From positions 1 through 60,611 of the IMG/VR virus record IMGVR_UViG_3300009788_000014: DNA of 60,611 nucleotides, one strand, 5' to 3'. The notes under the pieces were generated by a model. That model did not search any database. It saw only the letters and a program-made list of their open reading frames with translations, and was not told the origin of the DNA. The translations under genes were made by a program, and so were the position numbers. Positions 1 to 60,611 of the stretch are shown here, one piece after another. Origin of the DNA: a virus. The stretch's first letter is position 1. Each line of letters begins with the position of its first letter.

Positions 1-106
1 TCGCAGACGAGGACCTCTCGGGGCGCTACGACTGGAGCCGCGGCGACTCGCCCGAGAAGCGCGCTGCGTCGATCCGCAAGGCGCGCCTCGTTACGCCGGC
101 GCTCAA
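1..106. repeat. Terminal direct repeat, left copy
   Basis: Bases 1-106 are identical to 60506-60611 at the right end. The repeat lies inside one coding frame that runs off the right end and finishes at 134. This is what a circular or terminally redundant phage genome gives when opened at an arbitrary point. It may be an assembly overlap or a true short terminal repeat; sequence alone cannot decide. Confidence 0.97.
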
Positions 107-134
107 GATCGCAGACGGTTTTGCGGCGCGATGA
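3..134 (+). CDS. C-terminal part of 65-aa hypothetical protein split by the window ends
   Basis: The open frame enters from the left edge and ends at TGA 132-134. Joined to 60442-60611 across the repeat it gives a 65-residue charged protein starting MRPTTKRLEKALAAPAI and ending ADGFAAR. No family is recognised. It is the last gene of the hairpin-led series at 59.4-60.5 kb and is followed within 33 bases by the next + strand gene. Confidence 0.7.
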   Translation, partial: ADEDLSGRYDWSRGDSPEKRAASIRKARLVTPALKIADGFAAR

Positions 135-166
135 AGCGGCCCTTCGCGAAAGCACGGAGGTGACTC

Positions 167-334
167 ATGGCCGACGACAAGCACCGTCATTACCACTTGT
201 GGCCGGACTCCGATTGGGGATGCTGGCTTCTCCTGATCGTGTTACTGCTCTGCCTTTGGGACTGTATGTCTGGCTCAACGCCAGACAACCAGTCGCCGAT
301 CGCTCACGCCATCGCGGAGTGGATCCGATCTTGA
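167..334 (+). CDS. Small membrane protein, 55 aa
   Basis: The ATG follows a near-perfect ribosome site (GGAGGTGACTC). The product begins MADDKHRHYHLW and has one hydrophobic segment at about residues 18-34 (WGCWLLLIVLLLCLWDC), so a single-pass membrane protein is likely. Function unknown. It is the first complete gene of the left + strand early region. Confidence 0.65.
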   Translation: MADDKHRHYHLWPDSDWGCWLLLIVLLLCLWDCMSGSTPDNQSPIAHAIAEWIRS

Positions 335-379
335 GGGCGGGTCCCTTCCCGATCCGCTTTCACCAACGAGGAGACGACC

Positions 380-574
380 ATGACCGCAAACTACGGAAAC
401 GGCGACACGCAATACGCCAACGCTCTGAAATGCCTGGACCGCAACGGCGTCTACGGGACGTGCTCCGAGTGCCCTGCCGACGCAGACGGCTGGTCCCTGC
501 CGGAGGAGTGCAGACACTTCGATCGGTACGATCACCAGCAGAAGGACCCGAAGAGGGAGCGCTTCCGCTCGTGA
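380..574 (+). CDS. Small Cys-containing hypothetical protein, 64 aa
   Basis: The start follows CCAACGAGGAGACGACC, a leader repeated before several genes here. The 64-residue product carries a CLDRNGVYGTCSEC stretch and a later Cys, a possible small zinc site around residues 18-44. No family is recognised. A second copy of the same leader precedes the next gene. Confidence 0.65.
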   Translation: MTANYGNGDTQYANALKCLDRNGVYGTCSECPADADGWSLPEECRHFDRYDHQQKDPKRERFRS

Positions 575-611
575 GACCGGAACCAACCAAACCACCAACG
601 AGGAGACGACC

Positions 612-761
612 ATGGACGACTTCGATAAAAACTTCAGGGATATACTTTGGATGATCAAGGGCGCGTGGGAGGTCACGGCGGCCCCCGGCTGCCTCGGTCT
701 TGTGGTCTTGGCCAGCGGTGTCGCCGCCGTTGCCCGCCCGGCCGGAGCATGGGCGCTATGA
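612..761 (+). CDS. Small membrane protein, 49 aa
   Basis: This start also follows the CCAACGAGGAGACGACC leader. The product has a charged N-terminus (MDDFDKNFRDILWM) and a hydrophobic segment at about residues 26-44. It ends at TGA 759-761, which overlaps the ATG of the next gene (ATGA), so the two are probably translationally coupled. Function unknown. Confidence 0.65.
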   Translation: MDDFDKNFRDILWMIKGAWEVTAAPGCLGLVVLASGVAAVARPAGAWAL

Positions 762-1588
762 GCACCCTCGGATCCCCGGGGCACCAGGCATGCCTCGCGG
801 AGATCGCAAGCCTCGCGGCGACGGCGGAGCAGAAGAAGGCGCTCGGCGAGCCCCTGGATGCACCAAAGGCCAAGCCCCGGTTGCGATCCGTCGCGCTGGG
901 CAGGCTTCGCCGAATCGTCCAGGATTGGGGCGCGGAGGAGACGGCGGCGATGCTCGCAACGCTCAGGCAGGGGCCGACCGGCGGCAGCGTCGGTGCCAAG
1001 GTCGGCCGGATGGACCCGCCCGCGGCGCAGGGTCCCGTCCTGACCATCCGCCGAGACCAGGAAGACCCGGCGAGCCTCGGGGCGATCGCGGAGCGGAAAA
1101 AGGCGCTCGCCGACAGGAACCCGATTGCCGTCATCCCGGCCAACGCGACACCCGAAGAGGAGGACGAGGCCCACCGTATCGCGGCAGAAAACCGCAGGTA
1201 TCTACGGCGGGAAGCGACCGCGGACCGCTCCGATCCGCCCCAGATGGACATCCTCGACCGTGACCCGGTGACGCTCTCACCAGAACCCGGTCCCGGCCGT
1301 GTCCCGGTCCTGAAGGACGGAGGGGCTCTCTACGCCACGCGGGGACAGGCCCTGGACCGGGCGCTGGCGGCCGGCTGGGAATTGGCGCCGGGCGCGACCC
1401 GCGAGGGCGACGGCGAGCTCGTCGAGGGCGCGCTCCGGAGCGCCATCATTCTGTGGGTCCCGCGCGACGAGAAGCTCCTGGCAGCAGTCCAAGTGGCGTT
1501 TGATCTCAGTGGTTTCGATGAGGAGACGGCCCGCGACCTCTGCGCGCGCTTCCGCGTCGACCCGGAGACGGGCAAAGGGGTGAGCTGA
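758..1588 (+). CDS. Hypothetical protein, 276 aa
   Basis: The start at 758 is chosen because it gives an ATGA overlap with the upstream stop. The protein is charged and Ala/Arg-rich, with an AEQKKALGEP / AERKKALADR motif repeated at about residues 24 and 110, suggesting an internal duplication in the first half. The second half (about 175-276) looks like a compact domain (ALYATRGQALDRALAAGWEL; LLAAVQVAFDLSGFDEE). No family is recognised. Confidence 0.7.
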   Translation: MSTLGSPGHQACLAEIASLAATAEQKKALGEPLDAPKAKPRLRSVALGRLRRIVQDWGAEETAAMLATLRQGPTGGSVGAKVGRMDPPAAQGPVLTIRRDQEDPASLGAIAERKKALADRNPIAVIPANATPEEEDEAHRIAAENRRYLRREATADRSDPPQMDILDRDPVTLSPEPGPGRVPVLKDGGALYATRGQALDRALAAGWELAPGATREGDGELVEGALRSAIILWVPRDEKLLAAVQVAFDLSGFDEETARDLCARFRVDPETGKGVS

Positions 1589-1878
1589 TGAGCGCCGATG
1601 CGTGGGACCCGTGCCCCAGATGCACGAAGCGGAGAGAAAACAAAGCCCTTGCGGCGCAGGTGTTGGCCGCAGATGCTTACGGCAAGGTGTTGGCCGTCGA
1701 GTGGCAGAAGATGACCGCGGCGGCGGACGCACTCGGCGAACCCGGGGAGCCCACCCTCCGCCAGGATTTCGGCCAAGGCGTCCACCCCGATGGCCATTTC
1801 TACGTGGAATATCGCGCCAGCTGTACGGATTGCGGCTACTCGTTTGAGTTCGAATACGAGAAGGATTTTCCCGAATGA
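1588..1878 (+). CDS. Zinc-ribbon-like protein, 96 aa
   Basis: The ATG overlaps the upstream stop as TGATG. Two Cys pairs (CPRC at residues 9-12 and CTDC near residue 79) frame a helical middle, as in small phage zinc ribbons. The C-terminus is acidic and aromatic (YSFEFEYEKDFPE). Function unknown; a nucleic-acid or protein-binding adaptor is possible but not shown. Confidence 0.75.
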   Translation: MSADAWDPCPRCTKRRENKALAAQVLAADAYGKVLAVEWQKMTAAADALGEPGEPTLRQDFGQGVHPDGHFYVEYRASCTDCGYSFEFEYEKDFPE

Positions 1879-1971
1879 GCTCTCGCGCCGGCCCTCCGGG
1901 CCGCGCACAACTGAGACCCTTCGGGGGACTGCGGCGCAGCAATCAAGCGGCGCCAAACGAAAGGAAAAGTA
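1879..1971 (+). other. Intergenic leader with GGCCC-TCC-GGGCC hairpin
   Basis: Right after the stop comes a small GC hairpin (GGCCC tcc GGGCC, about 1889-1901). A similar element, TGGCCCTCCGGGTCCG, follows the stop of the gene ending at 2954. The stretch ends in an A-rich ribosome site (GAAAGGAAAAGTA) for the next gene. The hairpin may act in termination or mRNA stability. Confidence 0.4.
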
Positions 1972-2355
1972 ATGGAAGTTTCAACAGTTCAAGAACTCGG
2001 AGTCGAAGATCTTCGTCCGGCTGCTGCTCGCAAGATCGGCGATGCCCTCAAGGCCGCCCCGGACGTGTGGCACACCTTGACCTTCGAGGAGTTGACCGAC
2101 CTGCTGATCCAGCCCGGGGCCCGCGGCCTGCCCGGAGACGACGAGACGATCGACGTGGCGAACCGCCTGAACGATGAGAACAAGACGATGAGGTCGACCG
2201 CCTATTATTCAAGGCTGCGAGACCGGAAGCATGAGGTCATCTACTCGAAAGAGACGGAGATACCAAAGAGTGCCACCGCCGGCCCCGCGGGAGTGGTGAA
2301 GGACGGGAGCTGGAAAGTCCCGGGGAACGCGGCCTTCGACGGCATGGAAAGTTGA
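1972..2355 (+). CDS. Hypothetical protein, 127 aa
   Basis: The ATG follows AAAGGAAAAGTA. The protein is mainly helical and charged (DALKAAPDVWHTLTFEELTDLL; NRLNDENKTMRSTAYY). No known family. Its TGA overlaps an ATG of the next frame as TGATG, so the downstream gene may be translated by re-initiation. Confidence 0.7.
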   Translation: MEVSTVQELGVEDLRPAAARKIGDALKAAPDVWHTLTFEELTDLLIQPGARGLPGDDETIDVANRLNDENKTMRSTAYYSRLRDRKHEVIYSKETEIPKSATAGPAGVVKDGSWKVPGNAAFDGMES

Positions 2356-2954
2356 TGTTCACGCCTAGGATGATCACCCCGGGACAGATGGCGATGATCG
2401 TAATCATCGTCGGGGGAGGGGTTGGCAACATGGTCCACGTGTACCACACATGGGGCGCCAAAGACCAAGACAAAAGGAGGGGACTTGTCATGAATAACAG
2501 AGTTGAGAACTGGACCCCACATACCGTCCTGCTGGTCCGAGACGGCGGGGAAGATCTTGCGTTCGAGTCAGTGGGGCAATGCCGGGCCGTGAGTCGTCCG
2601 ATGGAGCCGGCGGTAGCGGATACATATCTGGGCCGTATCGTCACCGTTCAGCCGCCTGAACATTCGGCGATCGAGTGGTCTCATCCCGATGGCAAAACGG
2701 CCTGGATGGCGCGGGCGGCGGAGGGCGTCGAGGACTTGCGCCCGGGTACGGTCATCGTTTCCTCTGTCGTGGCGTCGCTCGTCGCCAAGGCGTCGCCAGA
2801 GTTCAGGGTCTGGGTCCCCGACACCGGCCCCGGGTCCGTCGTCCTGGACGAAGACGGCCAGATCGTCGGCGTCCGGCGGATGGTCCAGCACTCTCCGGGA
2901 CGAGGTGGGGAGATCCGCGCCAACTACGTGCCGGATCCCTCGCAGAAGAGATGA
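2355..2954 (+). CDS. Phage protein with possible long (membrane) and short forms, 199/154 aa
   Basis: The frame has two credible starts. ATG 2355 overlaps the upstream stop (TGATG) and gives 199 residues with a hydrophobic segment (MAMIVIIVGGGVGNMV) at about residues 12-27. ATG 2490 follows AAAAGGAGG with 9-base spacing and gives 154 residues starting MNNRVENWTPHTVLL. The shared part (TPHTVLLVRDGG near its start, then VIVSSVVASLV and DEDGQIVGVRRMV) resembles, from memory, a widespread small phage protein of unknown function. Confidence 0.75.
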   Translation: MFTPRMITPGQMAMIVIIVGGGVGNMVHVYHTWGAKDQDKRRGLVMNNRVENWTPHTVLLVRDGGEDLAFESVGQCRAVSRPMEPAVADTYLGRIVTVQPPEHSAIEWSHPDGKTAWMARAAEGVEDLRPGTVIVSSVVASLVAKASPEFRVWVPDTGPGSVVLDEDGQIVGVRRMVQHSPGRGGEIRANYVPDPSQKR

Positions 2955-3141
2955 GCTTCGCGCTGGCCCTCCGGGTCCGCCCCGCGGCTCCCGGACCTTT
3001 GCCGGACAAACGCAGGCCGTCCGTGCCTGCGCCCGCGGTTCCCGCCGCCGGTCGTATCGGATCACACCGCCCGAGAGGGCGCCACGCGCCAGCCCGGCCG
3101 GGACGACCGCGGCCGGGCCGGCACTTCCAGGGGAGAATTCG
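2955..3141 (+). other. 187-base intergenic stretch with GC hairpins
   Basis: No gene is seen. It begins with the same CGCGCTGGCCCTCCGGG element as found after 1878 and holds further GC inverted repeats, such as CCCGGCCGGG-acgaccg-CGGCCGGG near 3098. It ends with a GGGGAGA ribosome site for the next gene. Confidence 0.35.
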
Positions 3142-3396
3142 ATGCACGAAGAGACGCCCGAAGAAGCCCAGAGCGCCGTGGATGCATGGGTGGCCGAGAC
3201 CAAGAAATTCGCCGGCGCGATGGCGATCGGCAGGCCCGGTATGGCGAAGCTGTTGCACGCCGCGTCGGGCTGCCTGGTCGGCGGCGCCGCCGACGACGAG
3301 CTGGTCCAAGTAGCGGAACGGCTCGCGGCGTCGTGCTTGCGAAGGCTGGAGGTCTTGTCGGCCGCCCCCGCCCCGCTACGGGAGATTCTCAATTGA
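3142..3396 (+). CDS. Hypothetical helical protein, 84 aa
   Basis: The ATG follows CAGGGGAGAATTCG. The product is Ala-rich and helical (VDAWVAETKKFAGAMAIG; LVQVAERLAASCLRRLEVL). It is not recognised. Its stop lies inside the -35 of the first of five promoter-like sites that occupy the next 900 bases. Confidence 0.65.
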   Translation: MHEETPEEAQSAVDAWVAETKKFAGAMAIGRPGMAKLLHAASGCLVGGAADDELVQVAERLAASCLRRLEVLSAAPAPLREILN

Positions 3397-3421
3397 CGCC
3401 GGCCGCCGTGCCTGCTACGCT
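3393..3421 (+). promoter_or_regulatory. Promoter-like site P1
   Basis: TTGACG, a 17-base spacer, then TACGCT. The -35 overlaps the stop codon of the upstream gene. The same architecture recurs at 3493, 3871, 4134 and 4250. Confidence 0.6.
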
Positions 3422-3492
3422 TCTCCAAACCGGGCCTCGATCCAGGTCCGAGACCATCAGAGCGCCGCGCCTGTCGCCTTCCCTCCCATGAC

Positions 3493-3521
3493 TTGCGCGG
3501 CGCTCGCTTTTGGAGTAGGCT
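3493..3521 (+). promoter_or_regulatory. Promoter-like site P2 in an inverted repeat
   Basis: TTGCGC, 17 bases, TAGGCT. The -35 lies in the right arm of a perfect 10-bp inverted repeat (AGCGCCGCGC / GCGCGGCGCT, 3461-3470 and 3495-3504). No start codon stands near the expected transcription start, so the transcript could be non-coding. Confidence 0.5.
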
Positions 3522-3870
3522 CTTCGGGTCGGGGTGTCCCCGGTTGGCCCGCCACCGACGAGAGCGCCCGCCTCCGCCGTTCGACTCGGCAGGCGCCTTT
3601 GGATGGGAGACGGAAGCTCTCGGGAAGCGGGACCTGTGATCACAGGGCGGGCCAATCGGCGGCATCACGGCCTCTTAAACCGTCAGGAACCGCCTCCGCG
3701 CAGGCCCTGGCGGCGGGTAGTTCGGCCCATCCCGCGAAGCGGTTCGGGAGAACGAACGCGGCGCGGCGCCCTACCGCTCCGAGGTCTGGCCCGGACCGAG
3801 GGAACCGCAACGAGCCTGCCGGGGAGGGCCTGCCAATCCCCAGGGCCCTCCGGTCATCAGAGCCCCGCCC

Positions 3871-3899
3871 TTGCGGGGCGCTCGCCGTTGCGCTACGCT
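3871..3899 (+). promoter_or_regulatory. Promoter-like site P3 in a hairpin, leaderless start
   Basis: TTGCGG, 17 bases, TACGCT. The -35 is embedded in GCCCCGC-cctt-GCGGGGC (3862-3879), a possible terminator for upstream transcription. The -10 is followed after exactly six bases by the ATG at 3906, so the predicted transcript starts at or next to the start codon. Confidence 0.6.
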
Positions 3900-3905
3900 C
3901 CTTGG

Positions 3906-4100
3906 ATGAGCTGCACCAAGATCAGCCAGGCTCTGGCGGATGAGATACGGCGTCGCCTGATCGAGCGTCTGCGCCGGCAGGCTGTACAGAACACTGAGAA
4001 TGAGGCGCGCCGACTTTTCCACGCCCGGTTGATCCACGATCGGGCCAGGGCCGACATCGCCGCCCTTGCGCTCGAGTATCGGCGCTCAAAAGCGTCCTGA
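3906..4100 (+). CDS. Hypothetical basic helical protein, 64 aa
   Basis: The ATG at 3906 lies six bases after the TACGCT -10 of P3 and has no Shine-Dalgarno, so a leaderless message is inferred. The product (MSCTKISQALADEIRRRLI at the N-terminus) is Arg-rich and almost entirely helical, ending ALEYRRSKAS. It could be a small nucleic-acid-binding protein; no family is recognised. Confidence 0.65.
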   Translation: MSCTKISQALADEIRRRLIERLRRQAVQNTENEARRLFHARLIHDRARADIAALALEYRRSKAS

Positions 4101-4133
4101 GCTCCTTCGCTTCCATCGGTGGGACCGGCTCGC

Positions 4134-4162
4134 TTGACCCCGCCCTGCCGTCGTGCTACGCT
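4134..4162 (+). promoter_or_regulatory. Promoter-like site P4
   Basis: TTGACC, 17 bases, TACGCT. The predicted transcript starts near 4169 and at once forms two hairpins, GGGTCGT...ACGACCC (4167-4190) and GGGCT-tgcc-AGCCC (4192-4205). No reading frame with a ribosome site follows before P5. Confidence 0.55.
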
Positions 4163-4166
4163 CTTC

Positions 4167-4230
4167 GGGTCGTTGAGGCTGGGACGACCCCGGGCTTGCC
4201 AGCCCGATCAGCGACTCTTCAGGTTGGACA
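4167..4230 (+). ncRNA. Possible short structured RNA downstream of P4
   Basis: Two consecutive perfect stems (7 bp at 4167-4173/4184-4190 and 5 bp at 4192-4196/4201-4205) follow P4 directly, and the P5 hairpin (4240-4258) could end the transcript. No open frame fits here. The 3' limit is a guess; a structured leader is the alternative. Confidence 0.3.
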
Positions 4231-4249
4231 TCTTCGAGTGCCCCGCGCC

Positions 4250-4279
4250 TTGCGGGGCGCTCGTCGTCCGTGGTAGGCT
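4250..4279 (+). promoter_or_regulatory. Promoter-like site P5 in a hairpin, leaderless start
   Basis: TTGCGG, 18 bases, TAGGCT, with the -35 inside GCCCCGC/GCGGGGC (4240-4258), like P3. The -10 is followed after five bases by ATG 4285, which opens a 21-codon frame. Confidence 0.55.
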
Positions 4280-4284
4280 TCTCG

Positions 4285-4350
4285 ATGTCGAGGGCTCGTC
4301 CCTACTGGGCGAAGACCTTCCCGGTCCCGATCGGACCAACGGAGAAATGA
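4285..4350 (+). CDS. 21-codon leader peptide, leaderless start
   Basis: ATG 4285 stands five bases after the -10 of P5 and opens a 21-residue frame (MSRARPYWAKTFPVPIGPTE, then K). It stops at TGA 4348-4350, which overlaps ATG 4347 and ATG 4350 of the next gene. The peptide may serve to couple translation of that gene or to regulate it. Confidence 0.4.
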   Translation: MSRARPYWAKTFPVPIGPTEK

Positions 4351-4712
4351 TGCGCCAAATTCACCTCGATTCGAACGGCCTCGTAACCAGCGCGACCGAC
4401 CCGCCTGGCCAGGGCAACGCCTGCCACCAGTACCAGGTGTCCAACGGCGAAGGAGAAGTCCTCGTCCACGTCTCGTTCCAGAACGGTCCCGTCGGAGAAG
4501 GGGGCGTCAACGGCGTACAGCACGCCCAGCTCCTGGCGATCCTCGAGGATCGGCTGCGGTCGTTCCAGCTTGGCGCCTACGCCTCGCCCCTCAACGAGCG
4601 AGCTCTCGGCGGCGTCCAGGACGCCATATCGGCGGACGAGGAGCGTACGGCCAGGCGGTCTCTGGCCGGGGCGGAGGGCTTCAACAGGCCCGCCAAGGGC
4701 GTGGAAGGATGA
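4350..4712 (+). CDS. Hypothetical protein, 120 aa
   Basis: Two ATGs stand side by side (4347 and 4350). The second is chosen because it leaves five bases after GGAGA and overlaps the leader-peptide stop. The protein has a beta-rich first half (MRQIHLDSNGLVTSATDPPG, HQYQVSNGEGEVLVHVSFQ) and a helical second half. No family is recognised. Confidence 0.7.
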   Translation: MRQIHLDSNGLVTSATDPPGQGNACHQYQVSNGEGEVLVHVSFQNGPVGEGGVNGVQHAQLLAILEDRLRSFQLGAYASPLNERALGGVQDAISADEERTARRSLAGAEGFNRPAKGVEG

Positions 4713-4843
4713 GGTTCACCAAAGGCGGCGAACCTCCGCCCGGTGCGCCCGGCAAGGGCCGGGGCGGGCGTCTGTCTGAAGACCATCTACGGCGTCATCC
4801 AGCGGCGCACCTGGGCGCAGATCCCGGCCGCTTGACCGCTTGA
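4709..4843 (+). CDS. Hypothetical small protein, 44 aa
   Basis: The ATG overlaps the upstream TGA (ATGA). The frame encodes MRFTKGGEPPPGAPGKGRGG and further Arg/His-rich sequence, ending at TGA 4841-4843. Composition is typical of random GC-rich frames, so coding rests mainly on the tight coupling. Confidence 0.4.
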   Translation: MRFTKGGEPPPGAPGKGRGGRLSEDHLRRHPAAHLGADPGRLTA

Positions 4844-4982
4844 CCTAGCGGCCCTCGACTTCTTCTAAGATGTATGACAAGATCTGCCGATGGAGGGGAA
4901 GTTCAAGACTTCCCGGTGCGTGCCCGAGCCGTGCGCGATGGATGGAGCAGAGCAACCGCGGGCCTCACGAGGAGAGACGACG

Positions 4983-5117
4983 ATGGAGAACGTCACCGCC
5001 GGCGGGGCCGCCCAGACCTCCTGCGCCCCTCCTCGGACCGTCTCTCCGGCGTGTTGGCCTCGGCCCACTGAGTGTGTATGCTGGGCACGCCGCCGGGATG
5101 GACCGGCGGCAAGCTGA
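4983..5117 (+). CDS. Doubtful small gene, 44 aa
   Basis: The ATG at 4983 follows ACGAGGAGAGACGACG, a variant of the repeated leader used by real genes nearby. The frame gives MENVTAGGAAQTSCAPPRTV and ends at 5117, but it runs through the promoter-like site at 5054-5082. Two competing frames (from 4874 and 4890) also stay open here, so the call is weak. Confidence 0.3.
   Translation: MENVTAGGAAQTSCAPPRTVSPACWPRPTECVCWARRRDGPAAS
5054..5082 (+). promoter_or_regulatory. Promoter-like site for the RNA-ligase gene
   Basis: TTGGCC, 17 bases, TATGCT. It lies 45 bases upstream of ATG 5127 and ends an AT-poor stretch, fitting the local TTGnnn-N17-TAnnCT pattern. Confidence 0.5.
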
Positions 5118-5126
5118 GGAGGCCCA

Positions 5127-5783
5127 ATGAAGAAGATTCCCTCCCTGTTCAGGCGCGACTACGACGGCGCCCGGCTGGTCTACGACGAGGTCGTCGAGGG
5201 CGGCGAGTGGGTCACCGCTGGCGAGGGCCGGGCAACGGTGAAGATCGACGGGACGTGCTGTCGGATCCACGAGGGCATCCTCTGGGCGCGGTACGATCGG
5301 AAGCGCCGCCGCGGCGCCACCGGCGAAGACGGCATCCTCGCCGCCTACAAGTCCGCCCCGCACGGCTGGGAACGTGCCCAGGAGTCTCCGGATCGCCAGA
5401 CGGGGCACTGGCCGGGCTGGGTTCCCGTCGGCGACGGGCCGGAGCACCGTTGGCACCGGGAGGGCCTGGAGTGGCTGCGGGATCGCGACAAGATCGCCAC
5501 AGAGGGAGCCTTCATCGCTCGCGGCACCTACGAGCTGGTGGGGCCGAAAGTTCAAGGCAACCCGTACCAGCTCGCAGGGCACGCCCTTTGGGGCCACGGC
5601 CAGAGCTTCGACCTCTGGCGATCCCCAGAGCCTCCGCGGGAGTTCGACCTGCTCAGGGCCTACCTCGTTCGCCATCTAGAGCACGAAGGGATCGTCTGGT
5701 GGCACCCGGACGGCCGGATGGTTAAGATCAAGCGACGGGACTTCGGTCTCGCGTGGCCACCGAAACCACCGGAGCCCGCGTGA
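5127..5783 (+). CDS. RNA ligase-like nucleotidyltransferase, 218 aa (DUF5565-like)
   Basis: The protein carries the hallmarks of covalent nucleotidyltransferases. Motif I is VKIDGTC (about residues 37-43, catalytic Lys 38). A motif-IV-like EGIVWW stands near residue 189 and a motif-V-like KIKRRDF near residue 200. Such enzymes adenylate the Lys and seal RNA nicks, often to repair tRNA cleaved by host defence. The size (218 aa) fits a minimal ligase core. The ribosome site is GAGGAGGCCCA. The stop overlaps the GTG of the next gene. No kinase/phosphatase partner is visible. Family assignment is from motif recognition only. Confidence 0.8.
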   Translation: MKKIPSLFRRDYDGARLVYDEVVEGGEWVTAGEGRATVKIDGTCCRIHEGILWARYDRKRRRGATGEDGILAAYKSAPHGWERAQESPDRQTGHWPGWVPVGDGPEHRWHREGLEWLRDRDKIATEGAFIARGTYELVGPKVQGNPYQLAGHALWGHGQSFDLWRSPEPPREFDLLRAYLVRHLEHEGIVWWHPDGRMVKIKRRDFGLAWPPKPPEPA

Positions 5784-6031
5784 GTCGCCGGCTCCACGTC
5801 TTCCTCTCCGACGAGGTCGACCGGCGGCTCGCCCTCCTCAGGGACGATGGCGGCTTCGCCTCCGACGCCGAGACGATCCGGGCCGCGGTGGCCACCTTCG
5901 AGGTCCTGGTCCGGGCTCGCCTCGAGGCCGCCACCGTGATCGTCCGCGACTGTACCGGGGTCGAGCGCGAGGTGATCGTCCCGGGCGGCGCCGCGGACCA
6001 CGGGCTGCACTGCCGGGGCGTGCCGCGATGA
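5780..6031 (+). CDS. Ribbon-helix-helix (CopG-like) protein, 83 aa
   Basis: GTG 5780 is chosen because it gives a GTGA overlap with the ligase stop; an earlier GTG at 5753 is possible. The N-terminus (SRRLHVFLSDEVDRRLALL, then an SDAETIRAAVATFEVLV helix) matches the RHH fold: one strand followed by two helices. RHH dimers usually bind palindromic operators. The C-terminal half is unassigned. Confidence 0.65.
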   Translation: MSRRLHVFLSDEVDRRLALLRDDGGFASDAETIRAAVATFEVLVRARLEAATVIVRDCTGVEREVIVPGGAADHGLHCRGVPR

Positions 6032-6282
6032 GCGAAACCTTGACCCGTGACGAGGACGACAAAGAGCTCCAGATCCGGAGAGACGCGTCGGGAGAAGTCC
6101 TCGTCTGGGATAGAGCCGGCGACTTCGCCCTCTTCGTCGTCACCGACGCATGGACTAATCAACAGATTTGGGCGATGTACGATCATGGCCAAGGGATGTT
6201 GGCGCGCGGGCGCACCCAAGGCCGAAACGGCGCCCGCAGGGCAGTACTTACAGCGCTGGGGCTCGCGGACGATGGGCCTTGA
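6028..6282 (+). CDS. Hypothetical protein, 84 aa
   Basis: ATGA overlap with the upstream RHH gene. A very acidic start (MSETLTRDEDDKELQIRRD) is followed by a beta-rich core (GEVLVWDRAGDFALFVVTD) and a basic end. No family is recognised. Confidence 0.65.
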   Translation: MSETLTRDEDDKELQIRRDASGEVLVWDRAGDFALFVVTDAWTNQQIWAMYDHGQGMLARGRTQGRNGARRAVLTALGLADDGP

Positions 6283-6385
6283 CACCATGATACGACACGG
6301 AGGGACGGACCGGACCGGGAGCGCCGGGGCGAGGCGGGGCGCCCGGCGCAGACTCAGGGTCCGGGCAAGAGAGAGCGTCTTCGCA

Positions 6386-6790
6386 ATGACGGTCTTCTCC
6401 CGCGTTCCCACCGAGCACTTCTACACGGCCTCGTTCGGGGCGATAGGGTGGGAAAATTGCAACGCCCGGATTCTCCAGGCGTTGGCGCTCGACCCGGCGG
6501 ACTCCGTGGCGAATTCGCTACGAGATATCGCCGAAGCTCTCAAAGAGGTGGGCGAGGCAGCTGCCGCGTGCGTCGCGGCGGTGACGGAGCTCGCCGGCAT
6601 CTTCTACGAGCTCAAGGCGTCGCAGGAAGAGGCCCGGCGCCGCCAGGGATCCGGCTGGCGCCTACCACCGGCCCCAAGGCCGCCAGGTCCCCCGTGCCGG
6701 ACGATCGCCCCGCGACGGAGGGCCGCCCCGCCCCGCAACCGGGCGCGAAGCCTCCCTGGCGGCAAGTGGCGGGCGAGGCGGGCAATGTGA
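6386..6790 (+). CDS. Hypothetical protein, 134 aa
   Basis: The start at ATG 6386 is tentative, because the frame is open further upstream and no strong ribosome site is visible. The core (SVANSLRDIAEALKEVGEAA, then CVAAVTELAGIFYELKASQ) is a long amphipathic helix. The C-terminal third is Pro/Arg-rich and low in complexity. It is the last gene of the left + strand block and converges on the SSB gene. Confidence 0.55.
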   Translation: MTVFSRVPTEHFYTASFGAIGWENCNARILQALALDPADSVANSLRDIAEALKEVGEAAAACVAAVTELAGIFYELKASQEEARRRQGSGWRLPPAPRPPGPPCRTIAPRRRAAPPRNRARSLPGGKWRARRAM

Positions 6791-6828
6791 AGGCTAGCCC
6801 ACACCCGGCGAAGATCACGGCGTCTTCC

Positions 6829-6841
6829 CCCTCGACGAGGG
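6829..6841. terminator. Possible weak bidirectional hairpin between convergent genes
   Basis: CCCTC-GAC-GAGGG lies in the 52-base gap between the convergent genes ending at 6790 (+) and 6843 (-). There is no T-tract, so the terminator call is weak. Confidence 0.3.
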
Positions 6842-6842
6842 T

Positions 6843-7301
6843 TCAGAACGGGATGTCTTCTTCATCGTTCGCGGCCGGCTTATCGGTGACCCCTTCTCCC
6901 GCAGATTCATCTACGAAAACGGCCTCATAGCCGAATCCGGGGGCGTTGAAGTCGACCTTCGCGCTCATCTTCCCGTTGAATTCTTCGTGTTTCAGGGTGA
7001 CGATAAACGGCGGGCAGGACGTCCAACTTTCGACGTCAGGGATATCCCAGCCGTTGCTGTCCGCTGATCTCGTGGCGATTCCCAGCGCGGAAAGCTTCTT
7101 GATGCCGATGTTCAGGCCGCGGCCTTCGAGCATGATGTTATCCCAAACCAATAGCCCACCCTGGGGATCGGTGATCTTGATCAATACCATGGCCTCTCCG
7201 GTCCTGCACCGCTTCAGGTCGGCTTCGGATATTACCGCTCCCGCGTGTGGTCCTTCTGCCGCCAGGCTGTCGAGCTCGTCGTCGTCAAAGTGCCACATCA
7301 T
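6843..7301 (-). CDS. Single-stranded DNA-binding-like protein, 152 aa (DUF669-like)
   Basis: The 152-residue protein ends in DEEDIPF, the acidic aromatic tail by which SSB proteins recruit partners. The body (VLIKITDPQGGLLVWDNIML near residue 40; GYEAVFVDES near the end) fits the DUF669/phage SSB-like group that often sits beside Sak4 recombinases. Its ATG overlaps the stop of the Sak4-like gene (ATGA), giving a two-gene operon. Role: coat ssDNA in recombination-dependent replication and repair. The identification rests on tail and context. Confidence 0.75.
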   Translation of the reverse strand: MMWHFDDDELDSLAAEGPHAGAVISEADLKRCRTGEAMVLIKITDPQGGLLVWDNIMLEGRGLNIGIKKLSALGIATRSADSNGWDIPDVESWTSCPPFIVTLKHEEFNGKMSAKVDFNAPGFGYEAVFVDESAGEGVTDKPAANDEEDIPF

Positions 7302-8308
7302 GCAGCCCCTATAGAAAGATGGTGAGATCTTTCCTTAAAGGATTCTCTCAAGGCGCCAACGTCAGCCTTGATCATTCCCTTTTTCACTTCGGCAGTTAGC
7401 TCATCGGTAACAGCCTTCAGCTCCTCGGAGCTTTCCGCAAGCCGTATTCTTGCGAGGTAGGTTTCCTTCAATTCCAGAGAAGTCCGAACCATCTCAGCTT
7501 TCTTTTCGACTGCGTCCTCAGCGTCGCGTCTTCCGGCCTCCTCGGACGTCTCAATTTGTGCCTGGTCAGTACCGAGAACGATAAGGAAGGGCTCTGCCAA
7601 CTGCTTAAACGTTTCTCCTTCCTCTTGCGTCGGACTGAGGGTGATCGTCTTGCCGGACAGGATTCCCGTTCGGTCTTTCTCAAAGAAAGCCGAGACCGGG
7701 GCGAGCTGAGAGTGCTTTCGAGACACTTCGCGGATCATCCGAATCAGGATATGAGGCTCGTAAGGAGTCTCGCCCTCGGCCTTCATCGTGACGCCTTGCA
7801 ACCTGGTCTCTCCAGTCTCATCTTCCCCGAAGATGTTTTTCTGGCGCCCGGCAATGATGCAGTGGTAGGACCCGTTGAGGAGTAACGCGATCATCTCCTT
7901 GTACGGTTTCTTGATCGTGCCCCATGCATGGAAGGGAATGGTGCCGGCCGAGGTCTGCGCTCCAGAGTAGCCCTCGATAGCGGCCTCCCAGAGGTGCGTA
8001 ATCGAGTCGATGACAACAACCCCATGAGTCGTCGGGTCGATCGCTCTCACCTCTTCAAGTGCCTGCGTTAGGCTTTTCGTGTCCACGCGGTCAAAGTCGA
8101 ATTCGTCCGGGTGGATCGCCCTTTCCTCGATCTCCTTAGCATAGAAGTCGGTGCCGTGCTCCGTGTCAACGTAAGCCACACGCTTTCCCATGAGACCTGC
8201 CAAGCCTTCGGCGATCAGTAGAGAGGTGAACGTCTTGCCGCTCCCGTAAGGCCCGTAGATCCCGTACTTTAGGAACGCTTGCTGAGCCTTTGCTTTGCGA
8301 AATGCCAT
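7298..8308 (-). CDS. Sak4-like RecA-fold ATPase / recombinase, 336 aa
   Basis: Walker A is GPYGSGKT (residues 19-26) and Walker B is VVVIDS (about 98-103). The order and spacing match the phage AAA_24/Sak4 group of shortened RecA-like ATPases, which load on ssDNA and promote annealing together with a phage SSB. The C-terminal third is a helical extension (ETYLARIRLAESSEELKAV). The ribosome site is AAAAGGAGAAAGCG. With the downstream SSB-like gene it forms the recombination module, and no other recombinase is seen. Confidence 0.85.
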   Translation of the reverse strand: MAFRKAKAQQAFLKYGIYGPYGSGKTFTSLLIAEGLAGLMGKRVAYVDTEHGTDFYAKEIEERAIHPDEFDFDRVDTKSLTQALEEVRAIDPTTHGVVVIDSITHLWEAAIEGYSGAQTSAGTIPFHAWGTIKKPYKEMIALLLNGSYHCIIAGRQKNIFGEDETGETRLQGVTMKAEGETPYEPHILIRMIREVSRKHSQLAPVSAFFEKDRTGILSGKTITLSPTQEEGETFKQLAEPFLIVLGTDQAQIETSEEAGRRDAEDAVEKKAEMVRTSLELKETYLARIRLAESSEELKAVTDELTAEVKKGMIKADVGALRESFKERSHHLSIGAA

Positions 8309-8352
8309 CGCTTTCTCCTTTTAGCTTGCTTGCGTTTCAGTGGTCCGAGTAG

Positions 8353-8790
8353 TTAATCCTTCGGCGGATCGCACCAGGGCACGGCCACCCCGCCTACGCG
8401 GGCCTCGTGGCCCACAGCGTAATATGGCATTCCGCCCGGTAGGACGTCCCACATATCGCGAGGCATAAGACACCTGGCCATTCCCGCCGCCATGCCTAGC
8501 TGAAGCAACATGTCCATCGTCCGATGATCGCCGGTCCACTGCCGGCCATGGCGATCCATGCAGGCGTTGAGGAAGGACATCCCGCCGCCGCGGTCCGCCT
8601 GAAAGTCGTCCGGCAGATCCAGCAGCATTGCCGCGATCTCCGCGGCGTGCGCGTTAAGCCGGCCAGGATGAAATCCCACGGTAGACATGATACCTTCGGC
8701 CGGGACGTGGTCTGACGTGTCTTCGCCCTCGGCGAACAGGCAAGATTCGTATACGGTTACAACCTTTTGCGGTGAAAGCACGACGTTCAC
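8353..8790 (-). CDS. Hypothetical protein, 145 aa
   Basis: The GTG start at 8790 is chosen for its leader AAACGAGGAGACTAGCC, a variant of the repeated translation leader. The protein starts MNVVLSPQKVVTVYES and is rich in Met and Asp (RTMDMLLQLGMAAGMARCLM). No family is recognised. It is the last gene of the minus operon from 11214. Confidence 0.7.
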   Translation of the reverse strand: MNVVLSPQKVVTVYESCLFAEGEDTSDHVPAEGIMSTVGFHPGRLNAHAAEIAAMLLDLPDDFQADRGGGMSFLNACMDRHGRQWTGDHRTMDMLLQLGMAAGMARCLMPRDMWDVLPGGMPYYAVGHEARVGGVAVPWCDPPKD

Positions 8791-8927
8791 GGCTAGTCTC
8801 CTCGTTTGGTCAAGCCCGAGGGCGCCGGGTTGAAAGGTGTGAGTGCGAAGACATTCCCTCATCCGTGGCGCCCCGGGACAAGATCATCTTCGCGCGCCCG
8901 TGATGAAAAGTCAAGCCTTAGGCCGGA
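8791..8927 (-). other. 137-base gap
   Basis: No gene is seen. Reading the minus strand, a TTGACT stands near its upstream end but has no good -10 partner. It holds the repeated leader for the gene starting at 8790. Confidence 0.3.
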
Positions 8928-9146
8928 TTAAAGAGCCGGGATCCGCGGTCCGATAGCCCCATAGCTCCGGCCTGCCGGAAGACGCTGCACGCCACCCGTG
9001 AAATCCGCCAAGGGCTTGCGTCTCCGCCGAGGATCACGCTCGGCGGCGTCGAGCAGGGAGACGGGTACCGTACCCGTCTCCGCAGCTTCCGCCAGGCTGT
9101 CGCCCTGCGCCCTGAGCCTGAGCGCATGCCAGAGGTTACTCTTCAT
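8928..9146 (-). CDS. Hypothetical protein, 72 aa
   Basis: Starts ATG (MKSNLWHALRLRAQGDSLAE) and overlaps the end of the upstream gene by 11 bases. The helix with AQGDSLAEAAETGTVPVSLL resembles a simple HTH, but this is only a resemblance. Arg/Pro-rich C-terminus. Function unknown. Confidence 0.6.
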   Translation of the reverse strand: MKSNLWHALRLRAQGDSLAEAAETGTVPVSLLDAAERDPRRRRKPLADFTGGVQRLPAGRSYGAIGPRIPAL

Positions 9147-9450
9147 GCGGGGCTCCTTGCTTAGGAGCATCGGGAGGATCCGGAAGGGACCGAAGCTCCC
9201 GGTCCCCTAGCTTCTTCGTGATTTCGGCAATTTGTGCGTCCGCCAGCTGGACAATCCGTGCCAGCTCGGCCTCGAGCCTGGTTCGCTCGGCCTCAACTAT
9301 CAGACCGGGCATCTCGCCCATATCGCCCTCTGCCTCGATGAGCATGTGACCAAGGCTGGCCAGGTTCTCGCGGGCGCCCGGGATCTCGTCGAAGGCGGCA
9401 CGGTCTTCCGACGAGTCGAATTTGATCACGATTCCTCTGCGCTCTTTCAT
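9136..9450 (-). CDS. Hypothetical coiled-coil protein, 104 aa
   Basis: The protein (starting MKERRGIVIKFDSSEDRAAF) has a strand-rich start and a long charged helix (IVEAERTRLEAELARIVQLA) followed by AQIAEITKKL, likely a coiled coil. ATGA overlap with the upstream gene. No family is recognised. Confidence 0.65.
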   Translation of the reverse strand: MKERRGIVIKFDSSEDRAAFDEIPGARENLASLGHMLIEAEGDMGEMPGLIVEAERTRLEAELARIVQLADAQIAEITKKLGDRELRSLPDPPDAPKQGAPHEE

Positions 9451-9626
9451 GGGTCCTCCTCGGTGAACCGAAGCTGTGATGACCAGCGACTCACGGGCGT
9501 CGTGTCCTGGTCGATGCGGTCGAAGGCGTTGGCGGCCATCGTCTGGCGCGCGTCACGGACTTCGTCGTCCCGGATGGCTGGCGTCCTGGGGACGCTGGCG
9601 GTGGCCTGGTCTGTCGATCTTCTCAT
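9447..9626 (-). CDS. Hypothetical protein, 59 aa
   Basis: Coupled on both sides by ATGA overlaps. The 59-residue product (MRRSTDQATASVPRTPAIRD at the start) is polar and shows no known motif. Confidence 0.55.
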   Translation of the reverse strand: MRRSTDQATASVPRTPAIRDDEVRDARQTMAANAFDRIDQDTTPVSRWSSQLRFTEEDP

Positions 9627-10237
9627 GGCTCGCCACCCTGCCCCTCGACGGCCGACCACTCCGGCATCCACTCCCGGCACTCCAGGAGGAGGGCCCGGCA
9701 GGCAGAGCAGGTCGGCCAGCGGCGTTGAGTGACCAGGGAATACTCTACGCTCGAAGCCGAACGAACGGGAACCAGGCGCGCGTCTCGGCCACACGCCGTG
9801 GCGTCGTGGCACAGTGCGCACCACCACGAATTCCCGGCCATCATGACGCACTCCGGCAGCAGGATGCCCCGCATCGCCTCCGCGTCGTCCTCGTTGGGCC
9901 AGAGGGTGCGGATCGCCGTCCCGATGAGGTCCGAATCCATCGGCACGGGAGGGGGTATCCCCTGCCAGCCTTCGCCGCCCCGAAGCTCGCCGTCGGTGCC
10001 CCATCGCCGCACGACCTCTCGGGCGTGCCCGGGGTCCAGGAGTTTCGGCGGCGCGAACTCTTCCGCGATCTCCCGGCGCGCGACGATGAGCTTCTGCGCC
10101 CTTTCGCGATCCCGGCCCTCGTCGGGCCAGAGAGCTTGGATTGCGAGCTCGACCTGGTCGGGTCTCGAGCCCGGATCCCGGACGATCCGCTGGGCTTCCT
10201 GGCGGACTAGCTCGGGCTGTGGGGATCTGAATTTCAT
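9623..10237 (-). CDS. Hypothetical Cys-rich protein, 204 aa
   Basis: The first two thirds hold two similar helical units (QVELAIQALWPDEGRDRERA and LIGTAIRTLWPNEDDAEAM), suggesting internal duplication. The C-terminal part has CALCHDATACG and CSACRALLLEC, a probable zinc-binding module. ATGA overlaps at both ends. No family name can be given. Confidence 0.7.
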   Translation of the reverse strand: MKFRSPQPELVRQEAQRIVRDPGSRPDQVELAIQALWPDEGRDRERAQKLIVARREIAEEFAPPKLLDPGHAREVVRRWGTDGELRGGEGWQGIPPPVPMDSDLIGTAIRTLWPNEDDAEAMRGILLPECVMMAGNSWWCALCHDATACGRDARLVPVRSASSVEYSLVTQRRWPTCSACRALLLECREWMPEWSAVEGQGGEP

Positions 10238-10431
10238 GGACCTTCCTCCTCGACCCGGAGAGCCCGCCGTGCCTCGGTCGCGCCGGTGATCCACGCCGCG
10301 AGCCGTTCGGCTTCTTCCCAAGACATCGTCAACGGCGACGCCCCCGGGTCAAGGGCGCTGCCGAGATTTACGGCCCAGTCCCCGTACGGGTCATCTTCGT
10401 TGATCCAGGCGTTGACATCTCCCGCTATCAC
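10234..10431 (-). CDS. Hypothetical protein, 65 aa
   Basis: Acidic small protein (MIAGDVNAWINEDDPYGDWA at the start; then a helix, SWEEAERLAAWITGATEA). Four-base overlaps with both neighbours place it firmly in the operon. Function unknown. Confidence 0.6.
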   Translation of the reverse strand: MIAGDVNAWINEDDPYGDWAVNLGSALDPGASPLTMSWEEAERLAAWITGATEARRALRVEEEGP

Positions 10432-10670
10432 TTCATCCTCCTCAGCCCTTGCCGAATGTCACCCGCGGCGATCTTTTCCGCCAGCCGCTCCGCCGCTTCG
10501 TCCTCGTCGTCAAGGTCCAGGCCCTCGGCGCCTGGCCACTCGCCGCCCAGGACTTCCCGGGCGAGGCGGGCCGCCGTGCCGGCCCGAGGCTTGACCAAAA
10601 GCTCGTCCGCGTCATACGCAGACGCCAGCGCGTCGTGGGCGGCCGTCAAGGCGTCCGTGATCGCCGTCAT
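10428..10670 (-). CDS. Hypothetical acidic protein, 80 aa
   Basis: Helical and acidic (MTAITDALTAAHDALASAYD; LDLDDEDEAAERLAEKIA). ATGA-coupled to both neighbours. Not recognised. Confidence 0.6.
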   Translation of the reverse strand: MTAITDALTAAHDALASAYDADELLVKPRAGTAARLAREVLGGEWPGAEGLDLDDEDEAAERLAEKIAAGDIRQGLRRMK

Positions 10671-11011
10671 GTCGCCCTCCTGAGCCCGCCGCGCTTGCCG
10701 GCCTTGGTGATCGTGTAGCTGATGCCGACGAGGAGCGCAGGAACGATTCGCGCCGATGGCCCGTCACGGGTTAGCGACACGAGTACCCTGCGCGCCTCGC
10801 GGTCTACCTCTTGCTCGTTGTGGACAGGGCCGGCGATCCGCACCCGGGCCGCCTTCTTGCGCCCGCTGGCCACCTTGGGGCGGATGCCGACGGAGAAGGT
10901 CTTGTTCCAGCCCGGGTGCCGGGCCGGGTGCGGCCGGCCGCCGGCTTCCATGATCTCGAACTCCATCGCCACCGGCAGGTCTCGATCCACGTCGGGCTCG
11001 TCCTCTGTCAT
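10667..11011 (-). CDS. Hypothetical protein, 114 aa
   Basis: An acidic start (MTEDEPDVDRDLPVAMEFEI) is followed by a basic beta-rich region (KVASGRKKAARVRIAGPVHN) and a C-terminal ISYTITKAGK segment. ATGA-coupled on both sides. No family is recognised. Confidence 0.65.
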   Translation of the reverse strand: MTEDEPDVDRDLPVAMEFEIMEAGGRPHPARHPGWNKTFSVGIRPKVASGRKKAARVRIAGPVHNEQEVDREARRVLVSLTRDGPSARIVPALLVGISYTITKAGKRGGLRRAT

Positions 11012-11214
11012 CTCGTCCTCTGGACGGTCATGACCGCTTCGATGATGAGCACGAGGAGGAGGACCGTTGCCACGATGAGGACCGGTATCCACGTCGGGGC
11101 CAGCACCCACCACCAAGACCACGAGATGTGACCCGTCAGCTTCAGGACGATGAAGACGATCGCGAGGACGGTGGTGCAGCCGATCCCGCCGGAAGGGGCG
11201 CTCTTGTTGTCCAT
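11008..11214 (-). CDS. TM Fragile-X-F-like phage membrane protein, 68 aa
   Basis: The product has the signature of the phage 'transmembrane Fragile-X-F' family: a short GGIG N-terminus, then VLAIVFIVLKLTG, the aromatic ISWSWWWVLAPTWIP and a second hydrophobic stretch (VATVLLLVLIIEAV). Two membrane segments are expected at about residues 14-27 and 34-62. Function of the family is unknown. It is the first gene of the minus operon, behind the promoter at 11267-11295. Confidence 0.8.
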   Translation of the reverse strand: MDNKSAPSGGIGCTTVLAIVFIVLKLTGHISWSWWWVLAPTWIPVLIVATVLLLVLIIEAVMTVQRTR

Positions 11215-11266
11215 TGTTGTCGGTCCTCCGGGTCCGTCCGGCGGCTCCATCGCCACCGGCAGGAGG

Positions 11267-11295
11267 AGTGTATGGCAGCCCGCGTGGGAAAGCAA
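11267..11295 (-). promoter_or_regulatory. Sigma70-like promoter for the minus operon 11214-8353
   Basis: On the minus strand: TTGCTT, 17 bases, TACACT. It lies in the divergent gap (11215-11389) about 50 bases before ATG 11214. Spacing and boxes fit the genome-wide pattern. A TTGACA at 11319 on the + strand has no good -10 partner. Confidence 0.65.
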
Positions 11296-11389
11296 GGGAA
11301 ATCTGGGGCAGATTGGGGTTGACATGGGCAAAAGGACGTGGGAAGGTCATCGGCAGAACGGCGCCACGGCCGGCGCGGAGGTACAAAAG

Positions 11390-11797
11390 ATGGAAAAGAT
11401 CACCGACTACCCTGCCACCCGGGACACCGTGAGCCCCTGGCTCAATCAGGGCATGGCAGGGTTCTACGTGGGCGCAGGCGTGGCCGCACGATACGGCCTG
11501 GGCAGCTTCGATCGGGTCGAGCTGAGGTACGGCAGGGGACACGTCCTGGTGCTGGCGCCCGACGACAGGACGTCGTCGGCTGACCTCTTCACCGTCCACC
11601 ACCGCGGCGGCGCCAAGATCTACTGCCGGCGATGGCTGGCGCGGAAACGGATCGCCAGAGCCCGGGGGGGGTTCCCTGTCGTGCCTGGCGAGCAGCCGAG
11701 CGTGAACGGAGACCGCGGCATCCCGCGGCAGGCGCTTCTCGCCTTCGCGGTGCCCCAGGAGGCGTTCGCGGAGCTGCAGCAGGAGATGCGCCCATGA
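11390..11797 (+). CDS. Hypothetical protein, 135 aa
   Basis: ATG 11390 is preferred over 11324 because GGAGGTACAAAAG precedes it. The protein (MEKITDYPATRDTVSPWLNQ) looks like a small beta-rich DNA- or ligand-binding domain (FDRVELRYGRGHVLVLAP) with a basic C-terminal half. First gene of the long + operon. No family is recognised. Confidence 0.7.
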   Translation: MEKITDYPATRDTVSPWLNQGMAGFYVGAGVAARYGLGSFDRVELRYGRGHVLVLAPDDRTSSADLFTVHHRGGAKIYCRRWLARKRIARARGGFPVVPGEQPSVNGDRGIPRQALLAFAVPQEAFAELQQEMRP

Positions 11798-12279
11798 CGA
11801 TCGGCGAGCAGATGGAGGCCGCGGTCGAGCGCTTGTCCGATGAGCACCGCCAGGCCCTGGAGCATTGGTCCGGGGTGGAAGAAGAGCACGCCGCGATTTC
11901 CGGGTTCCTTGACTGGGCCAAATCGGAGGATCTCGTGCTCACGACGCCCGGGGGCGTGCCGGTTGACCCCTGTTCGCTGGTCAATCGCTACCTCGTAGTC
12001 GACGAGGACCTCCTGGACGGCGCCCGCCGGGCGCTCCTGTCCAACGCGGACGCCGAGGAGGTAGGAAGCGCTGAGGATCGGCCCGTCCGGGACCCCAGGG
12101 TCCTGGCCGAAATCGAAGACTTCCGTGCCGGGGGCTCATCGCTGGATGACGAGCAGATTCTTGCCCTTCGCGTCTGTCGAACCGGCGCCTCCGGCGAGGT
12201 GGACGCACTGCTCGACCTGATCGAGAGGATGTCGGGGATCACGATCAAGGCCCTCGACGGGGAGGCGAAAACACCATGA
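11794..12279 (+). CDS. Hypothetical acidic helical protein, 161 aa
   Basis: ATGA overlap with the upstream gene. Starts MTIGEQMEAAVERLSDEHRQ; mainly helical and acidic. No recognisable motif. It stays in the same operon through another ATGA overlap at its 3' end. Confidence 0.65.
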   Translation: MTIGEQMEAAVERLSDEHRQALEHWSGVEEEHAAISGFLDWAKSEDLVLTTPGGVPVDPCSLVNRYLVVDEDLLDGARRALLSNADAEEVGSAEDRPVRDPRVLAEIEDFRAGGSSLDDEQILALRVCRTGASGEVDALLDLIERMSGITIKALDGEAKTP

Positions 12280-12659
12280 CGAGCTATATCGACATCATCA
12301 ACGTGGTCCGTGAGGGACTGACAGAGGACGGGGCCTACCCGGCCGAGGAGACGCTCGACGCGCTGAGGGAGAACGCGCCGAGAGTCGGCGGTTCCGAGCT
12401 CATCCGGATCCTTGAAGTCTACGCCGAGGCATCCACCTACGCCACCATGGAGAGCTGCGGCACAGAGGACGAGCTCTGGTATGCCGCCCAGGACGCCGCA
12501 AATTTCAATCCTGGCTACCGCTTCACCACGGGCGGGTGGTCGGGCGCCGAGGACCTGGTTGACGCCCTCATGCCCTCGCTGGGCTGGCTGCTCCTCTGGC
12601 AGCTCTCGGTACGCGGCGGCGCCTTCTACTTCGCGTGCCCAGAGGGGCCGCCATGCTGA
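12276..12659 (+). CDS. Hypothetical protein, 127 aa
   Basis: Starts MTSYIDIINVVREGLTEDGA; acidic and aromatic, with two Cys near the end. It resembles small phage proteins of unknown role. Its stop overlaps the downstream gene. Confidence 0.65.
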   Translation: MTSYIDIINVVREGLTEDGAYPAEETLDALRENAPRVGGSELIRILEVYAEASTYATMESCGTEDELWYAAQDAANFNPGYRFTTGGWSGAEDLVDALMPSLGWLLLWQLSVRGGAFYFACPEGPPC

Positions 12660-13090
12660 TGTCCTTCGCCAAGACGCTGGCCGCGCTCGCGGACGGTTCC
12701 AAGACCGTCACGCGGCGGGAGGGGTGGCAAAAGCTCAAGGCTGGGGATGTCGTGACGCCGGTGGAGTGGTCGCCGCGGGTGGGACCTCGGTGGTTTTGTG
12801 ACCACTGCGACGAGGTCGGTTCCACTCTTAGGGGTGGCGAAGCCGATTGGCTTCTCCGGCACCGTGTTTGCGGACACGCCAGACGATACGGTCCACCGCG
12901 GCGACTTCCTGATATCCGCATCGCCTCCGTCCGCCGCGAACGTCTCGGCGACGTCACGCCGCGGGAAGTGCGGCGCGAAGGCTTCCCGGGCATGAGCCCC
13001 GCCGAATTCGTCGCGTTCTACTGCAAGCCGGGCAAGCCCGATCCGAATCGCTTCGTGACGCGGATCGAATTCAAGAGGATTGAGCCATGA
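12653..13090 (+). CDS. ASCH-domain protein, 145 aa
   Basis: The frame MLMSFAKTLAALADGSKTVT followed by RREGWQKLKAGD, then IASVRRERLGDVTPREVRRE and GFPGMSPAEFVAFYC, matches the phage ASCH group almost motif by motif. ASCH domains fold like PUA and are thought to bind RNA. A 40-residue insertion with FCDHC and CGH (about 47-85) could hold zinc and is unusual. ATG 12653 is chosen because relatives, as I recall them, begin MLMSF; ATG 12659 is also possible. Confidence 0.75.
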   Translation: MLMSFAKTLAALADGSKTVTRREGWQKLKAGDVVTPVEWSPRVGPRWFCDHCDEVGSTLRGGEADWLLRHRVCGHARRYGPPRRLPDIRIASVRRERLGDVTPREVRREGFPGMSPAEFVAFYCKPGKPDPNRFVTRIEFKRIEP

Positions 13091-13278
13091 ACGTCAGAAT
13101 AAGGACGGACATAGGCAGCGACCGGGACCACTGGTTTTACTGTGCCGTCCGCGGCCGGTACACCGTAGACAAAGAGGGCCTCCATGAAGGCTCACGGCAG
13201 TACTACGTCGAGGAAGGACCTATCGAAATCGTCCAGGTCCGCACCTGGATCTTGACGCCGAAGGAGGAAACGCCATGA
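13087..13278 (+). CDS. Hypothetical protein, 63 aa
   Basis: ATGA-coupled to the ASCH gene. Beta-rich and aromatic (DHWFYCAVRGRYTVD; GPIEIVQVRTWILTP). No family is recognised. Confidence 0.6.
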   Translation: MNVRIRTDIGSDRDHWFYCAVRGRYTVDKEGLHEGSRQYYVEEGPIEIVQVRTWILTPKEETP

Positions 13279-13691
13279 AGATACAACTGCATCCCGTCGA
13301 CGGCGCGCAGCGATTTGCTGACGGTAGCCTCAGAGGATTCGCGCCCTTCGTCGCCTTCGCCAGGGCACAGCTCCTCGTCAAATCCGCACCACCGGGCGAC
13401 CAGGAGAACTTCCTGGCGGTTCTCGACACCGGGGATCACAGCCGGATGGCGGAAGGCTTCCTTCAGTGCTTCGCCCGGTGGCTCGAAGAGCTCCTCTCTA
13501 GGTGGAGATCATCCATCGCACGGCACCGCAGCCAGAGGGCGCTCAGGGAACGGTGGGCAAGGCGTCTTGCGGCCGAAAGCCTCGCCGAGGAGGTGCTGCC
13601 CCAGGTCTTCTCACCCGAAGGCTGTGAACGGCTGGAGTGGGCTATGCCCTACGCCTCTTTGGACGCGGCGGGGGGGGCCGGCGATGAGTGA
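13275..13691 (+). CDS. Hypothetical protein, 138 aa
   Basis: Starts MKIQLHPVDGAQRFADGSLR, with a hydrophobic early part and a long basic helix (RWRSSIARHRSQRALRERWA). ATGA overlap upstream, 8-base overlap downstream. Not recognised. Confidence 0.65.
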   Translation: MKIQLHPVDGAQRFADGSLRGFAPFVAFARAQLLVKSAPPGDQENFLAVLDTGDHSRMAEGFLQCFARWLEELLSRWRSSIARHRSQRALRERWARRLAAESLAEEVLPQVFSPEGCERLEWAMPYASLDAAGGAGDE

Positions 13692-14082
13692 CGTGGTCAG
13701 AGTCGAGATCATCATCCCGGCCGAGGAGCTGTCCAGCGCCCTGGTCGGGGCAATCTTCTCCCGGCGACAGCATGCCGATTCGCCTTTGCAGGAAGCGGTC
13801 GCCTTGGCGGTCCGCGAGGGCCACCTGACGGCTCGAATCCGAGAGGGAATCAAGCTTGCGCTCGAGGATCCTGCGCTTCCGCGGCTCGTCGCGGACGCCT
13901 ACAAGGAGGGCCTCGTCGAGGCGGTGAAGACGCGGGCCGCCGGGCAGGTGAGGAACGCCAAGGCCATAGATTTCCAGCGGGCTATCGATGCCCTTAGGGT
14001 CTCGGAGCACCAGTTTGCACTCGGGGACCCCGAGTGCTCGGCTTCCGGAGCCCGCGGAGAGCGCGAGGGAGCGGATGGCTGA
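13684..14082 (+). CDS. Hypothetical helical protein, 132 aa
   Basis: Starts MSDVVRVEIIIPAEELSSAL. Helical and charged, with an extended Gly/Glu-rich end. The start at 13684 overlaps the upstream gene by 8 bases. Function unknown. Confidence 0.65.
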   Translation: MSDVVRVEIIIPAEELSSALVGAIFSRRQHADSPLQEAVALAVREGHLTARIREGIKLALEDPALPRLVADAYKEGLVEAVKTRAAGQVRNAKAIDFQRAIDALRVSEHQFALGDPECSASGARGEREGADG

Positions 14083-14323
14083 GTTGGACCAGGTGCTTTT
14101 GACTCTCCGGGACATCGACTCCGCGGTGCGCCGGGCGGACTCACCGGAGGCGAAAGACATGGGCTTGTGGGATGAATACCTAGACAGGGCTTTGGGCCGA
14201 ACCCGTGAGCTCCTCGATCACCTCGTCCGCTGGCGCACTCGCGGTTGGCGCCCGCGCGGCTATGTCGACCTGCCGGCACTCGACGCGGCGATCGAGGAAG
14301 CCTGCCGGGAGGACGAAGGATGA
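14075..14323 (+). CDS. Hypothetical protein, 82 aa
   Basis: Helical (MAELDQVLLTLRDIDSAVRR; ALGRTRELLDHLVRW). Overlaps both neighbours by a few bases. No motif is recognised. Confidence 0.65.
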   Translation: MAELDQVLLTLRDIDSAVRRADSPEAKDMGLWDEYLDRALGRTRELLDHLVRWRTRGWRPRGYVDLPALDAAIEEACREDEG

Positions 14324-14529
14324 AAGCCGCCGAGCGCTACGTCGTCCTCCTGGAGCCGGGGTGCTGGCTCTGCCGAGGAGAAGGTGGCGACCCGCCCCGT
14401 ACCCTCCGGGAGGACTTTGCAGCGCACTGGAACGGGCGGGGTGCCGCAGAGGGCGCCTTGACGCGAGCCCGACGCTTCCGCCCGTTCGCCCATGCCGAGA
14501 TCTTGCCCGTTGACCCGAGGAAGTTCTGA
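14320..14529 (+). CDS. Hypothetical protein with CWLC motif, 69 aa
   Basis: ATGA-coupled. MKAAERYVVLLEPGCWLCRG opens the protein; a single CxxC without a second pair makes zinc binding uncertain. Ends PVDPRKF. Not recognised. Confidence 0.6.
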   Translation: MKAAERYVVLLEPGCWLCRGEGGDPPRTLREDFAAHWNGRGAAEGALTRARRFRPFAHAEILPVDPRKF

Positions 14530-14530
14530 C

Positions 14531-14887
14531 ATGACCACCAACGCCCTGATCATCTGGCGCGACCCGGCGGGCCGCCTGCGGCTCGCGGAGACGGATGTCT
14601 CCTGGCAGAGCCTCGCGGCCAGGGCCGGCTCAACCCTGCTCGTACCCCTTGGCTTCGACGAAATGCTCAACGTCACCGCCGAGGAGGCCGCAGAGCGCGT
14701 CCTCTGCCTGGCGGAGCCCGGTCGTCCGCGAGTCGGCGGCCGCGTGTCCTGGTGGCACGACAAGGGCTGGCAGTATGGCGCCGTGACGGGCATCGACGAC
14801 ACGACCCGCGAAGCTGTGATTCAAATCACCGCGGCGGGCACGAGCGCCAAGGTGCGGTTCGGCCGGCTGACGGTCGAGGAGGGCTGA
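14531..14887 (+). CDS. Hypothetical protein with possible SH3-like barrel, 118 aa
   Basis: The second half (VGGRVSWWHDKGWQYGAVTG, then IDDTTREAVIQITAAG and AKVRFGRLTVEE) has the strand rhythm of a small Tudor/SH3-like barrel. The first half is helical. No name can be given; the fold suggestion is inference. Confidence 0.65.
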   Translation: MTTNALIIWRDPAGRLRLAETDVSWQSLAARAGSTLLVPLGFDEMLNVTAEEAAERVLCLAEPGRPRVGGRVSWWHDKGWQYGAVTGIDDTTREAVIQITAAGTSAKVRFGRLTVEEG

Positions 14888-14888
14888 C

Positions 14889-15107
14889 GTGGAAGCAGGG
14901 ACGACATGGGCGATCCGTCCCGCCGAGTGGCGCACCGCGGCCCTTGCCGTCCCCGCCGACGCACGGCGCGCACTCTGCGAAGTTCTGGACGCCGCCGTCT
15001 ACACCCTGGTTCCCCACGGCGACGACGAGCAACGCGGCGTCGCTGCCGCAGAAGCTCTCCGAGATGCCCTCGCACCCTTCTTGCCGCCAGAGTCAGAGAA
15101 CGCCTAA
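14889..15107 (+). CDS. Hypothetical protein, 72 aa
   Basis: GTG start at 14889 after GAGGAGGGCTGAC. Ala-rich helical protein (RTAALAVPADARRALCEVLD). No family is recognised. Confidence 0.6.
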   Translation: MEAGTTWAIRPAEWRTAALAVPADARRALCEVLDAAVYTLVPHGDDEQRGVAAAEALRDALAPFLPPESENA

Positions 15108-15132
15108 CGCTCCGTAAACAAAGGAGGACAGC

Positions 15133-16023
15133 ATGAAACCAACCCCACAGCTTTTCACGTCCTACGAAGAGGGCCCCCTCTTCGGGCAAAGGCCGCCGCT
15201 CGGCTTCGACGAAGCGCTCGACGGCAAGACCCCGGGGCTAGCGTCTCGCGGGCTCGCGTGGCGGGTCACCTTTTGGGCCGTCCTTGCGCTCTTTCTCGCG
15301 GCGCTCGCGTTCGGCCTGACGGTGCTCCTGGCCCCTCCGGCCGGAGCGCAGGACCCCGACGACCTGCTCGAAGGACTCTGCGAGCTCTGCGGGGACGCCG
15401 CGCTGTACTGCGAGGCGGAGCCGCCGGACGGGGGGGACCTCCTCGCGACGTGGCCGGCCTTCACCTCGACCGTCGGCGAGCCCTCGGTCGACCTCTGGTT
15501 CCCGCTCGCCGAGACGACCACCTACGAGGAGCTCGAGGTCTCCTTCACCGTCGAGCTCAGCCCGGAGGTCTTCGCGCCGCCGGGTCCCGGGGTCCGGCTC
15601 TACAGCCTGGACTGGCAGTCCACCAAGCTCGTCAGGCCCTGGAACGAGACGGTGGCCTACCTCCAGTTCAAGGAGAAGAACGGCAACTGGTCTCTACAGC
15701 TCGGCTCGATGCGCGGCGTGCCGCGGCGCGGCGAGCAGCTGAAGAAGTCGGCGGAGCTCGGGCGCGCTGTGCCGGAGGGCGCCTACCACGTCCTCCTCGG
15801 CGTCGAGCAGCAACGCGTTTCGGTCCTGGTGGTCGGCCCCGACGGCGAGGAGCGCCGCGTCACCGTCGAAACCCCCGACGGACCCCCACTCGCCCATCAC
15901 GGGGTCTTCGCCCGCTTCGGACACACGGGCAACGAGGCCGGCAACGAGACGCCGTTTCGCCCCGGCGCTACCTGGCGCGACTTCGAGGTGCGGGGCTTCC
16001 CCACCGACGGGGTGGCGCCATGA
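15133..16023 (+). CDS. Exported or membrane-anchored protein with jelly-roll-like domain, 296 aa
   Basis: After a 40-residue cytosolic start comes one hydrophobic segment (about 45-70; FWAVLALFLAALAFGLTVLL) ending in a signal-peptidase-like AGAQD. The outer part has two Cys pairs (CELCGDAALYC, about 87-97) and then a long strand-rich domain (VDLWFPLAETTTYEELEVSF to ATWRDFEVRGF) that resembles concanavalin/LamG-type jelly rolls. Ribosome site AAAGGAGGACAGC. It is unusually large for this operon. An envelope-acting role, such as blocking re-infection, is inference only. Confidence 0.7.
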   Translation: MKPTPQLFTSYEEGPLFGQRPPLGFDEALDGKTPGLASRGLAWRVTFWAVLALFLAALAFGLTVLLAPPAGAQDPDDLLEGLCELCGDAALYCEAEPPDGGDLLATWPAFTSTVGEPSVDLWFPLAETTTYEELEVSFTVELSPEVFAPPGPGVRLYSLDWQSTKLVRPWNETVAYLQFKEKNGNWSLQLGSMRGVPRRGEQLKKSAELGRAVPEGAYHVLLGVEQQRVSVLVVGPDGEERRVTVETPDGPPLAHHGVFARFGHTGNEAGNETPFRPGATWRDFEVRGFPTDGVAP

Positions 16024-16238
16024 GCGTGCGGGATAATGCGACTCTGGCCCAGGTACCGGACGCACTCGAGCTTGCGGGAAGGCCAGGAGCAGCGGCCCTC
16101 TTTCTGGCGGTAGACGGCCTCATCAGGATGAACCTGGTGGCGGACGGAGAGCTTATGCAGCTGGCTGAGAGTCTTGCCCACGCGGGGCTCAACAAGATCA
16201 GAGAGGCACAGGGCATCGCGGGCGGGGTGACGCCATGA
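16020..16238 (+). CDS. Hypothetical protein, 72 aa
   Basis: ATGA-coupled to the exported protein. Helical (MSVRDNATLAQVPDALELAG; LAESLAHAGLNKIREAQ). Not recognised. Confidence 0.6.
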   Translation: MSVRDNATLAQVPDALELAGRPGAAALFLAVDGLIRMNLVADGELMQLAESLAHAGLNKIREAQGIAGGVTP

Positions 16239-16516
16239 AGAGGGAGGCCGTTACCATCCGGGGCCTCGTCGCGCTACTTGCCGCGGCGATCTTCGTCAGC
16301 GCGTGCAGCGCTTTGTATGAGGCGCGCTCGCATTTGCGAATCGCCACCCCCGCGAGCGCTGCCCCCGCGAGCGCCGCCCCGGAGACGCTGGCCGCCTGCG
16401 ACGTGCCGGACTGCCCGAGCGGCCACCACCTCCTGCTCTACCGGGTGGAGCGGCGCGACGACGGCACCTTCCGGCACTCATCGAGCTACGTCTGCGTCGA
16501 CGAGGCGGCCCCATGA
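16235..16516 (+). CDS. Putative lipoprotein, 93 aa
   Basis: A basic start is followed by a hydrophobic segment ending in FVSAC (residues 12-24), a plausible lipobox with lipidated Cys 24. The mature part is an Ala/Pro spacer (ATPASAAPASAAPE) and then a small Cys-containing domain (CDVPDCPSGHHLLLYRVERR). It probably sits in an envelope membrane. ATGA overlaps link it to both neighbours. Phage lipoproteins of this size can act in superinfection exclusion or as outer spanin; neither is shown here. Confidence 0.65.
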   Translation: MKREAVTIRGLVALLAAAIFVSACSALYEARSHLRIATPASAAPASAAPETLAACDVPDCPSGHHLLLYRVERRDDGTFRHSSSYVCVDEAAP

Positions 16517-16785
16517 TCACCGACAACCGGTTCTCGACGGACTTGAGGGTCGCAACCCTGCTCGACAAGATCGAAGAGGCGGCGAAGCCGTGGAGTAGGG
16601 AGACCCTGTCCTGGAAGGGAACCAAGGTCCCGCGGCACATGAGCTTCCGGGGAAAGAAAATCGGGTGGGCGCAGCACGGGATCCTTCTCGCCGAAGACGG
16701 GTCCCAAATCGGAACCTACATCCGGACCAAGTGCTTCGCCGGACCCGGCAAGGATGAGCACGAGATGGAGGTCACCGCGTCATGA
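16513..16785 (+). CDS. Hypothetical protein, 90 aa
   Basis: Starts MITDNRFSTDLRVATLLDKI; ATGA-coupled on both sides. Mixed helix and strand with a basic central part (KVPRHMSFRGKKIGW). No family is recognised. Confidence 0.65.
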   Translation: MITDNRFSTDLRVATLLDKIEEAAKPWSRETLSWKGTKVPRHMSFRGKKIGWAQHGILLAEDGSQIGTYIRTKCFAGPGKDEHEMEVTAS

Positions 16786-17108
16786 GATTCCTCCTCGCCG
16801 CAAGCTCGAGCGGCATCTACCTGGCGTGCTGGACTCGCTACATGGTTCGGCTCGCTCACGGCGAGGGAGCCTTTGACTTCTGGCCGCTGATGCCGTCGGG
16901 CGGTCCGTTGCCGACGTTCGCCCTTGGGCTTGTCGTCTTCTTCCTTGGGGTCCTGTGGCCGCTGTCGCGGGGGCGGCCCCTGGTCGACCGGATCGGAAGG
17001 CTTCCGCGGACTCCCGGGGAAAAGCGGTCCGATGCGTGGCGCAGGGCCGAGCGGGCCGCCGAGAGGCTCGGTGACGCCTTTGAGTATCTGGGGTCCTTCG
17101 GCCGATGA
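16782..17108 (+). CDS. Membrane protein, 108 aa
   Basis: A hydrophobic start (MRFLLAASSSGIYLACW) and a clear membrane segment at about residues 44-60 (FALGLVVFFLGVLWPL), then a basic amphipathic C-terminus. Possibly two membrane passes. Function unknown. Confidence 0.65.
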   Translation: MRFLLAASSSGIYLACWTRYMVRLAHGEGAFDFWPLMPSGGPLPTFALGLVVFFLGVLWPLSRGRPLVDRIGRLPRTPGEKRSDAWRRAERAAERLGDAFEYLGSFGR

Positions 17109-17233
17109 ACGCCAGCCGCACCCACCCCGTCCCGGACCAGCCGCAGACGATCTGCGGCTGGATCGCGGGGCTGCTGCTTGCCCTGTCGAGGCTGCGGGCG
17201 CGCCGGAAGGCGCCGCACAGGAAGGGCGCCTGA
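17105..17233 (+). CDS. Small basic protein, 42 aa
   Basis: ATGA overlap with the upstream gene. MNASRTHPVPDQPQTICGWI is followed by a short hydrophobic stretch (AGLLLALSRL) and a very basic end (RARRKAPHRKGA). It could be a small membrane-associated peptide. Too short for family assignment. Confidence 0.5.
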   Translation: MNASRTHPVPDQPQTICGWIAGLLLALSRLRARRKAPHRKGA

Positions 17234-17289
17234 CAAGTCACTCGCGAGACGCTTCCCACGTCTCCTCTACGCCGGGGCGGTGGCGAGAA

Positions 17290-17308
17290 CGCCGCCTCGG
17301 CGGTTTTT
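17290..17308 (+). terminator. Intrinsic terminator
   Basis: CGCCG-CCT-CGGCG followed by GTTTTT. It lies 57 bases after the last gene of the first + sub-operon and before a convergent minus gene. It is one of the few hairpins here with a T-tract. Confidence 0.6.
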
Positions 17309-17357
17309 CGTCTCGGCGTGTGCCCCAAACCCTTCGTCCGGCCGGCGCTGCTCCACC

Positions 17358-17642
17358 TCACCGATTCGGTCGCGGTCGACAGACGAAGGCAAGGGAGAAA
17401 ACCCGCGCCGGACGACCGGCGACGGTGATCACGCGTTTTGTCATCCTGGGGTCGCCGCGGCTCACGGCGGCGCCCAGGGCGTTCAGGACCCGCCGCCACC
17501 GGTCGAGGGGGTGGACACCTTGTTCACCAGCCCAGCGCTCGAAGATGGCGTCAAGAAGCCCTGCGTCGCCCCACATAACCCCATCGTTCTCCGTCTCGCG
17601 GAGGACTTCGAGGGCGGCGACCATGCACGTGCGGGAGCTCAT
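17358..17642 (-). CDS. Hypothetical protein, 94 aa (isolated minus-strand gene)
   Basis: A lone minus gene inside the + operon region. Starts MSSRTCMVAALEVLRETEND; helical first half (AGLLDAIFERWAGEQGV, DRWRRVLNALGAAVSRGD) and a basic strand-rich end (KRVITVAGRPARVFSLAFVC), reminiscent of a winged-helix regulator. Divergent from the gene at 17769. A TAAGCT stands six bases before its ATG. A regulator is plausible but unproven. Confidence 0.6.
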   Translation of the reverse strand: MSSRTCMVAALEVLRETENDGVMWGDAGLLDAIFERWAGEQGVHPLDRWRRVLNALGAAVSRGDPRMTKRVITVAGRPARVFSLAFVCRPRPNR

Positions 17643-17768
17643 GCGGAGAGCTTATCACAGGCCGGGGCCAGCTTCCCCGCTTTTTCTTTGATTGTGTGGT
17701 AGGATCGGAGGGCGAGCCAGGGATCGTGACCCCGGCCCGCCCCACCCACTGACACAGGAGGTCAGCAG
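17643..17768. promoter_or_regulatory. Divergent intergenic region
   Basis: The region separates the minus gene starting at 17642 from the + gene at 17769. It contains a GTAGGAT box at 17699, without a convincing -35, and a strong ribosome site (CAGGAGGTCAGCAG) before 17769. It probably contains promoters in both directions. Confidence 0.4.
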
Positions 17769-18164
17769 ATGTCCGACAAGCCTAGCACGAAAACCCTCAC
17801 CGTCCGCGGTGCCGGTGACGACACCTTCCAATGGGACTATCCCGGTCAACGAGGAGAGAACGACCACGACGACTGTGCGACAGGGTCCGTCAGGACGCTC
17901 CACGTCGAGGCCGTTGCCCTCAAGACGTGCAACATGGGGCACGAGCACCCCGACCCCGCCCCTACCTCGCGAATGGCGATCACGGGAGTCTACGGTATAC
18001 GCTGCCTCTGGTCGATCGGCATCGCACCAATAGAAGACGACGACCTCCTGCCCTGCTGGCCGATGCACTGGCGCTTCGAGGACTACTCGACTGTCCTGGA
18101 GATCTCGATCCCGGCCGACGCCACGGTCAAGCTGGTCTGGCCGGAAGGGGCTGGCGATGAGTGA
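17769..18164 (+). CDS. Hypothetical protein, 131 aa
   Basis: Good ribosome site, CAGGAGGTCAGCAG. Acidic beta-rich protein (KTLTVRGAGDDTFQWDYPGQ; YSTVLEISIPADATVKLVWP) with several Cys. No family is recognised. First gene of the second + sub-operon. Confidence 0.7.
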   Translation: MSDKPSTKTLTVRGAGDDTFQWDYPGQRGENDHDDCATGSVRTLHVEAVALKTCNMGHEHPDPAPTSRMAITGVYGIRCLWSIGIAPIEDDDLLPCWPMHWRFEDYSTVLEISIPADATVKLVWPEGAGDE

Positions 18165-18390
18165 CACGAAACTTCCTTCCGTTCGCTTCGGAATCGAGTT
18201 TACGGAGCTGGAAGCCCGAAGCCTGCTCCTGCTACGCCCCAGGCGGTTCACCGACGAGCTTGGCGGCATAAACCCTCTCGTCTGTAAGAGCTTAGGCGTG
18301 AACAAGGCTGCGGCACGTCGCGCTGCGAAGAAGATCCGGGGGGTGATGAGGCTTGCAGAGGGGTACGGCAACGAGGAGGATACGCCATGA
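18157..18390 (+). CDS. Hypothetical protein, 77 aa
   Basis: Overlaps its upstream neighbour by 8 bases. The segment VCKSLGVNKAAARRAAKKI is basic and helical and might bind nucleic acid. Not recognised. Confidence 0.6.
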   Translation: MSDTKLPSVRFGIEFTELEARSLLLLRPRRFTDELGGINPLVCKSLGVNKAAARRAAKKIRGVMRLAEGYGNEEDTP

Positions 18391-18548
18391 GCGACGAAAA
18401 GAAGACCGTGGTCGACCTCTCCGTGGACGCGCTCGTCTCCTTTTTATTCCTGTCCCTCTGCATTTTGTTTGCTGGCCTCTTTGTAGCCAGCGGCCTTAGC
18501 GAGATCGCCGACGCGATCAGCTCCTACACGATCCCGGCCGGTCCGTAG
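18387..18548 (+). CDS. Small membrane protein, 53 aa
   Basis: ATGA-coupled. MSDEKKTVVDLSVDALVSFL leads into a membrane segment (FLFLSLCILFAGLFVASGL, about 20-38). The stop lies within the terminator-like hairpin. Function unknown; size and topology fit holin-like or host-membrane-acting phage peptides. Confidence 0.65.
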   Translation: MSDEKKTVVDLSVDALVSFLFLSLCILFAGLFVASGLSEIADAISSYTIPAGP

Positions 18549-18558
18549 ACCGGCCGGG
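18533..18558. terminator. Strong hairpin ending the + operon
   Basis: CCCGGCCGGTC-cgta-GACCGGCCGGG is a perfect 11-bp stem with a 4-base loop, overlapping the stop codon of the last + gene and facing the end of the minus operon. No T-tract; it may stop transcription in both directions or protect the 3' end. Confidence 0.55.
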
Positions 18559-18630
18559 GACTCGGTGTGAATGGGTGTCGTAGCTTCTTGCGACGGTCCT
18601 CCTTTCCTTTCGGTTGGTGTCACGGAGACG

Positions 18631-18708
18631 CTAGCCGCCGCCCGTCACGGCGTCGTCATCGTCATCGTCATCGTTCGGATCTGGCGGATCTCTGTGTTGG
18701 TCTTTCAT
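18631..18708 (-). CDS. Poly-aspartate mini-protein, 25 aa
   Basis: ATG 18708 overlaps the upstream TGA (ATGA) and is preceded by GAGGTGAAAA. The frame encodes MKDQHRDPPDPN, seven Asp in a row and AVTGGG. The Asp run comes from a GATGAC tandem repeat in the DNA. Coupling and ribosome site favour real translation; such an acidic tail peptide has no known function here. Confidence 0.45.
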   Translation of the reverse strand: MKDQHRDPPDPNDDDDDDDAVTGGG

Positions 18709-18965
18709 TTTTCACCTCGCGGGGGTAATGGTGACAGTTCCTCTCCCTCGGTGCCGGTGCGGTCAAGGAGGACCTTCTGGTTTGACCTTAGAGTACCGAA
18801 GCGGATCTCCAGGTTGTAGGTTCTTTGGCGGCCCTCGTGTACAGCGTAAAGGAGAACGATCGTTAACGTCAACATGATGACGTTGAGGATCAAAGAAAAC
18901 CAAAGCTGGGTTCTCACCACCTCCATGGTTTGCCGGGTCTCGTGAATTTCTCTGGCTTCTGTCAT
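18705..18965 (-). CDS. Membrane protein with coiled coil, 86 aa (possible lysis gene)
   Basis: ATG 18965 shares its A with the upstream TGA; GTG 18968 is an alternative. A short N-terminal helix, one membrane segment (LWFSLILNVIMLTLTIVLLY, about 21-40) and a polar C-terminus. It is the third in a row of small one-TM proteins at the end of the tail operon, where holins and spanins often lie. Confidence 0.6.
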   Translation of the reverse strand: MTEAREIHETRQTMEVVRTQLWFSLILNVIMLTLTIVLLYAVHEGRQRTYNLEIRFGTLRSNQKVLLDRTGTEGEELSPLPPRGEK

Positions 18966-19210
18966 CACGTCTCTAGCCTTTCCTCAATTTTGCCTAAGCG
19001 GCCCGCCATGTCCTCCACTGCCTGTGTCATTCTCAGCATAGAAATGTCAGACAACTTTAACTGGTCGCTGTGCTCCTCGACACGACGTTCGGTCCGTTCG
19101 AGAACCTCTGCCGCCCGCCCCGTTCTGTAAATCACCACGCCGAGGCTTGGGATAACGAGAATGCCGCCCACTACAATATGGGCTACCATGAGCCCTTCCA
19201 TGAGAGTCAT
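18965..19210 (-). CDS. Membrane protein with coiled coil, 81 aa (possible lysis gene)
   Basis: N-terminal membrane segment (MVAHIVVGGILVIPSLGVVI, about 8-27) followed by a long heptad-rich helix (RAAEVLERTERRVEEHSDQL to GRLGKIEERLET). N-terminal anchor plus coiled coil is the pattern of inner-membrane spanins and some holins. ATGA-coupled to both neighbours. The assignment to lysis is by position and topology only. Confidence 0.6.
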   Translation of the reverse strand: MTLMEGLMVAHIVVGGILVIPSLGVVIYRTGRAAEVLERTERRVEEHSDQLKLSDISMLRMTQAVEDMAGRLGKIEERLET

Positions 19211-19398
19211 CAGAAACCCGTATCCCTGTCGGTGATCTCGACCAGATGTTCGGTCCTGGCGTCGATCCTGGAAGCCTGTCTGGCCACGGCGCGGATTTCC
19301 TCGCGCGCCTCTTCCAGCTCGCGGCGTAATAGGCGCAGCTGGTGCCAGTGAATGAATGTTACGATGAATAGTCCGGCCACCGGTATGTAAAGACTCAT
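19210..19398 (-). CDS. Membrane protein with coiled coil, 62 aa (possible lysis gene)
   Basis: MSLYIPVAGLFIVTFIHWHQ gives one N-terminal membrane segment, then a charged helix (LRRELEEAREEIRAVARQAS). Same architecture as the next two genes, so the three may be a family by duplication or a holin/spanin set. No endolysin is recognised next to them. Confidence 0.6.
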   Translation of the reverse strand: MSLYIPVAGLFIVTFIHWHQLRLLRRELEEAREEIRAVARQASRIDARTEHLVEITDRDTGF

Positions 19399-19400
19399 CG

Positions 19401-19841
19401 CTATTCCCCCTCCAGGTCGCGAATCTTCCGCTTCTTTTTCTGAACGCTCTCGCCCATGGATTCGACTTGCCGACGGAGCCGGCCCACTTCGTTCTGCCTA
19501 CCCTCCTCTTCCGACTTGAGCATTTCCGGCGAGCCTTCTCCCAGATCAGTCTCGAAGGCAGCCAGCACCGCCGTCTCGATGGCGCGCATCTCGGTTGGGG
19601 TTCCCGGCATTGCCGGGTCGGTTCTCGTCCCGACGGGGCCTGCCCGCCACGCTTTTTCTGTGTCGGTCCCTTTCCCGGAGGAAAAGACGTAGTCCCCTGC
19701 GGCGCCCACATCTTTCCCGGCCACGGTGAGAACCGTGTATGGGGTGTCGTCGCCGCGCCACCGTCCGTTGGTTTCTTCTGGGTGGCCAGCGCTGAGTCTC
19801 ACGCTGACTGTTCCGAATCCTGGTACGTTGACTATGGTCAT
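19401..19841 (-). CDS. Hypothetical protein, 146 aa
   Basis: The first part is strand-rich (MTIVNVPGFGTVSVRLSAGH; VLTVAGKDVGAAGDYVF) and the last 45 residues form a charged coiled coil (VGRLRRQVESMGESVQKKKR). Located between the tail fibre and the membrane proteins. Could be a tail-fibre accessory or lysis-related protein; no active-site motif of an endolysin is seen. Confidence 0.65.
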   Translation of the reverse strand: MTIVNVPGFGTVSVRLSAGHPEETNGRWRGDDTPYTVLTVAGKDVGAAGDYVFSSGKGTDTEKAWRAGPVGTRTDPAMPGTPTEMRAIETAVLAAFETDLGEGSPEMLKSEEEGRQNEVGRLRRQVESMGESVQKKKRKIRDLEGE

Positions 19842-19859
19842 CTTTCGATCTACCTTTCT

Positions 19860-21143
19860 TTAAAAGACTAGGGGCACCACGCCGGAACGCGGCCCCGAGA
19901 TTCTGCGAATCCCGAACACGGCTTGAGCAAAATCCAAAGCCTGGTCCCCGTCAAGGTTGCTCGCATACAATGCAACCTTGTCGCCCTCGTTCAAATGTAC
20001 GCCGCCGCCGGTGGATCCGCCGCCGTTTAGCAGCAAGTCGTTTTGAGATATCTCGGTATGCGCCAGGTTGAAGCTGGGGTAGTATATGTTGAGTTCTCCA
20101 GTATCAGCCGTATAGGTACCGTTGCCCGTAGAGGCCACTCGGTTTAAGCTATACAGCTCGATCGTGGTAGATGTACTGGCGTTGATTATCCAGCTCCCGT
20201 TTGCGGCAGTGTTGCCCCCTACGCCCACAATCTCTATCAAAAGACCGTCAGAACCTAACAATCCAGCGATCGTTAACACGATCGGACTTGTGCCGCTGCC
20301 CGTTGCCCCGGTAACCGCGATCGCGGTGGCCAGCTCGACCCCGAGGTTGAGAATAACCTCTCGGGACGCACCGCCTTGCGCCGATAGAGAAGCGAACCAA
20401 CCAAGGTCATAAATGCCGTCAGCGGAACCGACCGTCAGCTCATCGGTCGAGGTGGACCCGGTAATGTGGCCGAACTCGTCACCGAGGCCAACGGCGTTCG
20501 TACCGTCGAACTTTATCATCTGCGCTTGCGTTGCGATCGTTAGGGTATGGTCCGCGATTCCGTGGAAGCGCAAGATTTGATATGCCGGACCAACGATCAA
20601 ATGCGGATCTCCCTGTGCAGGGTCCTGAAACCATAAGGTCCCGTCCGCCACGGGCCAGATTTTGCCAAAGCCGCTATTAGCACCGGGCTCCACGCCCTCC
20701 TTTATGGCAAGGATGCCGCCTCCTCCTACCGTCAAGTCACCGAACGCGCTGGCGGTCTTGATTGAGTGGTCGCCGTTGGAGTGTATTGTAAGCCGATTGG
20801 TATTACTCGTGCGAAATCTCAGGTCATCCTGGCTTGGCCTGTAGATGATCAGTCCGGCGTTGTCGTCCGTATCGCTACCGAAAGCGATTTGGCTGTTCCC
20901 GGTCGTCCCGGAGTGTAGCATGATGCTGACGGCGCTACCTGCCGATGAATCGTTTTGCACGAGCAGGCCCGGCTCAAAGCTCGGCGTGTGCGGCGTTCCG
21001 CCCTGTACCGTGTGCAAAGAAGCCCGGGGCGCTTCGGATCCGTCAGAGCCGATTATGAGACCCTTTAATCCGACCCATACCTTTCGCGTGAGGGTTCCAA
21101 AGGTACCCGCGAAGATCTGCCGCAGCGTTGTGTTACGGGCCAT
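19860..21143 (-). CDS. Tail fibre / receptor-binding-like protein, 427 aa
   Basis: Short repetitive strands dominate (SIKTASAFGDLTVGGGGILA; NRLTIHSNGDHSIKT), as in trimeric phage tail fibres and spikes. The N-terminus (MARNTTLRQIFAGTFGTL) may attach to the tail tip. The C-terminal part is Gly/Ser/Asn-rich and could bind receptor. Position after the tail-tip protein supports the call. No chaperone domain is obvious at the end. Confidence 0.7.
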   Translation of the reverse strand: MARNTTLRQIFAGTFGTLTRKVWVGLKGLIIGSDGSEAPRASLHTVQGGTPHTPSFEPGLLVQNDSSAGSAVSIMLHSGTTGNSQIAFGSDTDDNAGLIIYRPSQDDLRFRTSNTNRLTIHSNGDHSIKTASAFGDLTVGGGGILAIKEGVEPGANSGFGKIWPVADGTLWFQDPAQGDPHLIVGPAYQILRFHGIADHTLTIATQAQMIKFDGTNAVGLGDEFGHITGSTSTDELTVGSADGIYDLGWFASLSAQGGASREVILNLGVELATAIAVTGATGSGTSPIVLTIAGLLGSDGLLIEIVGVGGNTAANGSWIINASTSTTIELYSLNRVASTGNGTYTADTGELNIYYPSFNLAHTEISQNDLLLNGGGSTGGGVHLNEGDKVALYASNLDGDQALDFAQAVFGIRRISGPRSGVVPLVF

Positions 21144-21146
21144 TTC

Positions 21147-23639
21147 TCAAGGTCCTATGAACAGCACAAGTGCCGTTGCGGCGAAGGTGTCAGGGTGAAC
21201 ATCCAGCCCGGCCAGCGTTCCGACGCGCCCCGAGGCCAGGAACGGATGCGCAGGCCAGGTGACCGTCACTTCGTCGAACGCTACGGATGAGACCTCTGGC
21301 TTGGGAAGGGGGCCGTAGAGCTCTAGCTTATACAGTACGCCATTCGATATGATGTCCTGTAAGGCGTCTGCTGCGGCCTGCGCGTCCGGCGTTTCCAGTA
21401 AAAAGACCTCCCGGATCAACTCGCGGCCCGTGCCGGATGTGACCTCGCGGAATTCGGATCCGATCTCGGCGGAGTACCGGTCCTGGAATGTGTCCGGTGG
21501 TAAGGCCGCCACGTCCGATGTCTCAAATCCCCAGCGCCTGGCATAGCGCATGCGCACTGCGTCGAAGGTCCGAGAAGGCGAGATTTCCGAAGCCGTGCGG
21601 ATTCTGTCCTCGTTCCACGTGAGCGAGGGTGACGTAGGAGTTCTGTCAAAGCCGCGTACGTTCCAGGCACCATCCGATAGCGCCCTGCAGACGACGCTCG
21701 GCGAGTCGTCGGTCGACAACGTCGAGCGGGCCAAGCTTTCCAAGTAGACGCGGGAATTCTCGTTGCCGGCTCCCTGCCATCCCGTCGACGCTAGGTTCAA
21801 GCTCCTTAGGTTTACCTCCGTGGGGGCAGTAGTAGGACCCAGAAATTCGAGGAAAGTAGAGGCCAGCCGTAAAGAAGAGTCGCTCGTCGAGCCGACAGGG
21901 GTAAGGACGACGCGGTCCGTCCGGGTGAAGAGGCGAACCTGGACGGGATAGCCCGGGACCGGTATGTCCGCCGCTACGATCCAGTCTTCGTCGCCCGCGA
22001 TGCTCGAAAGGGTGCCAGCAATCGTCTCCGAGGATATAGACTCCTCTACGATAATAGAGCCTGTGGAAGCGCCGAAAGTCGGATCACTGGTCACCGGATC
22101 GAGGACGACCTGCTCCACGGTCAAAGTGCCCGCGTTAAGGCCAGTACTCCAGTCTAGCTGCTGTCCTACCGCTGGCCAATTAAGCAAAGTTACATCCTCT
22201 AGGGTCCGCGTGGCCGCTACAAAGGTAACGGTATCGGAAGCGGAGAATAGGGGCTTCAGGCGCCCGCCGTCGGCGGCAACCCACAGGGCCGTCTTAACCT
22301 CCGCCCTACCGTCGTAGCCGATAGAATAGTCCTGGAAAGCCACATTGATTGTAATGGTACGGGCGTCAAACGGCCTGCCGATTACCACCGGGGGCCGGCT
22401 ATTGACAGCAGAAGCCTCACCGCTATCCGACGCGATCCATGCCGCATCCGTGTCTAGAAATGAACTAAGCACACCTGAAGCCCCGGCGGTTCCGGCGATA
22501 ACCACGCTGTCGGCGGTGATGTCTCCCACCCCTTCGAGAAACTCCATGGCCATTGTCAAGCTCGTCTCGTTGCGAATGTCGAACGCTGTTCTCGAGCGCT
22601 CGAAAACCTCGCTCGCGGCAAGGTTTCGCGTCCCGTGGCGCGCTGCGAGCCAGACGATATCTCGCGGTGTGCCATCGATACCACCGTTCTGTAAGATGGC
22701 GTCTCCGGTCGCGGTACTATTAAGCCCCCCGGGGGGCTCGACTAGCGTCGTCGTGCCCTGGGAGACGCCATCCACGAACGCTTCTCCCGTCTCCGTCGAA
22801 GCGTTATAGTTGACAAGAAGTCCGATGGTATCTAGCGTGGCCGGGATGCCGGTGGGCGTGCCGATCGTAACCCACTGGCCGCCGGCATTCAACAACTGGA
22901 GCCGGTAGGCATTTGTCTGTATTTGAAGACGGAAAAGAGGAGAACTAAATACCACGAACGGCGTAATCGTAACGCCAACTTCCTGATAAAGGACTAAGGC
23001 GAACCATTGGTCGCCGGTTGTTCGTAGACTGGCTTGGTCCGCGCGTGTTATTTTGGCACCGGGTTCCACAGAAGGTGTTTGAATTCGTATGCCGGTGCCC
23101 AACCCCGCAAGCACTACGGGAGAAGCGGGAACGTTCAAACCCTCTGAGGTCTGCTCGCGAATTCTGATGATCCACGAGTCCTCTTGAAACTGAGCATCGT
23201 TCACGGTGCCGCGGCCCACGATCTCACAGTCCGCCAGGTCCGGCACCGAGTAGGCGCCGGTGGCCGGGTCGAGGATCCAGGCGCATGCGTGCCAGGTCGC
23301 TGGTTGCCGGCGAAAGTCCAGGCCGACCAGGTCGTCGAGGGGCCGGGTGTCGTCCCTCGGGTCGCGCGGGTTGGCGACGTTGAAGGTGTAGGCGCCGTGG
23401 GCCACCACGCCGCCCGGATCAATCCAGCCCTCGGGGCGCCCGCCGTCGCCCGTCTGGTCGGTCCTCACGGCCTTCCAGTCCACCGGGCGCGTGCCGCGCC
23501 TGAGGAGCGGCCTGTAGGGCACCGAGGCCGGGACATCGGTGGACGCGGAGACGCCGGACTCGGTCGAGACGAGAACATCCGTCCCCGCCGAGTCGACAAG
23601 GTGCAGGACGAGGAAGAGGGCTGAGAGGTTACCCGCCAT
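21147..23639 (-). CDS. Large tail-tip protein with LamG/ConA-like domain, 830 aa
   Basis: The second-largest tail gene after the tape measure. Residues about 200-310 (WFALVLYQEVGVTITPFVVF, YRLQLLNAGGQWVTIG, ETGEAFVDGVSQGTTTL) read as a LamG/concanavalin-type sugar-binding jelly roll. The rest is strand-rich with Thr/Ser repeats and a final part (SVAFDEVTVTWPAHPFL) typical of tail hub/fibre proteins. It probably forms the central tip and contacts the cell surface. ATG 23639 overlaps the small upstream gene by 11 bases. Confidence 0.7.
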   Translation of the reverse strand: MAGNLSALFLVLHLVDSAGTDVLVSTESGVSASTDVPASVPYRPLLRRGTRPVDWKAVRTDQTGDGGRPEGWIDPGGVVAHGAYTFNVANPRDPRDDTRPLDDLVGLDFRRQPATWHACAWILDPATGAYSVPDLADCEIVGRGTVNDAQFQEDSWIIRIREQTSEGLNVPASPVVLAGLGTGIRIQTPSVEPGAKITRADQASLRTTGDQWFALVLYQEVGVTITPFVVFSSPLFRLQIQTNAYRLQLLNAGGQWVTIGTPTGIPATLDTIGLLVNYNASTETGEAFVDGVSQGTTTLVEPPGGLNSTATGDAILQNGGIDGTPRDIVWLAARHGTRNLAASEVFERSRTAFDIRNETSLTMAMEFLEGVGDITADSVVIAGTAGASGVLSSFLDTDAAWIASDSGEASAVNSRPPVVIGRPFDARTITINVAFQDYSIGYDGRAEVKTALWVAADGGRLKPLFSASDTVTFVAATRTLEDVTLLNWPAVGQQLDWSTGLNAGTLTVEQVVLDPVTSDPTFGASTGSIIVEESISSETIAGTLSSIAGDEDWIVAADIPVPGYPVQVRLFTRTDRVVLTPVGSTSDSSLRLASTFLEFLGPTTAPTEVNLRSLNLASTGWQGAGNENSRVYLESLARSTLSTDDSPSVVCRALSDGAWNVRGFDRTPTSPSLTWNEDRIRTASEISPSRTFDAVRMRYARRWGFETSDVAALPPDTFQDRYSAEIGSEFREVTSGTGRELIREVFLLETPDAQAAADALQDIISNGVLYKLELYGPLPKPEVSSVAFDEVTVTWPAHPFLASGRVGTLAGLDVHPDTFAATALVLFIGP

Positions 23640-23769
23640 GACGTTTATCCAGGGTTACCAGAAAGAACGCGAGACGAGCAAGCCCAGCGCCAAGCCCGAG
23701 GGCGATGGTGATCATTAGCCCGTAGAGGAATAGCTCAGCGGCTGCCTCTAAGACGTCAAGCCCCCCCAC
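23629..23769 (-). CDS. Small membrane protein, 46 aa
   Basis: GTG 23769 stands after a very strong ribosome site (AGGAGGTGAAAA) that lies in the end of the upstream gene. The 46-residue product (GLDVLEAAAELFLYGLMITI, then ALGLGAGLARLAFFLVTLDK) is almost wholly hydrophobic apart from its ends. Overlaps both neighbours. A run of seven G follows the start codon, so length changes there would shift the frame. Function unknown; holin-like topology. Confidence 0.5.
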   Translation of the reverse strand: MGGLDVLEAAAELFLYGLMITIALGLGAGLARLAFFLVTLDKRHGG

Positions 23770-24697
23770 TTTTCACCTCCTGCCAGGTCTCACAGGACAG
23801 GGTGGCGGAGACCTCGCGGGTCTCTACGCCGTCGACGACGGTGGGGCGACTCTCTGTCCTGGACCACTCCAGCATCCGCGCCAGCCCGCCGCGGAGCGCC
23901 GGGCGCTGGTTCGCCTCCGTGATGAGCCCGGACGTGTCCCGCTGGCCAGCCGCGGGAAAGAAGAAGATTGGGAAGGAGCCGTAACCGGACGTGTCCCAGA
24001 GGAAGTCTATGTGGTCAACGTCCGCGGTCGTCATGTGAGCCCAGCTCATCGACCACTTGTGGCCCGTACCCTCGCGGAGCTCGACCGTCTCGATCGGCAG
24101 GGACGGCGCGTCCCCGGGGAACTCGACCTCGGGCAGGCGGCGGCCGTCCACCCCGATCCCGAGGAAGGACGCTTCCCAGAAGGTGCGGCTCCCTGCGGCG
24201 GACGAGAACTCGATCCGGCCGGAGCGGCAGGCGATCGTGGCGACATCTGGCACGGCCGCCGGGGTGGGGCCCACACCCCCTGAGAAGTCGTCGAAGCCGA
24301 GGAGGACGTTGGGTCGCTGAGGGACTTGGATCTGGAGACCGCCGGAGGTCCAGACGTCCTCTCGGCGCTGTGGCCAGGGAGAGCCACTGTCCAGGGTGTT
24401 GGCGGCGACGAACGGCGTCGCGTTGTCCACAAGCCAGCGGACGTCCTCGCCCGCGTTGGCCCCTGTGTTGGCGACCTCGAAGGCGAATGCCTGGACCTCG
24501 GCCCCGAGGCGGAACTCAAAGCCGCCAGGGTCGGCGGCGTCTGCGGTCCTCCCGTGGAGCATGATCAGCGGGCTGAGGATGTTCGCAAGCGGGAGCCCGC
24601 CGCCGGCATCGCCCGCCAGGTGCGCAACGATGCTGTCCGCCGTTACGAACGGCAGGCACCGTCCGATGACGGGGCGCGTGGGGATCAGGGCGGTCAC
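23756..24697 (-). CDS. Minor tail / distal-tail-like protein, 313 aa
   Basis: GTG 24697 overlaps the upstream stop (GTGA). Strand-rich throughout, with WSMSWAHMTTADVDHIDFLW and a FPIFFFPA segment, and a C-terminal part (TREVSATLSCETWQEV) like distal-tail or baseplate proteins that follow tape measures. The exact role is inferred from gene order. Confidence 0.6.
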   Translation of the reverse strand: MTALIPTRPVIGRCLPFVTADSIVAHLAGDAGGGLPLANILSPLIMLHGRTADAADPGGFEFRLGAEVQAFAFEVANTGANAGEDVRWLVDNATPFVAANTLDSGSPWPQRREDVWTSGGLQIQVPQRPNVLLGFDDFSGGVGPTPAAVPDVATIACRSGRIEFSSAAGSRTFWEASFLGIGVDGRRLPEVEFPGDAPSLPIETVELREGTGHKWSMSWAHMTTADVDHIDFLWDTSGYGSFPIFFFPAAGQRDTSGLITEANQRPALRGGLARMLEWSRTESRPTVVDGVETREVSATLSCETWQEVKSGGA

Positions 24698-24960
24698 GCG
24701 TGCTCCTCCACGGCCTCGGCGAGAAGATTCCGGACCTGCTCGGCCACGTCCCGGACAAAGATGGAGCGGTCCCGGAGGCCCAGGAGCGCATTCCATACGG
24801 CGGCGGCGTTCTGGTACTCCAGCGCCGCCGCGAGAGCGCCGTCGACGCTCGCCTGATCCGCGGGGTCAATCGCCCTGACGGCTCCACGGAAGACTTTCCC
24901 GGCGTTGCTCACCGCGCCACGGACGAGGATCGCCTCTCGGGCAAGGTTCAGCGGAGGCAT
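24694..24960 (-). CDS. Small tail protein paralogous to the tape-measure C-terminus, 88 aa
   Basis: Starts MPPLNLAREAILVRGAVSNA. Its centre (FRGAVRAIDPADQASVDGAL, then AAALEYQNA) matches the tape-measure segment FREASRAVDPTDQASVDAAL, then RAAMEYREL, and the ends also correspond (VRDVAEQVRNLLAE against VRSVEDQIRQLLGS). This is clear paralogy over about 55 residues. It overlaps both neighbours. It may be a duplicated tape-measure end that docks at the tail tip. Confidence 0.7.
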   Translation of the reverse strand: MPPLNLAREAILVRGAVSNAGKVFRGAVRAIDPADQASVDGALAAALEYQNAAAVWNALLGLRDRSIFVRDVAEQVRNLLAEAVEEHA

Positions 24961-25229
24961 TTTACGCCCCCTGAGGCTGCGAGCTTTCTTTGCCGAAACC
25001 GCGAGACCAAGCGCCACAGGACCCGCGGAATCCAGCGCGGCTTCCCGCTCCAAAGATCCCAAGGGCGGAGGACATCCGGCTGCGTAAGGGGCCGCAGCTC
25101 TATGGAAATCGGCGACGGCACGGTGAAGGGCTCGGGGTCTTGCAGCGACGCCAGGTCCACGCGGTTGACGAAGGGCGTCAGGTCGACGCCGTCGACCACG
25201 AACTTTCCCTTGAACTCGACTACCGGCAT
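24948..25229 (-). CDS. Hypothetical tail-region protein, 93 aa
   Basis: Starts MPVVEFKGKFVVDGVDLTPF: a strand-rich N-terminal half, and a basic, aromatic C-terminal half (RWIPRVLWRLVSRFRQRKLA). Overlaps its downstream neighbour by 13 bases. Not recognised; probably virion-associated by context. Confidence 0.6.
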   Translation of the reverse strand: MPVVEFKGKFVVDGVDLTPFVNRVDLASLQDPEPFTVPSPISIELRPLTQPDVLRPWDLWSGKPRWIPRVLWRLVSRFRQRKLAASGGVKCLR

Positions 25230-25387
25230 CGCATCTCCTTCTTGATCTCCTCGACGAGCGCGGCGTCGCCTTCCCACGATCCGCCCTGGCGGCATCGGGC
25301 TTCTCGCAAGTCGACGCGGCGGACGGCAAGAAATTCCTCAACCTTCTCCAAGACGCGTCCTTCTGCTTCTGGATCTCGCGGTATCAT
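25220..25387 (-). CDS. Hypothetical protein, 55 aa
   Basis: ATG 25387 has a ribosome site AAGGGAGCGAG. MIPRDPEAEGRVLEKVEEFL is followed by a basic stretch and an acidic end. First gene of the minus tail-tip operon, just across the divergent promoter region from the + cassette. Function unknown. Confidence 0.6.
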   Translation of the reverse strand: MIPRDPEAEGRVLEKVEEFLAVRRVDLREARCRQGGSWEGDAALVEEIKKEMRCR

Positions 25388-25396
25388 CTCGCTCCC

Positions 25397-25425
25397 TTGC
25401 TTCCCCGCGCCCGCCGCGGTATACT
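25397..25425 (+). promoter_or_regulatory. Sigma70-like promoter for the + cassette
   Basis: TTGCTT, 17 bases, TATACT, the best -10 match among the sites found in this window. It lies 61 bases before ATG 25487 and overlaps the ribosome site of the minus gene. Confidence 0.7.
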
Positions 25426-25486
25426 CGGCGGGTGCCCGGCCGTGACTCCGGGTCGCCCACCTAACCAACACGGGAGTAACCCCCGC

Positions 25487-26233
25487 ATGGCTGAGAGACA
25501 CACTACCACAGACCCGGAAGAAGCCTTCGCCGCTGACCTCGCCCGTATCCTGCCTCTGGTCATCGAACTCGCCAAAGAAGCGTCGGCGATGGACGCCGAC
25601 ACGGACGCCGTGAGGATGGCAGAGGTTTGCCTCGGTCCGCCGCCCACGTTTCTCCTCGAGACGCTGCTGCGGCTGGCCCGTGTTCAAGTCTGGACGATCG
25701 CAGAGAACCACAAGAAGGCCCTGGGGGTCCTCGCCCGCGGCGCGTCGGCGATGGCAATCGCCCCCGAGCCACCCGGAGAGACCCCGGAGGACGCCGCGGG
25801 CGGCGCTCTCGTCTTCGGGCTCGCGACCGAGGCCCCGACGCCCACGCCGGCGCAGCTGCGCACCGTGGCATATATGGCCGAGGGCGGCCCGTCCTTCGGG
25901 ACGCCGGCATCGCACCCGGCCGAGGTCGAAGCCCTCGACGCCTTCCGGGCCTGGACCGGGACCGAAGACCGCGACGACCTGGAAGCGGGCGACACGGAGG
26001 CAGCCGCCGCGGTCAAAGCCTTCGACGACCACCATGGGTGGTCGTCGGGGGCGGCCCTTGCAGACTACGCCGAGGTCGGCTGGGTCGTGGTGGAGGGCCG
26101 GCGCTGGAGCCGCGACCGCGGCCTCGTCGATGAGGCCACCGCGGCCGGTCACGACCCTGGGGCCGCTTCCATCACCGCCACGAGAGAGGCCAACCGCCTG
26201 GCCGACGCGATCATCGACCGAAGAGAGGGCTGA
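25487..26233 (+). CDS. Hypothetical protein, 248 aa (cassette gene 1)
   Basis: ATG 25487 follows CGGGAGTAACCCCCGC. Ala/Glu/Asp-rich and helical: an N-terminal helical bundle (DLARILPLVIELAKEASAMD), a Pro/Thr linker (TEAPTPTPAQL) and a C-terminal domain (DYAEVGWVVVEGRRWSRDRG). Transcribed against the surrounding tail genes from its own promoter. No family is recognised. Confidence 0.7.
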   Translation: MAERHTTTDPEEAFAADLARILPLVIELAKEASAMDADTDAVRMAEVCLGPPPTFLLETLLRLARVQVWTIAENHKKALGVLARGASAMAIAPEPPGETPEDAAGGALVFGLATEAPTPTPAQLRTVAYMAEGGPSFGTPASHPAEVEALDAFRAWTGTEDRDDLEAGDTEAAAAVKAFDDHHGWSSGAALADYAEVGWVVVEGRRWSRDRGLVDEATAAGHDPGAASITATREANRLADAIIDRREG

Positions 26234-26236
26234 GAG

Positions 26237-26905
26237 ATGGCCGACGACACGACACGGCGAATCACCTTCGGTCCCGTGAAGAGCACCGTCGACCGCTTCG
26301 ACGGCTCCGGCACGCACCGGCTCGCCGAAGAGCCGGTCGAATCCGGCTGTCCGGGCCTGGTGTCCGTCGACGCATCCGGGCCCGGGGTCTCGAAAACCCA
26401 TGCCTGGTTCGATCAAGCCGGCAAGCTCTGGGCGCGCCTCCCCGGCGGCGAGGCGTTCGAGGTCAGGGAGCCGGGTACCGTCGTTCATGACGGAGCACAC
26501 GAGGAACTGACGCGCCGAGCCCCCAGAGCGATCGAAGCTGCCGCAAAAATTAACGAGCGCCGGGCAGCGAAAAAAGAGGCGGCGAAGCGGGGGGGAGAGC
26601 CCCGGCCGGCCCCCACGCTGGAGCACCTGCGGCTCTTGTTGGTTCTGATCGACGACGCGCCCGTGTGCATCACGGACGAAGAGGACGAGGCCATCGAAGC
26701 CTTCCGGGCCTACATCCTCGACGACGACCCGGCGGCAGGGCATAACCTGGCGGAGATCGTGCCGGCGCTGGTGAAGATCGGGGAGCTCACGCTGGAGAGC
26801 GAAGCGGGGTTCGCGTTCGGCCGGGAGCTCGAAGCCGCCATCACCGAGTACCGCCGCCGCTTCCCCAACCCCGCGGTCCTGCCCGAGCTGAAGGAGGAGG
26901 ACTGA
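26237..26905 (+). CDS. Hypothetical protein, 222 aa (cassette gene 2)
   Basis: Starts four bases after the previous stop with GAGAG upstream. A strand-rich first 90 residues (RRITFGPVKSTVDRFDGSG), then a basic helix (RRAAKKEAAKRGG) and an acidic helical C-terminal domain (EEDEAIEAFRAYILDDDPA). EAFRAY echoes DAFRAW of gene 1. Not recognised. Confidence 0.65.
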   Translation: MADDTTRRITFGPVKSTVDRFDGSGTHRLAEEPVESGCPGLVSVDASGPGVSKTHAWFDQAGKLWARLPGGEAFEVREPGTVVHDGAHEELTRRAPRAIEAAAKINERRAAKKEAAKRGGEPRPAPTLEHLRLLLVLIDDAPVCITDEEDEAIEAFRAYILDDDPAAGHNLAEIVPALVKIGELTLESEAGFAFGRELEAAITEYRRRFPNPAVLPELKEED

Positions 26906-26908
26906 ACG

Positions 26909-27274
26909 ATGGCAAGAGCGCCGTTCTACGAACTGAGAAATCGACTCCTCGGTGGCGGCATGACCGCTCTTGACGATGCCCTGGCGGATGTGGGGATCGG
27001 CCTGATCGCGTCGGCCGTAGTCCCGGTGATCGACGTCCTCCTCGACGACGAGGAGGAACCCGTAGCGATGATCGTGGCCGCCTTCGCCGGTCCCCGGTTG
27101 TCCTCTCTCCGCGAGCTCGGCGCGCTGGCGGTGAGAGTAGAGCGGGTGCTCGTCGCGCGGATTGCGGCCCCTGCCGATGCCGATACCGGGCGCCTCGAAA
27201 CCGCCATCCGCGACGCCCGCCAAGCCCAGCGGGAGGCCGTCAGGGCGCACGTCCAGCGCTGGCCGGAGGAATGA
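26909..27274 (+). CDS. Hypothetical protein, 121 aa (cassette gene 3)
   Basis: Preceded by GGAGGAGGACTGAACG, a strong ribosome site. Hydrophobic middle (DVGIGLIASAVVPVIDVLLD) and a helical C-terminus with many Arg/Glu. It could be membrane-associated. No family is recognised. Confidence 0.65.
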   Translation: MARAPFYELRNRLLGGGMTALDDALADVGIGLIASAVVPVIDVLLDDEEEPVAMIVAAFAGPRLSSLRELGALAVRVERVLVARIAAPADADTGRLETAIRDARQAQREAVRAHVQRWPEE

Positions 27275-27277
27275 GCG

Positions 27278-27571
27278 ATGCCGCGCAAGAAGCTCGAGCC
27301 CGGCGGGCCAAAAATCCACGAAATCAACAATCTGCGGCACGTTCTGTCGATCTCCGGAACGGACAGGAACATCCTGACGCGAGAGCTTCTCCGCGACCAC
27401 GTGCGGCATGAGGGGATTCCCGCAGAGCCCGAAGACCGCGGAAGGCTCGCTCTCGACGCCGTCGACCTCGCGGACAACCTGCTCCTGGCCCTGGCGACGC
27501 CCGGCGAGGAGGAATGCGGCGATGCCGAGAGCGCTGTAGCCTCTCAAAACCCCGCCCCCCCGGACGCATGA
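27278..27571 (+). CDS. Hypothetical protein, 97 aa (cassette gene 4)
   Basis: Basic start (MPRKKLEPGGPKIHEINNLR) then an acidic helical part. It converges on the tape-measure gene and overlaps its 3' end by 28 bases, so the last residues are coded on both strands. Ribosome site GGAGGAATGAGCG. Not recognised. Confidence 0.6.
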   Translation: MPRKKLEPGGPKIHEINNLRHVLSISGTDRNILTRELLRDHVRHEGIPAEPEDRGRLALDAVDLADNLLLALATPGEEECGDAESAVASQNPAPPDA

Positions 27572-30500
27572 GCCGCGAACTGATCGAACGCGGTTTGCGC
27601 AGCCGCCTGGTGGGCGAGGGTAGCCGTCTGGAATTGCCGCTCCCGCACGTTGGCGCCGTCCTGCCCCAGCCGGATGAGCTCGAGGATCTGGTTCGTCTGT
27701 TGGAGGCTCAGGCCCCCGCCGCCCCCGCCGCCAGCGCCGCCCGCTGGGGCGAGCGGGGCGGAGGCCGGAGGCAAATCGGAAAGGTCAGAACCGCCGACCC
27801 CCGGGAGCCCTGCCGCACCAGGCGGCGGCAGCGGCGGCGGCACGATGCTTCCGAGAAGCTGCCTGATCTGGTCCTCTACGCTTCGCACCAAGGCCGAACG
27901 CTCGCCGCCGCCGATCAGGCGGTTGTAGTTGACGAGGAGCTCTCTGTACTCCATGGCGGCCCTGAGGGCTGCGTCGACGCTTGCTTGGTCCGTGGGATCT
28001 ACCGCCCGGGAAGCTTCCCGGAATGCCTCCCTGGCGCTTATGGCGGCCCCTCGCGGCGCCAGATCCGCGCGGGCCGTCCGGTCGAGCTCGTCGAGGAAAG
28101 ACGTCACGCCGGAGAACATCTCCTCCTGTATTTCCTGCCGGCGTCGCGCGAGCTCCGCTTCCGCCAGGGCCTGGGCCTGGAGGCGCTCCGCCGCGGTCCC
28201 GGCGGCCGAAGCGATCTCGTCGAAGAGCTCGGAGAACTGGAACTGCAGCGCCTCCAGGGGGCTCCGTGCGTTCGCTTCGAGCTCGCGGATGATGTCGGCG
28301 AGGGAGCGGCCGAGGGCTTCGGCCGGCGAAGAACCGCCGCCGGCCGCCGGTGGGTTGGATCCACGGAAGGATTCGCCGGCCCTGACCGTGCGGCGCACGA
28401 ACGGCCGGCGCCGGTCCACTTCTTCATCGTCGATCAGGATCCGTACTTCGATCGGCTCAGCCAAATCGTCGCGAATCCCGGCAATCAGCCTCCGCGTCTG
28501 GTCGTCGAGAGCGTTGGCGGCGATCAGCATCTGTTCCCACACCTTGAGCTGCAAAAGGGTGGCCTTACGCTCGAGCTCCTGTTTCTCCGCCTGTAGCTCC
28601 AGGACACGCTGCTCGTCTTCCTTGCTCCCTGTCCTGGCAAAGGCTGCCTGCGCCGACGAGATTGCCAGATCCACCAAGCCCGGCAGGATCCCGCCGCGGA
28701 CATTCGTTGCGACCTGCGCCGCGGTGAGGCCAAGCTCGTCGAGGTGGTCGGCGAGGAACTCGATCTGCCGGACCGCCTCCTTGCCGGCTTGCCGGATGGA
28801 CCGCATCCGGAATCCGAAGCTATCCAGGACGTCCCTGCCCAGCTCACGCAGGCTGGCGGCGAGCCCCCTCTCGATCGCCTCCCGTGCCTGCTCATACGCC
28901 TCGGGGTTGTCTGCCGCCAGGGCCAGGGCTTCGGAGAGCTGTACAGCAAAGCTCTCCCGGAGCGCCCGCATGGCGTTGGAGAGATCCGTCTGGCCGAGCT
29001 CGCGGAGGCCCTCTCTCGCATCGTCGCGGAGATTCCCCAGGTCCAGGGCGGCGAGATTTTCGATCGCCCGGTCGAGCTCTTCGATGCCGATACTCCCCGC
29101 TTCGGCGCGCTCGGTCAGCTGGCGGACCCGGTCGGCATGGGCGAGCTCGGCCGGGGCGAGGCCAGCGAGCGCAAGGGAAACCTCGTCGGCCGCGCGGCGG
29201 AAGTCCTCGGCCGCCCGCCGCCGGCCGCCACCGCCACCCCGTAGCGCGCGACCCCCTCCCGTGGGGGGCGGCGCGCCGGTGGGTGCCCCAAGGATTTCTT
29301 GCTCGTCGAGCAACAGCCGGATCCGGCTCTCCTCGGCCCGCGTCAGGAGCCCCAGGGCGGCGAATTGCTGGACGGTCAGGCGGAACTGGATCAACCGCAT
29401 CCGGTGCTCGAGCTCCAGGGCCTGCGCCGCGAGCTGGGCGTCGCCGGTGAATTCGGCGATCCGGGAGAAGAATCCGGAGCGCTGGCCGGCGCTGAAGGCC
29501 TCGGCCGCCTGTTCCAGCGTCGCGAGGTCGATCCCTTCGATCTCGCCGGCGACGATCTCAAGCGCCTCGCCGAAGGTGGCGCCACCAAGCTCCAGGTCGT
29601 CGAAACGCTCCCTGAGACGCTCGAACCGCTCGTCCGAGAGGCCAAGGGTCTCGGCCAGGTCGCCGAGGTCCATGGCGAAGCCGGTCGTCTCCTGGGACGC
29701 CACGGACGCCGCGGCCGCCGCATCGTCGTAGGCCGCCTGCAAGGCCTCTGTCTGGGCCGCTTGCTCCCGCGCGGCATCGAACTGCGCGAGCCCCGCGGCG
29801 GCTGTCTGGTCAATCCCGGCAAGCTGTAAGGCCTGCGACTCCGCCAGGCGGTTCAGGGCGTTCTCCTCCGCGATCCGGCCGTCAATGACGTCCTGCTGAG
29901 AGATTCCGAGCCGAGAGGTGATCTGGAGCTCCTCCCGGAGCAGGCGGACGCGGGCGGCGAGGAAGAGCTCGCCCTGGGACATCAGGCGCGCGTCGACGAG
30001 CTGGGCCACGGCGAGGTCAGCCGCGAGCTGCTCAAAGGTCGCTGCCAGCGTGTTCTTGAGCGCCGCGGCGACGTTCGAGGACAGGCCCTCGATGTCGGAC
30101 TGCTGGAGCAACCGCTTGATGGCCTCCCCGACGGCCTGGGCCTGGTCGGCAAACTCCGCGATGTCCTTGCCGCCCTGGATGAGCCGGAAGACCACCTTCT
30201 CGCCGTCCTGGCGGAGCTTGATCTCGATGTCGGCCAAGGACGTCACGGTCGCGCCGAGGCTCGTGATGATCGCGTTGAAGCCCTGCGAAACGGCTTGGCC
30301 GAACTGGGAAATCGCCGGCCCCAAAGAGCCCTCCACCTTCCGGGTGGTGCCGGAGATTACCCCGTTCAGGAGCTTGAACGTCTCGATCGCGTCGTCGCCG
30401 CCGCTCTGGAAGATGTTGAGCCCACCGACAAGCTCGCCGATGATCCCGCCGATGATCCCCGCGCCGGGGAGACCCGTCAACGCCCCGAGGCCGCCGAAGA

Positions 30501-32814
30501 TGCCGGAGAGTGCTCCGCCGGCCTGCCCCGCCCCTGTAGAGATCCCGAGCCCGGAGACGAGCCCGCCCGCCGCCTGGCCTACGCCGAAGCCCGCAAGAGC
30601 CCTGTCTGTGCGAGTGGCGAAGGGATCCGCCGCGACCCGCCGGGCTTCCTTCCAGGCGTCACGGAGACGGAGGACGCCGCCGATGAGGTCTCCGAGCAGG
30701 TCTCCCCAGCGTCCGCCGATGGCGTCCGCGACCTCGAAAGCGGCGTCGGCGATGTCGAACCAGACCTCCTCCTGCTCGCGAAGACGATCAGCGGTCGTCT
30801 CGACGTTCTCCTTGATCAGCTTGACGGGCTCTAGGACCTTGTCCATGATCCGGGGAAGATCCTGTAAGTCCCCGAAGAGCGTGATCCGCTCGCGGCCGGC
30901 CCCTCCGAGAGAGCTCACGCGGCCGACGGCAGCCGCAAGGGCGTCGACCCGAATCGCCGCGGCGTCGACCCTGTCGGCGACTTCGTCGGCCGCCTCGGCG
31001 ATGTCGACAAAGCCGGCCTCCGGCCCTGCGCCTTCTGCGCTCTCCTTGAAGCTGAAGGCCGCGAGCTGGATCAGCGACGCCTGGAGTTCTCTGAGCGGCT
31101 GTAACAACTCCTGCGCCGCCTCGCCGCCAAATGGTAGCGCTGCCGCGAGAGCTCCGAGGCTGTTGATCATCGGCGTCAACGCCGTGCTGACGATCAGAGA
31201 AATGATCCCGGGGATGGCTTTGAGCTCTCGAATCATCCTGCCGACCTTGCCCTCGACCAGGGAAATCGCTAGGCCCGCGGCGGCCATGATCGCCGGGATA
31301 TTCTTCATCTCCTCGGCGAAGTCTCGGAAGAAGTTCGTCAGCTCCACGACGTCGGACAACATGCGGGAAATGGGCGGGGCCAGGGCGGCAAACCCCTCTG
31401 CCGCGGCGAGCTTCAAAGCATTCGTGGCGCGCTGTACGTCGAACGCCAGGGTGCTGAAAGCTGCCGCGGCTTCTTTGTTCAGGGCGGTATTCTCCATGGC
31501 TTCGCGGCCCGAAACTTCGAGCCGGTCCCGGACGCGGTCAATCCCTGTCGCAAGCGGAACAAGGGCCTTCGCGGTTCTCTTGGCGTCGAGCCCGACGCCC
31601 TCCAGCGCGATCCGTGCGGCTCGTCCCTTCGTGTTTAGACCTTCCAGAAATTGCAACGCGGCGCCGGTGACGTCGTCGTCGATCATTCGCCGTAGCTCGT
31701 CGGCGGTCACTCCGGCCACTTCCGCCAGGCCTTCGAGTCCCTCGCCGCTGACGGACGCCTTCACCATGGCGTCCAGGAGTTCGGAAAGGGCCGACGCGGA
31801 GCCTTCGGCCCTGGCCCCCATCTCGGCAAGGGCAGCGGCAAAGCCAAGAATAACAGGACTCCCGAGCTTGAGACTCGCGGTAGAGCGCGCGATCTCGTTC
31901 GCGATCGGAATAATCTCTGCCTCTGTTGCCTTCGACGTATTGCCCAGCTTGACTAGCGCAGACCCCAGGCTGTCGATCGACTGTATGCTCTCGCCTTGGA
32001 TGGCAATGATTCGGGCGAGGCTTTTGATGGCAACCTCTCCCGATAGATCCGTAGCCGCCGCCAGCTTGGCGCCCGTTTCCGCCGCCCGGGCCAAACCCTC
32101 CGCCGTTTTAATCCCGAGCTGTCCGGCGACTGCGGCCAGCTCGATCAGTTGGTCTGTCGCAATCGGTACGGTGCTGGTAGAGAGATCTTCAAGGCGCTCG
32201 ACGAGACCTGAAAGCTCCTCGTCCGCCAGCTGGTCGGTAACCTTGCTCAGGCTCACAACGGCGTTTTCCAGCTCCTTGAAGGACTCGAAGCCGAAGCGTA
32301 GCCCGGCGGTCACGAGCTGTATGATCTTGTGGACGCTCAGAGCCGCAGCGGCGAAGCCAAGGAGCGCAACGCCGGCCCTCTTGGCCGCGCCGCCGTAGGA
32401 CGTGGTACCGGTCGACGCGACGCGCTGAGCCCGGGTCAGGGACTTCGTCTCCTTCTTGAGCGCCGAGAGCTGCCGGGTGAACTGTTCCGCCTCTTTTTCC
32501 GCCTTGTCAATATCCTTCCCGTATCTCCTGACGATTTTGCCGGCCGTTGCGGCGTCACTGCCGGTCTCCCGCATGAGCTTATTTATAAGCTTTTGCTGCC
32601 GGATCATCAACTTGACCTCGGCGGCTACATCCTTGTGCGCTTTCCCCGTCTTCCGTAAGCTGTCGTCGACCTTCTCGAGCCGGCCATCCAGCTGGTCGAG
32701 ACGCTTGATCATGCCCGCTATCAGCTTCTCATGCTTCTCGGTGGCGGTATCGAGTTCTTTATGGCCCTTGCCGACCTCAATGTCGAGCCGCGTTGAGAAT
32801 TCTTGCGTCGCCAT
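27544..32814 (-). CDS. Tape measure protein, 1756 aa
   Basis: The longest gene by far, placed after the G/GT chaperone pair as in siphophages. Coiled-coil N-terminus (QEFSTRLDIEVGKGHKELDT), hydrophobic middle (about 500-620; GIIGGIIGELVGG near 780-800), and many Ala/Glu/Arg heptads in the second half, ending in a Gly-rich tail (GGAGGGGGGG). It sets tail length and is ejected with DNA; with about 1.5 angstroms per residue, a tail near 260 nm would be expected. Start 32814 is chosen over 32868 because it clears the upstream stop. A long ORF on the opposite strand is a shadow. Confidence 0.93.
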   Translation of the reverse strand: MATQEFSTRLDIEVGKGHKELDTATEKHEKLIAGMIKRLDQLDGRLEKVDDSLRKTGKAHKDVAAEVKLMIRQQKLINKLMRETGSDAATAGKIVRRYGKDIDKAEKEAEQFTRQLSALKKETKSLTRAQRVASTGTTSYGGAAKRAGVALLGFAAAALSVHKIIQLVTAGLRFGFESFKELENAVVSLSKVTDQLADEELSGLVERLEDLSTSTVPIATDQLIELAAVAGQLGIKTAEGLARAAETGAKLAAATDLSGEVAIKSLARIIAIQGESIQSIDSLGSALVKLGNTSKATEAEIIPIANEIARSTASLKLGSPVILGFAAALAEMGARAEGSASALSELLDAMVKASVSGEGLEGLAEVAGVTADELRRMIDDDVTGAALQFLEGLNTKGRAARIALEGVGLDAKRTAKALVPLATGIDRVRDRLEVSGREAMENTALNKEAAAAFSTLAFDVQRATNALKLAAAEGFAALAPPISRMLSDVVELTNFFRDFAEEMKNIPAIMAAAGLAISLVEGKVGRMIRELKAIPGIISLIVSTALTPMINSLGALAAALPFGGEAAQELLQPLRELQASLIQLAAFSFKESAEGAGPEAGFVDIAEAADEVADRVDAAAIRVDALAAAVGRVSSLGGAGRERITLFGDLQDLPRIMDKVLEPVKLIKENVETTADRLREQEEVWFDIADAAFEVADAIGGRWGDLLGDLIGGVLRLRDAWKEARRVAADPFATRTDRALAGFGVGQAAGGLVSGLGISTGAGQAGGALSGIFGGLGALTGLPGAGIIGGIIGELVGGLNIFQSGGDDAIETFKLLNGVISGTTRKVEGSLGPAISQFGQAVSQGFNAIITSLGATVTSLADIEIKLRQDGEKVVFRLIQGGKDIAEFADQAQAVGEAIKRLLQQSDIEGLSSNVAAALKNTLAATFEQLAADLAVAQLVDARLMSQGELFLAARVRLLREELQITSRLGISQQDVIDGRIAEENALNRLAESQALQLAGIDQTAAAGLAQFDAAREQAAQTEALQAAYDDAAAAASVASQETTGFAMDLGDLAETLGLSDERFERLRERFDDLELGGATFGEALEIVAGEIEGIDLATLEQAAEAFSAGQRSGFFSRIAEFTGDAQLAAQALELEHRMRLIQFRLTVQQFAALGLLTRAEESRIRLLLDEQEILGAPTGAPPPTGGGRALRGGGGGRRRAAEDFRRAADEVSLALAGLAPAELAHADRVRQLTERAEAGSIGIEELDRAIENLAALDLGNLRDDAREGLRELGQTDLSNAMRALRESFAVQLSEALALAADNPEAYEQAREAIERGLAASLRELGRDVLDSFGFRMRSIRQAGKEAVRQIEFLADHLDELGLTAAQVATNVRGGILPGLVDLAISSAQAAFARTGSKEDEQRVLELQAEKQELERKATLLQLKVWEQMLIAANALDDQTRRLIAGIRDDLAEPIEVRILIDDEEVDRRRPFVRRTVRAGESFRGSNPPAAGGGSSPAEALGRSLADIIRELEANARSPLEALQFQFSELFDEIASAAGTAAERLQAQALAEAELARRRQEIQEEMFSGVTSFLDELDRTARADLAPRGAAISAREAFREASRAVDPTDQASVDAALRAAMEYRELLVNYNRLIGGGERSALVRSVEDQIRQLLGSIVPPPLPPPGAAGLPGVGGSDLSDLPPASAPLAPAGGAGGGGGGGLSLQQTNQILELIRLGQDGANVRERQFQTATLAHQAAAQTAFDQFAAHASGGAGF

Positions 32815-32818
32815 CGCC

Positions 32819-34056
32819 CTACCCGCTCGCCGCCTGGTTCGCCTTTTCCATCGCTTCGGCGTGCGCAACGCGCTGCCCGAGGACGCCCGCCGCGAAGTAT
32901 TCGCGGATGAGCCTGGAGATCATCCAACGATACAGCGGTGCCCGCTTGTGGGCGTGACCATAGAGTTTGAACAAAAGGCGGGTGATTCCTGTGCGGCGCG
33001 GTGAGCCGTTCTCGTCAGCGTCTATCTCGCCGAGCTCTATCGCGTGTTCGAGGACGGCGAGAAGAGGCAGTTCCTCTGCCGGACCCTCCCAGCCGAGAAC
33101 CCGCCACGGGTCACCAGTTTCCGCCGGGCCTTCGCAAACGTGACATATCGATGGGGAGGGCCAGGACTGGCCACAAGACGGGCATTCCCGGTTCTCGTCG
33201 AGGTATTGGCCGCCCGGGACGCCGAACTTTTCTGCGAGTCGTTCCCCGGGGCGATCGCAGCTCCGACACCGCCCCGCGGCCCATGACGTCAGGTTTGGGC
33301 AGTTTCGATCTGCGCAACGCCAGAACCGGGCTGCGAGGCCGGAGGAGATGGAGGCGGTGAATCCGGCCTTGCCTTTGTAGTAGCCTTCCGATCCCCTGCG
33401 GTCTCGGAGGCGCTCGATAAAGGGACTAAGCGTTCTTTGAACTTGTGCCGGAGAACCGCCTCGCGTAAAACCGCGGCGGTGAAGGCTACGCCTTCTTTCT
33501 CGTTGGCGAACACCACATGCTCCTCTTTCTCGACGCCGGCCCTTGCGACCAGGATCACTTCCGGCAGGACTTCCTCGTTGGCGAACGTTGCCCCCAATTC
33601 CTTGCGGGTAATCTCCCGTTCCTCCTGGCAGTAGGTGACTTCCCAACACCTGACGACCAGGTGGTCCAGAACCGCCTTCCGCGCCTTGTCGGTCTCGGCG
33701 CGGGAGTAACCGACCCGTGGGTAGGCGCGGGGGAAATCGAAAGCTCTGATTTCCTTGCATTCCTGTGCCAGCCTTTCCGGGTCTTCGTCCTTCGTCCCGT
33801 TCGCCCCTTGGCTGCCGGGTTGTTGTTGCCGCTGAATCTCCCGCATCATTGCCGCATTGAAATCACCGTCCGCCGGGCGCCGGTCCTTGATTCCGCGGGG
33901 ATTGATCTCCAGCGCGAGAAGCGCGGCCTGGTACTCCGGGCGATCGTGGCTGTAGATCTCCATCCGCCAGAGCTGGCCTTCCGGTCCGAACCATGGCAGG
34001 TCGATCTTGCGCGTGACGATCTTGTCAAACGACGCTTTGAGTGCTTCGATGATCAT
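32819..34056 (-). CDS. Tail assembly chaperone GT fusion made by -1 frameshift, 412 aa
   Basis: The first 213 codons are those of the G frame; a -1 slip at 33424-33418 would join them to 199 further residues beginning IERLRDRRGSEGYYKGKAGF and ending at TAG 32819. The T part has no start codon of its own near the overlap. It holds clustered Cys (CADRNC, CRSC, CPSC, CHVC), likely a double zinc ribbon, then a helical domain (LLAVLEHAIELGEIDADENG) with a KLYGHAHKRAP region. Lambda-like phages make G and GT this way to load tube protein on the tape measure. The Cys-rich T is unusual. Confidence 0.75.
33289..34056 (-). CDS. Tail assembly chaperone G-like protein, 255 aa
   Basis: The zero-frame product. 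Starts MIIEALKASFDKIVTRKIDL; conserved-looking helical region (GYSRAETDKARKAVLDHLVV) and a Pro/Ser-rich end (PDSPPPSPPASQPGSG). Directly upstream of the tape measure, the usual position for G. ATGA overlap with the tail gene before it. Most ribosomes would end here at TGA 33289. Confidence 0.75.
   Translation of the reverse strand: MIIEALKASFDKIVTRKIDLPWFGPEGQLWRMEIYSHDRPEYQAALLALEINPRGIKDRRPADGDFNAAMMREIQRQQQPGSQGANGTKDEDPERLAQECKEIRAFDFPRAYPRVGYSRAETDKARKAVLDHLVVRCWEVTYCQEEREITRKELGATFANEEVLPEVILVARAGVEKEEHVVFANEKEGVAFTAAVLREAVLRHKFKERLVPLSSASETAGDRKATTKARPDSPPPSPPASQPGSGVAQIETAQT
33383..33424 (-). promoter_or_regulatory. -1 frameshift site with stimulatory stem
   Basis: C CCT TTA (33424-33418) is a perfect X XXY YYZ heptamer in the zero frame of the G gene. 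After a 6-base spacer comes GCCTCCGA (33411-33404), which pairs with TCGGAAGGC (33391-33383) apart from one bulged A, with a 12-base loop. Heptamer, spacer and stem all fit known -1 sites. Confidence 0.75.
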
Positions 34057-34523
34057 ACGACCTCGGTCCCCACGGTTACCTGGTCGGTGCCATCGTCTAT
34101 CTCGCTGAACACCGCTTGGATATCGCCGGTTTCGTAGGTGTAGACGGCGTCCTGCTCCATGGGCAGCATCGGTTGAAACACCAAGAAGAACTGGGCGCTA
34201 AACTGGATGTTCGTGGCGGTCGGAGTATCCAGGGTGCCCGCTTCTGCCATGAACTTCAGATGCATAAGGTCCTTGTCCTTCCAATTCTTCGCGAAGGCGA
34301 TGATCTGGGCGGCTGTAAGCTTCTGCAAGCTGACGTTGACCGTAGCCGCAGAGCTGCCGACGAGCTCTTCCCGGTGATCGGTCGAGAGGAACGGTCCGAG
34401 CTGGATCTTGACCCTATCCGTCACCGCGGTCATGACGGTGTAGTTGTCGGAGAAGTCGACGTTCGCGGCGAGATTCTTGACAAGGCTGAATTCGCCTTCA
34501 AACGGGGTATTCGGATCGGGCAT
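34053..34523 (-). CDS. Tail protein, 156 aa
   Basis: Strand-rich protein (FSLVKNLAANVDFSDNYTVM; NIQFSAQFFLVFQPMLPMEQ) between the tail tube gene and the chaperones. It could be a second tube-like or minor tail protein. ATGA overlap with the chaperone gene. Exact role unknown. Confidence 0.6.
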   Translation of the reverse strand: MPDPNTPFEGEFSLVKNLAANVDFSDNYTVMTAVTDRVKIQLGPFLSTDHREELVGSSAATVNVSLQKLTAAQIIAFAKNWKDKDLMHLKFMAEAGTLDTPTATNIQFSAQFFLVFQPMLPMEQDAVYTYETGDIQAVFSEIDDGTDQVTVGTEVV

Positions 34524-34537
34524 GGCGTTCTGTGCTC

Positions 34538-35305
34538 CTACGTGTCATGGATGAACATGGCGCCGACCGGGAATCCCGTCCCGCTCGTCCATGCGGTAAT
34601 GCTGATTCTCCACCAATCGTCGGTGATCGGACCGGCGAACGTCTGAACTTCGAAGGATGGCGTGCTCGTCAAGGCGGTGAAGGGAACGCCTTGCACCGTG
34701 GGGGTAGCGAAACCCACGGCGTCGTCGCTCTCTAGCTGTGCCACCCCGCCGGCCACCGTTGGCGCGGGGCTGTGAGGATTCACCCAAATCACGGTAACGC
34801 TTTCCGTTGCCGAGACGGCCCCCACGTTCACCGCGTCGCCGTCCTGTACGGCTGTCACGCCCGTCAGGTTGTTCATCAAGTGATCAAAGAGAAGGCTTGC
34901 CTCGATCCGGGGGATGGAGCCTTCGCCCTGGGCAAAGCCGAGTTCCTTCATCGTCCAGACGTCGACCTCTTGATTATCCGGGTGGGTCGCGATCCGCGAC
35001 CCCTCGCTTATGAATGCCAGGTTTCCCGCCGTCCCGCTAGTAGTGACAAGCATCGGATAGGCCGTCTTATCCTCCAATGCCTTGAACAGCAGGAAGTTCA
35101 GATCTTGGCGGGTTATTTTGACCGTGAAGTCGTCCAGGATGGAGGATCCCGTAACCTGGTAGCGATGGTCTTCCTCAAGAGTCGCCGGTACTTCTATCAA
35201 CGCCCGCTTCGGCGTTCCCCCGGCGGTCGAGCCGATCGCCGAGAGATTGTTGAATCCCCAGAAGATGCGGGCCAGGTTGCCGGTAGTGGCTTCAGGAGTC
35301 GCCAT
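34538..35305 (-). CDS. Major tail (tube) protein, 255 aa
   Basis: Gene order (after tail completion, before chaperones), size and strand-rich composition with a Thr/Ser/Val C-terminal domain (SATESVTVIWVNPHSPAPTV) suit a siphophage tube protein with an Ig-like addition. The central part DNQEVDVWTMKELGFAQG looks like a folded tube core. Function by synteny. Confidence 0.65.
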   Translation of the reverse strand: MATPEATTGNLARIFWGFNNLSAIGSTAGGTPKRALIEVPATLEEDHRYQVTGSSILDDFTVKITRQDLNFLLFKALEDKTAYPMLVTTSGTAGNLAFISEGSRIATHPDNQEVDVWTMKELGFAQGEGSIPRIEASLLFDHLMNNLTGVTAVQDGDAVNVGAVSATESVTVIWVNPHSPAPTVAGGVAQLESDDAVGFATPTVQGVPFTALTSTPSFEVQTFAGPITDDWWRISITAWTSGTGFPVGAMFIHDT

Positions 35306-35546
35306 CTGGGTTATCCTCGGTGGCGACGGTCATCACGTCACTCGCGTTTGCAGGCTCAGCCGCCGTGCGGTTGGCAGACGCGACCGGTCTACTCCGTGAG
35401 ATAGGCCGGACCCTATTCGGTCTTGGCTTTACTTTGGTATCCTGTCCTCCCGGTGGTTCCGGACTGGAGGTTTCAGGAAAGTCAGCCGCTACAGGCTCGC
35501 CGGCGCGGAAGGCTTCCAAGGTGTGCCTTGTTCTCTTGATTTTCAT
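35292..35546 (-). CDS. Small Pro-rich protein, 84 aa
   Basis: MKIKRTRHTLEAFRAGEPVA then a disordered Pro/Arg region. Sits between tail completion and tube genes and overlaps the tube gene by 14 bases. No family is recognised. Confidence 0.55.
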   Translation of the reverse strand: MKIKRTRHTLEAFRAGEPVAADFPETSSPEPPGGQDTKVKPRPNRVRPISRSRPVASANRTAAEPANASDVMTVATEDNPDGDS

Positions 35547-35550
35547 AGCC

Positions 35551-36012
35551 TCAATCCAGCCAAAGTGGAAAGAGCAAGTCGGCCTCTGGCCACCGGTTGC
35601 GTAGAGCGATGGGTCCTAGCGGCGCGGCGGTTACGGCAAACGCGTTGGCCGTCGACAGGGCCTTGATCCTGTCTTTGATAGCGGCCGCGGCGTCGAGCAA
35701 TCGGTTGTGGGCCGCTTCTCCGGCCTCGGGTTGATGACGTATCGTCAGACGCAGAAGGCCGCGACGGGTCAGGATGTCTCCGGACAAGGCGCGCGGCGGT
35801 TGTTCGATGTAGGTCAGGAACCACGGCGCGCCGGCCACCGGCAAGGCGGGCGACGCGGTCGGCTCCTGAAGGCTCGTGCCCATGTCTTCCTTGGGTCCGA
35901 AGAATCCGCTCCAGCTGTAGAAAGTGTTTAGGGTTGCGATCAGCGTCGCATCGAACCATCCCCGCACGATATCCAGGTCGAAGCGCTGGTAAGTGCTGGC
36001 AGTCTGGTTCAT
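35551..36012 (-). CDS. Tail completion/terminator-like protein, 153 aa
   Basis: ATGA-coupled to the connector gene upstream. Starts MNQTASTYQRFDLDIVRGWF; helix near the C-terminal half (AAHNRLLDAAAAIKDRIKAL) and an acidic hydrophobic end. Position between head-tail joining proteins and tube gene fits a tail terminator. Synteny-based. Confidence 0.6.
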   Translation of the reverse strand: MNQTASTYQRFDLDIVRGWFDATLIATLNTFYSWSGFFGPKEDMGTSLQEPTASPALPVAGAPWFLTYIEQPPRALSGDILTRRGLLRLTIRHQPEAGEAAHNRLLDAAAAIKDRIKALSTANAFAVTAAPLGPIALRNRWPEADLLFPLWLD

Positions 36013-36452
36013 GCCGCCGCCTCCCGCATGGCCGCCTTCCACGCCCCGGGCGCTTCCCGCTTGAACACCGCCGGCATGTTGGCGTGGGCCGTCGCGTGGT
36101 TGCCGTCGCGGTCTTCGATGAACACACCATACTTGACGCCGCCCAGGGATTCTGCGTCGTTGACGAACCCCACCGTGTCGTCCCACCGCGAGGCGGCAAG
36201 GACGGCCTCGGCGCGGGCCAATGTTTCCGGGGTGTGGCCAGGGCCGTACGACAGGCTCTTGCCGACGGGCTCGCCGGCAAACGCCGCTTCGGAGGACTGG
36301 AGGGTCCTCGTCTTGACGGCGGTGACCAGCGCCTCGGGGCCGCCGGTCGAGAGGAGGAGCTCCCGCTTCAACGCGGAGGTGTACGCCGGTACCGCGCGCG
36401 ACTGGGCGCCGACGACATGGAAGAGCCGCTGGCGGCTGATCTTGGTCGCCAT
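36009..36452 (-). CDS. Head-tail joining protein, 147 aa (HK97 gp10-like position)
   Basis: ATG 36452 is chosen for its overlap with the upstream stop. Residues MATKISRQRLFHVVGAQSRA, a GHTPETLARAEAVLAASRWD segment and FVNDAESLGG (typical of 'neck' proteins that end in an NDxxYA/G region) suggest an HK97 gp10-like joining protein. Function from motif and order. Confidence 0.65.
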   Translation of the reverse strand: MATKISRQRLFHVVGAQSRAVPAYTSALKRELLLSTGGPEALVTAVKTRTLQSSEAAFAGEPVGKSLSYGPGHTPETLARAEAVLAASRWDDTVGFVNDAESLGGVKYGVFIEDRDGNHATAHANMPAVFKREAPGAWKAAMREAAA

Positions 36453-36766
36453 TAGCCGCGTACCCTCCAGAATCCCGCAGTCTCCGCGGAGCTCTGAATG
36501 GTGAAGGGCGGTCCCCCGTCGAAACTTCCGAAGTGCTCGCCGCCGGCGGGCGGTCGAACCGCTCCCGATACCCTCGGCACGATTACCTCGCCGCTCTGGT
36601 CGGTCCATCGCGCGCCGCCTTCGACGAGCTGGAAGGAGAGCGTGCCGACAGACTTGCAGTCGGCATGGGTGACGACGGCTCCGCTTGACGGCAGCGTGAC
36701 CGTAAAGTCCCGGCCGACCCCGGTTTTCCGGTGAACCCGGGCGGTGATCTTGCCGAAGTCGGCCAT
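36452..36766 (-). CDS. Head closure-like protein, 104 aa
   Basis: Small strand-rich protein (KITARVHRKTGVGRDFTVTL; GGARWTDQSGEVIVPRVSG) in the head-closure position. Starts one base after the upstream TAA. No motif beyond context. Confidence 0.55.
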   Translation of the reverse strand: MADFGKITARVHRKTGVGRDFTVTLPSSGAVVTHADCKSVGTLSFQLVEGGARWTDQSGEVIVPRVSGAVRPPAGGEHFGSFDGGPPFTIQSSAETAGFWRVRG

Positions 36767-37621
36767 TTAGGCGAAACTCCTCAGCGGTGCAAGGATGGAC
36801 TCGGGGAAACTCGTGGAAGCTTGGAAATACTCGATCTCAGTCCTGTCGGCCTCTTCCCGCTTCACGTCGCGTTCCTTGTCGCGGAGGTCCTGAAGGTGGG
36901 CCGCGAGGTCCTGGGCCGCCTCTGTGAGGCCGACCGGAAGCTCCCGGGCGGCCCTTGCCGTCCAGGTCACGGATCCGTCTACGACGGTGCCGTCGACCAC
37001 GGTAGGCCAAACGGGCTCCGTGGTGGCGTCCGTGGTGCCGCCCACGGTGGCTTCAAAGCGGAGCGCAACGCTACGAGCCGTAGCCCGAACCCACCCGGGA
37101 TCCTCATCGTAGGCCGCGGATCCTCCGACGTTGACGTCGAGCGCCGCACTCCAGGTCACGATCTGACCCGGCATGAGGTAGCCGGCCGTGTAATTCGCCG
37201 TGTAGTGGTGGGCGCTGGGCGCGGCGACGCGCTCGCCTGTCACGGGATCGCGCTCGGCAGGCCGCTCCCAGCCGTTGCGCCGATAGACGGAGTGCCGGTT
37301 CCTGCCCGTGACACGCGCATCGAGGCGATCAGGGCCAAACTCGACGGCCAGCCCAAAGACGTTTTGGATGGTCGGGTCGCCCTCGATGGGCCATCGCGCC
37401 AGCTGGAGATCGTATTGGTCCACTCCCTCCACCCGCTCTGTGTACGCCTGTCGCCATAGGTCCCGGCCCACCATGTCGCGACGATCGGCCACGAGCTGGC
37501 TTACCCGATCCGCCAACGCGTCCGCCGGCGCTCCGGCGGTGACGCCGAGGGCGCTCACGAGAGCCGACGGAAGCACGATGCGTGTGTCCGTGGCGGGCGC
37601 GGTGACGGTGAGGTCGAGCAC
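36767..37621 (-). CDS. Head-tail connector-like protein, 284 aa
   Basis: GTG 37621 after TAGGAAACC. A helical first third (ALADRVSQLVADRRDMVGRD) and last part (ALQDL-type helices, DKERDVKREEADRTEIE) flank a strand-rich domain (MPGQIVTWSAALDVNVGGSA). Position after capsid genes fits a connector/adaptor. Larger than typical gp6-like adaptors. Confidence 0.55.
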   Translation of the reverse strand: MLDLTVTAPATDTRIVLPSALVSALGVTAGAPADALADRVSQLVADRRDMVGRDLWRQAYTERVEGVDQYDLQLARWPIEGDPTIQNVFGLAVEFGPDRLDARVTGRNRHSVYRRNGWERPAERDPVTGERVAAPSAHHYTANYTAGYLMPGQIVTWSAALDVNVGGSAAYDEDPGWVRATARSVALRFEATVGGTTDATTEPVWPTVVDGTVVDGSVTWTARAARELPVGLTEAAQDLAAHLQDLRDKERDVKREEADRTEIEYFQASTSFPESILAPLRSFA

Positions 37622-37627
37622 GGTTTC

Positions 37628-38026
37628 CTACTTGGTCTCCGGCGACTCGAACGGCTTGCCCTTCTTCCGACGGCGACGCGGCGGCGGGTCTTCCGCCTCG
37701 TCCGAGTCGCGGTGCTCAACCGCGGCGCCGTCGAGAATGATCTTGCGAGCGACCGACTCGGGGAATCCCCCCACTTCTCCTGTCCTCAGGTGGGCGCCGT
37801 CCTTCATCATCCTGACGAGCACCATCGGCTCCTGGGGTTTTTCTGGCTCAGGAGGGGCGCCGGTGGCAGCGATTTCCTTCTTGGTCGCCAGACGAGCCAG
37901 CAAAGACGCGCCACGGCCCTTCACCGGAGTGCCGCAGAGCTCAACGGCTACGTCCACCGGAAATGCTGCCAGCTCCCCGGCACGGTAGTGAGAGTGATCA
38001 TGGTTGAAGTGGATCATCGTATTCAT
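37628..38026 (-). CDS. Hypothetical head-region protein with repeated motif, 132 aa
   Basis: ATG 38026 (MNTMIHFNHDHSHYRAGELA) is chosen over 38113, which would run deep into the upstream gene. RAGELAAFPVDVAVELCG near the start and RTGEVGGFPESVARKIILDG near the end are two copies of one motif, here called GE-x-x-FP. The C-terminus is basic (PPPRRRRKKGKPFE). Possibly a capsid accessory protein. Confidence 0.6.
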   Translation of the reverse strand: MNTMIHFNHDHSHYRAGELAAFPVDVAVELCGTPVKGRGASLLARLATKKEIAATGAPPEPEKPQEPMVLVRMMKDGAHLRTGEVGGFPESVARKIILDGAAVEHRDSDEAEDPPPRRRRKKGKPFESPETK

Positions 38027-38036
38027 TTGGTTTCCC

Positions 38037-38516
38037 CTAGGCCTGCGGCTTGGTCTCCGCGCCACCGTAAACCGCGACGACGGAATAGCCGAAGGTGTCT
38101 GTCGCCCCGGCACTCAGAGTCCCCGTCGTCTGGATCCGGATGAATCCGCGGTGTGCCCGAAGATCCTGGAAGCGGACCTTGACCACGCCGGTGAGGGTCT
38201 GGGCGCCGCTGGCCGTCTCCTGAACCGTCGTGGCGAGGGCTCTCGCGATCTGGAAATCCGCGACGCCGGCGCCTCCGACGCTCGTAGCGTCCTGGATGTT
38301 CAGCGCGACGCTGAAGGTCTCCGTGTCCGCGAGCGTAGTGGTGTAATTCAACAGAACGGTGAGCGATTGCGCTCGGTCCGGAGGAGCGTGAAACGCGCCG
38401 TCGTCTTCGACCGCGTCGCCGGCCCCACCGGCGAGCCCGGTAACGTCCTGGCTGGAGAAAACCCCCGTGAGGTACGCCCCGATGTCCTTCATTACTGTGC
38501 TGCTGTTCGCTGGCAT
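38037..38516 (-). CDS. Head decoration-like protein, 159 aa
   Basis: Ribosome site AGGAGGTGAGATC. Strand-rich with GAQTLTGVVKVRFQDLRAHR and a Ser/Thr/Gly-rich N-terminus. It follows the capsid gene, where decoration or head-fibre proteins usually lie. No family is recognised. Confidence 0.55.
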   Translation of the reverse strand: MPANSSTVMKDIGAYLTGVFSSQDVTGLAGGAGDAVEDDGAFHAPPDRAQSLTVLLNYTTTLADTETFSVALNIQDATSVGGAGVADFQIARALATTVQETASGAQTLTGVVKVRFQDLRAHRGFIRIQTTGTLSAGATDTFGYSVVAVYGGAETKPQA

Positions 38517-38527
38517 GATCTCACCTC

Positions 38528-39802
38528 CTAGTAAGGAACGGCCGTCAACAGGTAGCCGGAGTTCCCTCGAGGCAGCAGGGTCCCGATCTTCTGACGTCCG
38601 CGCAGGACTTCGGTGTCTCGCTCAATCGTAGAAACGAGGCTACCGGCGTCGGTGTAGCTGGCATTCTGAAACCACTGGACGTCGAGCGCCGTCGACTGGC
38701 CGACCAGGAATTGCGACATCGCCTGGTGGATGAGAACGGTTTCGGTGCCGTTCAGGTTCGTTGGGACGTTTGTCGTCGACCCGAACGGAAAGCCCATGAA
38801 CGTGCCTGCTGTCATCTCGGTGAGGAAAAACGGCAGGTCGTTGGCGTCCCGGACGATGAACATCAAGTGGTTTTTTGTCCGCGGAGCCATGATCCAGGCG
38901 CGGCGTGAAATCGGCCGGATGTTCGAGTTCTCGACGCTGGTAAAGATGATCGCCACGTCGTCGAGGACGTTTGCCAGGGTTCCGGTCCCGGTCGCGGCGG
39001 AGGTCGCGGTGATCAGCGTCCGGAGACCGGCGATGATGTTGTTCAAGCCGGATCCGTTGATCAGCCGATCGTCGAACCCGGTGGCAAAGGCCATCCGCAT
39101 CATGTCTTGCAAGCGCGTGAAGATCGCGGGGCTTGCCGATTCCCGGTAATCCGCGGAGACGGGCATGATCGCCATGGCCTTCCGCATTGGCGTCTCGCGC
39201 TCGCCGTCCGCCGGGGTGGTGGTGAGGTCCAAGGTGTTGATCTCTTCGACCCAGGTGATGACGGGGTCGGTCTCCCACCCCGTCACCTTGAACTGGTCGC
39301 CGGTGACGGGGACCATCTCGGGCTGGAGACCGAGAACCACGCTCATCGCCCGAAGGGGTTCGAGCCAGAGCTCTAGGACGGTACCCTCCACCAAGAGACC
39401 GCCTTCGCCGGCGACGGCGAGATTGATCGTCTTGGCCCGGGACCCGGCGGCCTTCTTGAACCGCTCCGCGACGCGGTCGGCTGCGTCCTTGCCTCGCGAC
39501 AGAGACGTCCCTCCGCCCTCGCGGCCTTCCTTCGCCAGGGCCCAGAACAAGGCCCCCAGCACGGGGAACTGTCCGGTCGTGTCCTCGTAGGCCCGCTCGG
39601 CGGCGAGATTGGCCGCGGTTGTCTCAAACTGGGCCTGGAGGAGCTCGTCCCGGTTCTTGAGCTTCTCGTCGACCATTCCGGCGACGTGATCGCCGAGCTC
39701 CCGGTCGACATCCTTGGCGATCTTGTCCTTCTGTGCCTGGGTGAGCGGCAGGACAGGGGCGAGCCCCCCCGCTGGCGCCGCGGTGGCTACTTCGGTATTC
39801 AT
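38528..39802 (-). CDS. HK97-fold major capsid protein, 424 aa
   Basis: Helical N-terminal scaffold-like arm (KDVDRELGDHVAGMVDEKLK; AANLAAERAYEDTTGQ) followed by the HK97 core: LVEGTVLELWLEPLRAMSVV, ADYRESASPAIFTRLQDMM, then RRAWIMAPRTKNHLMFIVRD and a GFPFGSTTNVP loop near residues 340-350. The arm is probably removed by the upstream protease at a site I cannot fix. The start follows CAGGAGACCCCTAG. Confidence 0.9.
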   Translation of the reverse strand: MNTEVATAAPAGGLAPVLPLTQAQKDKIAKDVDRELGDHVAGMVDEKLKNRDELLQAQFETTAANLAAERAYEDTTGQFPVLGALFWALAKEGREGGGTSLSRGKDAADRVAERFKKAAGSRAKTINLAVAGEGGLLVEGTVLELWLEPLRAMSVVLGLQPEMVPVTGDQFKVTGWETDPVITWVEEINTLDLTTTPADGERETPMRKAMAIMPVSADYRESASPAIFTRLQDMMRMAFATGFDDRLINGSGLNNIIAGLRTLITATSAATGTGTLANVLDDVAIIFTSVENSNIRPISRRAWIMAPRTKNHLMFIVRDANDLPFFLTEMTAGTFMGFPFGSTTNVPTNLNGTETVLIHQAMSQFLVGQSTALDVQWFQNASYTDAGSLVSTIERDTEVLRGRQKIGTLLPRGNSGYLLTAVPY

Positions 39803-40843
39803 CTAGGGGTCTCCTGCTGCTGTGAAGGGGCGCCCGGTGCGGGCGATGAATGCTGATTCTGCGAGCTTGTGGGCACACTCTGCGGCGTAGGCCTCCACAA
39901 GTGCGGGATCTGGTGGTGTCTCTTTGGCGGGTGGCATGGACGCCTCGACCTTGATCTCGGGCAGAAGTGGACGGGGTGCCTTGAGGGTCTCGACGAGCTC
40001 GCCGATGGCCGCCGCTAGCGGATCTTCCTCAGCTGGGTCATGCGTCTGGGTTCCCTCCGGAGCTTTGGCCGGCGAAAGCTTCGTCACCGCGTCTGCCCCC
40101 ATCTGGAAGAGCTTGAGCCCGGTGGACGGCGCCAGGGTCCGCACGATCGCCTCGGCGGTCGCCAGGTCGACCGCGATGGTGCCGCTCTCTGACCGTCGGT
40201 AGCGCTCGGCCCAGTCGGCCACCGGGCCGCACTCGACGCCGGCCGCCTTCATGCGGAGCATAGCGTCCCGGTTGCTGCCGATCGGCACCAAGGAGATCTC
40301 GAGGAGTTCCTGCTTGGCGAAGTCGATCCCCATGCCCCGCTTGCTCTCTTCCAGCGCCCAGGCCCATTTGGTCGGCATGAACCCGACGGAGCACGAGCCT
40401 CCCCTGTCGCCGAGCGCTTTCTGCTCAAGGCGCCAGTCCAGCATCTGTTTCAGGCTCTGCGCCAGAGGGACAGGCCCGAACTTCATGGTGCTCTGAAGCT
40501 TCTCGTCCTCTACGCCGATGGACGTGGAGACGCCGATGGGGCCCAGGGTCGAGTCGTGAAAGGCGAGCCATACGGGCGAGGTCTTGTAGGCCCGGAGGTC
40601 CCAGCCGGCGGGGCTCAGGATGTCCTTGTCGCGGTCGACGGCGCCGGAGGAGCACGTCCAGTCGTAGACCTGGCCGGCTACCTCGTGCCGGGCCTTGACC
40701 TGGACGTCGTCGCCCTCGAAGTCCCGCAGAACGAGGACGCTCGCGGGGTCGAGGTCAGCGTCCTTCTGGACCGCGGCCCGGAAATCATCGAGGGTCAGAA
40801 GCTGGGGCGCGGAGCGCGCGTCGGGGATGGATAGCTGTCCCAT
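39803..40843 (-). CDS. HK97 prohead protease (U35-like), 346 aa
   Basis: ATG 40843 (MGQLSIPDAR) is preferred to 40906, which would overlap the + promoter. AVDRDKDILSPAGWDLRAYK, LAFHDSTLGPIG (likely catalytic His 96) and GGSCSVGFMP (likely Ser 152) match the herpes/HK97-type protease fold. The C-terminal 170 residues are a helical, Pro/Ala-rich extension that may act as scaffold. It is directly followed by the capsid gene. Confidence 0.88.
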   Translation of the reverse strand: MGQLSIPDARSAPQLLTLDDFRAAVQKDADLDPASVLVLRDFEGDDVQVKARHEVAGQVYDWTCSSGAVDRDKDILSPAGWDLRAYKTSPVWLAFHDSTLGPIGVSTSIGVEDEKLQSTMKFGPVPLAQSLKQMLDWRLEQKALGDRGGSCSVGFMPTKWAWALEESKRGMGIDFAKQELLEISLVPIGSNRDAMLRMKAAGVECGPVADWAERYRRSESGTIAVDLATAEAIVRTLAPSTGLKLFQMGADAVTKLSPAKAPEGTQTHDPAEEDPLAAAIGELVETLKAPRPLLPEIKVEASMPPAKETPPDPALVEAYAAECAHKLAESAFIARTGRPFTAAGDP

Positions 40844-40864
40844 GAGGACGTTGTAGCGCAGGAC

Positions 40865-40893
40865 TTGACGGCGGAAAACATACAAGGTAGCAT
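40865..40893 (+). promoter_or_regulatory. Sigma70-like promoter for the + cassette in the head genes
   Basis: TTGACG, 17 bases, TAGCAT, 44 bases before ATG 40937. A 10-bp palindrome TCCCGCGGGA (40907-40916) lies just downstream, where a repressor could bind. Confidence 0.65.
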
Positions 40894-40906
40894 GCACAAA
40901 CCGCAA

Positions 40907-40916
40907 TCCCGCGGGA
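40907..40916. promoter_or_regulatory. Palindrome downstream of the cassette promoter (possible operator)
   Basis: TCCCGCGGGA is self-complementary and lies between the -10 and the ribosome site of the + cassette. The HTH protein encoded second in the cassette is a natural candidate to bind it; this is inference. Confidence 0.35.
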
Positions 40917-40936
40917 ACCTACCAGGAGAAACCGCG

Positions 40937-41203
40937 ATGGCCAACGTCCCTGCCCCATTTCTGATCGCCATGGGCGACGAGTTAACCGATCGGCTCAGCG
41001 GCTTCGGCGGAGTCGTCACCGCGCGCGCGGAGTACAGCACCGGTTGCAGGCAGTACCTTCTTCAGCCCTGCTCTGACGATCCGAGGAAGTACGCCGAGCC
41101 CCACTGGTTCGATGAAGATCGTCTGACGGCCGCCGCCGCTGAGGACTCGCCGGCGGATTCTGTACTTGGTGGGCCGGCGATCCACGAAGCTCCGCGGCGG
41201 TAG
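40937..41203 (+). CDS. Small hypothetical protein, 88 aa (cassette gene 1, anti-defence candidate)
   Basis: Ribosome site CCAGGAGAAACCGCG. MANVPAPFLIAMGDELTDRL then a mixed, mildly acidic body (PHWFDEDRLTAAAAEDSPAD). Encoded against the flanking protease and portal genes and followed by an HTH gene, the layout of anti-CRISPR operons in head genes. No sequence family is recognised, so function is open. Confidence 0.65.
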   Translation: MANVPAPFLIAMGDELTDRLSGFGGVVTARAEYSTGCRQYLLQPCSDDPRKYAEPHWFDEDRLTAAAAEDSPADSVLGGPAIHEAPRR

Positions 41204-41207
41204 GCCG

Positions 41208-41480
41208 GTGGCTCTCTTTGCACCGCCGGAGTGCTCCGCCTGCGGCTACGCCGAAGGCGATCCGCTGCCGCCCGGGGCTCAGCTGCGAGCGGCGCGGGAG
41301 CGCAAGGGCTGGACCTTGGAAAACCTCCTCGCCGCCGCCGACTCACCCCGGGACACGTCCTGGCTCTCCAGGGTGGAGCGGCGGCCACGAGGGATCCCGC
41401 GAGACTTCGGGGAGTGGGCAGCGCTCTGCCGGGCCGTTGGACTGGATCCGGCGGAGACGGCCGGAGGAAGCGGGCAATGA
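41208..41480 (+). CDS. XRE-like HTH protein with Cys pair, 90 aa (cassette gene 2)
   Basis: GTG 41208, four bases after the previous stop; starts further upstream are possible. CSACGY near the start, then GAQLRAARERKGWTLENLLA, TSWLSRVERRPRG and AALCRAVGLDPAE form an XRE-type helix-turn-helix domain (about residues 24-83). Likely a repressor of its own cassette. Ends in an ATGA overlap with gene 3. Confidence 0.7.
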   Translation: MALFAPPECSACGYAEGDPLPPGAQLRAARERKGWTLENLLAAADSPRDTSWLSRVERRPRGIPRDFGEWAALCRAVGLDPAETAGGSGQ

Positions 41481-41788
41481 GGCGCCCCCCGGGAGCCCTC
41501 AACGAAGCCCGGGCGGCGCGATGCGTCCCGTGGTGGCGGACATGTGTCGGCTGCGGGTATCAATTCCGGTGGGAAGGTTCGTGGCGCGGCCGGTGGGCCG
41601 TGGACCAATTCCCGAGAGTCTGGCTCCGGCGGTGGGTCTGTAGCGTCTGCGCCGCGACCCGCGCAGACGCTCAGAAGTTCTTCGGCCTCTGGCGCCCGCC
41701 GAGGCCTACCGGGCCACCACCACCCAGCCCTCCGCTACGCCGCATCGGGAGAAGCCCGGGTGGAAGCGCGGGTTTCCACCTCTTCTAG
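41477..41788 (+). CDS. Cys-rich basic protein, 103 aa (cassette gene 3)
   Basis: MRRPPGALNEARAARCVPWW, then CVGC and CSVC pairs about 28 residues apart: a probable zinc ribbon rich in Trp and Arg. The Pro-rich C-terminus overlaps the portal gene end by 54 bases on the other strand. Function unknown. Confidence 0.55.
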   Translation: MRRPPGALNEARAARCVPWWRTCVGCGYQFRWEGSWRGRWAVDQFPRVWLRRWVCSVCAATRADAQKFFGLWRPPRPTGPPPPSPPLRRIGRSPGGSAGFHLF

Positions 41789-43090
41789 GAAGTAGCGATC
41801 GTCGCCGCCGTCGATCGGTCTGAGGCCAGCCGCTGTCCTGACGTCGTTCTCCAGGAAGCCCCGAGGCTCGGCCTTCATCAGCTCCACCCTGTCATCCTCG
41901 GGATCCAGGGGCGGCAGCCGGTAGCCCACGATCCAGTCGCCCTCGTACTCGGGGCGGCCGTTCGGGGGCCGAGGCTCGAAGAAGCGAACCTGGAGCCAGT
42001 TCCGGCGGGACTCGAGGTCCGGCGTCACGCGGTTCGTCCTCACGAATGACTCTGCCTCGCGGGCGGTAGCGCGGTTCGAGCTCTCCGTCTGTCCGATGAT
42101 CGCCGGCGGCACGCGCCAGACCTGGAGGATCGCGTCTCTGCGGTTCTTCTGCCCCTCCTCGACCTGGATGTCAGCGGGGCTGTGCGCCAGGTCTTTGACC
42201 ACGATACCGGCGGTTCCGCCTACGCCCGGCTGGAGCGGCGGGTAGCCCACGAAGTGGGTATAACCGGCGTGGCGCGGACCGCTGTGGGCTCTCCAGGCCG
42301 CCTGGAAGCGCTCATCCTCAGCCGGTCCGAGGCCGGGAGCCATGACCAGCAGACCGGGCCTCGCGTTGTTCCTGAACATCGCCGCCTGATACTGCGCGGC
42401 TGATTCGTTGATCTGGATCTCGTGGTCGAGAGCCCCGGCGACGCCGGAACCGGCTCCATAGAAATCATCCGGGCGGGGCTGTCGGTACCAGGCCACCTCC
42501 TCCGGCGGATAGTCAAAGGCGCCGATCGTGAAGAAGGGCAGCCCGGGGCGCGGCGGGACGAGCCAGAGGGGCGAGACCGGCCACCAACGGACCGGGTGGC
42601 CCAGGGACGGATCGCGGAAGAGCACGTAGGCGAAGGAGCCGAGGAGGTCGAGGACGACACGCTCGAGCTTGTCGACCTCATACCCCGGGAGCTCAATCCA
42701 CGGAGGAGCTCCCTGCGTGCCCGCGGCCATCATTTCGAGGAATGGGTGGTCATTTACCTCCTCGAGGTCTCCTGCCTCGAGGGCAGCGGCCATGAGAGCG
42801 TCCTTCTCCCAGGCCCGGGCCGCCGTGATGCGGCGTCGCGCGCTCGACCTGGTCGGCTTGAGGAGAAACCAACTTGCCGCAGCCTCCCGGGCCGCGATGA
42901 CGTCGCCGGCGAGCCGCACCCACGGGTTCGTTGCCCAGAGGCGCGCGAGGCCGAAGCGCGTACGGCTACCGGCCAGTCCAGTGCCGATCGTTGCGCCGGC
43001 CCCGCCGGCGGCGAGGCTGCTGGCGAGCTCGACCGCCCGGGCATCGTCGAAGGTGGCGGCGGTCAAGGCGCGGGTCAGGGTTTGTAGCAT
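41735..43090 (-). CDS. Portal protein, 451 aa (HK97-like)
   Basis: Upstream of protease and capsid as in HK97-type modules. RLWATNPWVRLAGDVIAARE at the start, IELPGYEVDKLERVVLDLLG and WWPVSPLWLVPPRPG in the wing, then DIQVEEGQKNRRDAILQVWR, VPPAIIGQTESSNRATAREA and ESFVRTNRVTP: the classic portal stem/clip pattern (PxxIxG). Forms the dodecameric DNA gate at the capsid vertex. Confidence 0.9.
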   Translation of the reverse strand: MLQTLTRALTAATFDDARAVELASSLAAGGAGATIGTGLAGSRTRFGLARLWATNPWVRLAGDVIAAREAAASWFLLKPTRSSARRRITAARAWEKDALMAAALEAGDLEEVNDHPFLEMMAAGTQGAPPWIELPGYEVDKLERVVLDLLGSFAYVLFRDPSLGHPVRWWPVSPLWLVPPRPGLPFFTIGAFDYPPEEVAWYRQPRPDDFYGAGSGVAGALDHEIQINESAAQYQAAMFRNNARPGLLVMAPGLGPAEDERFQAAWRAHSGPRHAGYTHFVGYPPLQPGVGGTAGIVVKDLAHSPADIQVEEGQKNRRDAILQVWRVPPAIIGQTESSNRATAREAESFVRTNRVTPDLESRRNWLQVRFFEPRPPNGRPEYEGDWIVGYRLPPLDPEDDRVELMKAEPRGFLENDVRTAAGLRPIDGGDDRYFLEEVETRASTRASPDAA

Positions 43091-43437
43091 GGCGTGGTCC
43101 TTCTCGGCCTCTTGCGGGTCTGTCGACTAGAGAATCGATGGGCTTCCGACAGGATCAGCCGCGCGAGGGAGGTTAACGCGGCTTCGTACCAGCTTCCTGG
43201 CCAACCGCACCGCGTGATGCGATGGGCGACGACGATCTCTTCGCCCTCTTCCACGTTGGCGGATTCGTAGCGGAGCTCGACGAGCTCAGTGGCGGGGTGG
43301 TACTCGGCCCCCACGAGCTTCGCGTCACGTGCGAGGCCGCCTGTCACTTCGATGATCTCGTCGGGCGCATAGACGTTTCCCTCGGCCGAGAGCTGCCTGA
43401 GAAGCGGCTCGCTCCATCGGACTGTGCAGGTGTTCAT
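43075..43437 (-). CDS. Hypothetical protein, 120 aa
   Basis: Leader CCAACGGAGGACACGAG is another copy of the repeated translation leader. Strand-rich (GAEYHPATELVELRYESANV) with a basic C-terminus that overlaps the portal start. Not recognised. Confidence 0.65.
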   Translation of the reverse strand: MNTCTVRWSEPLLRQLSAEGNVYAPDEIIEVTGGLARDAKLVGAEYHPATELVELRYESANVEEGEEIVVAHRITRCGWPGSWYEAALTSLARLILSEAHRFSSRQTRKRPRRTTPCYKP

Positions 43438-43637
43438 CTCGTGTCCTCCGTTGGCGTTTCAATCCATCTTCGGACACCAAGGTACAGCAGAAGGCTCAGC
43501 GGACGCAAGCCCGGCGCGGCGAGGAAGGCGAGGCCCAGGCCCGTAGGCCAGACCCAGCGCCCCAGGAGCTCAGCCGCACCCCAGGTCACCAGGAGCCAGC
43601 CGGCGAGGGCGCAGAGGAGGTAGGCGCGGTGGGTCAT
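43434..43637 (-). CDS. Small membrane protein, 67 aa
   Basis: MTHRAYLLCALAGWLLVTWG and LGLAFLAAPGLRPLSLLLYL give two membrane segments with a short loop, then a polar tail. Class II holin-like topology, though it lies between TerL and portal. ATGA-coupled on both sides. Confidence 0.6.
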   Translation of the reverse strand: MTHRAYLLCALAGWLLVTWGAAELLGRWVWPTGLGLAFLAAPGLRPLSLLLYLGVRRWIETPTEDTR

Positions 43638-43870
43638 CGTCGGTCTTTTTCGATCGCCTTCAAGATCTCGGCGGTGAGCTCCTCGGCCGAACTGCCGGCC
43701 GGCGTGGACACGTGGCAGGCCGCGGCTACCTCTCGGATCATCCGAAGCGGATCTGAGAACCCGGGCTGCGAGAGCGCTGAGAGTCGCTTCGGGCACCATG
43801 GAGCGCAGCCCCGAAACATAGTGCCGCACTCTGGAGCGTGGGGCGGGGTGCTATCCTTCGTCTGCGGCAT
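43634..43870 (-). CDS. Hypothetical Cys-containing protein, 78 aa
   Basis: MPQTKDSTPPHAPECGTMFR and GCAPWCP at the start (three Cys), then a helical acidic C-terminus (AGSSAEELTAEILKAIEK). Ribosome site CAGGAGGGCCAAAGCC. No family is recognised. Confidence 0.6.
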   Translation of the reverse strand: MPQTKDSTPPHAPECGTMFRGCAPWCPKRLSALSQPGFSDPLRMIREVAAACHVSTPAGSSAEELTAEILKAIEKDRR

Positions 43871-44031
43871 GGCTTTGGCCCTCCTGGCTGTGCCGTGGGC
43901 GGTCCGGGCTGGTTCCCGGGCCGCCGTTTTTGATCAAACGGCGACGCCGGGCGTCCCTTCGCCCGCCACGAGCCGCCACTCGGACGCTCCTGGGGCAGGG
44001 TCATGCCTGCCACGCCGCCGCGTTCAGCCTA
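43871..44031 (-). other. 161-base gap after TerL with CCGTTT/AAACGG hairpin
   Basis: No convincing gene. The inverted repeat CCGTTT-...-AAACGG (about 43924-43943) with an internal T/A run could be a weak terminator after TerL. No clear promoter is seen for the genes downstream. Confidence 0.35.
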
Positions 44032-45675
44032 TCACAGATCCTCGATCCGGTTGCCCAGCGCCTGCGGCTGCTCGTCCTCGGCCCCCGGCACGCCACCAAT
44101 GTACCAGTCCCGAGGGAGCGCGGTCGCCAGCGCGTTGAAGAGCACCGCCATCGCATCCGGCAGATCGTCGGCGCCGCCGGGCTCGCCGGTGAAAGCGTGG
44201 AGGCGGTCCCCGGCCGGCTCGTTCCAGTCCCCCTCGAGGAAGTCGACAGCGCCGTAGCCGTCGCCGTCAGGCTCAGGGCACTTGCAGACCCCTTGCGCCT
44301 TGAACATCTCGACGGCCTCGGCGGGCACGATCAGCTGCCGGCATCTCCCGCACCGCGCCGCGGCCTTGCCGGCGTGTTGAAGGGACCGGGAGCGCTTCGG
44401 CTCCCGCTGGCCCGCCAGGTGGACGGTGAAGCCGAGCTTGCGGAGGTCGAGGGCGAGCCGCTCCGAGAACGCCTTGCCGACCGCGGGCTCGTTCGGCAGG
44501 ACCTGCTCGACACCCGGGCCGTCGTCGAGGGCGGTGTCGATGACGAGTTGGGCCAGAAGCGCCGCGGGTGGATCGTACTCCCTCGCGTGCTCCCAGCGCC
44601 ACCGGTCGCTCTCGGTCGGGCCACCCTTCGCCGATGCCGTCTTGTCGGCGCCCCCGGCGTTGAAGTCCCAGCCGCGCCCGATGCGGACTAGCCCCGCCAC
44701 GGGACGCTCGACGTCTGGCGGTCCGGATCGTCCGACGATCCGGAACCACGACCGGCAGAAAACGCCTCCCCCGGCGTCTTCGACCGGGTCTTGCTGGTCC
44801 ACGCAGCGGTGCAGAGCGGGGTTGGAGTGCTTCCGCTCGGCGATGGGAGCCATGAGGCCGTCGTCGTTGCAGAGCGGCTCGCCCACCCTTCTCGGGTCCG
44901 GGATCTCCGTCACGCAGCCCGGTAGGACGACGGAAGACCGCTCCGCGTAGCCCTTGAGCGTCAGGAGATGCCAGTCCTCGAGCCCCTCCGCGCCCAGCCA
45001 CTTGAGTAGCCGCCGGATGAGATCGCCGATGCTCAGGCTCTGCTGGAGGATGATCTGGCCCGGCGGGCCTCCCTCTGGCCGCGCCTGCTTCCGCGACAGG
45101 AAGTCGTCTCGGTACCATTCCCAGGTAGTCGTCTGCGCCAGGCTGCGCTGGGCCTCTGCACGGCTCCGGAAGGGGTCGTCCACGACTCCGAGATCCCATC
45201 CGAAGCCCAGCACGGCGGCACGGATCGTGGACGCCTTGAACGTGCCGTTTGCGGCGGTCTCCCAGAGCTCGACCGCTCTTGAGTCGGCTTTCAGTCGCAC
45301 CCCGGACGCCTCGTGGAGCGCCATCGCCCTCGCGTGCCTGGAGTGGTACTTGACGAGCCCGTCGTCAGCACAGCTGACGAAGACCTTGGATCGCGGCTCG
45401 TTCCGCACCCGGCACGACGACCCGCCTTGGACGACGACCCTTGACTTGAATGACCTGGGGGGCGCCTGTATCGCTAGGCGCTCGATGTCTCCGTCCAGCA
45501 CGCCCTGGCAGGCTTCCGCCATGGCCCCGACGTGCCACCAGTCGAGGTGTGGGCCGGGGTCGACCTCGCGCAGGTGTTGCATGAGGGTGACGGGCTCGGA
45601 CTTCTCGCCGGCGCCCAGCGTCGCCTGGACGTCCCGGATCCACTGGTAGTCCGCCGCGGAGGGCTCAGACGTCAT
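44032..45675 (-). CDS. Terminase large subunit, 547 aa
   Basis: ATPase: variant Walker A APPRSFKS (71-78) and Walker B LGVVDDP (162-168). Nuclease: GRGWDFNAGG (Asp 337), later DDLPDAMA (503-510). Between them lies an insertion with CGRC (442-445) and CKC (464-466), a probable zinc knuckle absent from most TerL. It packages DNA into the prohead through the portal. TerS is about 6 kb away upstream, not adjacent. Confidence 0.9.
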   Translation of the reverse strand: MTSEPSAADYQWIRDVQATLGAGEKSEPVTLMQHLREVDPGPHLDWWHVGAMAEACQGVLDGDIERLAIQAPPRSFKSRVVVQGGSSCRVRNEPRSKVFVSCADDGLVKYHSRHARAMALHEASGVRLKADSRAVELWETAANGTFKASTIRAAVLGFGWDLGVVDDPFRSRAEAQRSLAQTTTWEWYRDDFLSRKQARPEGGPPGQIILQQSLSIGDLIRRLLKWLGAEGLEDWHLLTLKGYAERSSVVLPGCVTEIPDPRRVGEPLCNDDGLMAPIAERKHSNPALHRCVDQQDPVEDAGGGVFCRSWFRIVGRSGPPDVERPVAGLVRIGRGWDFNAGGADKTASAKGGPTESDRWRWEHAREYDPPAALLAQLVIDTALDDGPGVEQVLPNEPAVGKAFSERLALDLRKLGFTVHLAGQREPKRSRSLQHAGKAAARCGRCRQLIVPAEAVEMFKAQGVCKCPEPDGDGYGAVDFLEGDWNEPAGDRLHAFTGEPGGADDLPDAMAVLFNALATALPRDWYIGGVPGAEDEQPQALGNRIEDL

Positions 45676-45678
45676 CAG

Positions 45679-45834
45679 CTATGCCCCGCGTGGCCTTGCA
45701 GGGGGTCCAGAGGCATCGCGCGCTCGAATCCGCCCCTCGGTCTCCGCGACCGACACACCCCAGCCGGCGAGGTGCGAGCGCTTGGCCTCTCGGCCCCGCG
45801 CCGCCTCATGGGTGACAGGCTTGCCTTGCGGCAT
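45679..45834 (-). CDS. Hypothetical basic protein, 51 aa
   Basis: ATG 45834 follows AGAAGGGACCCCGAC. MPQGKPVTHEAARGREAKRS then polar sequence; ends four bases before TerL. Too short to assign. Confidence 0.5.
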   Translation of the reverse strand: MPQGKPVTHEAARGREAKRSHLAGWGVSVAETEGRIRARDASGPPARPRGA

Positions 45835-45896
45835 GTCGGGGTCCCTTCTCGGCTGTCCGAAGTGGTGGCCCGGGTGGATCCGGGCCTCTGCGCATC

Positions 45897-46199
45897 CTAC
45901 CACAACGACACCCCGGAAGCAGTGCCGCCCGGACCGAAGCCCATGAACTCGAGAAGCCCCAGGTCCGTGGACGACATGCTGCCCGTGACGAGTTTCTCTT
46001 GAGGAAACGAAATCCAAGAAGTCGTCCCGCAGATCGAGCACCGGATTTCGGACTCTGGCAGTGCGTCCTCGGGCGGCTCCGTATCGCCCGTGTGGTGGCT
46101 TATCCAGATCGTGCGGCCCTGGCCGGTGAAGTGCCAGAGATGGGCGCCGGCGACGGGGCACGACTCCGTCGGCAGAGCGGCGAGGGTCAGCAGGGCCAT
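45897..46199 (-). CDS. Hypothetical zinc-ribbon-like protein, 100 aa
   Basis: MALLTLAALPTESCPVAGAH at the start, IRCSICGTTSWISFPQEKL in the middle (CxxC) and HLWHFTGQGRTIWISHHTG with several His. A Cys/His metal site is plausible. Not recognised. Confidence 0.6.
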   Translation of the reverse strand: MALLTLAALPTESCPVAGAHLWHFTGQGRTIWISHHTGDTEPPEDALPESEIRCSICGTTSWISFPQEKLVTGSMSSTDLGLLEFMGFGPGGTASGVSLW

Positions 46200-46211
46200 C
46201 CGAGCGCTCGT

Positions 46212-46388
46212 TCAATACAGAAGGACGTGGTCTTTGGGCCGATGCCGCTTGACCACCTTACCGCTCGCAAGCAGAATCCAGACGGTGAGCTTGTTCAGGC
46301 ACAAGAGATCGCCGGTCTTCCTGGTGCGGGTCTCCGACGAGCGGGACCCGAAGAGAGCGGAGGCGGTAGCGTTGGTGTCGCCGTTCAT
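46212..46388 (-). CDS. Hypothetical protein, 58 aa, leaderless start
   Basis: ATG 46388 stands six bases after a TACACT box and has no ribosome site. MNGDTNATASALFGSRSSET then a basic, hydrophobic C-terminal half (TVWILLASGKVVKRHRPKDH). It may be the first gene of the TerL transcript. Function unknown. Confidence 0.55.
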   Translation of the reverse strand: MNGDTNATASALFGSRSSETRTRKTGDLLCLNKLTVWILLASGKVVKRHRPKDHVLLY

Positions 46389-46394
46389 TCTGCA

Positions 46395-46423
46395 AGTGTA
46401 GCAGGCTCAGCGCTCCTTGTCTA
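46395..46423 (-). promoter_or_regulatory. Sigma70-like promoter upstream of the TerL genes, leaderless
   Basis: TAGACA, 17 bases, TACACT on the minus strand, then six bases and ATG. Five of six -35 bases match TTGACA. It probably drives 46388 through TerL and perhaps the head genes. Confidence 0.6.
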
Positions 46424-46494
46424 CCACCTCGCCGCGGGACGCCCGGATGCGTGTGGCGCCTCACGGAGATCCTCATTGGGTTGCGGTGCTGAGA

Positions 46495-46770
46495 TCAACG
46501 GAAACCGAAGTTAATCGGCCGGGTCCAAAAGCTCCGACCCGGCCGGGTTGCTCCGCACTCCTGGCACGCGCCGACATGCCCGCCTAGGACTGCACCGCCC
46601 CCGTCTGGTCTATCGCACCGGCACCACCAATGCCCCCGGTCCCACCAACCTCCCCTCAGCAGCCGGTCCCGCCAACGGCTCGGGTTCGTGTGAATCCGTC
46701 GACGCACAGCGGCCGGCAGCTTTTTCAGCAGGTCGAGCTTGAACAGGATCCACTTGCTTCTCATCCTCAC
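46495..46770 (-). CDS. Hypothetical Cys/Trp-rich protein, 91 aa
   Basis: GTG 46770 after AAGGGATGAAGCC; ATG 46764 is the alternative. Basic helix (LFKLDLLKKLPAAVRRRI) and then CRC and CQEC around a WDRGHWW patch, a likely zinc site. Not recognised. Confidence 0.6.
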   Translation of the reverse strand: MRMRSKWILFKLDLLKKLPAAVRRRIHTNPSRWRDRLLRGGWWDRGHWWCRCDRPDGGGAVLGGHVGACQECGATRPGRSFWTRPINFGFR

Positions 46771-46807
46771 GGCTTCATCCCTTCAACGACGACCGGTCTG
46801 CGAGGGT

Positions 46808-46840
46808 GGCTGCCCCGGGGACGCGCGCCCCGGGGCAGCC
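46808..46840. terminator. Perfect 13-bp hairpin between operons
   Basis: GGCTGCCCCGGGG (46808-46820) pairs fully with 46828-46840 around a 7-base loop. It lies in the 189-base gap after the DUF2303 gene. No T-tract; a factor-independent stop, a processing site or an mRNA cap are possible. Confidence 0.5.
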
Positions 46841-46959
46841 AGTGCGTTGCTTGGAGGCGGAGGTCAAAGTCCGCCAACGCGCTGTCAGTCTACGGCGGGT
46901 CGGTCGATGGCGTCAAGGCGAGGTCGCCATCCACGGCCAGAGAGAACGCGCGTTGACGA

Positions 46960-47694
46960 TCACGCCAGGATCGTCACCTCGACGCCGAGCGCGCTCAGCG
47001 TGGTCGCGATGTTCTGCACGGCGGCGCACTTCCACGAGCCGCCGTCCGCCAGGTGGAACGAGATCCGGGGCTCTCCGCCGCTGGTGTCTATGCGCACGAC
47101 GTACGGGCTCGCGGGCTGCACCGCCTCCGGAAACGTCCTCCAGGGCCGCAGGATCGTGTGGGGCTTCGGCAGCCGCGCCCATGCGGAGGTGCCGCCCCTC
47201 TCCGTCTTGACCCTTTGGGCGACTCCGTCGTCCTCGTAGAGCTCGGACTCCTCGGTCTTGAAGTCGAGGAGGATCTCTCTCGTCTGCTCGTGGCTCTCGT
47301 GCCGGCCATCGATCGGCATCGCCTGGAGGGCGGTGATCGCTTCCGGGAGCGACAGCTGCATGGGATCCGAAAGCGTCCACCGGGACGGATCAAGGGAGCA
47401 CCGGATAGGCGTCTCCCTGTGGCGATGCTCGCCCCTCAGCGGCCCCTCCAGCGTGACGCAGTGCGGACCGTGGACATGGACGACGTGCCGGTCAAGTTCG
47501 AGGTCGTCCCGGTTTTCTTTCAGGTAGGCGGCCACGGCGGCGAGCGTCCAAACGTCGAGCGTTTGGGGTAGCGGATCGGGTGGCATCCGAGGCGCCCTGA
47601 ACACGGGACGGCTGAAGGCGGGCGCCTGGTCCGGCTCAAACCTCCTCGTGGTGGTGGACTCGACGAGGTACTGCAGGGCATCTTTCTGGATCAT
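46960..47694 (-). CDS. DUF2303-like protein, 244 aa
   Basis: LDVWTLAAVAAYLKENRDDL, VVHVHGPHCVTLEGPLRG, then LPKPHTILRPWRTFPEAVQP and ASPYVVRI, and finally FHLADGGSWKCAAVQNIATT follow the DUF2303 (YfdQ-like) family in order: central RTFPE-x-x-QP motif and a C-terminal ADGG. Function of the family is unknown; it is common in phages. ATGA-coupled to the next gene upstream. Confidence 0.75.
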   Translation of the reverse strand: MIQKDALQYLVESTTTRRFEPDQAPAFSRPVFRAPRMPPDPLPQTLDVWTLAAVAAYLKENRDDLELDRHVVHVHGPHCVTLEGPLRGEHRHRETPIRCSLDPSRWTLSDPMQLSLPEAITALQAMPIDGRHESHEQTREILLDFKTEESELYEDDGVAQRVKTERGGTSAWARLPKPHTILRPWRTFPEAVQPASPYVVRIDTSGGEPRISFHLADGGSWKCAAVQNIATTLSALGVEVTILA

Positions 47695-48044
47695 GAGACG
47701 GGCTCTCCTTGGGTCGTGTCGAAACTGGTCTGGTGTGGGTCGTGCTCAAAGACGAGGATCGAGCCTCCCCGGTTCATGGCGTGGATTTTGGAGAATCGTG
47801 GCGTCCGCTTGGCCAGCTTCGCTTCGCACTTGTCGATCGCGTACCGCGCAAGATCGCGGTCCCCGTCAGGCCTGAAGACGAGCCTGACGTCGATGTAGCG
47901 CAGAGAATCGGCGGGCTTGTTGGGGTCGTTGATGTCGGCGAAGATCTCCGCGAGGCATGCCTGGAAGCGCTCCTCGAGGGCTCCGTCCTTGAGCGTGCTG
48001 AGTGTCAGATCGGGGGCGATGTCTACGGTCTCGGTCTCGGTCAC
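47691..48044 (-). CDS. Hypothetical protein, 117 aa
   Basis: GTG 48044 after CCAACTAAGGAGACAACCC, another repeated leader. Acidic N-terminal half (MTETETVDIAPDLTLSTLKD), then a KxExKLAKR region and RGGSILVFEHDPHQ. Seems to pair with the DUF2303 gene. No family is recognised. Confidence 0.65.
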   Translation of the reverse strand: MTETETVDIAPDLTLSTLKDGALEERFQACLAEIFADINDPNKPADSLRYIDVRLVFRPDGDRDLARYAIDKCEAKLAKRTPRFSKIHAMNRGGSILVFEHDPHQTSFDTTQGEPVS

Positions 48045-48055
48045 GGGTTGTCTCC

Positions 48056-48265
48056 TTAGTTGGGGTCGATAGGTGTGCCGTCAGTGGCGAAATGGGCCGG
48101 TAGCCACTCCCTGAGCGCCTCGGTGACAAGTTCGTAGCTGAAGCATCTATTCGCCGCGGCCGCGTTCCTCAGGTGAAGATAGATGGGCTCCGGCAGGGTG
48201 ATGGTGGTACGGACGGGGTCTGGTTCGGGTTCGAGGTCGGGGGCTGGCCGGTATTTCCTGCTCAT
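48056..48265 (-). CDS. Ribbon-helix-helix protein, 69 aa
   Basis: VRTTITLPEPIYLHLRNAAA then CFSYELVTEALREWL: strand-helix-helix of the RHH/CopG fold (about 18-55). ATGA overlap with the gene before it. Likely repressor of its operon, whose promoter carries a 12-bp palindrome at 48474-48485. Confidence 0.7.
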   Translation of the reverse strand: MSRKYRPAPDLEPEPDPVRTTITLPEPIYLHLRNAAAANRCFSYELVTEALREWLPAHFATDGTPIDPN

Positions 48266-48435
48266 GGCTCTTCCGTGGCGAAGACCGATTCGAGGCCGGC
48301 GAAGGTCTCGCGGTCTGCCACGCGGTAGACCTGGGCGCGGCCCAGGCTCGGCGGGAGGTTGGCAGGCGCGCGCCCTTCGGGGACGCGGACGGTTCGGTGG
48401 ATTGTGACTCTGAGGGTGCCTACGGTGATCGTCAT
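48262..48435 (-). CDS. Hypothetical protein, 57 aa
   Basis: Very strong ribosome site AAGGAGGAAGCG. MTITVGTLRVTIHRTVRVPE then GRAQVYRVADRETFAGL: strand-rich. ATGA-coupled to the RHH gene; the pair resembles small regulator/partner modules. Function unknown. Confidence 0.6.
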   Translation of the reverse strand: MTITVGTLRVTIHRTVRVPEGRAPANLPPSLGRAQVYRVADRETFAGLESVFATEEP

Positions 48436-48473
48436 CGCTTCCTCCTTGGCGGTACCGAGACTTCAGCGCCCCG

Positions 48474-48485
48474 GTATCGCGATAC
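48474..48485. promoter_or_regulatory. 12-bp palindrome at the -10 (possible operator)
   Basis: GTATCGCGATAC is fully self-complementary and overlaps the -10 of the minus promoter. Position and symmetry suit a dimeric repressor such as the RHH protein two genes downstream. Confidence 0.5.
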
Positions 48486-48511
48486 TACCGCACCGCGATG
48501 CCAGCCGTCAA
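48482..48511 (-). promoter_or_regulatory. Sigma70-like promoter for the RHH/DUF2303 operon
   Basis: TTGACG, 18 bases, TAGTAT on the minus strand, overlapping the end of the methyltransferase gene and about 45 bases before ATG 48435. Confidence 0.65.
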
Positions 48512-50034
48512 GTCCACAGGCTCCCCTGCCGCGGGTCCTCGTCGAGGAGGTTCCCGATCGGCGCCGTCGTCTGCCCCTCGGCGATCGGGCGCCAGTACTC
48601 GGCTCGCCGGCGGTTCACCTCCACCCACTGCGCGCTCTGCTCGATCGCCACCACGTGCGGCCAGCCGGCCAGCATCGCGCCGATGTCCTCGGAGCCGCTG
48701 CCGCTGAAGGGGACCAGGACCTTCGCGTCGGGACCGGGCTGCAGCAGGAGCTTGGCCAGGTAGCGGGTGAGCTCGAGGCTCTTGATCGACCCGTGAGGAT
48801 TGCCCAGGGGCGAGCCGTCCTTCTCGCGGGCGTAGTCGTCGGCCTCGCTGCACAGCTCCCAGCCGTCGGGGTGGCCGGGCGCGCGGCGCCAGAAGAGGCC
48901 TTCGCAGCCCGCGGAGCGCTCCCGGCGGGCGGGGCGGGCTTGGAAGTAGTAGCGCGAAGGATCCGAGGGCGCCCCTTTGTCCGCGTAGTAGGTCACGCGC
49001 CTTCGCCCTGATCGCTTTCCCTCGGTCAAAGGGAAAAAACCTTGGACGTTTTGCTCCGGGCCAAGGCTGCCACCACGCCCAGGACGATGGACTCCCGCCC
49101 GTTCCCCCTGCTCCTTGAGCACGGCCGCCGGGCACTCGGGGACGCAGCGATCCGGGTGGCAGTCGGGGGAGTGCTCGAGGAGGACCGTGGACGGGTAGCG
49201 CCCGTTTGGGGAGTAGCCCGAGACCTGCTTCGCGACGCCGGGATCGCCACCGGTAAGGCCGCGCCCGTGGCCGAAGCCCACTACGCCGGAATGAATCGCC
49301 GCCAGGGCCGCGTCATCCTCCGCCCCCGCGGTCGGCACCCTCCCCCCCTCGACGTCAAAACCCGCCACGCCCCACCGCGCCGCGTTCTCCGCGAGGGTCC
49401 CGTCGAAGGGCTTGACCCCCACGCATATGGGTTCCCAGTTGCCGCGCAGGCGGCTGGCGTGACCGTCCCAGAGCTTGGCGAGGGGTGTGGCGGGGGCGGT
49501 GATGTCGCAGCTACTCGTCTCGACCGTGCCGCGGCCCGGAAGGCTTTGATATCGGCTGGGATTCTGGTTTCTCCCATCCTTCGCGACCCCGGGCAATCCG
49601 AGACGGCTTCCCACCACCTCCCGCTCGGCCCCAGCCGCCTTGTCAGCCAGCTTGCCCACGTTGCCGCCGTGGGCTTGAGCTTCTGCGTGGAGCCACGCGA
49701 AGGCCGGCAGGATCTCGAAGCCGCCGAAGCGCATCGCGATGTCCTGGAGCCCGAAGGTGCGGTCTCCGCCGAAGGCGATCACCGTGGCGCCCGGGCGCAT
49801 GACGCGGAGGAGCTCGCGCCAGAACCGCGGCCCCGGCGGCATGCCGTCCCAGGTGCGTCCGAGAAATCCCCGACGCCCTCTCGGCTCTTCCCCGGCGAGC
49901 CACGCGGTGATCAGCTCCGGCGGCGGGTCGTCGCTAAGGCCGTAGGGAGTGTCTGCCAGGCATGCGTGGAACGTGTTGTCCTCGAACTGCGCGAGCGCCT
50001 CCGGGAGTACGCCCACCTGGAGGTCAAGATTCAT
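48508..50034 (-). CDS. DNA N4/N6-methyltransferase (beta-type order), 508 aa
   Basis: LADTPYGLSDDPP (catalytic DPPY-like motif, about 27-39, here DTPY) comes first; a large middle region (target recognition, with CHPDRCVPEC Cys cluster near 300) follows; and KVLVPFSGSGSEDIGAML (SAM-binding FxGxG, about 450) comes last, the beta-class order. It modifies A or C in a sequence-specific way, probably to protect phage DNA; no cognate nuclease is seen. ATG 50034 shares its A with the upstream stop. Confidence 0.85.
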   Translation of the reverse strand: MNLDLQVGVLPEALAQFEDNTFHACLADTPYGLSDDPPPELITAWLAGEEPRGRRGFLGRTWDGMPPGPRFWRELLRVMRPGATVIAFGGDRTFGLQDIAMRFGGFEILPAFAWLHAEAQAHGGNVGKLADKAAGAEREVVGSRLGLPGVAKDGRNQNPSRYQSLPGRGTVETSSCDITAPATPLAKLWDGHASRLRGNWEPICVGVKPFDGTLAENAARWGVAGFDVEGGRVPTAGAEDDAALAAIHSGVVGFGHGRGLTGGDPGVAKQVSGYSPNGRYPSTVLLEHSPDCHPDRCVPECPAAVLKEQGERAGVHRPGRGGSLGPEQNVQGFFPLTEGKRSGRRRVTYYADKGAPSDPSRYYFQARPARRERSAGCEGLFWRRAPGHPDGWELCSEADDYAREKDGSPLGNPHGSIKSLELTRYLAKLLLQPGPDAKVLVPFSGSGSEDIGAMLAGWPHVVAIEQSAQWVEVNRRRAEYWRPIAEGQTTAPIGNLLDEDPRQGSLWT

Positions 50035-50375
50035 CAAGGCCGGCTTTCTTCCCGCCTGCTCCTGACGTTCCAGCGAGCCACGATGTCGATCAGCGCGTCG
50101 GCGAAGGGTCGTAGATCTTCTTCATCCTTGAGAAAGTCTAGGAGAAGCCGCTCTATGCGGTTCTTTAGGTAGAAGTGGTCACGTGCGCTCTGCCTTTCCT
50201 TGCTCGCGGGAGTCAGGAACCAGCGCTCGACGGTGAACTCTCTGGCCATGTCCGGCGGCATGCCGGCTAGCCTTCTTTTGGCGCCCTCGCGGGTCAGGAA
50301 GAACGTTTCTCCGTGAGCCGTCTGGGCCGATCCCGGTCGGCTCACCACCAGCCAGCATTCCGTCTGCGTCTTCAT
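50034..50375 (-). CDS. Hypothetical protein, 113 aa
   Basis: MKTQTECWLVVSRPGSAQTA, then GETFFLTREGAKRRLAGMPP and a helical basic C-terminus. Likely alpha/beta small protein; not recognised. Overlaps both neighbours. Confidence 0.65.
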   Translation of the reverse strand: MKTQTECWLVVSRPGSAQTAHGETFFLTREGAKRRLAGMPPDMAREFTVERWFLTPASKERQSARDHFYLKNRIERLLLDFLKDEEDLRPFADALIDIVARWNVRSRREESRP

Positions 50376-50611
50376 ACGCCCTCCTCCCCGCCTCCGGGGG
50401 ATCTCGCCGCGTTTAATAGGCGCATTACCACTTGGCAGACTTCGTCCTCCGTTGCCGTCAGGATTATCGGGCTAACCCAATCCCGGCCGCCGGCGTTCAC
50501 TCCGGGCTCCCACAGGGTCACCTTGATTCTGCCGTACACGGGTTCGGCCTCGATGCGTCGTCCCGCCGCCAGCGCGGCATCGACAAGCCCGCCAATCGTC
50601 TGCTTGCTCAC
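50372..50611 (-). CDS. Hypothetical protein, 79 aa
   Basis: MSKQTIGGLVDAALAAGRRI, GRIKVTLWEPGVNAGG and EDEVCQVVMRLLNAA: a small alpha/beta protein. ATGA-coupled. No family is recognised. Confidence 0.6.
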   Translation of the reverse strand: MSKQTIGGLVDAALAAGRRIEAEPVYGRIKVTLWEPGVNAGGRDWVSPIILTATEDEVCQVVMRLLNAARSPGGGEEGV

Positions 50612-50970
50612 GTCGTCATCTCCTCTTTTGCTACATCCCCGAGATCGCCCACCACCTCATTCCAGTCAGGATCGTCCACGGCGGCAAAGGCTCGCATCTT
50701 CGCGACACCGGGAAACCTCTTGCGGTCCGCCGCGGTCGGTAGGCGTCCGCCGATTTCTACGAAGTTGAGAGGCCACTCTTTTGAGAGATGCTCGACTACG
50801 GCGTCCAGCGCTTCCGCCAGGTCGTCGAAGGGCGTCTCTTTCCCTGTCGTCGCCACGAAGGACGCTGCACGGGCGTACCGGAGCCAATCCTCCAGCGTTT
50901 GCCTTGCAGCGCGCAGACGGGCGAGCACTCTTTCAGAATCGGGCAGGGGAACTGGATGGATTACGGTCAT
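50608..50970 (-). CDS. Hypothetical protein, 120 aa
   Basis: MTVIHPVPLPDSERVLARLR; helical with FDDLAEALDAVVEHLSKEWP and an acidic end. ATGA-coupled on both sides. Not recognised. Confidence 0.65.
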   Translation of the reverse strand: MTVIHPVPLPDSERVLARLRAARQTLEDWLRYARAASFVATTGKETPFDDLAEALDAVVEHLSKEWPLNFVEIGGRLPTAADRKRFPGVAKMRAFAAVDDPDWNEVVGDLGDVAKEEMTT

Positions 50971-51830
50971 CGCGTCATCTCCTCGAAGAGGCTCGCTTGC
51001 CTCGGTTGATCGATCGCGGCGGGTGAGATGTCCGTCAGGAAGGCCGGCAGCTCCTGGATCAGCTCGCCGTCGAGGAACGGATCGGCGCCGGGCCTGAGGC
51101 CGCTCGATTGCTTGTAGAAGAACGCCGTCCCGTATCCAGCGCAGACATGGCGCATCTCTCGCGCCCATATTTTCGGATCTTTCGGCGTGCCGCTCGGCCG
51201 CCGCTTCGGTCCGCTTTCGGCGCCATATATACACCAGTCGATTTTGCAAGCCCCGGCTGTCCAGAAATAGTGGTCGGCGAACTCGGCCAGCGGGCCGAGG
51301 GCTGGTTCGTAACTGACGAATCGGGCTGCGGCAGGAAGGTCCTGGAGTATGAATAATCGCTCGATCACCGCCACCCCGAGGTGTGCGTCCTTGTGCTCCA
51401 GTAGGCCGCTCTCTATGCTGGTCCCTAACATGACATTGGGGTAGCCGGCTCCCCAGTCCTTCGGCAAGAGGCCATGAATGTTCTGGGGCCGCTTCGTGAG
51501 GAGCAGCCATTTGAGCCACGGCGTAGCGGCGATCAGCGGCCACAGGTCCGCGATGATCTCTCGCTGTTCCTCGTCTCGGCTTTCTGCCCAGTCGCACATG
51601 GATCCCACGAATACCGAGCGCGGTTTGCCCGCCGCTTCCGCCTTGCGGTTCCAGATGATTGGCTGGCGCCAGTATGCGGCCCCCGTCCTTGGCCGCGGAC
51701 CGTTCGGTCCCCACACGCCGCGGAACATTGCCTCAGCGTAGCAATTCTTGCACCCGGTTGAAACAGCCCCACAGCCTTGCAGCGGGTTGAAGGTGTGGTC
51801 ACACCAGCTGATCCCTGTCTTCTCACCCAT
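50967..51830 (-). CDS. Phage Gp37/Gp68 family protein (DUF5131), 287 aa
   Basis: WCDHTFNPLQGCGAVSTGC followed by KNCYAE gives the C-x6-C-x2-C motif of the Gp37/Gp68 group (Cys about 20, 27, 30). SVFVGSMCDWAE, LLLTKRPQNI, and VSYEPALGPL and a CIYGAESGPKRRP segment further match. The Cys motif suggests an Fe-S radical-SAM-like enzyme; the reaction is unknown. Overlaps TerS by 8 bases. Confidence 0.85.
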   Translation of the reverse strand: MGEKTGISWCDHTFNPLQGCGAVSTGCKNCYAEAMFRGVWGPNGPRPRTGAAYWRQPIIWNRKAEAAGKPRSVFVGSMCDWAESRDEEQREIIADLWPLIAATPWLKWLLLTKRPQNIHGLLPKDWGAGYPNVMLGTSIESGLLEHKDAHLGVAVIERLFILQDLPAAARFVSYEPALGPLAEFADHYFWTAGACKIDWCIYGAESGPKRRPSGTPKDPKIWAREMRHVCAGYGTAFFYKQSSGLRPGADPFLDGELIQELPAFLTDISPAAIDQPRQASLFEEMTR

Positions 51831-52542
51831 TTGCTGCTCTCTTTGCGGCCTCTTGTTCGTCGGCGATCATCCCCATGATCTCCGCCGCGCGGTCCGCACA
51901 TTCCTCGTCCTTGCTCCGGAGCAACCGCAACATCTTGTCCCGCTGTTCCTCAACGCCCTCGTTGATCATGCTCTCCATGTCCAATGTCAGACGGTCGCGC
52001 CGGCCCCAGCTCTTGGGGTCCGTTCGTTCGAGCCACCACGCCGCGGCGTTCCAGTGGTTTGGCATTGCCGCTCGCACTTGGCGGGTGGCATAGGCGACGC
52101 CGACCTGTCTCGCTTGTTTAATAGCGGCGGAAAACTCGGAAAACTTGGTGGTCAGCCCCGCGGCTGCGTCCTTCTCGCCTTGGGTGTTCCATACGCCTGC
52201 CGTCTCGTCAGTGATGCCAGCCAGCACCGAGGCAGTGCAGCGGTAGTTTCCTGCGCTTATGATTTCGACCATCCTCCCCTGAAGCTCGTACGTGAGCAGG
52301 CAGGGCCGGCCTCCCGGGTTCTTCTTTTTCTCTTCCGGAGGATCGCTCGCCGCAGCCTCCGCGGGTTGGCACGGTGGCACCTTCTCTGCCCGGAACCATT
52401 CGAAGCCGACCCATTCTCCTTGTCGTCCGAAGCAGTACTCGTAAATGGACGTGTTCGTTTGCTTCTCTTCGTTGACTACGTACCGCCTGAACAGGTCGCA
52501 CACTTTGCAGTGCCCGCTTCCTTTCCATCTGTGCTTGCTCAT
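51823..52542 (-). CDS. Terminase small subunit-like protein, 239 aa
   Basis: GGRPCLLTYELQGRMVEII, NYRCTASVLAGITDETAGVW (HTH-like) and FSEFSAAIKQARQVGVAYAT, then NAAAWWLERTDPKSWGRRDR: the pattern of small terminase/DNA-binding subunits, with the WWLER-x-x-P-x-x-WGRR end. An N-terminal 50-residue extension with CKVC and CFGRQ is additional. Recognises packaging sites and delivers DNA to TerL. ATGA-coupled to the methyltransferase. Confidence 0.75.
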   Translation of the reverse strand: MSKHRWKGSGHCKVCDLFRRYVVNEEKQTNTSIYEYCFGRQGEWVGFEWFRAEKVPPCQPAEAAASDPPEEKKKNPGGRPCLLTYELQGRMVEIISAGNYRCTASVLAGITDETAGVWNTQGEKDAAAGLTTKFSEFSAAIKQARQVGVAYATRQVRAAMPNHWNAAAWWLERTDPKSWGRRDRLTLDMESMINEGVEEQRDKMLRLLRSKDEECADRAAEIMGMIADEQEAAKRAANG

Positions 52543-53279
52543 GTGGTTTCTTCCTTCATGTCCTCAACAATCTTTGCAAGGCGTCTGAATGCCAGCGCAG
52601 CCACGAGCGGAACTTGTCCATCGCCAAGGGCTTCAACGCGGTCCACGTCGTCGGCCATCCCATCCGCCACTCTTGCCACTTGGGATGGGGGATTCCACCC
52701 AGGATTTGCGCTGCGGGTGAGGGCGCACCTGCTCGTAAGCTCTTGCGCAGCCTGCTCACCATAGATAAGCGGGTGTCCATTTTTGCCGGGGTGGGCCAGT
52801 ATCCAGATCCTCTCCCTCTGATGAGGGGCGCCGACGTGGCACGCGCCGATACAATCCCAGACCGCATTATACCCGCTCTCGGCCAGGTCTCCGAGAATTC
52901 TTCCGAAGTACCGGTGAGCAAGGAGAGCTGGAACGTTCTCCAGGAACGCGTAGCGGGGTCGTACTTCGCCAATGATCCGGGCGGTGTCCGGCCACATGTT
53001 TCGGGAGTCATCGGCGCCTCGGCGTTTGCCCGCGGCGGAGAAGGGCTGACAGGGGAAGCCGCCGGAGACGACGTCAACTCGGCCGCCCCAGGGCCGGCCG
53101 TCGAAGGTCCGCACGTCATCAAAGATCTCGAAGGCTTCGAGGTGTCCGTCCCGTTGCCGGGCCCGGATGACTTCCTGCCGGTATGGGTTGTGCTCGACAG
53201 CGCAGACGGTTCGCCATCCGAGAAGGACGGAGGCGAGGAGTCCACCTCCTGCGCCGGTGAATAGAGAGAGCTCATTCAA
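52539..53279 (-). CDS. DNA cytosine-5 methyltransferase, 246 aa
   Basis: Motif I LSLFTGAGGG (5-13), motif IV GGFPCQPFSAAG (catalytic Cys 77), motif VI ENV (114-116), motif VIII QRERIW (154-159) and motif X EALGDGQVPLVAALAF (about 216-231). The target-recognition part is very short (about 45 residues). Start is TTG 53279, forced by motif I; the ribosome site is AGGAAGG. No endonuclease partner. The whole gene is also open in the +1 frame (see nested ORF). Confidence 0.85.
   Translation of the reverse strand: MNELSLFTGAGGGLLASVLLGWRTVCAVEHNPYRQEVIRARQRDGHLEAFEIFDDVRTFDGRPWGGRVDVVSGGFPCQPFSAAGKRRGADDSRNMWPDTARIIGEVRPRYAFLENVPALLAHRYFGRILGDLAESGYNAVWDCIGACHVGAPHQRERIWILAHPGKNGHPLIYGEQAAQELTSRCALTRSANPGWNPPSQVARVADGMADDVDRVEALGDGQVPLVAALAFRRLAKIVEDMKEETT
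52556..53275 (-). CDS. Nested +1-frame ORF inside the C5 methyltransferase, 239 aa
   Basis: ATG 53275 overlaps the upstream TGA as ATGA, a better start signal than the methyltransferase's TTG. The frame has no stop for 239 codons and carries ATSAPLIRGRGSGYWPTP (147-163) and HPKWQEWRMGWPTTWTALK then PLAMDKFRSWL. I recall such WPTP and LKPLAMDKF text in annotated phage proteins near dcm. The motifs are frame-shifted readings of dcm motifs VIII and X, so this is either real dual coding or a persistent shadow. Confidence 0.45.
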   Translation of the reverse strand: MSSLYSPAQEVDSSPPSFSDGEPSALSSTTHTGRKSSGPGNGTDTSKPSRSLMTCGPSTAGPGAAELTSSPAASPVSPSPPRANAEAPMTPETCGRTPPGSLAKYDPATRSWRTFQLSLLTGTSEEFSETWPRAGIMRSGIVSARATSAPLIRGRGSGYWPTPAKMDTRLSMVSRLRKSLRAGAPSPAAQILGGIPHPKWQEWRMGWPTTWTALKPLAMDKFRSWLRWHSDALQRLLRT

Positions 53280-53502
53280 TGCTGCCTTCCTGACATCTGA
53301 TGGCGCCTGCGGCTTGCACGATCCGTTTGCATTTTGGGCAGGTCACCGCTTCGTCACGGATGGTCCACGATGCGACAGAGAGATCTATCGCGCGCGGCTT
53401 CTTGTAGCATATAGCCGAGACCCGGCCGTCGCTCGTGACGTGCGCGGCGCGGTGGACGATCTTGACCCGTAGGAGCCAGCCTCGTTCGACCGGTTTTCTC
53501 AT
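53272..53502 (-). CDS. Zinc-ribbon-like protein, 76 aa
   Basis: MRKPVERGWLLRVKIVHRAA, then CYKK and a VTCPKCKRIV pair near the end, and one more Cys close to the C-terminus. The stop forms ATGA with the nested ORF start. Typical small zinc protein of phage early regions; function unknown. Confidence 0.65.
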   Translation of the reverse strand: MRKPVERGWLLRVKIVHRAAHVTSDGRVSAICYKKPRAIDLSVASWTIRDEAVTCPKCKRIVQAAGAIRCQEGSIE

Positions 53503-54023
53503 GGCCCTTTCCTCATGATCTCGGCTTCCAGTTTCTTGAGTCGCACAACCCACCAGCCGTTGACGCTAACGGTTTTTGTATCTTCGGGCCATCGCCCCGC
53601 TATCTCGTGCTCGAAGCCCTGACCGTTGGGCCCTTTGGATACGACGGGTATGTGCCAGATCTCGCCCCTCGTGTCGGTCAGTTCCATGTGCTCCCTTGAC
53701 TGAATTCTCTTCCGGCGGATGAAGACTCCGAGATGGTGCGGGTTTCCTCCGCCTTCTCCGTCGGGATACGGCGTCGTGCAGCCGTTCCGGATGACGTCTC
53801 CGAAGCGCAAGCGGGTTCCCTTGGCGATGACCGGGTCTCTCATAGCTTGCCCTCGTTCGTCGAGCCAGTCCCTCATTATGAGCGCGACGGCTTCCCACTC
53901 AGCCGCCATGCCTTCGCAATGCTCGATGGAGTCCTGCATCCTTTCGCTGCCGTCGTCCTTCACGTAGAAGACACCTTCCGGGTTCGTCACGTACCGGCCG
54001 CTTTCCTTCTGTAGGGTGCTCAC
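53499..54023 (-). CDS. Hypothetical protein, 174 aa
   Basis: GTG 54023 overlaps the upstream stop. V(M)STLQKESGRYVTNPEGVF, DSIEHCEGMAAEWEAVALIM, RNGCTTPYPDGEGGGNPHHL; strand-rich C-terminal half. No family is recognised. Confidence 0.65.
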   Translation of the reverse strand: MSTLQKESGRYVTNPEGVFYVKDDGSERMQDSIEHCEGMAAEWEAVALIMRDWLDERGQAMRDPVIAKGTRLRFGDVIRNGCTTPYPDGEGGGNPHHLGVFIRRKRIQSREHMELTDTRGEIWHIPVVSKGPNGQGFEHEIAGRWPEDTKTVSVNGWWVVRLKKLEAEIMRKGP

Positions 54024-54163
54024 GGGGCGTGCTCCTCGTCTTGGTGAATCGCTTCCATCAAAGCGGCCGACAGAAAGGCGGCCAGGATCATGGCACATCC
54101 GACGAGGACCAGATAGTCCCAGACGAGGACCAGATAGCCCCAGATCTTTTTGAGGATTCTCAC
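54020..54163 (-). CDS. Small membrane protein, 47 aa
   Basis: GTG 54163 after GGAGGCAAG. A basic start (RILKKIWGY), then hydrophobic LVLVWDYLVLVGCAMILAAF and an acidic tail. Single or hairpin membrane insertion. GTGA overlap with the gene before it. Confidence 0.6.
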   Translation of the reverse strand: MRILKKIWGYLVLVWDYLVLVGCAMILAAFLSAALMEAIHQDEEHAP

Positions 54164-54369
54164 CTTGCCTCCTTCGGATCGAGAGTCCCGCCGTCGCAAG
54201 GCGGAACCTTCCCGCCGGTCGTCGAATAGTAACAATATCCCCAAGCGATTTTCTCGCCACCGGCAAACATGTTCACCCCGCGGCGCTTCTTCCGCTTCAT
54301 GCCGCACCCGGGACGTTGGCAGGTGGCCTTCGTGCCGCCGGGGCTCCATCGCCATTTGTGTCTCATCAC
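54160..54369 (-). CDS. Small zinc-ribbon protein, 69 aa
   Basis: MMRHKWRWSPGGTKATCQRP, CGMKRKKRRG and YCYYSTTGGKVPPCDGG: C-x4-C ... C ... C, a likely zinc ribbon with a basic patch. One base separates it from the initiator gene. Function unknown. Confidence 0.65.
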   Translation of the reverse strand: MMRHKWRWSPGGTKATCQRPGCGMKRKKRRGVNMFAGGEKIAWGYCYYSTTGGKVPPCDGGTLDPKEAR

Positions 54370-54370
54370 C

Positions 54371-55711
54371 TCACCGGAGAATCGGCTCCGGCCGCTCCTC
54401 TCCTGCCCACTCCGGAGCGGGGTCTGATGACTCCGGCCCGAAAAGGTCCTTGTCGCATTCTACACAGAGGAAGTCCTGTACCTTGGCGCCTCCGAGCTTC
54501 TCGCCGCACAACCGGCACTTGCCTTCTGCCCACACCCGTTCGTGGCGCTCCGCCTCGGCCTCCGGGGGTTCTGCTCCGAGGGTGGGGAAGGCGGGGGGGG
54601 GCCGGCCCCCGTTGCCGCCTCCGGCGTCGTAGGCCGCGAGGTCGTCTTCCCAGGCCCGCTGGTTGACGAAGGGGGCGCCGCCCTTGGCGTAGCCGCTGGA
54701 CCAGCGGCGCGTCTTCTCGGCGCTTCGGATGAACTCTACGACCTCCTCGGGCGAGGGGCGGTCATCGTCGGGGATACGGCACCAGGCGGCGAGCGCTTCT
54801 TTTTTGCCGGTCCGCTTCGGGTAGTCGGTCCACCACACGTCGAACTCGGCCCGGCGCTCCGCCGGCGTCGACTTGGGAGATGCCCGCCCCGGATCGCTCG
54901 CGGCGGTGTCGCCTTTCTCCCCATGCTGCAGCGGGGACAGAGGATCCGGAGCGGGGCTTGGCTCTTCGCCGGGGGCACCGTACGGGTTGGCGGCGTCGTC
55001 CGGGTCTTCCAGCGGTAGGCCGGGGAAGTCGCAGCCCGGGCAAGGCTCATCGCCCTTGTGGTCCCGTGCGCAGCGGGCGGGGCCGGGCGCGCCCGCGCGC
55101 TCTTCTCCTTCTGGATCCTGATCTGGATCCAGGATCCCGGATCCGGACGCGCGCGCGAGGGACAATCGAGAACGCGTCCCCGACGCGTCGACGACGCGTT
55201 CGAGACGCGTTCCGAACGCGTTCGCCATGCGGTCGAAAACCGGGTCCCATCCGGGCGAGTAGCGAGCTCTGAAGTCCGCCCACAGAGCGGACTTGCGGCC
55301 CACGGAGGTGAAAGCGTCCATCATCTTGACCAGGCCCTTGACCTGGTTGCTCTCGGGGTTCGGGGTCTCGCCCCACTCATGCCGGGCGAGCTCCACGACC
55401 CAGAGCATCCGGTAGACGTCATCGACGAGTATGAAAGGCGTCCGTAACGCGTCGTCGACGCGTTCTCGACGCGTTCCGAACGCGTTCGAGACGCGTTCGC
55501 CCGACAGCCTGAAGAGCGCCGACCGGGCCGCTTCTCCGTCGATCCCGAGGTCGTCGCAGATCGTCGGCGTCGCGATCCGGTACAATCCGATCGCGTTGGA
55601 TGCGGGGCAGGTCATCAGATAGAACGCGACGGCGTGCGCCGTCGTGTCGCCCCGGAGGGCCTCGGCGAGATCGCCTTCCCAGTAGGCTTGGGAGACCTTG
55701 CGGTAGGTCAA
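54371..55711 (-). CDS. Replication initiator-like protein, 446 aa, with built-in iterons
   Basis: TTG 55711 overlaps the upstream stop (TTGA). The N-terminal region (TYRKVSQAYWEGDLAEALRG; AIGLYRIATPTICDDLGIDG) reads as a winged-helix initiator domain. A disordered linker carries DWW-type FDVWWTDYPKRTGKKEALAA (as in lambda O/DnaD-type proteins), and the end is a zinc ribbon (CRLCGEKLGG...CVECD). Two arrays of ACGCGT at 11-bp period lie within the gene, as origins lie inside O-type genes. No helicase loader or helicase is seen nearby. Confidence 0.72.
   Translation of the reverse strand: MTYRKVSQAYWEGDLAEALRGDTTAHAVAFYLMTCPASNAIGLYRIATPTICDDLGIDGEAARSALFRLSGERVSNAFGTRRERVDDALRTPFILVDDVYRMLWVVELARHEWGETPNPESNQVKGLVKMMDAFTSVGRKSALWADFRARYSPGWDPVFDRMANAFGTRLERVVDASGTRSRLSLARASGSGILDPDQDPEGEERAGAPGPARCARDHKGDEPCPGCDFPGLPLEDPDDAANPYGAPGEEPSPAPDPLSPLQHGEKGDTAASDPGRASPKSTPAERRAEFDVWWTDYPKRTGKKEALAAWCRIPDDDRPSPEEVVEFIRSAEKTRRWSSGYAKGGAPFVNQRAWEDDLAAYDAGGGNGGRPPPAFPTLGAEPPEAEAERHERVWAEGKCRLCGEKLGGAKVQDFLCVECDKDLFGPESSDPAPEWAGEERPEPILR
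55172..55221. repeat. Iteron array A: five ACGCGT at 11-bp period
   Basis: ACGCGT starts at 55172, 55183, 55194, 55205 and 55216, with a degenerate sixth (ATGCGG) at 55227. The 11-bp step places the sites on about the same helical face. Inside the initiator gene. Confidence 0.85.
55447..55496. repeat. Iteron array B: five ACGCGT at 11-bp period
   Basis: ACGCGT starts at 55447, 55458, 55469, 55480 and 55491. Same spacing and same orientation as array A, 275 bp away. The translated repeat (NAFGTRRERVDDA) recurs in the protein at both sites. Confidence 0.85.
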
Positions 55712-55896
55712 AAGATTGCCCTCGGCCGGATGATGATCTCGTACTTGAGGCGACACCAGGCGCACCAGTCGGCAAAGTGAGGATCGCCGGAGGTGTCCGG
55801 CCAATGATGGGCGCAGTCGGGCTGGTCCGGGCGGTCCACTTGTCCGTCGCACACCTTGGGGACAGGCGCTTTCGGGTCGTCGACGCGGTCGCTCAC
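55708..55896 (-). CDS. Small Cys/His protein, 62 aa
   Basis: GTG 55896 overlaps the Phd-like stop (GTGA). MSDRVDDPKAPVPKVCDGQV, CAHHWPDTSGDPHFADWCAW then C: a Cys/His cluster likely to bind zinc. Shares the RVD-x-P start with two neighbouring genes. Coupled to the initiator by TTGA. Confidence 0.65.
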   Translation of the reverse strand: MSDRVDDPKAPVPKVCDGQVDRPDQPDCAHHWPDTSGDPHFADWCAWCRLKYEIIIRPRAIF

Positions 55897-56075
55897 TTGA
55901 AGTAGTCTCCCGGCCGCGGCGAGAGTGTCCCATCGGGCCTGACGGGCACGATGGCGACCCAGGGGAGCTTCCCGGAGGTGACGATCACGAACGGCCGTCG
56001 CTCCTCGTGGACGTCCTCCAGGACGGTCTTGAGGGTGTTGCGAAGGGCGGTGATGCCGATGCGGGTGGGTTCCAT
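55893..56075 (-). CDS. Phd/YefM-like antitoxin-type DNA-binding protein, 60 aa
   Basis: MEPTRIGITALRNTLKTVLE, DVHEERRPFVIVTSGKLPWV then AIVPV: the Phd/YefM N-terminal fold, with the usual R-x-x-L-x-x-VL helix and a strand ending in VAIVPV. No toxin gene follows; the next gene is a zinc protein and then the initiator. It may be a free-standing repressor. ATG lies six bases after a TACACT box. Confidence 0.7.
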   Translation of the reverse strand: MEPTRIGITALRNTLKTVLEDVHEERRPFVIVTSGKLPWVAIVPVRPDGTLSPRPGDYFK

Positions 56076-56081
56076 GCCTCC

Positions 56082-56111
56082 AGTGTACGGGGGGCGTACG
56101 CCCGGAGTCAA
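56082..56111 (-). promoter_or_regulatory. Sigma70-like promoter of the initiator operon, leaderless
   Basis: TTGACT, 18 bases, TACACT on the minus strand, then GGAGGC and ATG 56075. The predicted start of the RNA falls at the ATG. Confidence 0.65.
56092..56103. promoter_or_regulatory. Palindrome in the promoter spacer (possible operator)
   Basis: GGGCGTACGCCC is a perfect 12-bp palindrome between the -35 and -10 boxes. A Phd/YefM-like dimer is the obvious candidate to bind it and so control the initiator. Confidence 0.55.
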
Positions 56112-56197
56112 GGACTTTCTCGGCGATCTTCCCGCTCCCGGGGGTCGAGGAGCTCGAGCGGACCGCCGAGGAGGGGCGCGTCGACGCGGTCGGTCAA
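56108..56197 (-). CDS. 29-aa peptide with RVD-x-P start
   Basis: TTG 56197 overlaps the upstream stop (TTGA). MTDRVDAPLLGGPLELLDPR then charged residues. Its first residues repeat those of the two genes on either side of the promoter. Confidence 0.4.
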   Translation of the reverse strand: MTDRVDAPLLGGPLELLDPREREDRRESP

Positions 56198-56439
56198 AAC
56201 CCAACCTCCCAGCCGATAGCTCTGAATTCGTACTCAGTCGCCTCCTGGGCCGTGAAGGGCCAGTGGGGCGCGGGAGCGTCTTCCGCCTTGGCAAGGTCAC
56301 AGTCCCAGCACTCCCACGAGAGGACCCAGTGGTCACGACGGATCTTCTCCTCGTCCCGGCGGCCGGACGATCCGCCGGCGAGCGGGTGCATGGTCTTGCC
56401 GCACCCTGGGCAGGCCGGGACGTCGACGCGGCCGCTCAC
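56194..56439 (-). CDS. Zinc-ribbon protein, 81 aa
   Basis: GTG 56439. MSGRVDVPACPGCGKTMHPL and WECWDCDLAKAED: two Cys pairs about 36 residues apart with His, a treble-clef or ribbon. C-terminus FTAQEATEYEFRAIGWEVGF. GTGA overlap upstream. Function unknown. Confidence 0.7.
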   Translation of the reverse strand: MSGRVDVPACPGCGKTMHPLAGGSSGRRDEEKIRRDHWVLSWECWDCDLAKAEDAPAPHWPFTAQEATEYEFRAIGWEVGF

Positions 56440-56747
56440 TCCGCATCCTCCTCGGTGGACGCCGAGGAGGCGACGAGGGCGTCGAACTCATCAGACGAGA
56501 CCGAGCAGGTCAACTCGACCTCCCCGTCCTCATCGTCTAGCGGTGTCCATGGACGAATCACGGCCACGCGGCCCGCCAGGTCGCTGTCCCGGCGAGCCTC
56601 CCTCAGGCAAGCGGCGTGAAAGGCGGTGGGTTTTCTATCGACGAGCCCGAGCACGCCGTGGCCGCCACGCAGAGCACGACTACACCACCAGCACGGCGCC
56701 TTGAGCCGAACGCCCCTCAGGGGCCGACGAGGGCGAAGCCCGCTCAC
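56436..56747 (-). CDS. Hypothetical zinc-binding protein, 103 aa
   Basis: GTG 56747. APCWWCSRALRGG and HAACLREA form a C-x2-C...H-x3-C site like MJ0042/HNH-type knuckles; the acidic C-terminus (DDEDGEVELTCSVSSDEFDA) is separate. Coupled on both sides. Confidence 0.65.
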   Translation of the reverse strand: MSGLRPRRPLRGVRLKAPCWWCSRALRGGHGVLGLVDRKPTAFHAACLREARRDSDLAGRVAVIRPWTPLDDEDGEVELTCSVSSDEFDALVASSASTEEDAE

Positions 56748-56938
56748 TCGACCTCCTTGGGGCCGCGCACCACGGCCGAGCCGTCCTCTTCTGGAATCCA
56801 GACGGCCCTCTCATCGCCATGGAGCTGCCTGTAGTCCAGTGGGCGTCCGTGCGCCGGGATGAACCGGACAGCGACGCCGGGATTGGCCCTCTTGAGCGCC
56901 TCGAAGGCGTCCGAATCGATCTCGGGTTCTTTGTTCAT
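56744..56938 (-). CDS. Hypothetical protein, 64 aa
   Basis: MNKEPEIDSDAFEALKRANP then VRFIPAHGRPLDYRQLHGD. ATGA-coupled on both sides. No family is recognised. Confidence 0.6.
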   Translation of the reverse strand: MNKEPEIDSDAFEALKRANPGVAVRFIPAHGRPLDYRQLHGDERAVWIPEEDGSAVVRGPKEVE

Positions 56939-57183
56939 CGCAGCAAGATCTCCATCATTCGGTCTCGTATCCGAGCCTGGTGGTCGAACTGACGCCCCCC
57001 GTAACGCTCCTCGATGCCGCGGGAGATGGCCCTGCACAAGCAGTGGGCGAAGGCCTCGCCGTCCGTCGCGAAGAGCCGGGCACAGCGGCCGGCCGCTTCT
57101 TCTACCTCGTCCGTGATGATGGCCGACATCTTCTGGTGTTCTAGGTCCACTTCGTCTCCGTGTTGTTCCCCTAGGACGGTCAC
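56935..57183 (-). CDS. Hypothetical protein, 82 aa
   Basis: MTVLGEQHGDEVDLEHQKMS, CARLFATDGEAFAHCLCRAI; helical with three Cys, basic C-terminus. Leader has ACACGGAGACGAAG within the frame; a later ATG (57129) is an alternative start. Not recognised. Confidence 0.6.
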   Translation of the reverse strand: MTVLGEQHGDEVDLEHQKMSAIITDEVEEAAGRCARLFATDGEAFAHCLCRAISRGIEERYGGRQFDHQARIRDRMMEILLR

Positions 57184-57536
57184 CGCCCGGCCTCAGCTTC
57201 GTCGGGGTTGCGCGGAACGGCTGGGACCTTGTCGGGGTCTCCGAAATCGTCTGCCGGCCGCTCGGCCGCCTCCGGATCCTCCCACGGCACGATGCCGCCC
57301 TCGTGGCCCTGGGCGTAAATCTCGTGGCGGATCTCGCGCAGGGTGGCGCCTTCGGGGAGCCCTACGATCAGGCGAGCGACGCCTCCGTAGGCGCACTCAC
57401 TGCCTTCGTGACGGTCAGAGACGGGGCACGGTGTATGCCGTCCAAGCTCGCCCTCGTGTCGCGCCCGGGCTTCCGCCCAGACCGCGATACTGAGCGGGTC
57501 CTGCGTGTCGACACCGCCGTCCTTCGGCGGTGTCAT
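57180..57536 (-). CDS. Hypothetical protein, 118 aa
   Basis: MTPPKDGGVDTQDPLSIAVW, helix AEARARHEGELG, CPVSDRHEGSECAYGGVARL, acidic Pro-rich end. ATGA-coupled. No family is recognised. Confidence 0.6.
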   Translation of the reverse strand: MTPPKDGGVDTQDPLSIAVWAEARARHEGELGRHTPCPVSDRHEGSECAYGGVARLIVGLPEGATLREIRHEIYAQGHEGGIVPWEDPEAAERPADDFGDPDKVPAVPRNPDEAEAGR

Positions 57537-57817
57537 GGCGCCCCGCCCCCGTCGCGCAGTGTCGGAGATTCCTCGGCGGGCGGCGCGGCTTCGGCCTCCG
57601 GGAAAAGACTGTGCAGACCGGTACTCCACCCATGTTCGTGGCCAGGTTTCCCTACTTCACAGATGAATCCCCACGGGCCAAGACCAATCCGGTAACCCTG
57701 GTCTTCGATGGCCAGGATTACCCCGGCTTCGCCACTGCACTTTCCGCACGAGCAGGTCCATCCGTCCACCGGCCGGCCGACGTAGCTTTCCCGGGCTTCT
57801 TCTATGCTCAAGATCAT
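57533..57817 (-). CDS. Hypothetical Cys-containing protein, 94 aa
   Basis: MILSIEEARESYVGRPVDGW, TCSCGKCSGEAGV and FICEVGKPGHEHGW: Cys/His-rich strands, likely zinc-bound. Ten bases from the upstream gene. Not recognised. Confidence 0.6.
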   Translation of the reverse strand: MILSIEEARESYVGRPVDGWTCSCGKCSGEAGVILAIEDQGYRIGLGPWGFICEVGKPGHEHGWSTGLHSLFPEAEAAPPAEESPTLRDGGGAP

Positions 57818-57827
57818 GGCTCTTCTC

Positions 57828-58115
57828 CTACAGCCTCCGCCGCCAGGCGCCGACCGTCTTGGCCTGCCGCTCGTCGGCGCTGGTCTTGATCCTGATCCGT
57901 TTGCCGCCAAGGGCGGCGATCTTCTGCATCTTGACTTGCCCCGGCTGCGCCAGCGCCAGGACCCAGGCGCGGCACGCCTCCCCGTAGCGGATCCACCGGG
58001 CGCCTTCGTCGCCGGCGCCGCGCCCGCGCTGGCGACGGATGGGATCCCGTCGCCCGATCCGCGTCACGAAGTCGGGGTCAGGGCCGAGGTCGCTGAAGGC
58101 ATCGAGGTGGTTCAT
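57828..58115 (-). CDS. Hypothetical basic protein, 95 aa
   Basis: MNHLDAFSDLGPDPDFVTRI, RWIRYGEACRAWVLALAQPG, KMQKIAALGGKRIRIKTSAD: basic alpha/beta protein that could bind nucleic acid. ATGA-coupled upstream. Confidence 0.65.
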   Translation of the reverse strand: MNHLDAFSDLGPDPDFVTRIGRRDPIRRQRGRGAGDEGARWIRYGEACRAWVLALAQPGQVKMQKIAALGGKRIRIKTSADERQAKTVGAWRRRL

Positions 58116-58372
58116 GCCGATTCCTCCAACAGCGCCACACGCTGGGCTAGCTCGTGGATCGTTGCCAGCGCCCGCGCGAGGAGGCCGGCACGGTCGCCCG
58201 GGTGCATCGCGCCCAGATAGCGACCCCGATCCGTCATAACCAAGTCGACGGCCACTTCGTAGTCGTCGTCGTCGAGCGGCTCGGTTGACAGCGAGCAGCA
58301 ATCCGGCCACGTTCGGCCGGTCTCCGGCTTGCGCCACTCCTTCAGGTCCTCTCGGAGCTTCGGTCCAAACAT
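58112..58372 (-). CDS. Hypothetical protein, 86 aa
   Basis: Leader CCAACACGGAGACGAGACA. MFGPKLREDLKEWRKPETGR, CCSLSTEPLDDDDYEVAVDL, and a C-terminal coiled-coil helix (LARALATIHELAQRVALLEE). Not recognised. Confidence 0.65.
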   Translation of the reverse strand: MFGPKLREDLKEWRKPETGRTWPDCCSLSTEPLDDDDYEVAVDLVMTDRGRYLGAMHPGDRAGLLARALATIHELAQRVALLEESA

Positions 58373-58410
58373 TGTCTCGTCTCCGTGTTGGTGTCCGGTG
58401 TCCGTCCGCA

Positions 58411-58629
58411 TCAGGCGCAGCTGCCGCTGATGACGACCTGGCACTGACCCGCTGCGGGGTTGATGCCCATCTCGCCGAGGAAAATCCACGCGGCATCGAG
58501 GGCGGTTTGGCCCCGGGGGACGATGAAAGAGGCCGCGTAGACCCGCTCCTCGCCGCCGGCCTTCCGGTCGTAGGCATCTACGGTCGCCCGGCCGTCCCGG
58601 GCGTGGTTCGTGGTGTTGGCGGTGGTCAT
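58411..58629 (-). CDS. Hypothetical protein, 72 aa
   Basis: Leader CCAACCGGAGACAGACC. MTTANTTNHARDGRATVDAY then RVYAASFIVPRGQTALDAAW and CQVVISGSCA. First gene of the long minus operon that leads to the initiator. Function unknown. Confidence 0.65.
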   Translation of the reverse strand: MTTANTTNHARDGRATVDAYDRKAGGEERVYAASFIVPRGQTALDAAWIFLGEMGINPAAGQCQVVISGSCA

Positions 58630-58725
58630 GGTCTGTCTCCGGTTGGTGTTTCTTGGTCTCGCCTCCTTCACATGCGAAGAGCGCGCCAGGTTGTGACCGG
58701 AACGACTCTTGCACGGTCTCCGGGC
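58630..58725. promoter_or_regulatory. Divergent control region between early + and minus operons
   Basis: The 96-base gap separates the minus operon (58629) from the HTH gene (58726). No clear sigma70 pair is seen. A TGGCGCGctctTCGCA sequence on the minus strand (58673-58688) has the GG/GC spacing of sigma54 sites with two mismatches. Confidence 0.4.
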
Positions 58726-59019
58726 ATGGCACGACCGACCTATGACCCCGACGACGTCGCGCTTCTCCGCCTGAAGCGGAAATGTAGCGACCGCACAGCA
58801 AGACGCATCCTTGCCGCACAAGAGGCCGGTAGATCCGCTCCCCGTAAGGCTTTCGGCCCCGAGAGGCAGGTCTCCGACGAGGCGTTCCTGGCGGTTCTGC
58901 GGCGGTTTAGGAAAGCAGAAATCGGTCGCGGGCAGGCCGCCTCGATCCTCGGTCTTTCTTTGACTTCCTGGCACCGCTACCGCCGGCGCATCGAGCCTAT
59001 GCTACGACAAGACGCCTGA
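58726..59019 (+). CDS. HTH DNA-binding protein, 97 aa (probable regulator)
   Basis: MARPTYDPDDVALLRLKRKC with ARRILAAQEAG, and a second unit GRGQAASILGLSLTSWHRYR with RR: two HTH-like units, the second like the Hin/resolvase or HTH_7 type. Divergent from the minus replication operon and first in the + early direction, a usual place for a phage switch regulator. No oligomerisation domain follows. Confidence 0.7.
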   Translation: MARPTYDPDDVALLRLKRKCSDRTARRILAAQEAGRSAPRKAFGPERQVSDEAFLAVLRRFRKAEIGRGQAASILGLSLTSWHRYRRRIEPMLRQDA

Positions 59020-59235
59020 AATGGGCAAGGCCACATAGAAGAGTGTCAAGATGTGTCCACTGCTCGGCAAAGCGTGTCACCCCTCGTAAATCGTTGAAAA
59101 CGCTTGGCTTGTGGTGATTATGCCGCGGTCCGTAAAGCCTGTAGCATGACATTCTGTGTCACGTCGCGTCCGCGACGGGCCTAGCAATGGTCCTCTAACC
59201 CCCGGAATCACTAGACCGCCCGTTCGGACACAACC

Positions 59236-59251
59236 TGGCACGCCGCTTGCT
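59236..59251 (+). promoter_or_regulatory. Sigma54-like promoter match
   Basis: TGGCACGccgcTTGCT matches the RpoN consensus at every fixed position. It is 238 bases from the next ATG (59489). A TACAAT stands just after it, without a -35. Such matches also occur inside genes here, so chance cannot be excluded. Confidence 0.4.
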
Positions 59252-59447
59252 TATACAATCTCGGTGTCGACAGGGAAGGCAGACAAGGCGCCCTGAGACA
59301 CTCTTTGAAAACGGAAGACCCGGAACGGAGCCCTCGCCGGATAGCGGCCTTGCCAAGCCGCCCAACGTCCGAAGCCTTGAGGCTCTACCGCCAGGACCCC
59401 TTCCCGGAGCTACGGCCCGCGAGGAGGACAGCAGAGGGCAGGCGAGG

Positions 59448-59462
59448 GACGGATTCACCGTC
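59448..59462 (+). other. Leader hairpin H1 (ATTCA loop)
   Basis: GACGG-ATTCA-CCGTC, preceded by GCGAGG, 26 bases before ATG 59489. It is one of four related hairpins that separate the small genes here. Confidence 0.55.
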
Positions 59463-59488
59463 TCATCGGTTCTCGCAAGGAGTCAACC

Positions 59489-59686
59489 ATGGCTTTTTCT
59501 CCCGGTACCGCCTCTGAGATCTCCATCCCGGCCGGCACGATCGTCTTCGACGAGGATTCCGACCGGGTGACCTTGTTGGCTCCCGTCTACGCCGCCGCGA
59601 TCCGCGAGACCGACGGTTCGTGGGCCTACGAGGTCGGCGGCCGGCGCTACTTTTGCGCCGGTGGTTGCGCGGAGGTCCCGGGCTGA
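59489..59686 (+). CDS. Hypothetical protein, 65 aa
   Basis: ATG after GCAAGGAGTCAACC. MAFSPGTASEISIPAGTIVF, strands, then YEVGGRRYFCAGGCAEVPG with two Cys. Small beta barrel suggested. Not recognised. Confidence 0.65.
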   Translation: MAFSPGTASEISIPAGTIVFDEDSDRVTLLAPVYAAAIRETDGSWAYEVGGRRYFCAGGCAEVPG

Positions 59687-59742
59687 GGAACGGCCGAAAG
59701 GCCGCCCTTCGCCTGCCCCCTGCTGAAAGAGACCAGAGAGAG

Positions 59743-59811
59743 AGCGAGGGGCGACTGAGCCCGCGGGCAAGAGGTTCGCACCGGGCGAGTCGATGGACTC
59801 AGCCCCTCGCT
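59743..59811 (+). other. Leader inverted repeat H4 with GCGAGGGGC arms
   Basis: AGCGAGGGGCgactgag (from 59743) pairs, apart from small bulges, with actcaGCCCCTCGCT (to 59811), enclosing about 35 bases. The right arm begins the 22-base direct repeat at 59802-59823. It lies between the genes ending at 59686 and starting at 59886. Confidence 0.5.
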
Positions 59812-59823
59812 TCCCCCCTGGTC
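59802..59823 (+). repeat. 22-bp direct repeat, copy 1
   Basis: The 22 bases 59802-59823, beginning GCCCCTCGCTTCCC and ending CTGGTC, recur exactly at 60326-60347. Both copies stand upstream of small + genes in the hairpin-rich region. Confidence 0.8.
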
Positions 59824-59885
59824 AACACGAGAGCGAAACGGCAAGGGCGGCGGCAATCCAGCCTCGCCCGGTTGGAGAATCAGAC

Positions 59886-60026
59886 ATGAAGACCACCAAG
59901 CGCCCTGTCATCTTCAAGTGCCAAGAATGCGGACACGGGTTCCGGTCCGTCAAGGCCGCCGAGAAGGCGGCCTTCGGCGTAAACGGTTGCCCAGTCTGCG
60001 GCGGCGCCGACATCGGCGCCGCTTAG
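59886..60026 (+). CDS. Zinc-ribbon mini-protein, 46 aa
   Basis: MKTTKRPVIFKCQECGHGFR ... NGCPVCGGADIGAA: two CxxC pairs (residues 12-15 and 35-38), a minimal zinc ribbon of rubredoxin-knuckle type. Preceded by GTTGGAGAATCAGAC. Possible role in transcription or as an adaptor; none shown. Confidence 0.7.
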   Translation: MKTTKRPVIFKCQECGHGFRSVKAAEKAAFGVNGCPVCGGADIGAA

Positions 60027-60086
60027 GCAACCGGACGCCCGCAAGGGCGCCCTTGCCGCTTCGCTCTCGAGACAGGGAGAGAGCGA

Positions 60087-60105
60087 GGGGCGCATACAGC
60101 GCCCC
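60087..60105 (+). other. Leader hairpin H3 (ATACA loop)
   Basis: GGGGCGC-ATACA-GCGCCCC, a perfect 7-bp stem preceded by GAGAGAGCGA, the same word that precedes H4. Lies 50 bases before ATG 60156. Confidence 0.55.
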
Positions 60106-60155
60106 CCCAGCGCAACGCCTGCGCCGATCGCGCAGAGATGGGATTCTAGAGGACG

Positions 60156-60458
60156 ATGTCTACCGAGATTGCTACCTGCTTCTACGAGTCAACCCCGGGA
60201 GTCAGGCCGAAGCTTCCGGCCGGCCTGGAGTACGCCGAGTACGATGAACCGAAGAGCTGGACGTGGATCACCTGCTATGCAGGCTTCGGCACCGTGTCTC
60301 TACGCGTCAAGAATCGATCCGGGCCGCCCCTCGCTTCCCCCCTGGTCCCGACAGGAAATGAGCAAGGGGCGGATTCACCGCCCCGCAACCGCCTCCGCCG
60401 CCGCACCGTTAAACCGCCCCGCAAACCCGGAGAACACGATCATGAGACCTACCACTAA
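60156..60458 (+). CDS. Hypothetical protein, 100 aa, C-terminus reads through a leader element
   Basis: ATG after AGAGGACG. The first 53 residues (MSTEIATCFYESTPGVRPKL, SWTWITCYAGFGTVSLRVK) look like a folded small protein. The rest translates the 22-bp repeat and hairpin H2, elements that are intergenic elsewhere, so an original stop may have been lost. Overlaps the next gene by 17 bases. Confidence 0.5.
   Translation: MSTEIATCFYESTPGVRPKLPAGLEYAEYDEPKSWTWITCYAGFGTVSLRVKNRSGPPLASPLVPTGNEQGADSPPRNRLRRRTVKPPRKPGEHDHETYH
60326..60347 (+). repeat. 22-bp direct repeat, copy 2
   Basis: Identical to 59802-59823. Here it lies within the 3' part of the frame 60156-60458. Confidence 0.8.
60366..60384 (+). 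other. Leader hairpin H2 (ATTCA loop)
   Basis: GGGGCGG-ATTCA-CCGCCCC, a perfect 7-bp stem with the same loop as H1, preceded by GAGCAA. Stands before ATG 60442. Confidence 0.55.
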
Positions 60459-60611
60459 ACGTCTCGAAAAAGCACTCGCCGCCCCCGCGATCTCAGACGC
60501 GATCCTCGCAGACGAGGACCTCTCGGGGCGCTACGACTGGAGCCGCGGCGACTCGCCCGAGAAGCGCGCTGCGTCGATCCGCAAGGCGCGCCTCGTTACG
60601 CCGGCGCTCAA
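60442..60611 (+). CDS. N-terminal part of 65-aa hypothetical protein split by the window ends
   Basis: ATG after CCCGGAGAACACGATC. The frame runs off the right edge and continues at base 107 of the left end, stopping at 134 (65 residues in total). See the entry at 3-134. Confidence 0.7.
   Translation, partial: MRPTTKRLEKALAAPAISDAILADEDLSGRYDWSRGDSPEKRAASIRKARLVTPAL
60506..60611. repeat. Terminal direct repeat, right copy
   Basis: Identical to 1-106. Confidence 0.97.

Follow-up and report, generated by a model that had tools for sequence, protein, structure and literature searches.

The window analysed here is a 60.6-kb virus record (60,611 nt, IMG/VR IMGVR_UViG_3300009788_000014), which carries on its minus strand a cytosine-C5 methyltransferase (MT) gene and, fully nested in the +1 frame of that gene, a second long open reading frame (ORF). 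The MT chain is referred to below as alpha and the nested product as beta. The features of the locus are the following:

52539-53279, minus strand: alpha, the MT ORF, catalytic chain of a cytosine-C5 MT, 246 aa, TTG start
52556-53275, minus strand: the full nested ORF, in the +1 frame relative to alpha, 239 aa, ATG start
52556-53077, minus strand: the beta core (conserved protein sequence), 173 aa if the internal TTG is the start
53075-53077, minus strand: TTG, candidate internal beta start, from comparison of the site across relatives
52844-52987, minus strand: the conserved N-terminal beta segment, SLAKYDPATRSW...SETWPRAGIMRSG, lying over alpha motifs VI-VIII
52694-52798, minus strand: the putative beta target-recognition module, WPTPAKMD... 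to ...AQILGG, assigned through its PTP-module relatives
52643-52693, minus strand: the motif IX-like element of beta, IPHPKWQEWRMGWPTTW, with the highest constraint in the nested frame
52608-52631, minus strand: alpha motif X (ALGDGQVP), where the same DNA reads KPLAMDKF in beta

The geometry is that of the original prediction, i.e. an MT that starts at TTG and a +1 nested ORF whose ATG, four bases inside the MT start, shares the sequence ATGA (53272-53275) with the upstream stop. Two words of the nested product had been taken for shifted readings of MT motifs VIII and X. LKPLAMDKF is indeed what the shifted frame reads over the motif X stretch (VEALGDGQVP), in which GNGQVP is conserved among relatives. 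GSGYWPTP is likewise a shifted reading of the MT frame, from the stretch that immediately follows motif VIII (RERIWILAHPG).

The terminase small subunit gene (51823-52542, minus strand; phrog_4102, 3e-25) begins at 52542 in a four-base overlap (ATGA) with the alpha stop, and because of this overlap the MT genes and the terminase may be translationally coupled. Its end is overlapped in turn by a gene for a DUF5131 protein (50967-51830, minus strand; PF07505, 3.6e-47), and a portal protein gene (PF04860) is located at 41735-43090 of the window.

Alpha shows motifs I, IV (GGFPCQ), VI (ENV), VIII (QRERIW; QxRxR) and X (ALGDGQVP). It matches phrog_363 (2.5e-63) and PF00145 (2e-34), the latter match being restricted to positions 2-163, and its alignment to M.HhaI covers 15-173 only, which corresponds to motifs I-VIII. 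The AF2 model of alpha (pLDDT 79, pTM 0.79) matches M.HaeIII and M.HhaI with E about 4e-11, and this structural match spans a stretch similar to that of the profile matches. The TRD and motif IX are not recognisable in alpha, and the canonical-MT profile matches stop after motif VIII.

Relatives of the locus show how such a part can be arranged. Wachhund gp69, from a mycobacteriophage, is a single chain of 473 aa that presents motifs I-VIII, four PTP modules, PEWMMGWPAGW and IIGNGVVPQQ in one frame, and matches phrog_363 (1-155), phrog_1008 (282-472) and phrog_116 (1-469). Its PTP modules and EWMMGW element are placed between motifs VIII and X, with the PTP modules before motif IX. In Ruin, also a mycobacteriophage, alpha is gp79, which ends after motif VIII, and a separate gene in the +1 frame, gp78, harbors PTP modules, SEWMMGWEEGW and IIGNGVVV (motif X), matching phrog_1008 (1.7e-79) and the C-terminal part of phrog_116 (6e-9). 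The Arthrobacter phage PrincessTrina (L264) displays the same split 0/+1-frame form in gp81/gp82, with more modules, and in an archaeal contig (L216) it is the beta frame that contains motif X, alpha stopping after motif VIII. The order in Wachhund, Ruin and PrincessTrina puts the PTP modules at the place of the TRD and the W-rich element at the place of motif IX. Hence, one kind of enzyme occurs as a single chain (Wachhund), as two nearly adjacent genes (Ruin, PrincessTrina) and as two nested genes (the window), and the presence of all these forms in one family makes the origin of the overlapping gene traceable.

In addition to its single-chain MT, Wachhund retains in the +1 frame (L262:953-1570) one PTP module and the N-terminal segment of beta, AEYDPDTRSWKM...YSETWPKTGYMSDG; these look like the remains of a decayed nested beta or like one that is still in use. 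PrincessTrina has three consecutive annotated DNA methyltransferase genes, and gp82 carries a long series of PTP modules.

The nested product of the window has both features, the 'PTP' modules and an 'EWxMGWPxxW' element, and IPHPKWQEWRMGWPTTW is homologous to the EWMMGW(P/E)xGW found before motif X in Wachhund gp69 and Ruin gp78. Its profile matches are to phrog_1008 (8.2e-17), labeled 'DNA methyltransferase', and to phrog_26627 and phrog_35493 (4e-9), which are short and of unknown function; Pfam and NCBIfam gave zero matches, and a PDB sequence search with the nested profile gave none. With tblastn the product was found in 82 phage records, from many hosts. The words that the original prediction placed in proteins annotated next to phage cytosine MTs turn out to belong to the overlapping frame itself (PHROG 1008, 'DNA methyltransferase'). 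A profile comparison (hhalign) made directly between beta and one canonical single-chain phage MT gave no match. The link to canonical MTs is indirect, running through phrog_1008 and the mycobacteriophage intermediates; in the hhalign comparison with Wachhund only the PTP modules aligned, and their repeats may inflate the scores. The AF2 model of beta alone is of low confidence (pLDDT 62, pTM 0.29) and found no PDB match with Foldseek; such a poor lone model fits a subunit, for which it may be expected. Taken together, the sequence comparisons make the nested product most likely the TRD- and motif IX-carrying second subunit of a split cytosine-C5 MT, a function that the original prediction had not put forward.

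When bacterial and archaeal genomes were scanned with the beta profile, 80 loci were obtained, and in about 76 of them a long alpha lies in the -1 frame over the beta stretch. Exceptions are L216, with its motif X in the beta frame, L205, in which both frames have stops, and L257, a short run at the motif with both frames open upstream. Another exception, from a Burkholderiales MAG (L258:3950-4130), is a deletion remnant that keeps the last ~45 codons of the pair beside unrelated sequence. In L228 and L245 the overlaps are unusually long, with about 430 and 415 codons, respectively, open in both frames.

This linkage bears on whether beta could be a real protein with a separate function, e.g. 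anti-restriction or regulatory, that overlaps the MT incidentally. The failure to match Pfam or NCBIfam, the poor lone model and the stretch of beta residues ~98-145, for which no counterpart was identified in canonical MTs, would all be compatible with such a protein. We nevertheless consider it improbable, as the same modules and a motif IX-like element occur in frame within a single-chain MT, beta is nearly always accompanied by an overlapping alpha, and alpha is devoid of the part that beta supplies. Little probability is also left to programmed ribosomal frameshifting, by which the second frame would be reached within an alpha-beta fusion instead of being made as a second chain: a +1 shift past motif VIII would produce a complete MT chain in Ruin-type loci, but in the window type a single +1 shift would lose motif X, because motif X is in the alpha frame, and the nested frame has conserved ATG/TTG start sites.

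Concerning these start sites, the nested ATG is present as AATGAG or AATGAA in 70 of the 76 loci with a readable alpha start; the alpha start itself is variable: it is ATG, GTG or TTG, and where TTA or CTT stands at that codon, the start lies upstream. An internal TTG or ATG, ~65 codons in, is found in 163 of 171 loci, and in all nine loci that have a nested stop upstream. Many relatives show AGGA or GAGGA at a suitable distance before this internal start (xxAGGA-ATTG-TTG), and the Shine-Dalgarno-like sequence is weak in the window and clearer in the relatives. Conservation of the internal start could be partly forced, because the alpha residues V-D limit the nested codons; GTT exceeds the other Val codons at that alpha site, however, and this excess is not forced by V-D. 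The conserved GTT at alpha V68 likely reflects the beta start codon, the alternative being a conserved Leu of a longer nested protein. The first ~65 nested codons are open yet weakly conserved.

The original prediction had left a choice between dual coding across many phages and a strong motif that creates a recurring false gene, to be decided by stops in the +1 frame of homologues and by constraint on MT synonymous sites. For the first, 82 loci were collected with the MT profile only, so that their selection is blind to the nested frame. The median number of stops over the MT match is 0.5 in the +1 frame and 15 in the +2 frame. Across 90 genes (80 from the blind set or the window, 10 from nested-frame hits), only 23 stops were observed in the +1 frame, some of them being the ATGA at the MT start, against 380 expected when synonymous codons are shuffled within each gene; the +2 frame shows 1283 against 1062 expected, and as the genes are related these totals are not independent counts. 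The +1 depletion persists at GC 0.43-0.50 and is absent in the controls, i.e. eight other window genes, two canonical phage MTs and Ruin gp79. Between alpha codons 66 and 225 all 82 aligned genes are free of nested stops, and the eight nested stops upstream of codon 66 are confined to five deep-branching loci.

In the window itself, at GC 0.63, the length of the nested ORF alone is weak evidence and only weakly significant (0 stops after the first codon against 2.9 expected, P(0) = 0.015). Sequence content, not length, is what decisively settles the reality of the frame: a beta profile made without the window scores 145.6 bits on its nested frame, whereas 1000 synonymous shuffles of the window MT reach a mean of 51.6 bits and a maximum of 89.6. 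Conservation was evaluated against a codon-shuffle null, with the +2 frame as a control for relatedness. The strongest constraint in the window's nested frame falls in the last ~145 residues, with z of 13-15 in the C-terminal WxMGWPxxW stretch and of about 7-9 in most sliding windows over residues ~98-145, and is weak over the first ~95 residues. The +2 control is lower across all constrained stretches, and the nested N-terminal part also exceeds it when more, closer sequences are included.

Substitutions tell which frame is selected. The central part of 191 beta loci was cut at 'PTP' starts into modules, of which there are one to five per beta in all but two loci, and which form 18 clusters each common to at least four loci. 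In the PTP modules (top clusters pooled, 31,000 codon pairs), differences per site at beta positions 1, 2 and 3 are 0.25, 0.21 and 0.58, and since beta position 3 is alpha position 1, alpha is the passenger there. The PTP modules of the relatives are under purifying selection in the beta frame. In the catalytic part the situation is the reverse, with differences falling mostly at alpha position 3, and two module clusters of the catalytic part show, as anticipated, the opposite positional pattern.

With stops in the +1 frame very rare and MT synonymous sites in the overlap constrained, dual coding across many phages is upheld and a false gene born of a strong motif is not. That MT conservation and codon bias merely keep open a recurring false ORF, which gene finders then call, is very improbable: high window GC, many long spurious ORFs in the window and the weak evidence of a 239-codon ORF on its own would suit it, but the stop depletion survives both synonymous shuffling and GC 0.43-0.50 and is missing from control genes, and PTP-module substitutions avoid beta positions 1 and 2 to land on alpha position 1. 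The nested frame is a real gene.

We therefore regard it as highly probable that two overlapping frames of the locus encode the two subunits of one cytosine-C5 MT, alpha and a beta that provides the TRD and motif IX. Protein-level selection acts on beta, which has homology to the TRD-IX part of C5 MTs and overlaps alpha in nearly all the beta loci examined. For the translation of beta, its assembly with alpha, and the activity, target sequence and biological role of the enzyme, we infer the following scheme. The TTG-started frame would give alpha, with AdoMet binding, the catalytic PCQ loop and the motif X end, and the +1 frame would give beta, with the target-recognition module(s) and motif IX. 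Beta would be translated from its own start, which may be the ATG four bases inside alpha, the internal TTG/ATG, or both. The two chains would assemble into the usual C5-MT plan (I-VIII from alpha, TRD-IX from beta, X from alpha), and the assembled enzyme would methylate phage DNA, probably against host restriction. On balance we also favor, with less assurance, that beta is the specificity subunit of a widespread phage and prophage MT family, mostly with one to five modules that are shuffled between phages, with alpha as a passenger in these modules, its frame remaining open only so that motif X can be reached. If so, phages would change or add methylation targets through swaps in an overlapping gene.

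Compared by description, M.EcoHK31I is the nearest precedent. The gene for its small subunit lies within that for the large subunit, in a different frame, and the product of about 176 aa is similar in length to the window beta core (173 aa). It is a C5 MT for YGGCCR made of two subunits (Lee et al. 1995, described in PMC3404938); the large subunit holds motifs I-VIII and X, and the small subunit holds motif IX (PMC3404938). This resembles the window, where alpha has I-VIII and X and beta has IX by homology through intermediates. The predicted TRD of M.EcoHK31I is, however, assigned to the large subunit (PMC3404938), whereas in the window the TRD region is selected in the frame of the small one; moreover, the window type is a broad phage and prophage family, mostly with one to five modules. 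In M.AquI, a two-subunit C5 MT for CYCGRG, one chain bears motifs I-VIII, the other bears IX-X, and the variable region is split between the two. Ruin, PrincessTrina and L216 are similar to it, the small chain bearing motifs X and IX in Ruin and L216, but the window has motif X on the large chain and beta wholly inside alpha. The multispecific phage C5 MTs of the SPR/phi3T group hold several TRDs in a single chain. They share with the window family, as predicted here, several target-recognition units in one enzyme, but in the latter the modules are in a second, overlapping frame. The original work on the SPR/phi3T group is cited in PMC4081073 and PMC12707154. The hidden HNH frame of the ShiLan methylase (PMC11855218) is a different overlap, within an insertion. 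A literature search of partial coverage found no paper on such a phage MT overlap, and the apparent novelty lies in the breadth of this overlap and in a TRD, built mostly of one to five exchangeable modules, that is carried by the nested frame.

Overlaps of this length on the same strand (mostly 230-430 codons) that are conserved among the phages and prophages of many bacterial groups are unusual, and in this one a function can be assigned to the second frame. Among the annotated nested-type records examined, four give the nested frame only (PA-G, Vibrio 1.291, SOVA965 and Mwe-JY08), seven give alpha only (ct2t2046, S9-5, BUCT711, Vibrio 1.003, ABMM1, Hades and a Leptospira plasmid), and none gives both. 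Because the records give one frame only, the specificity subunit may have been missing when some phage MTs were cloned or studied. In some annotated records the nested frame is itself labeled as the MT.
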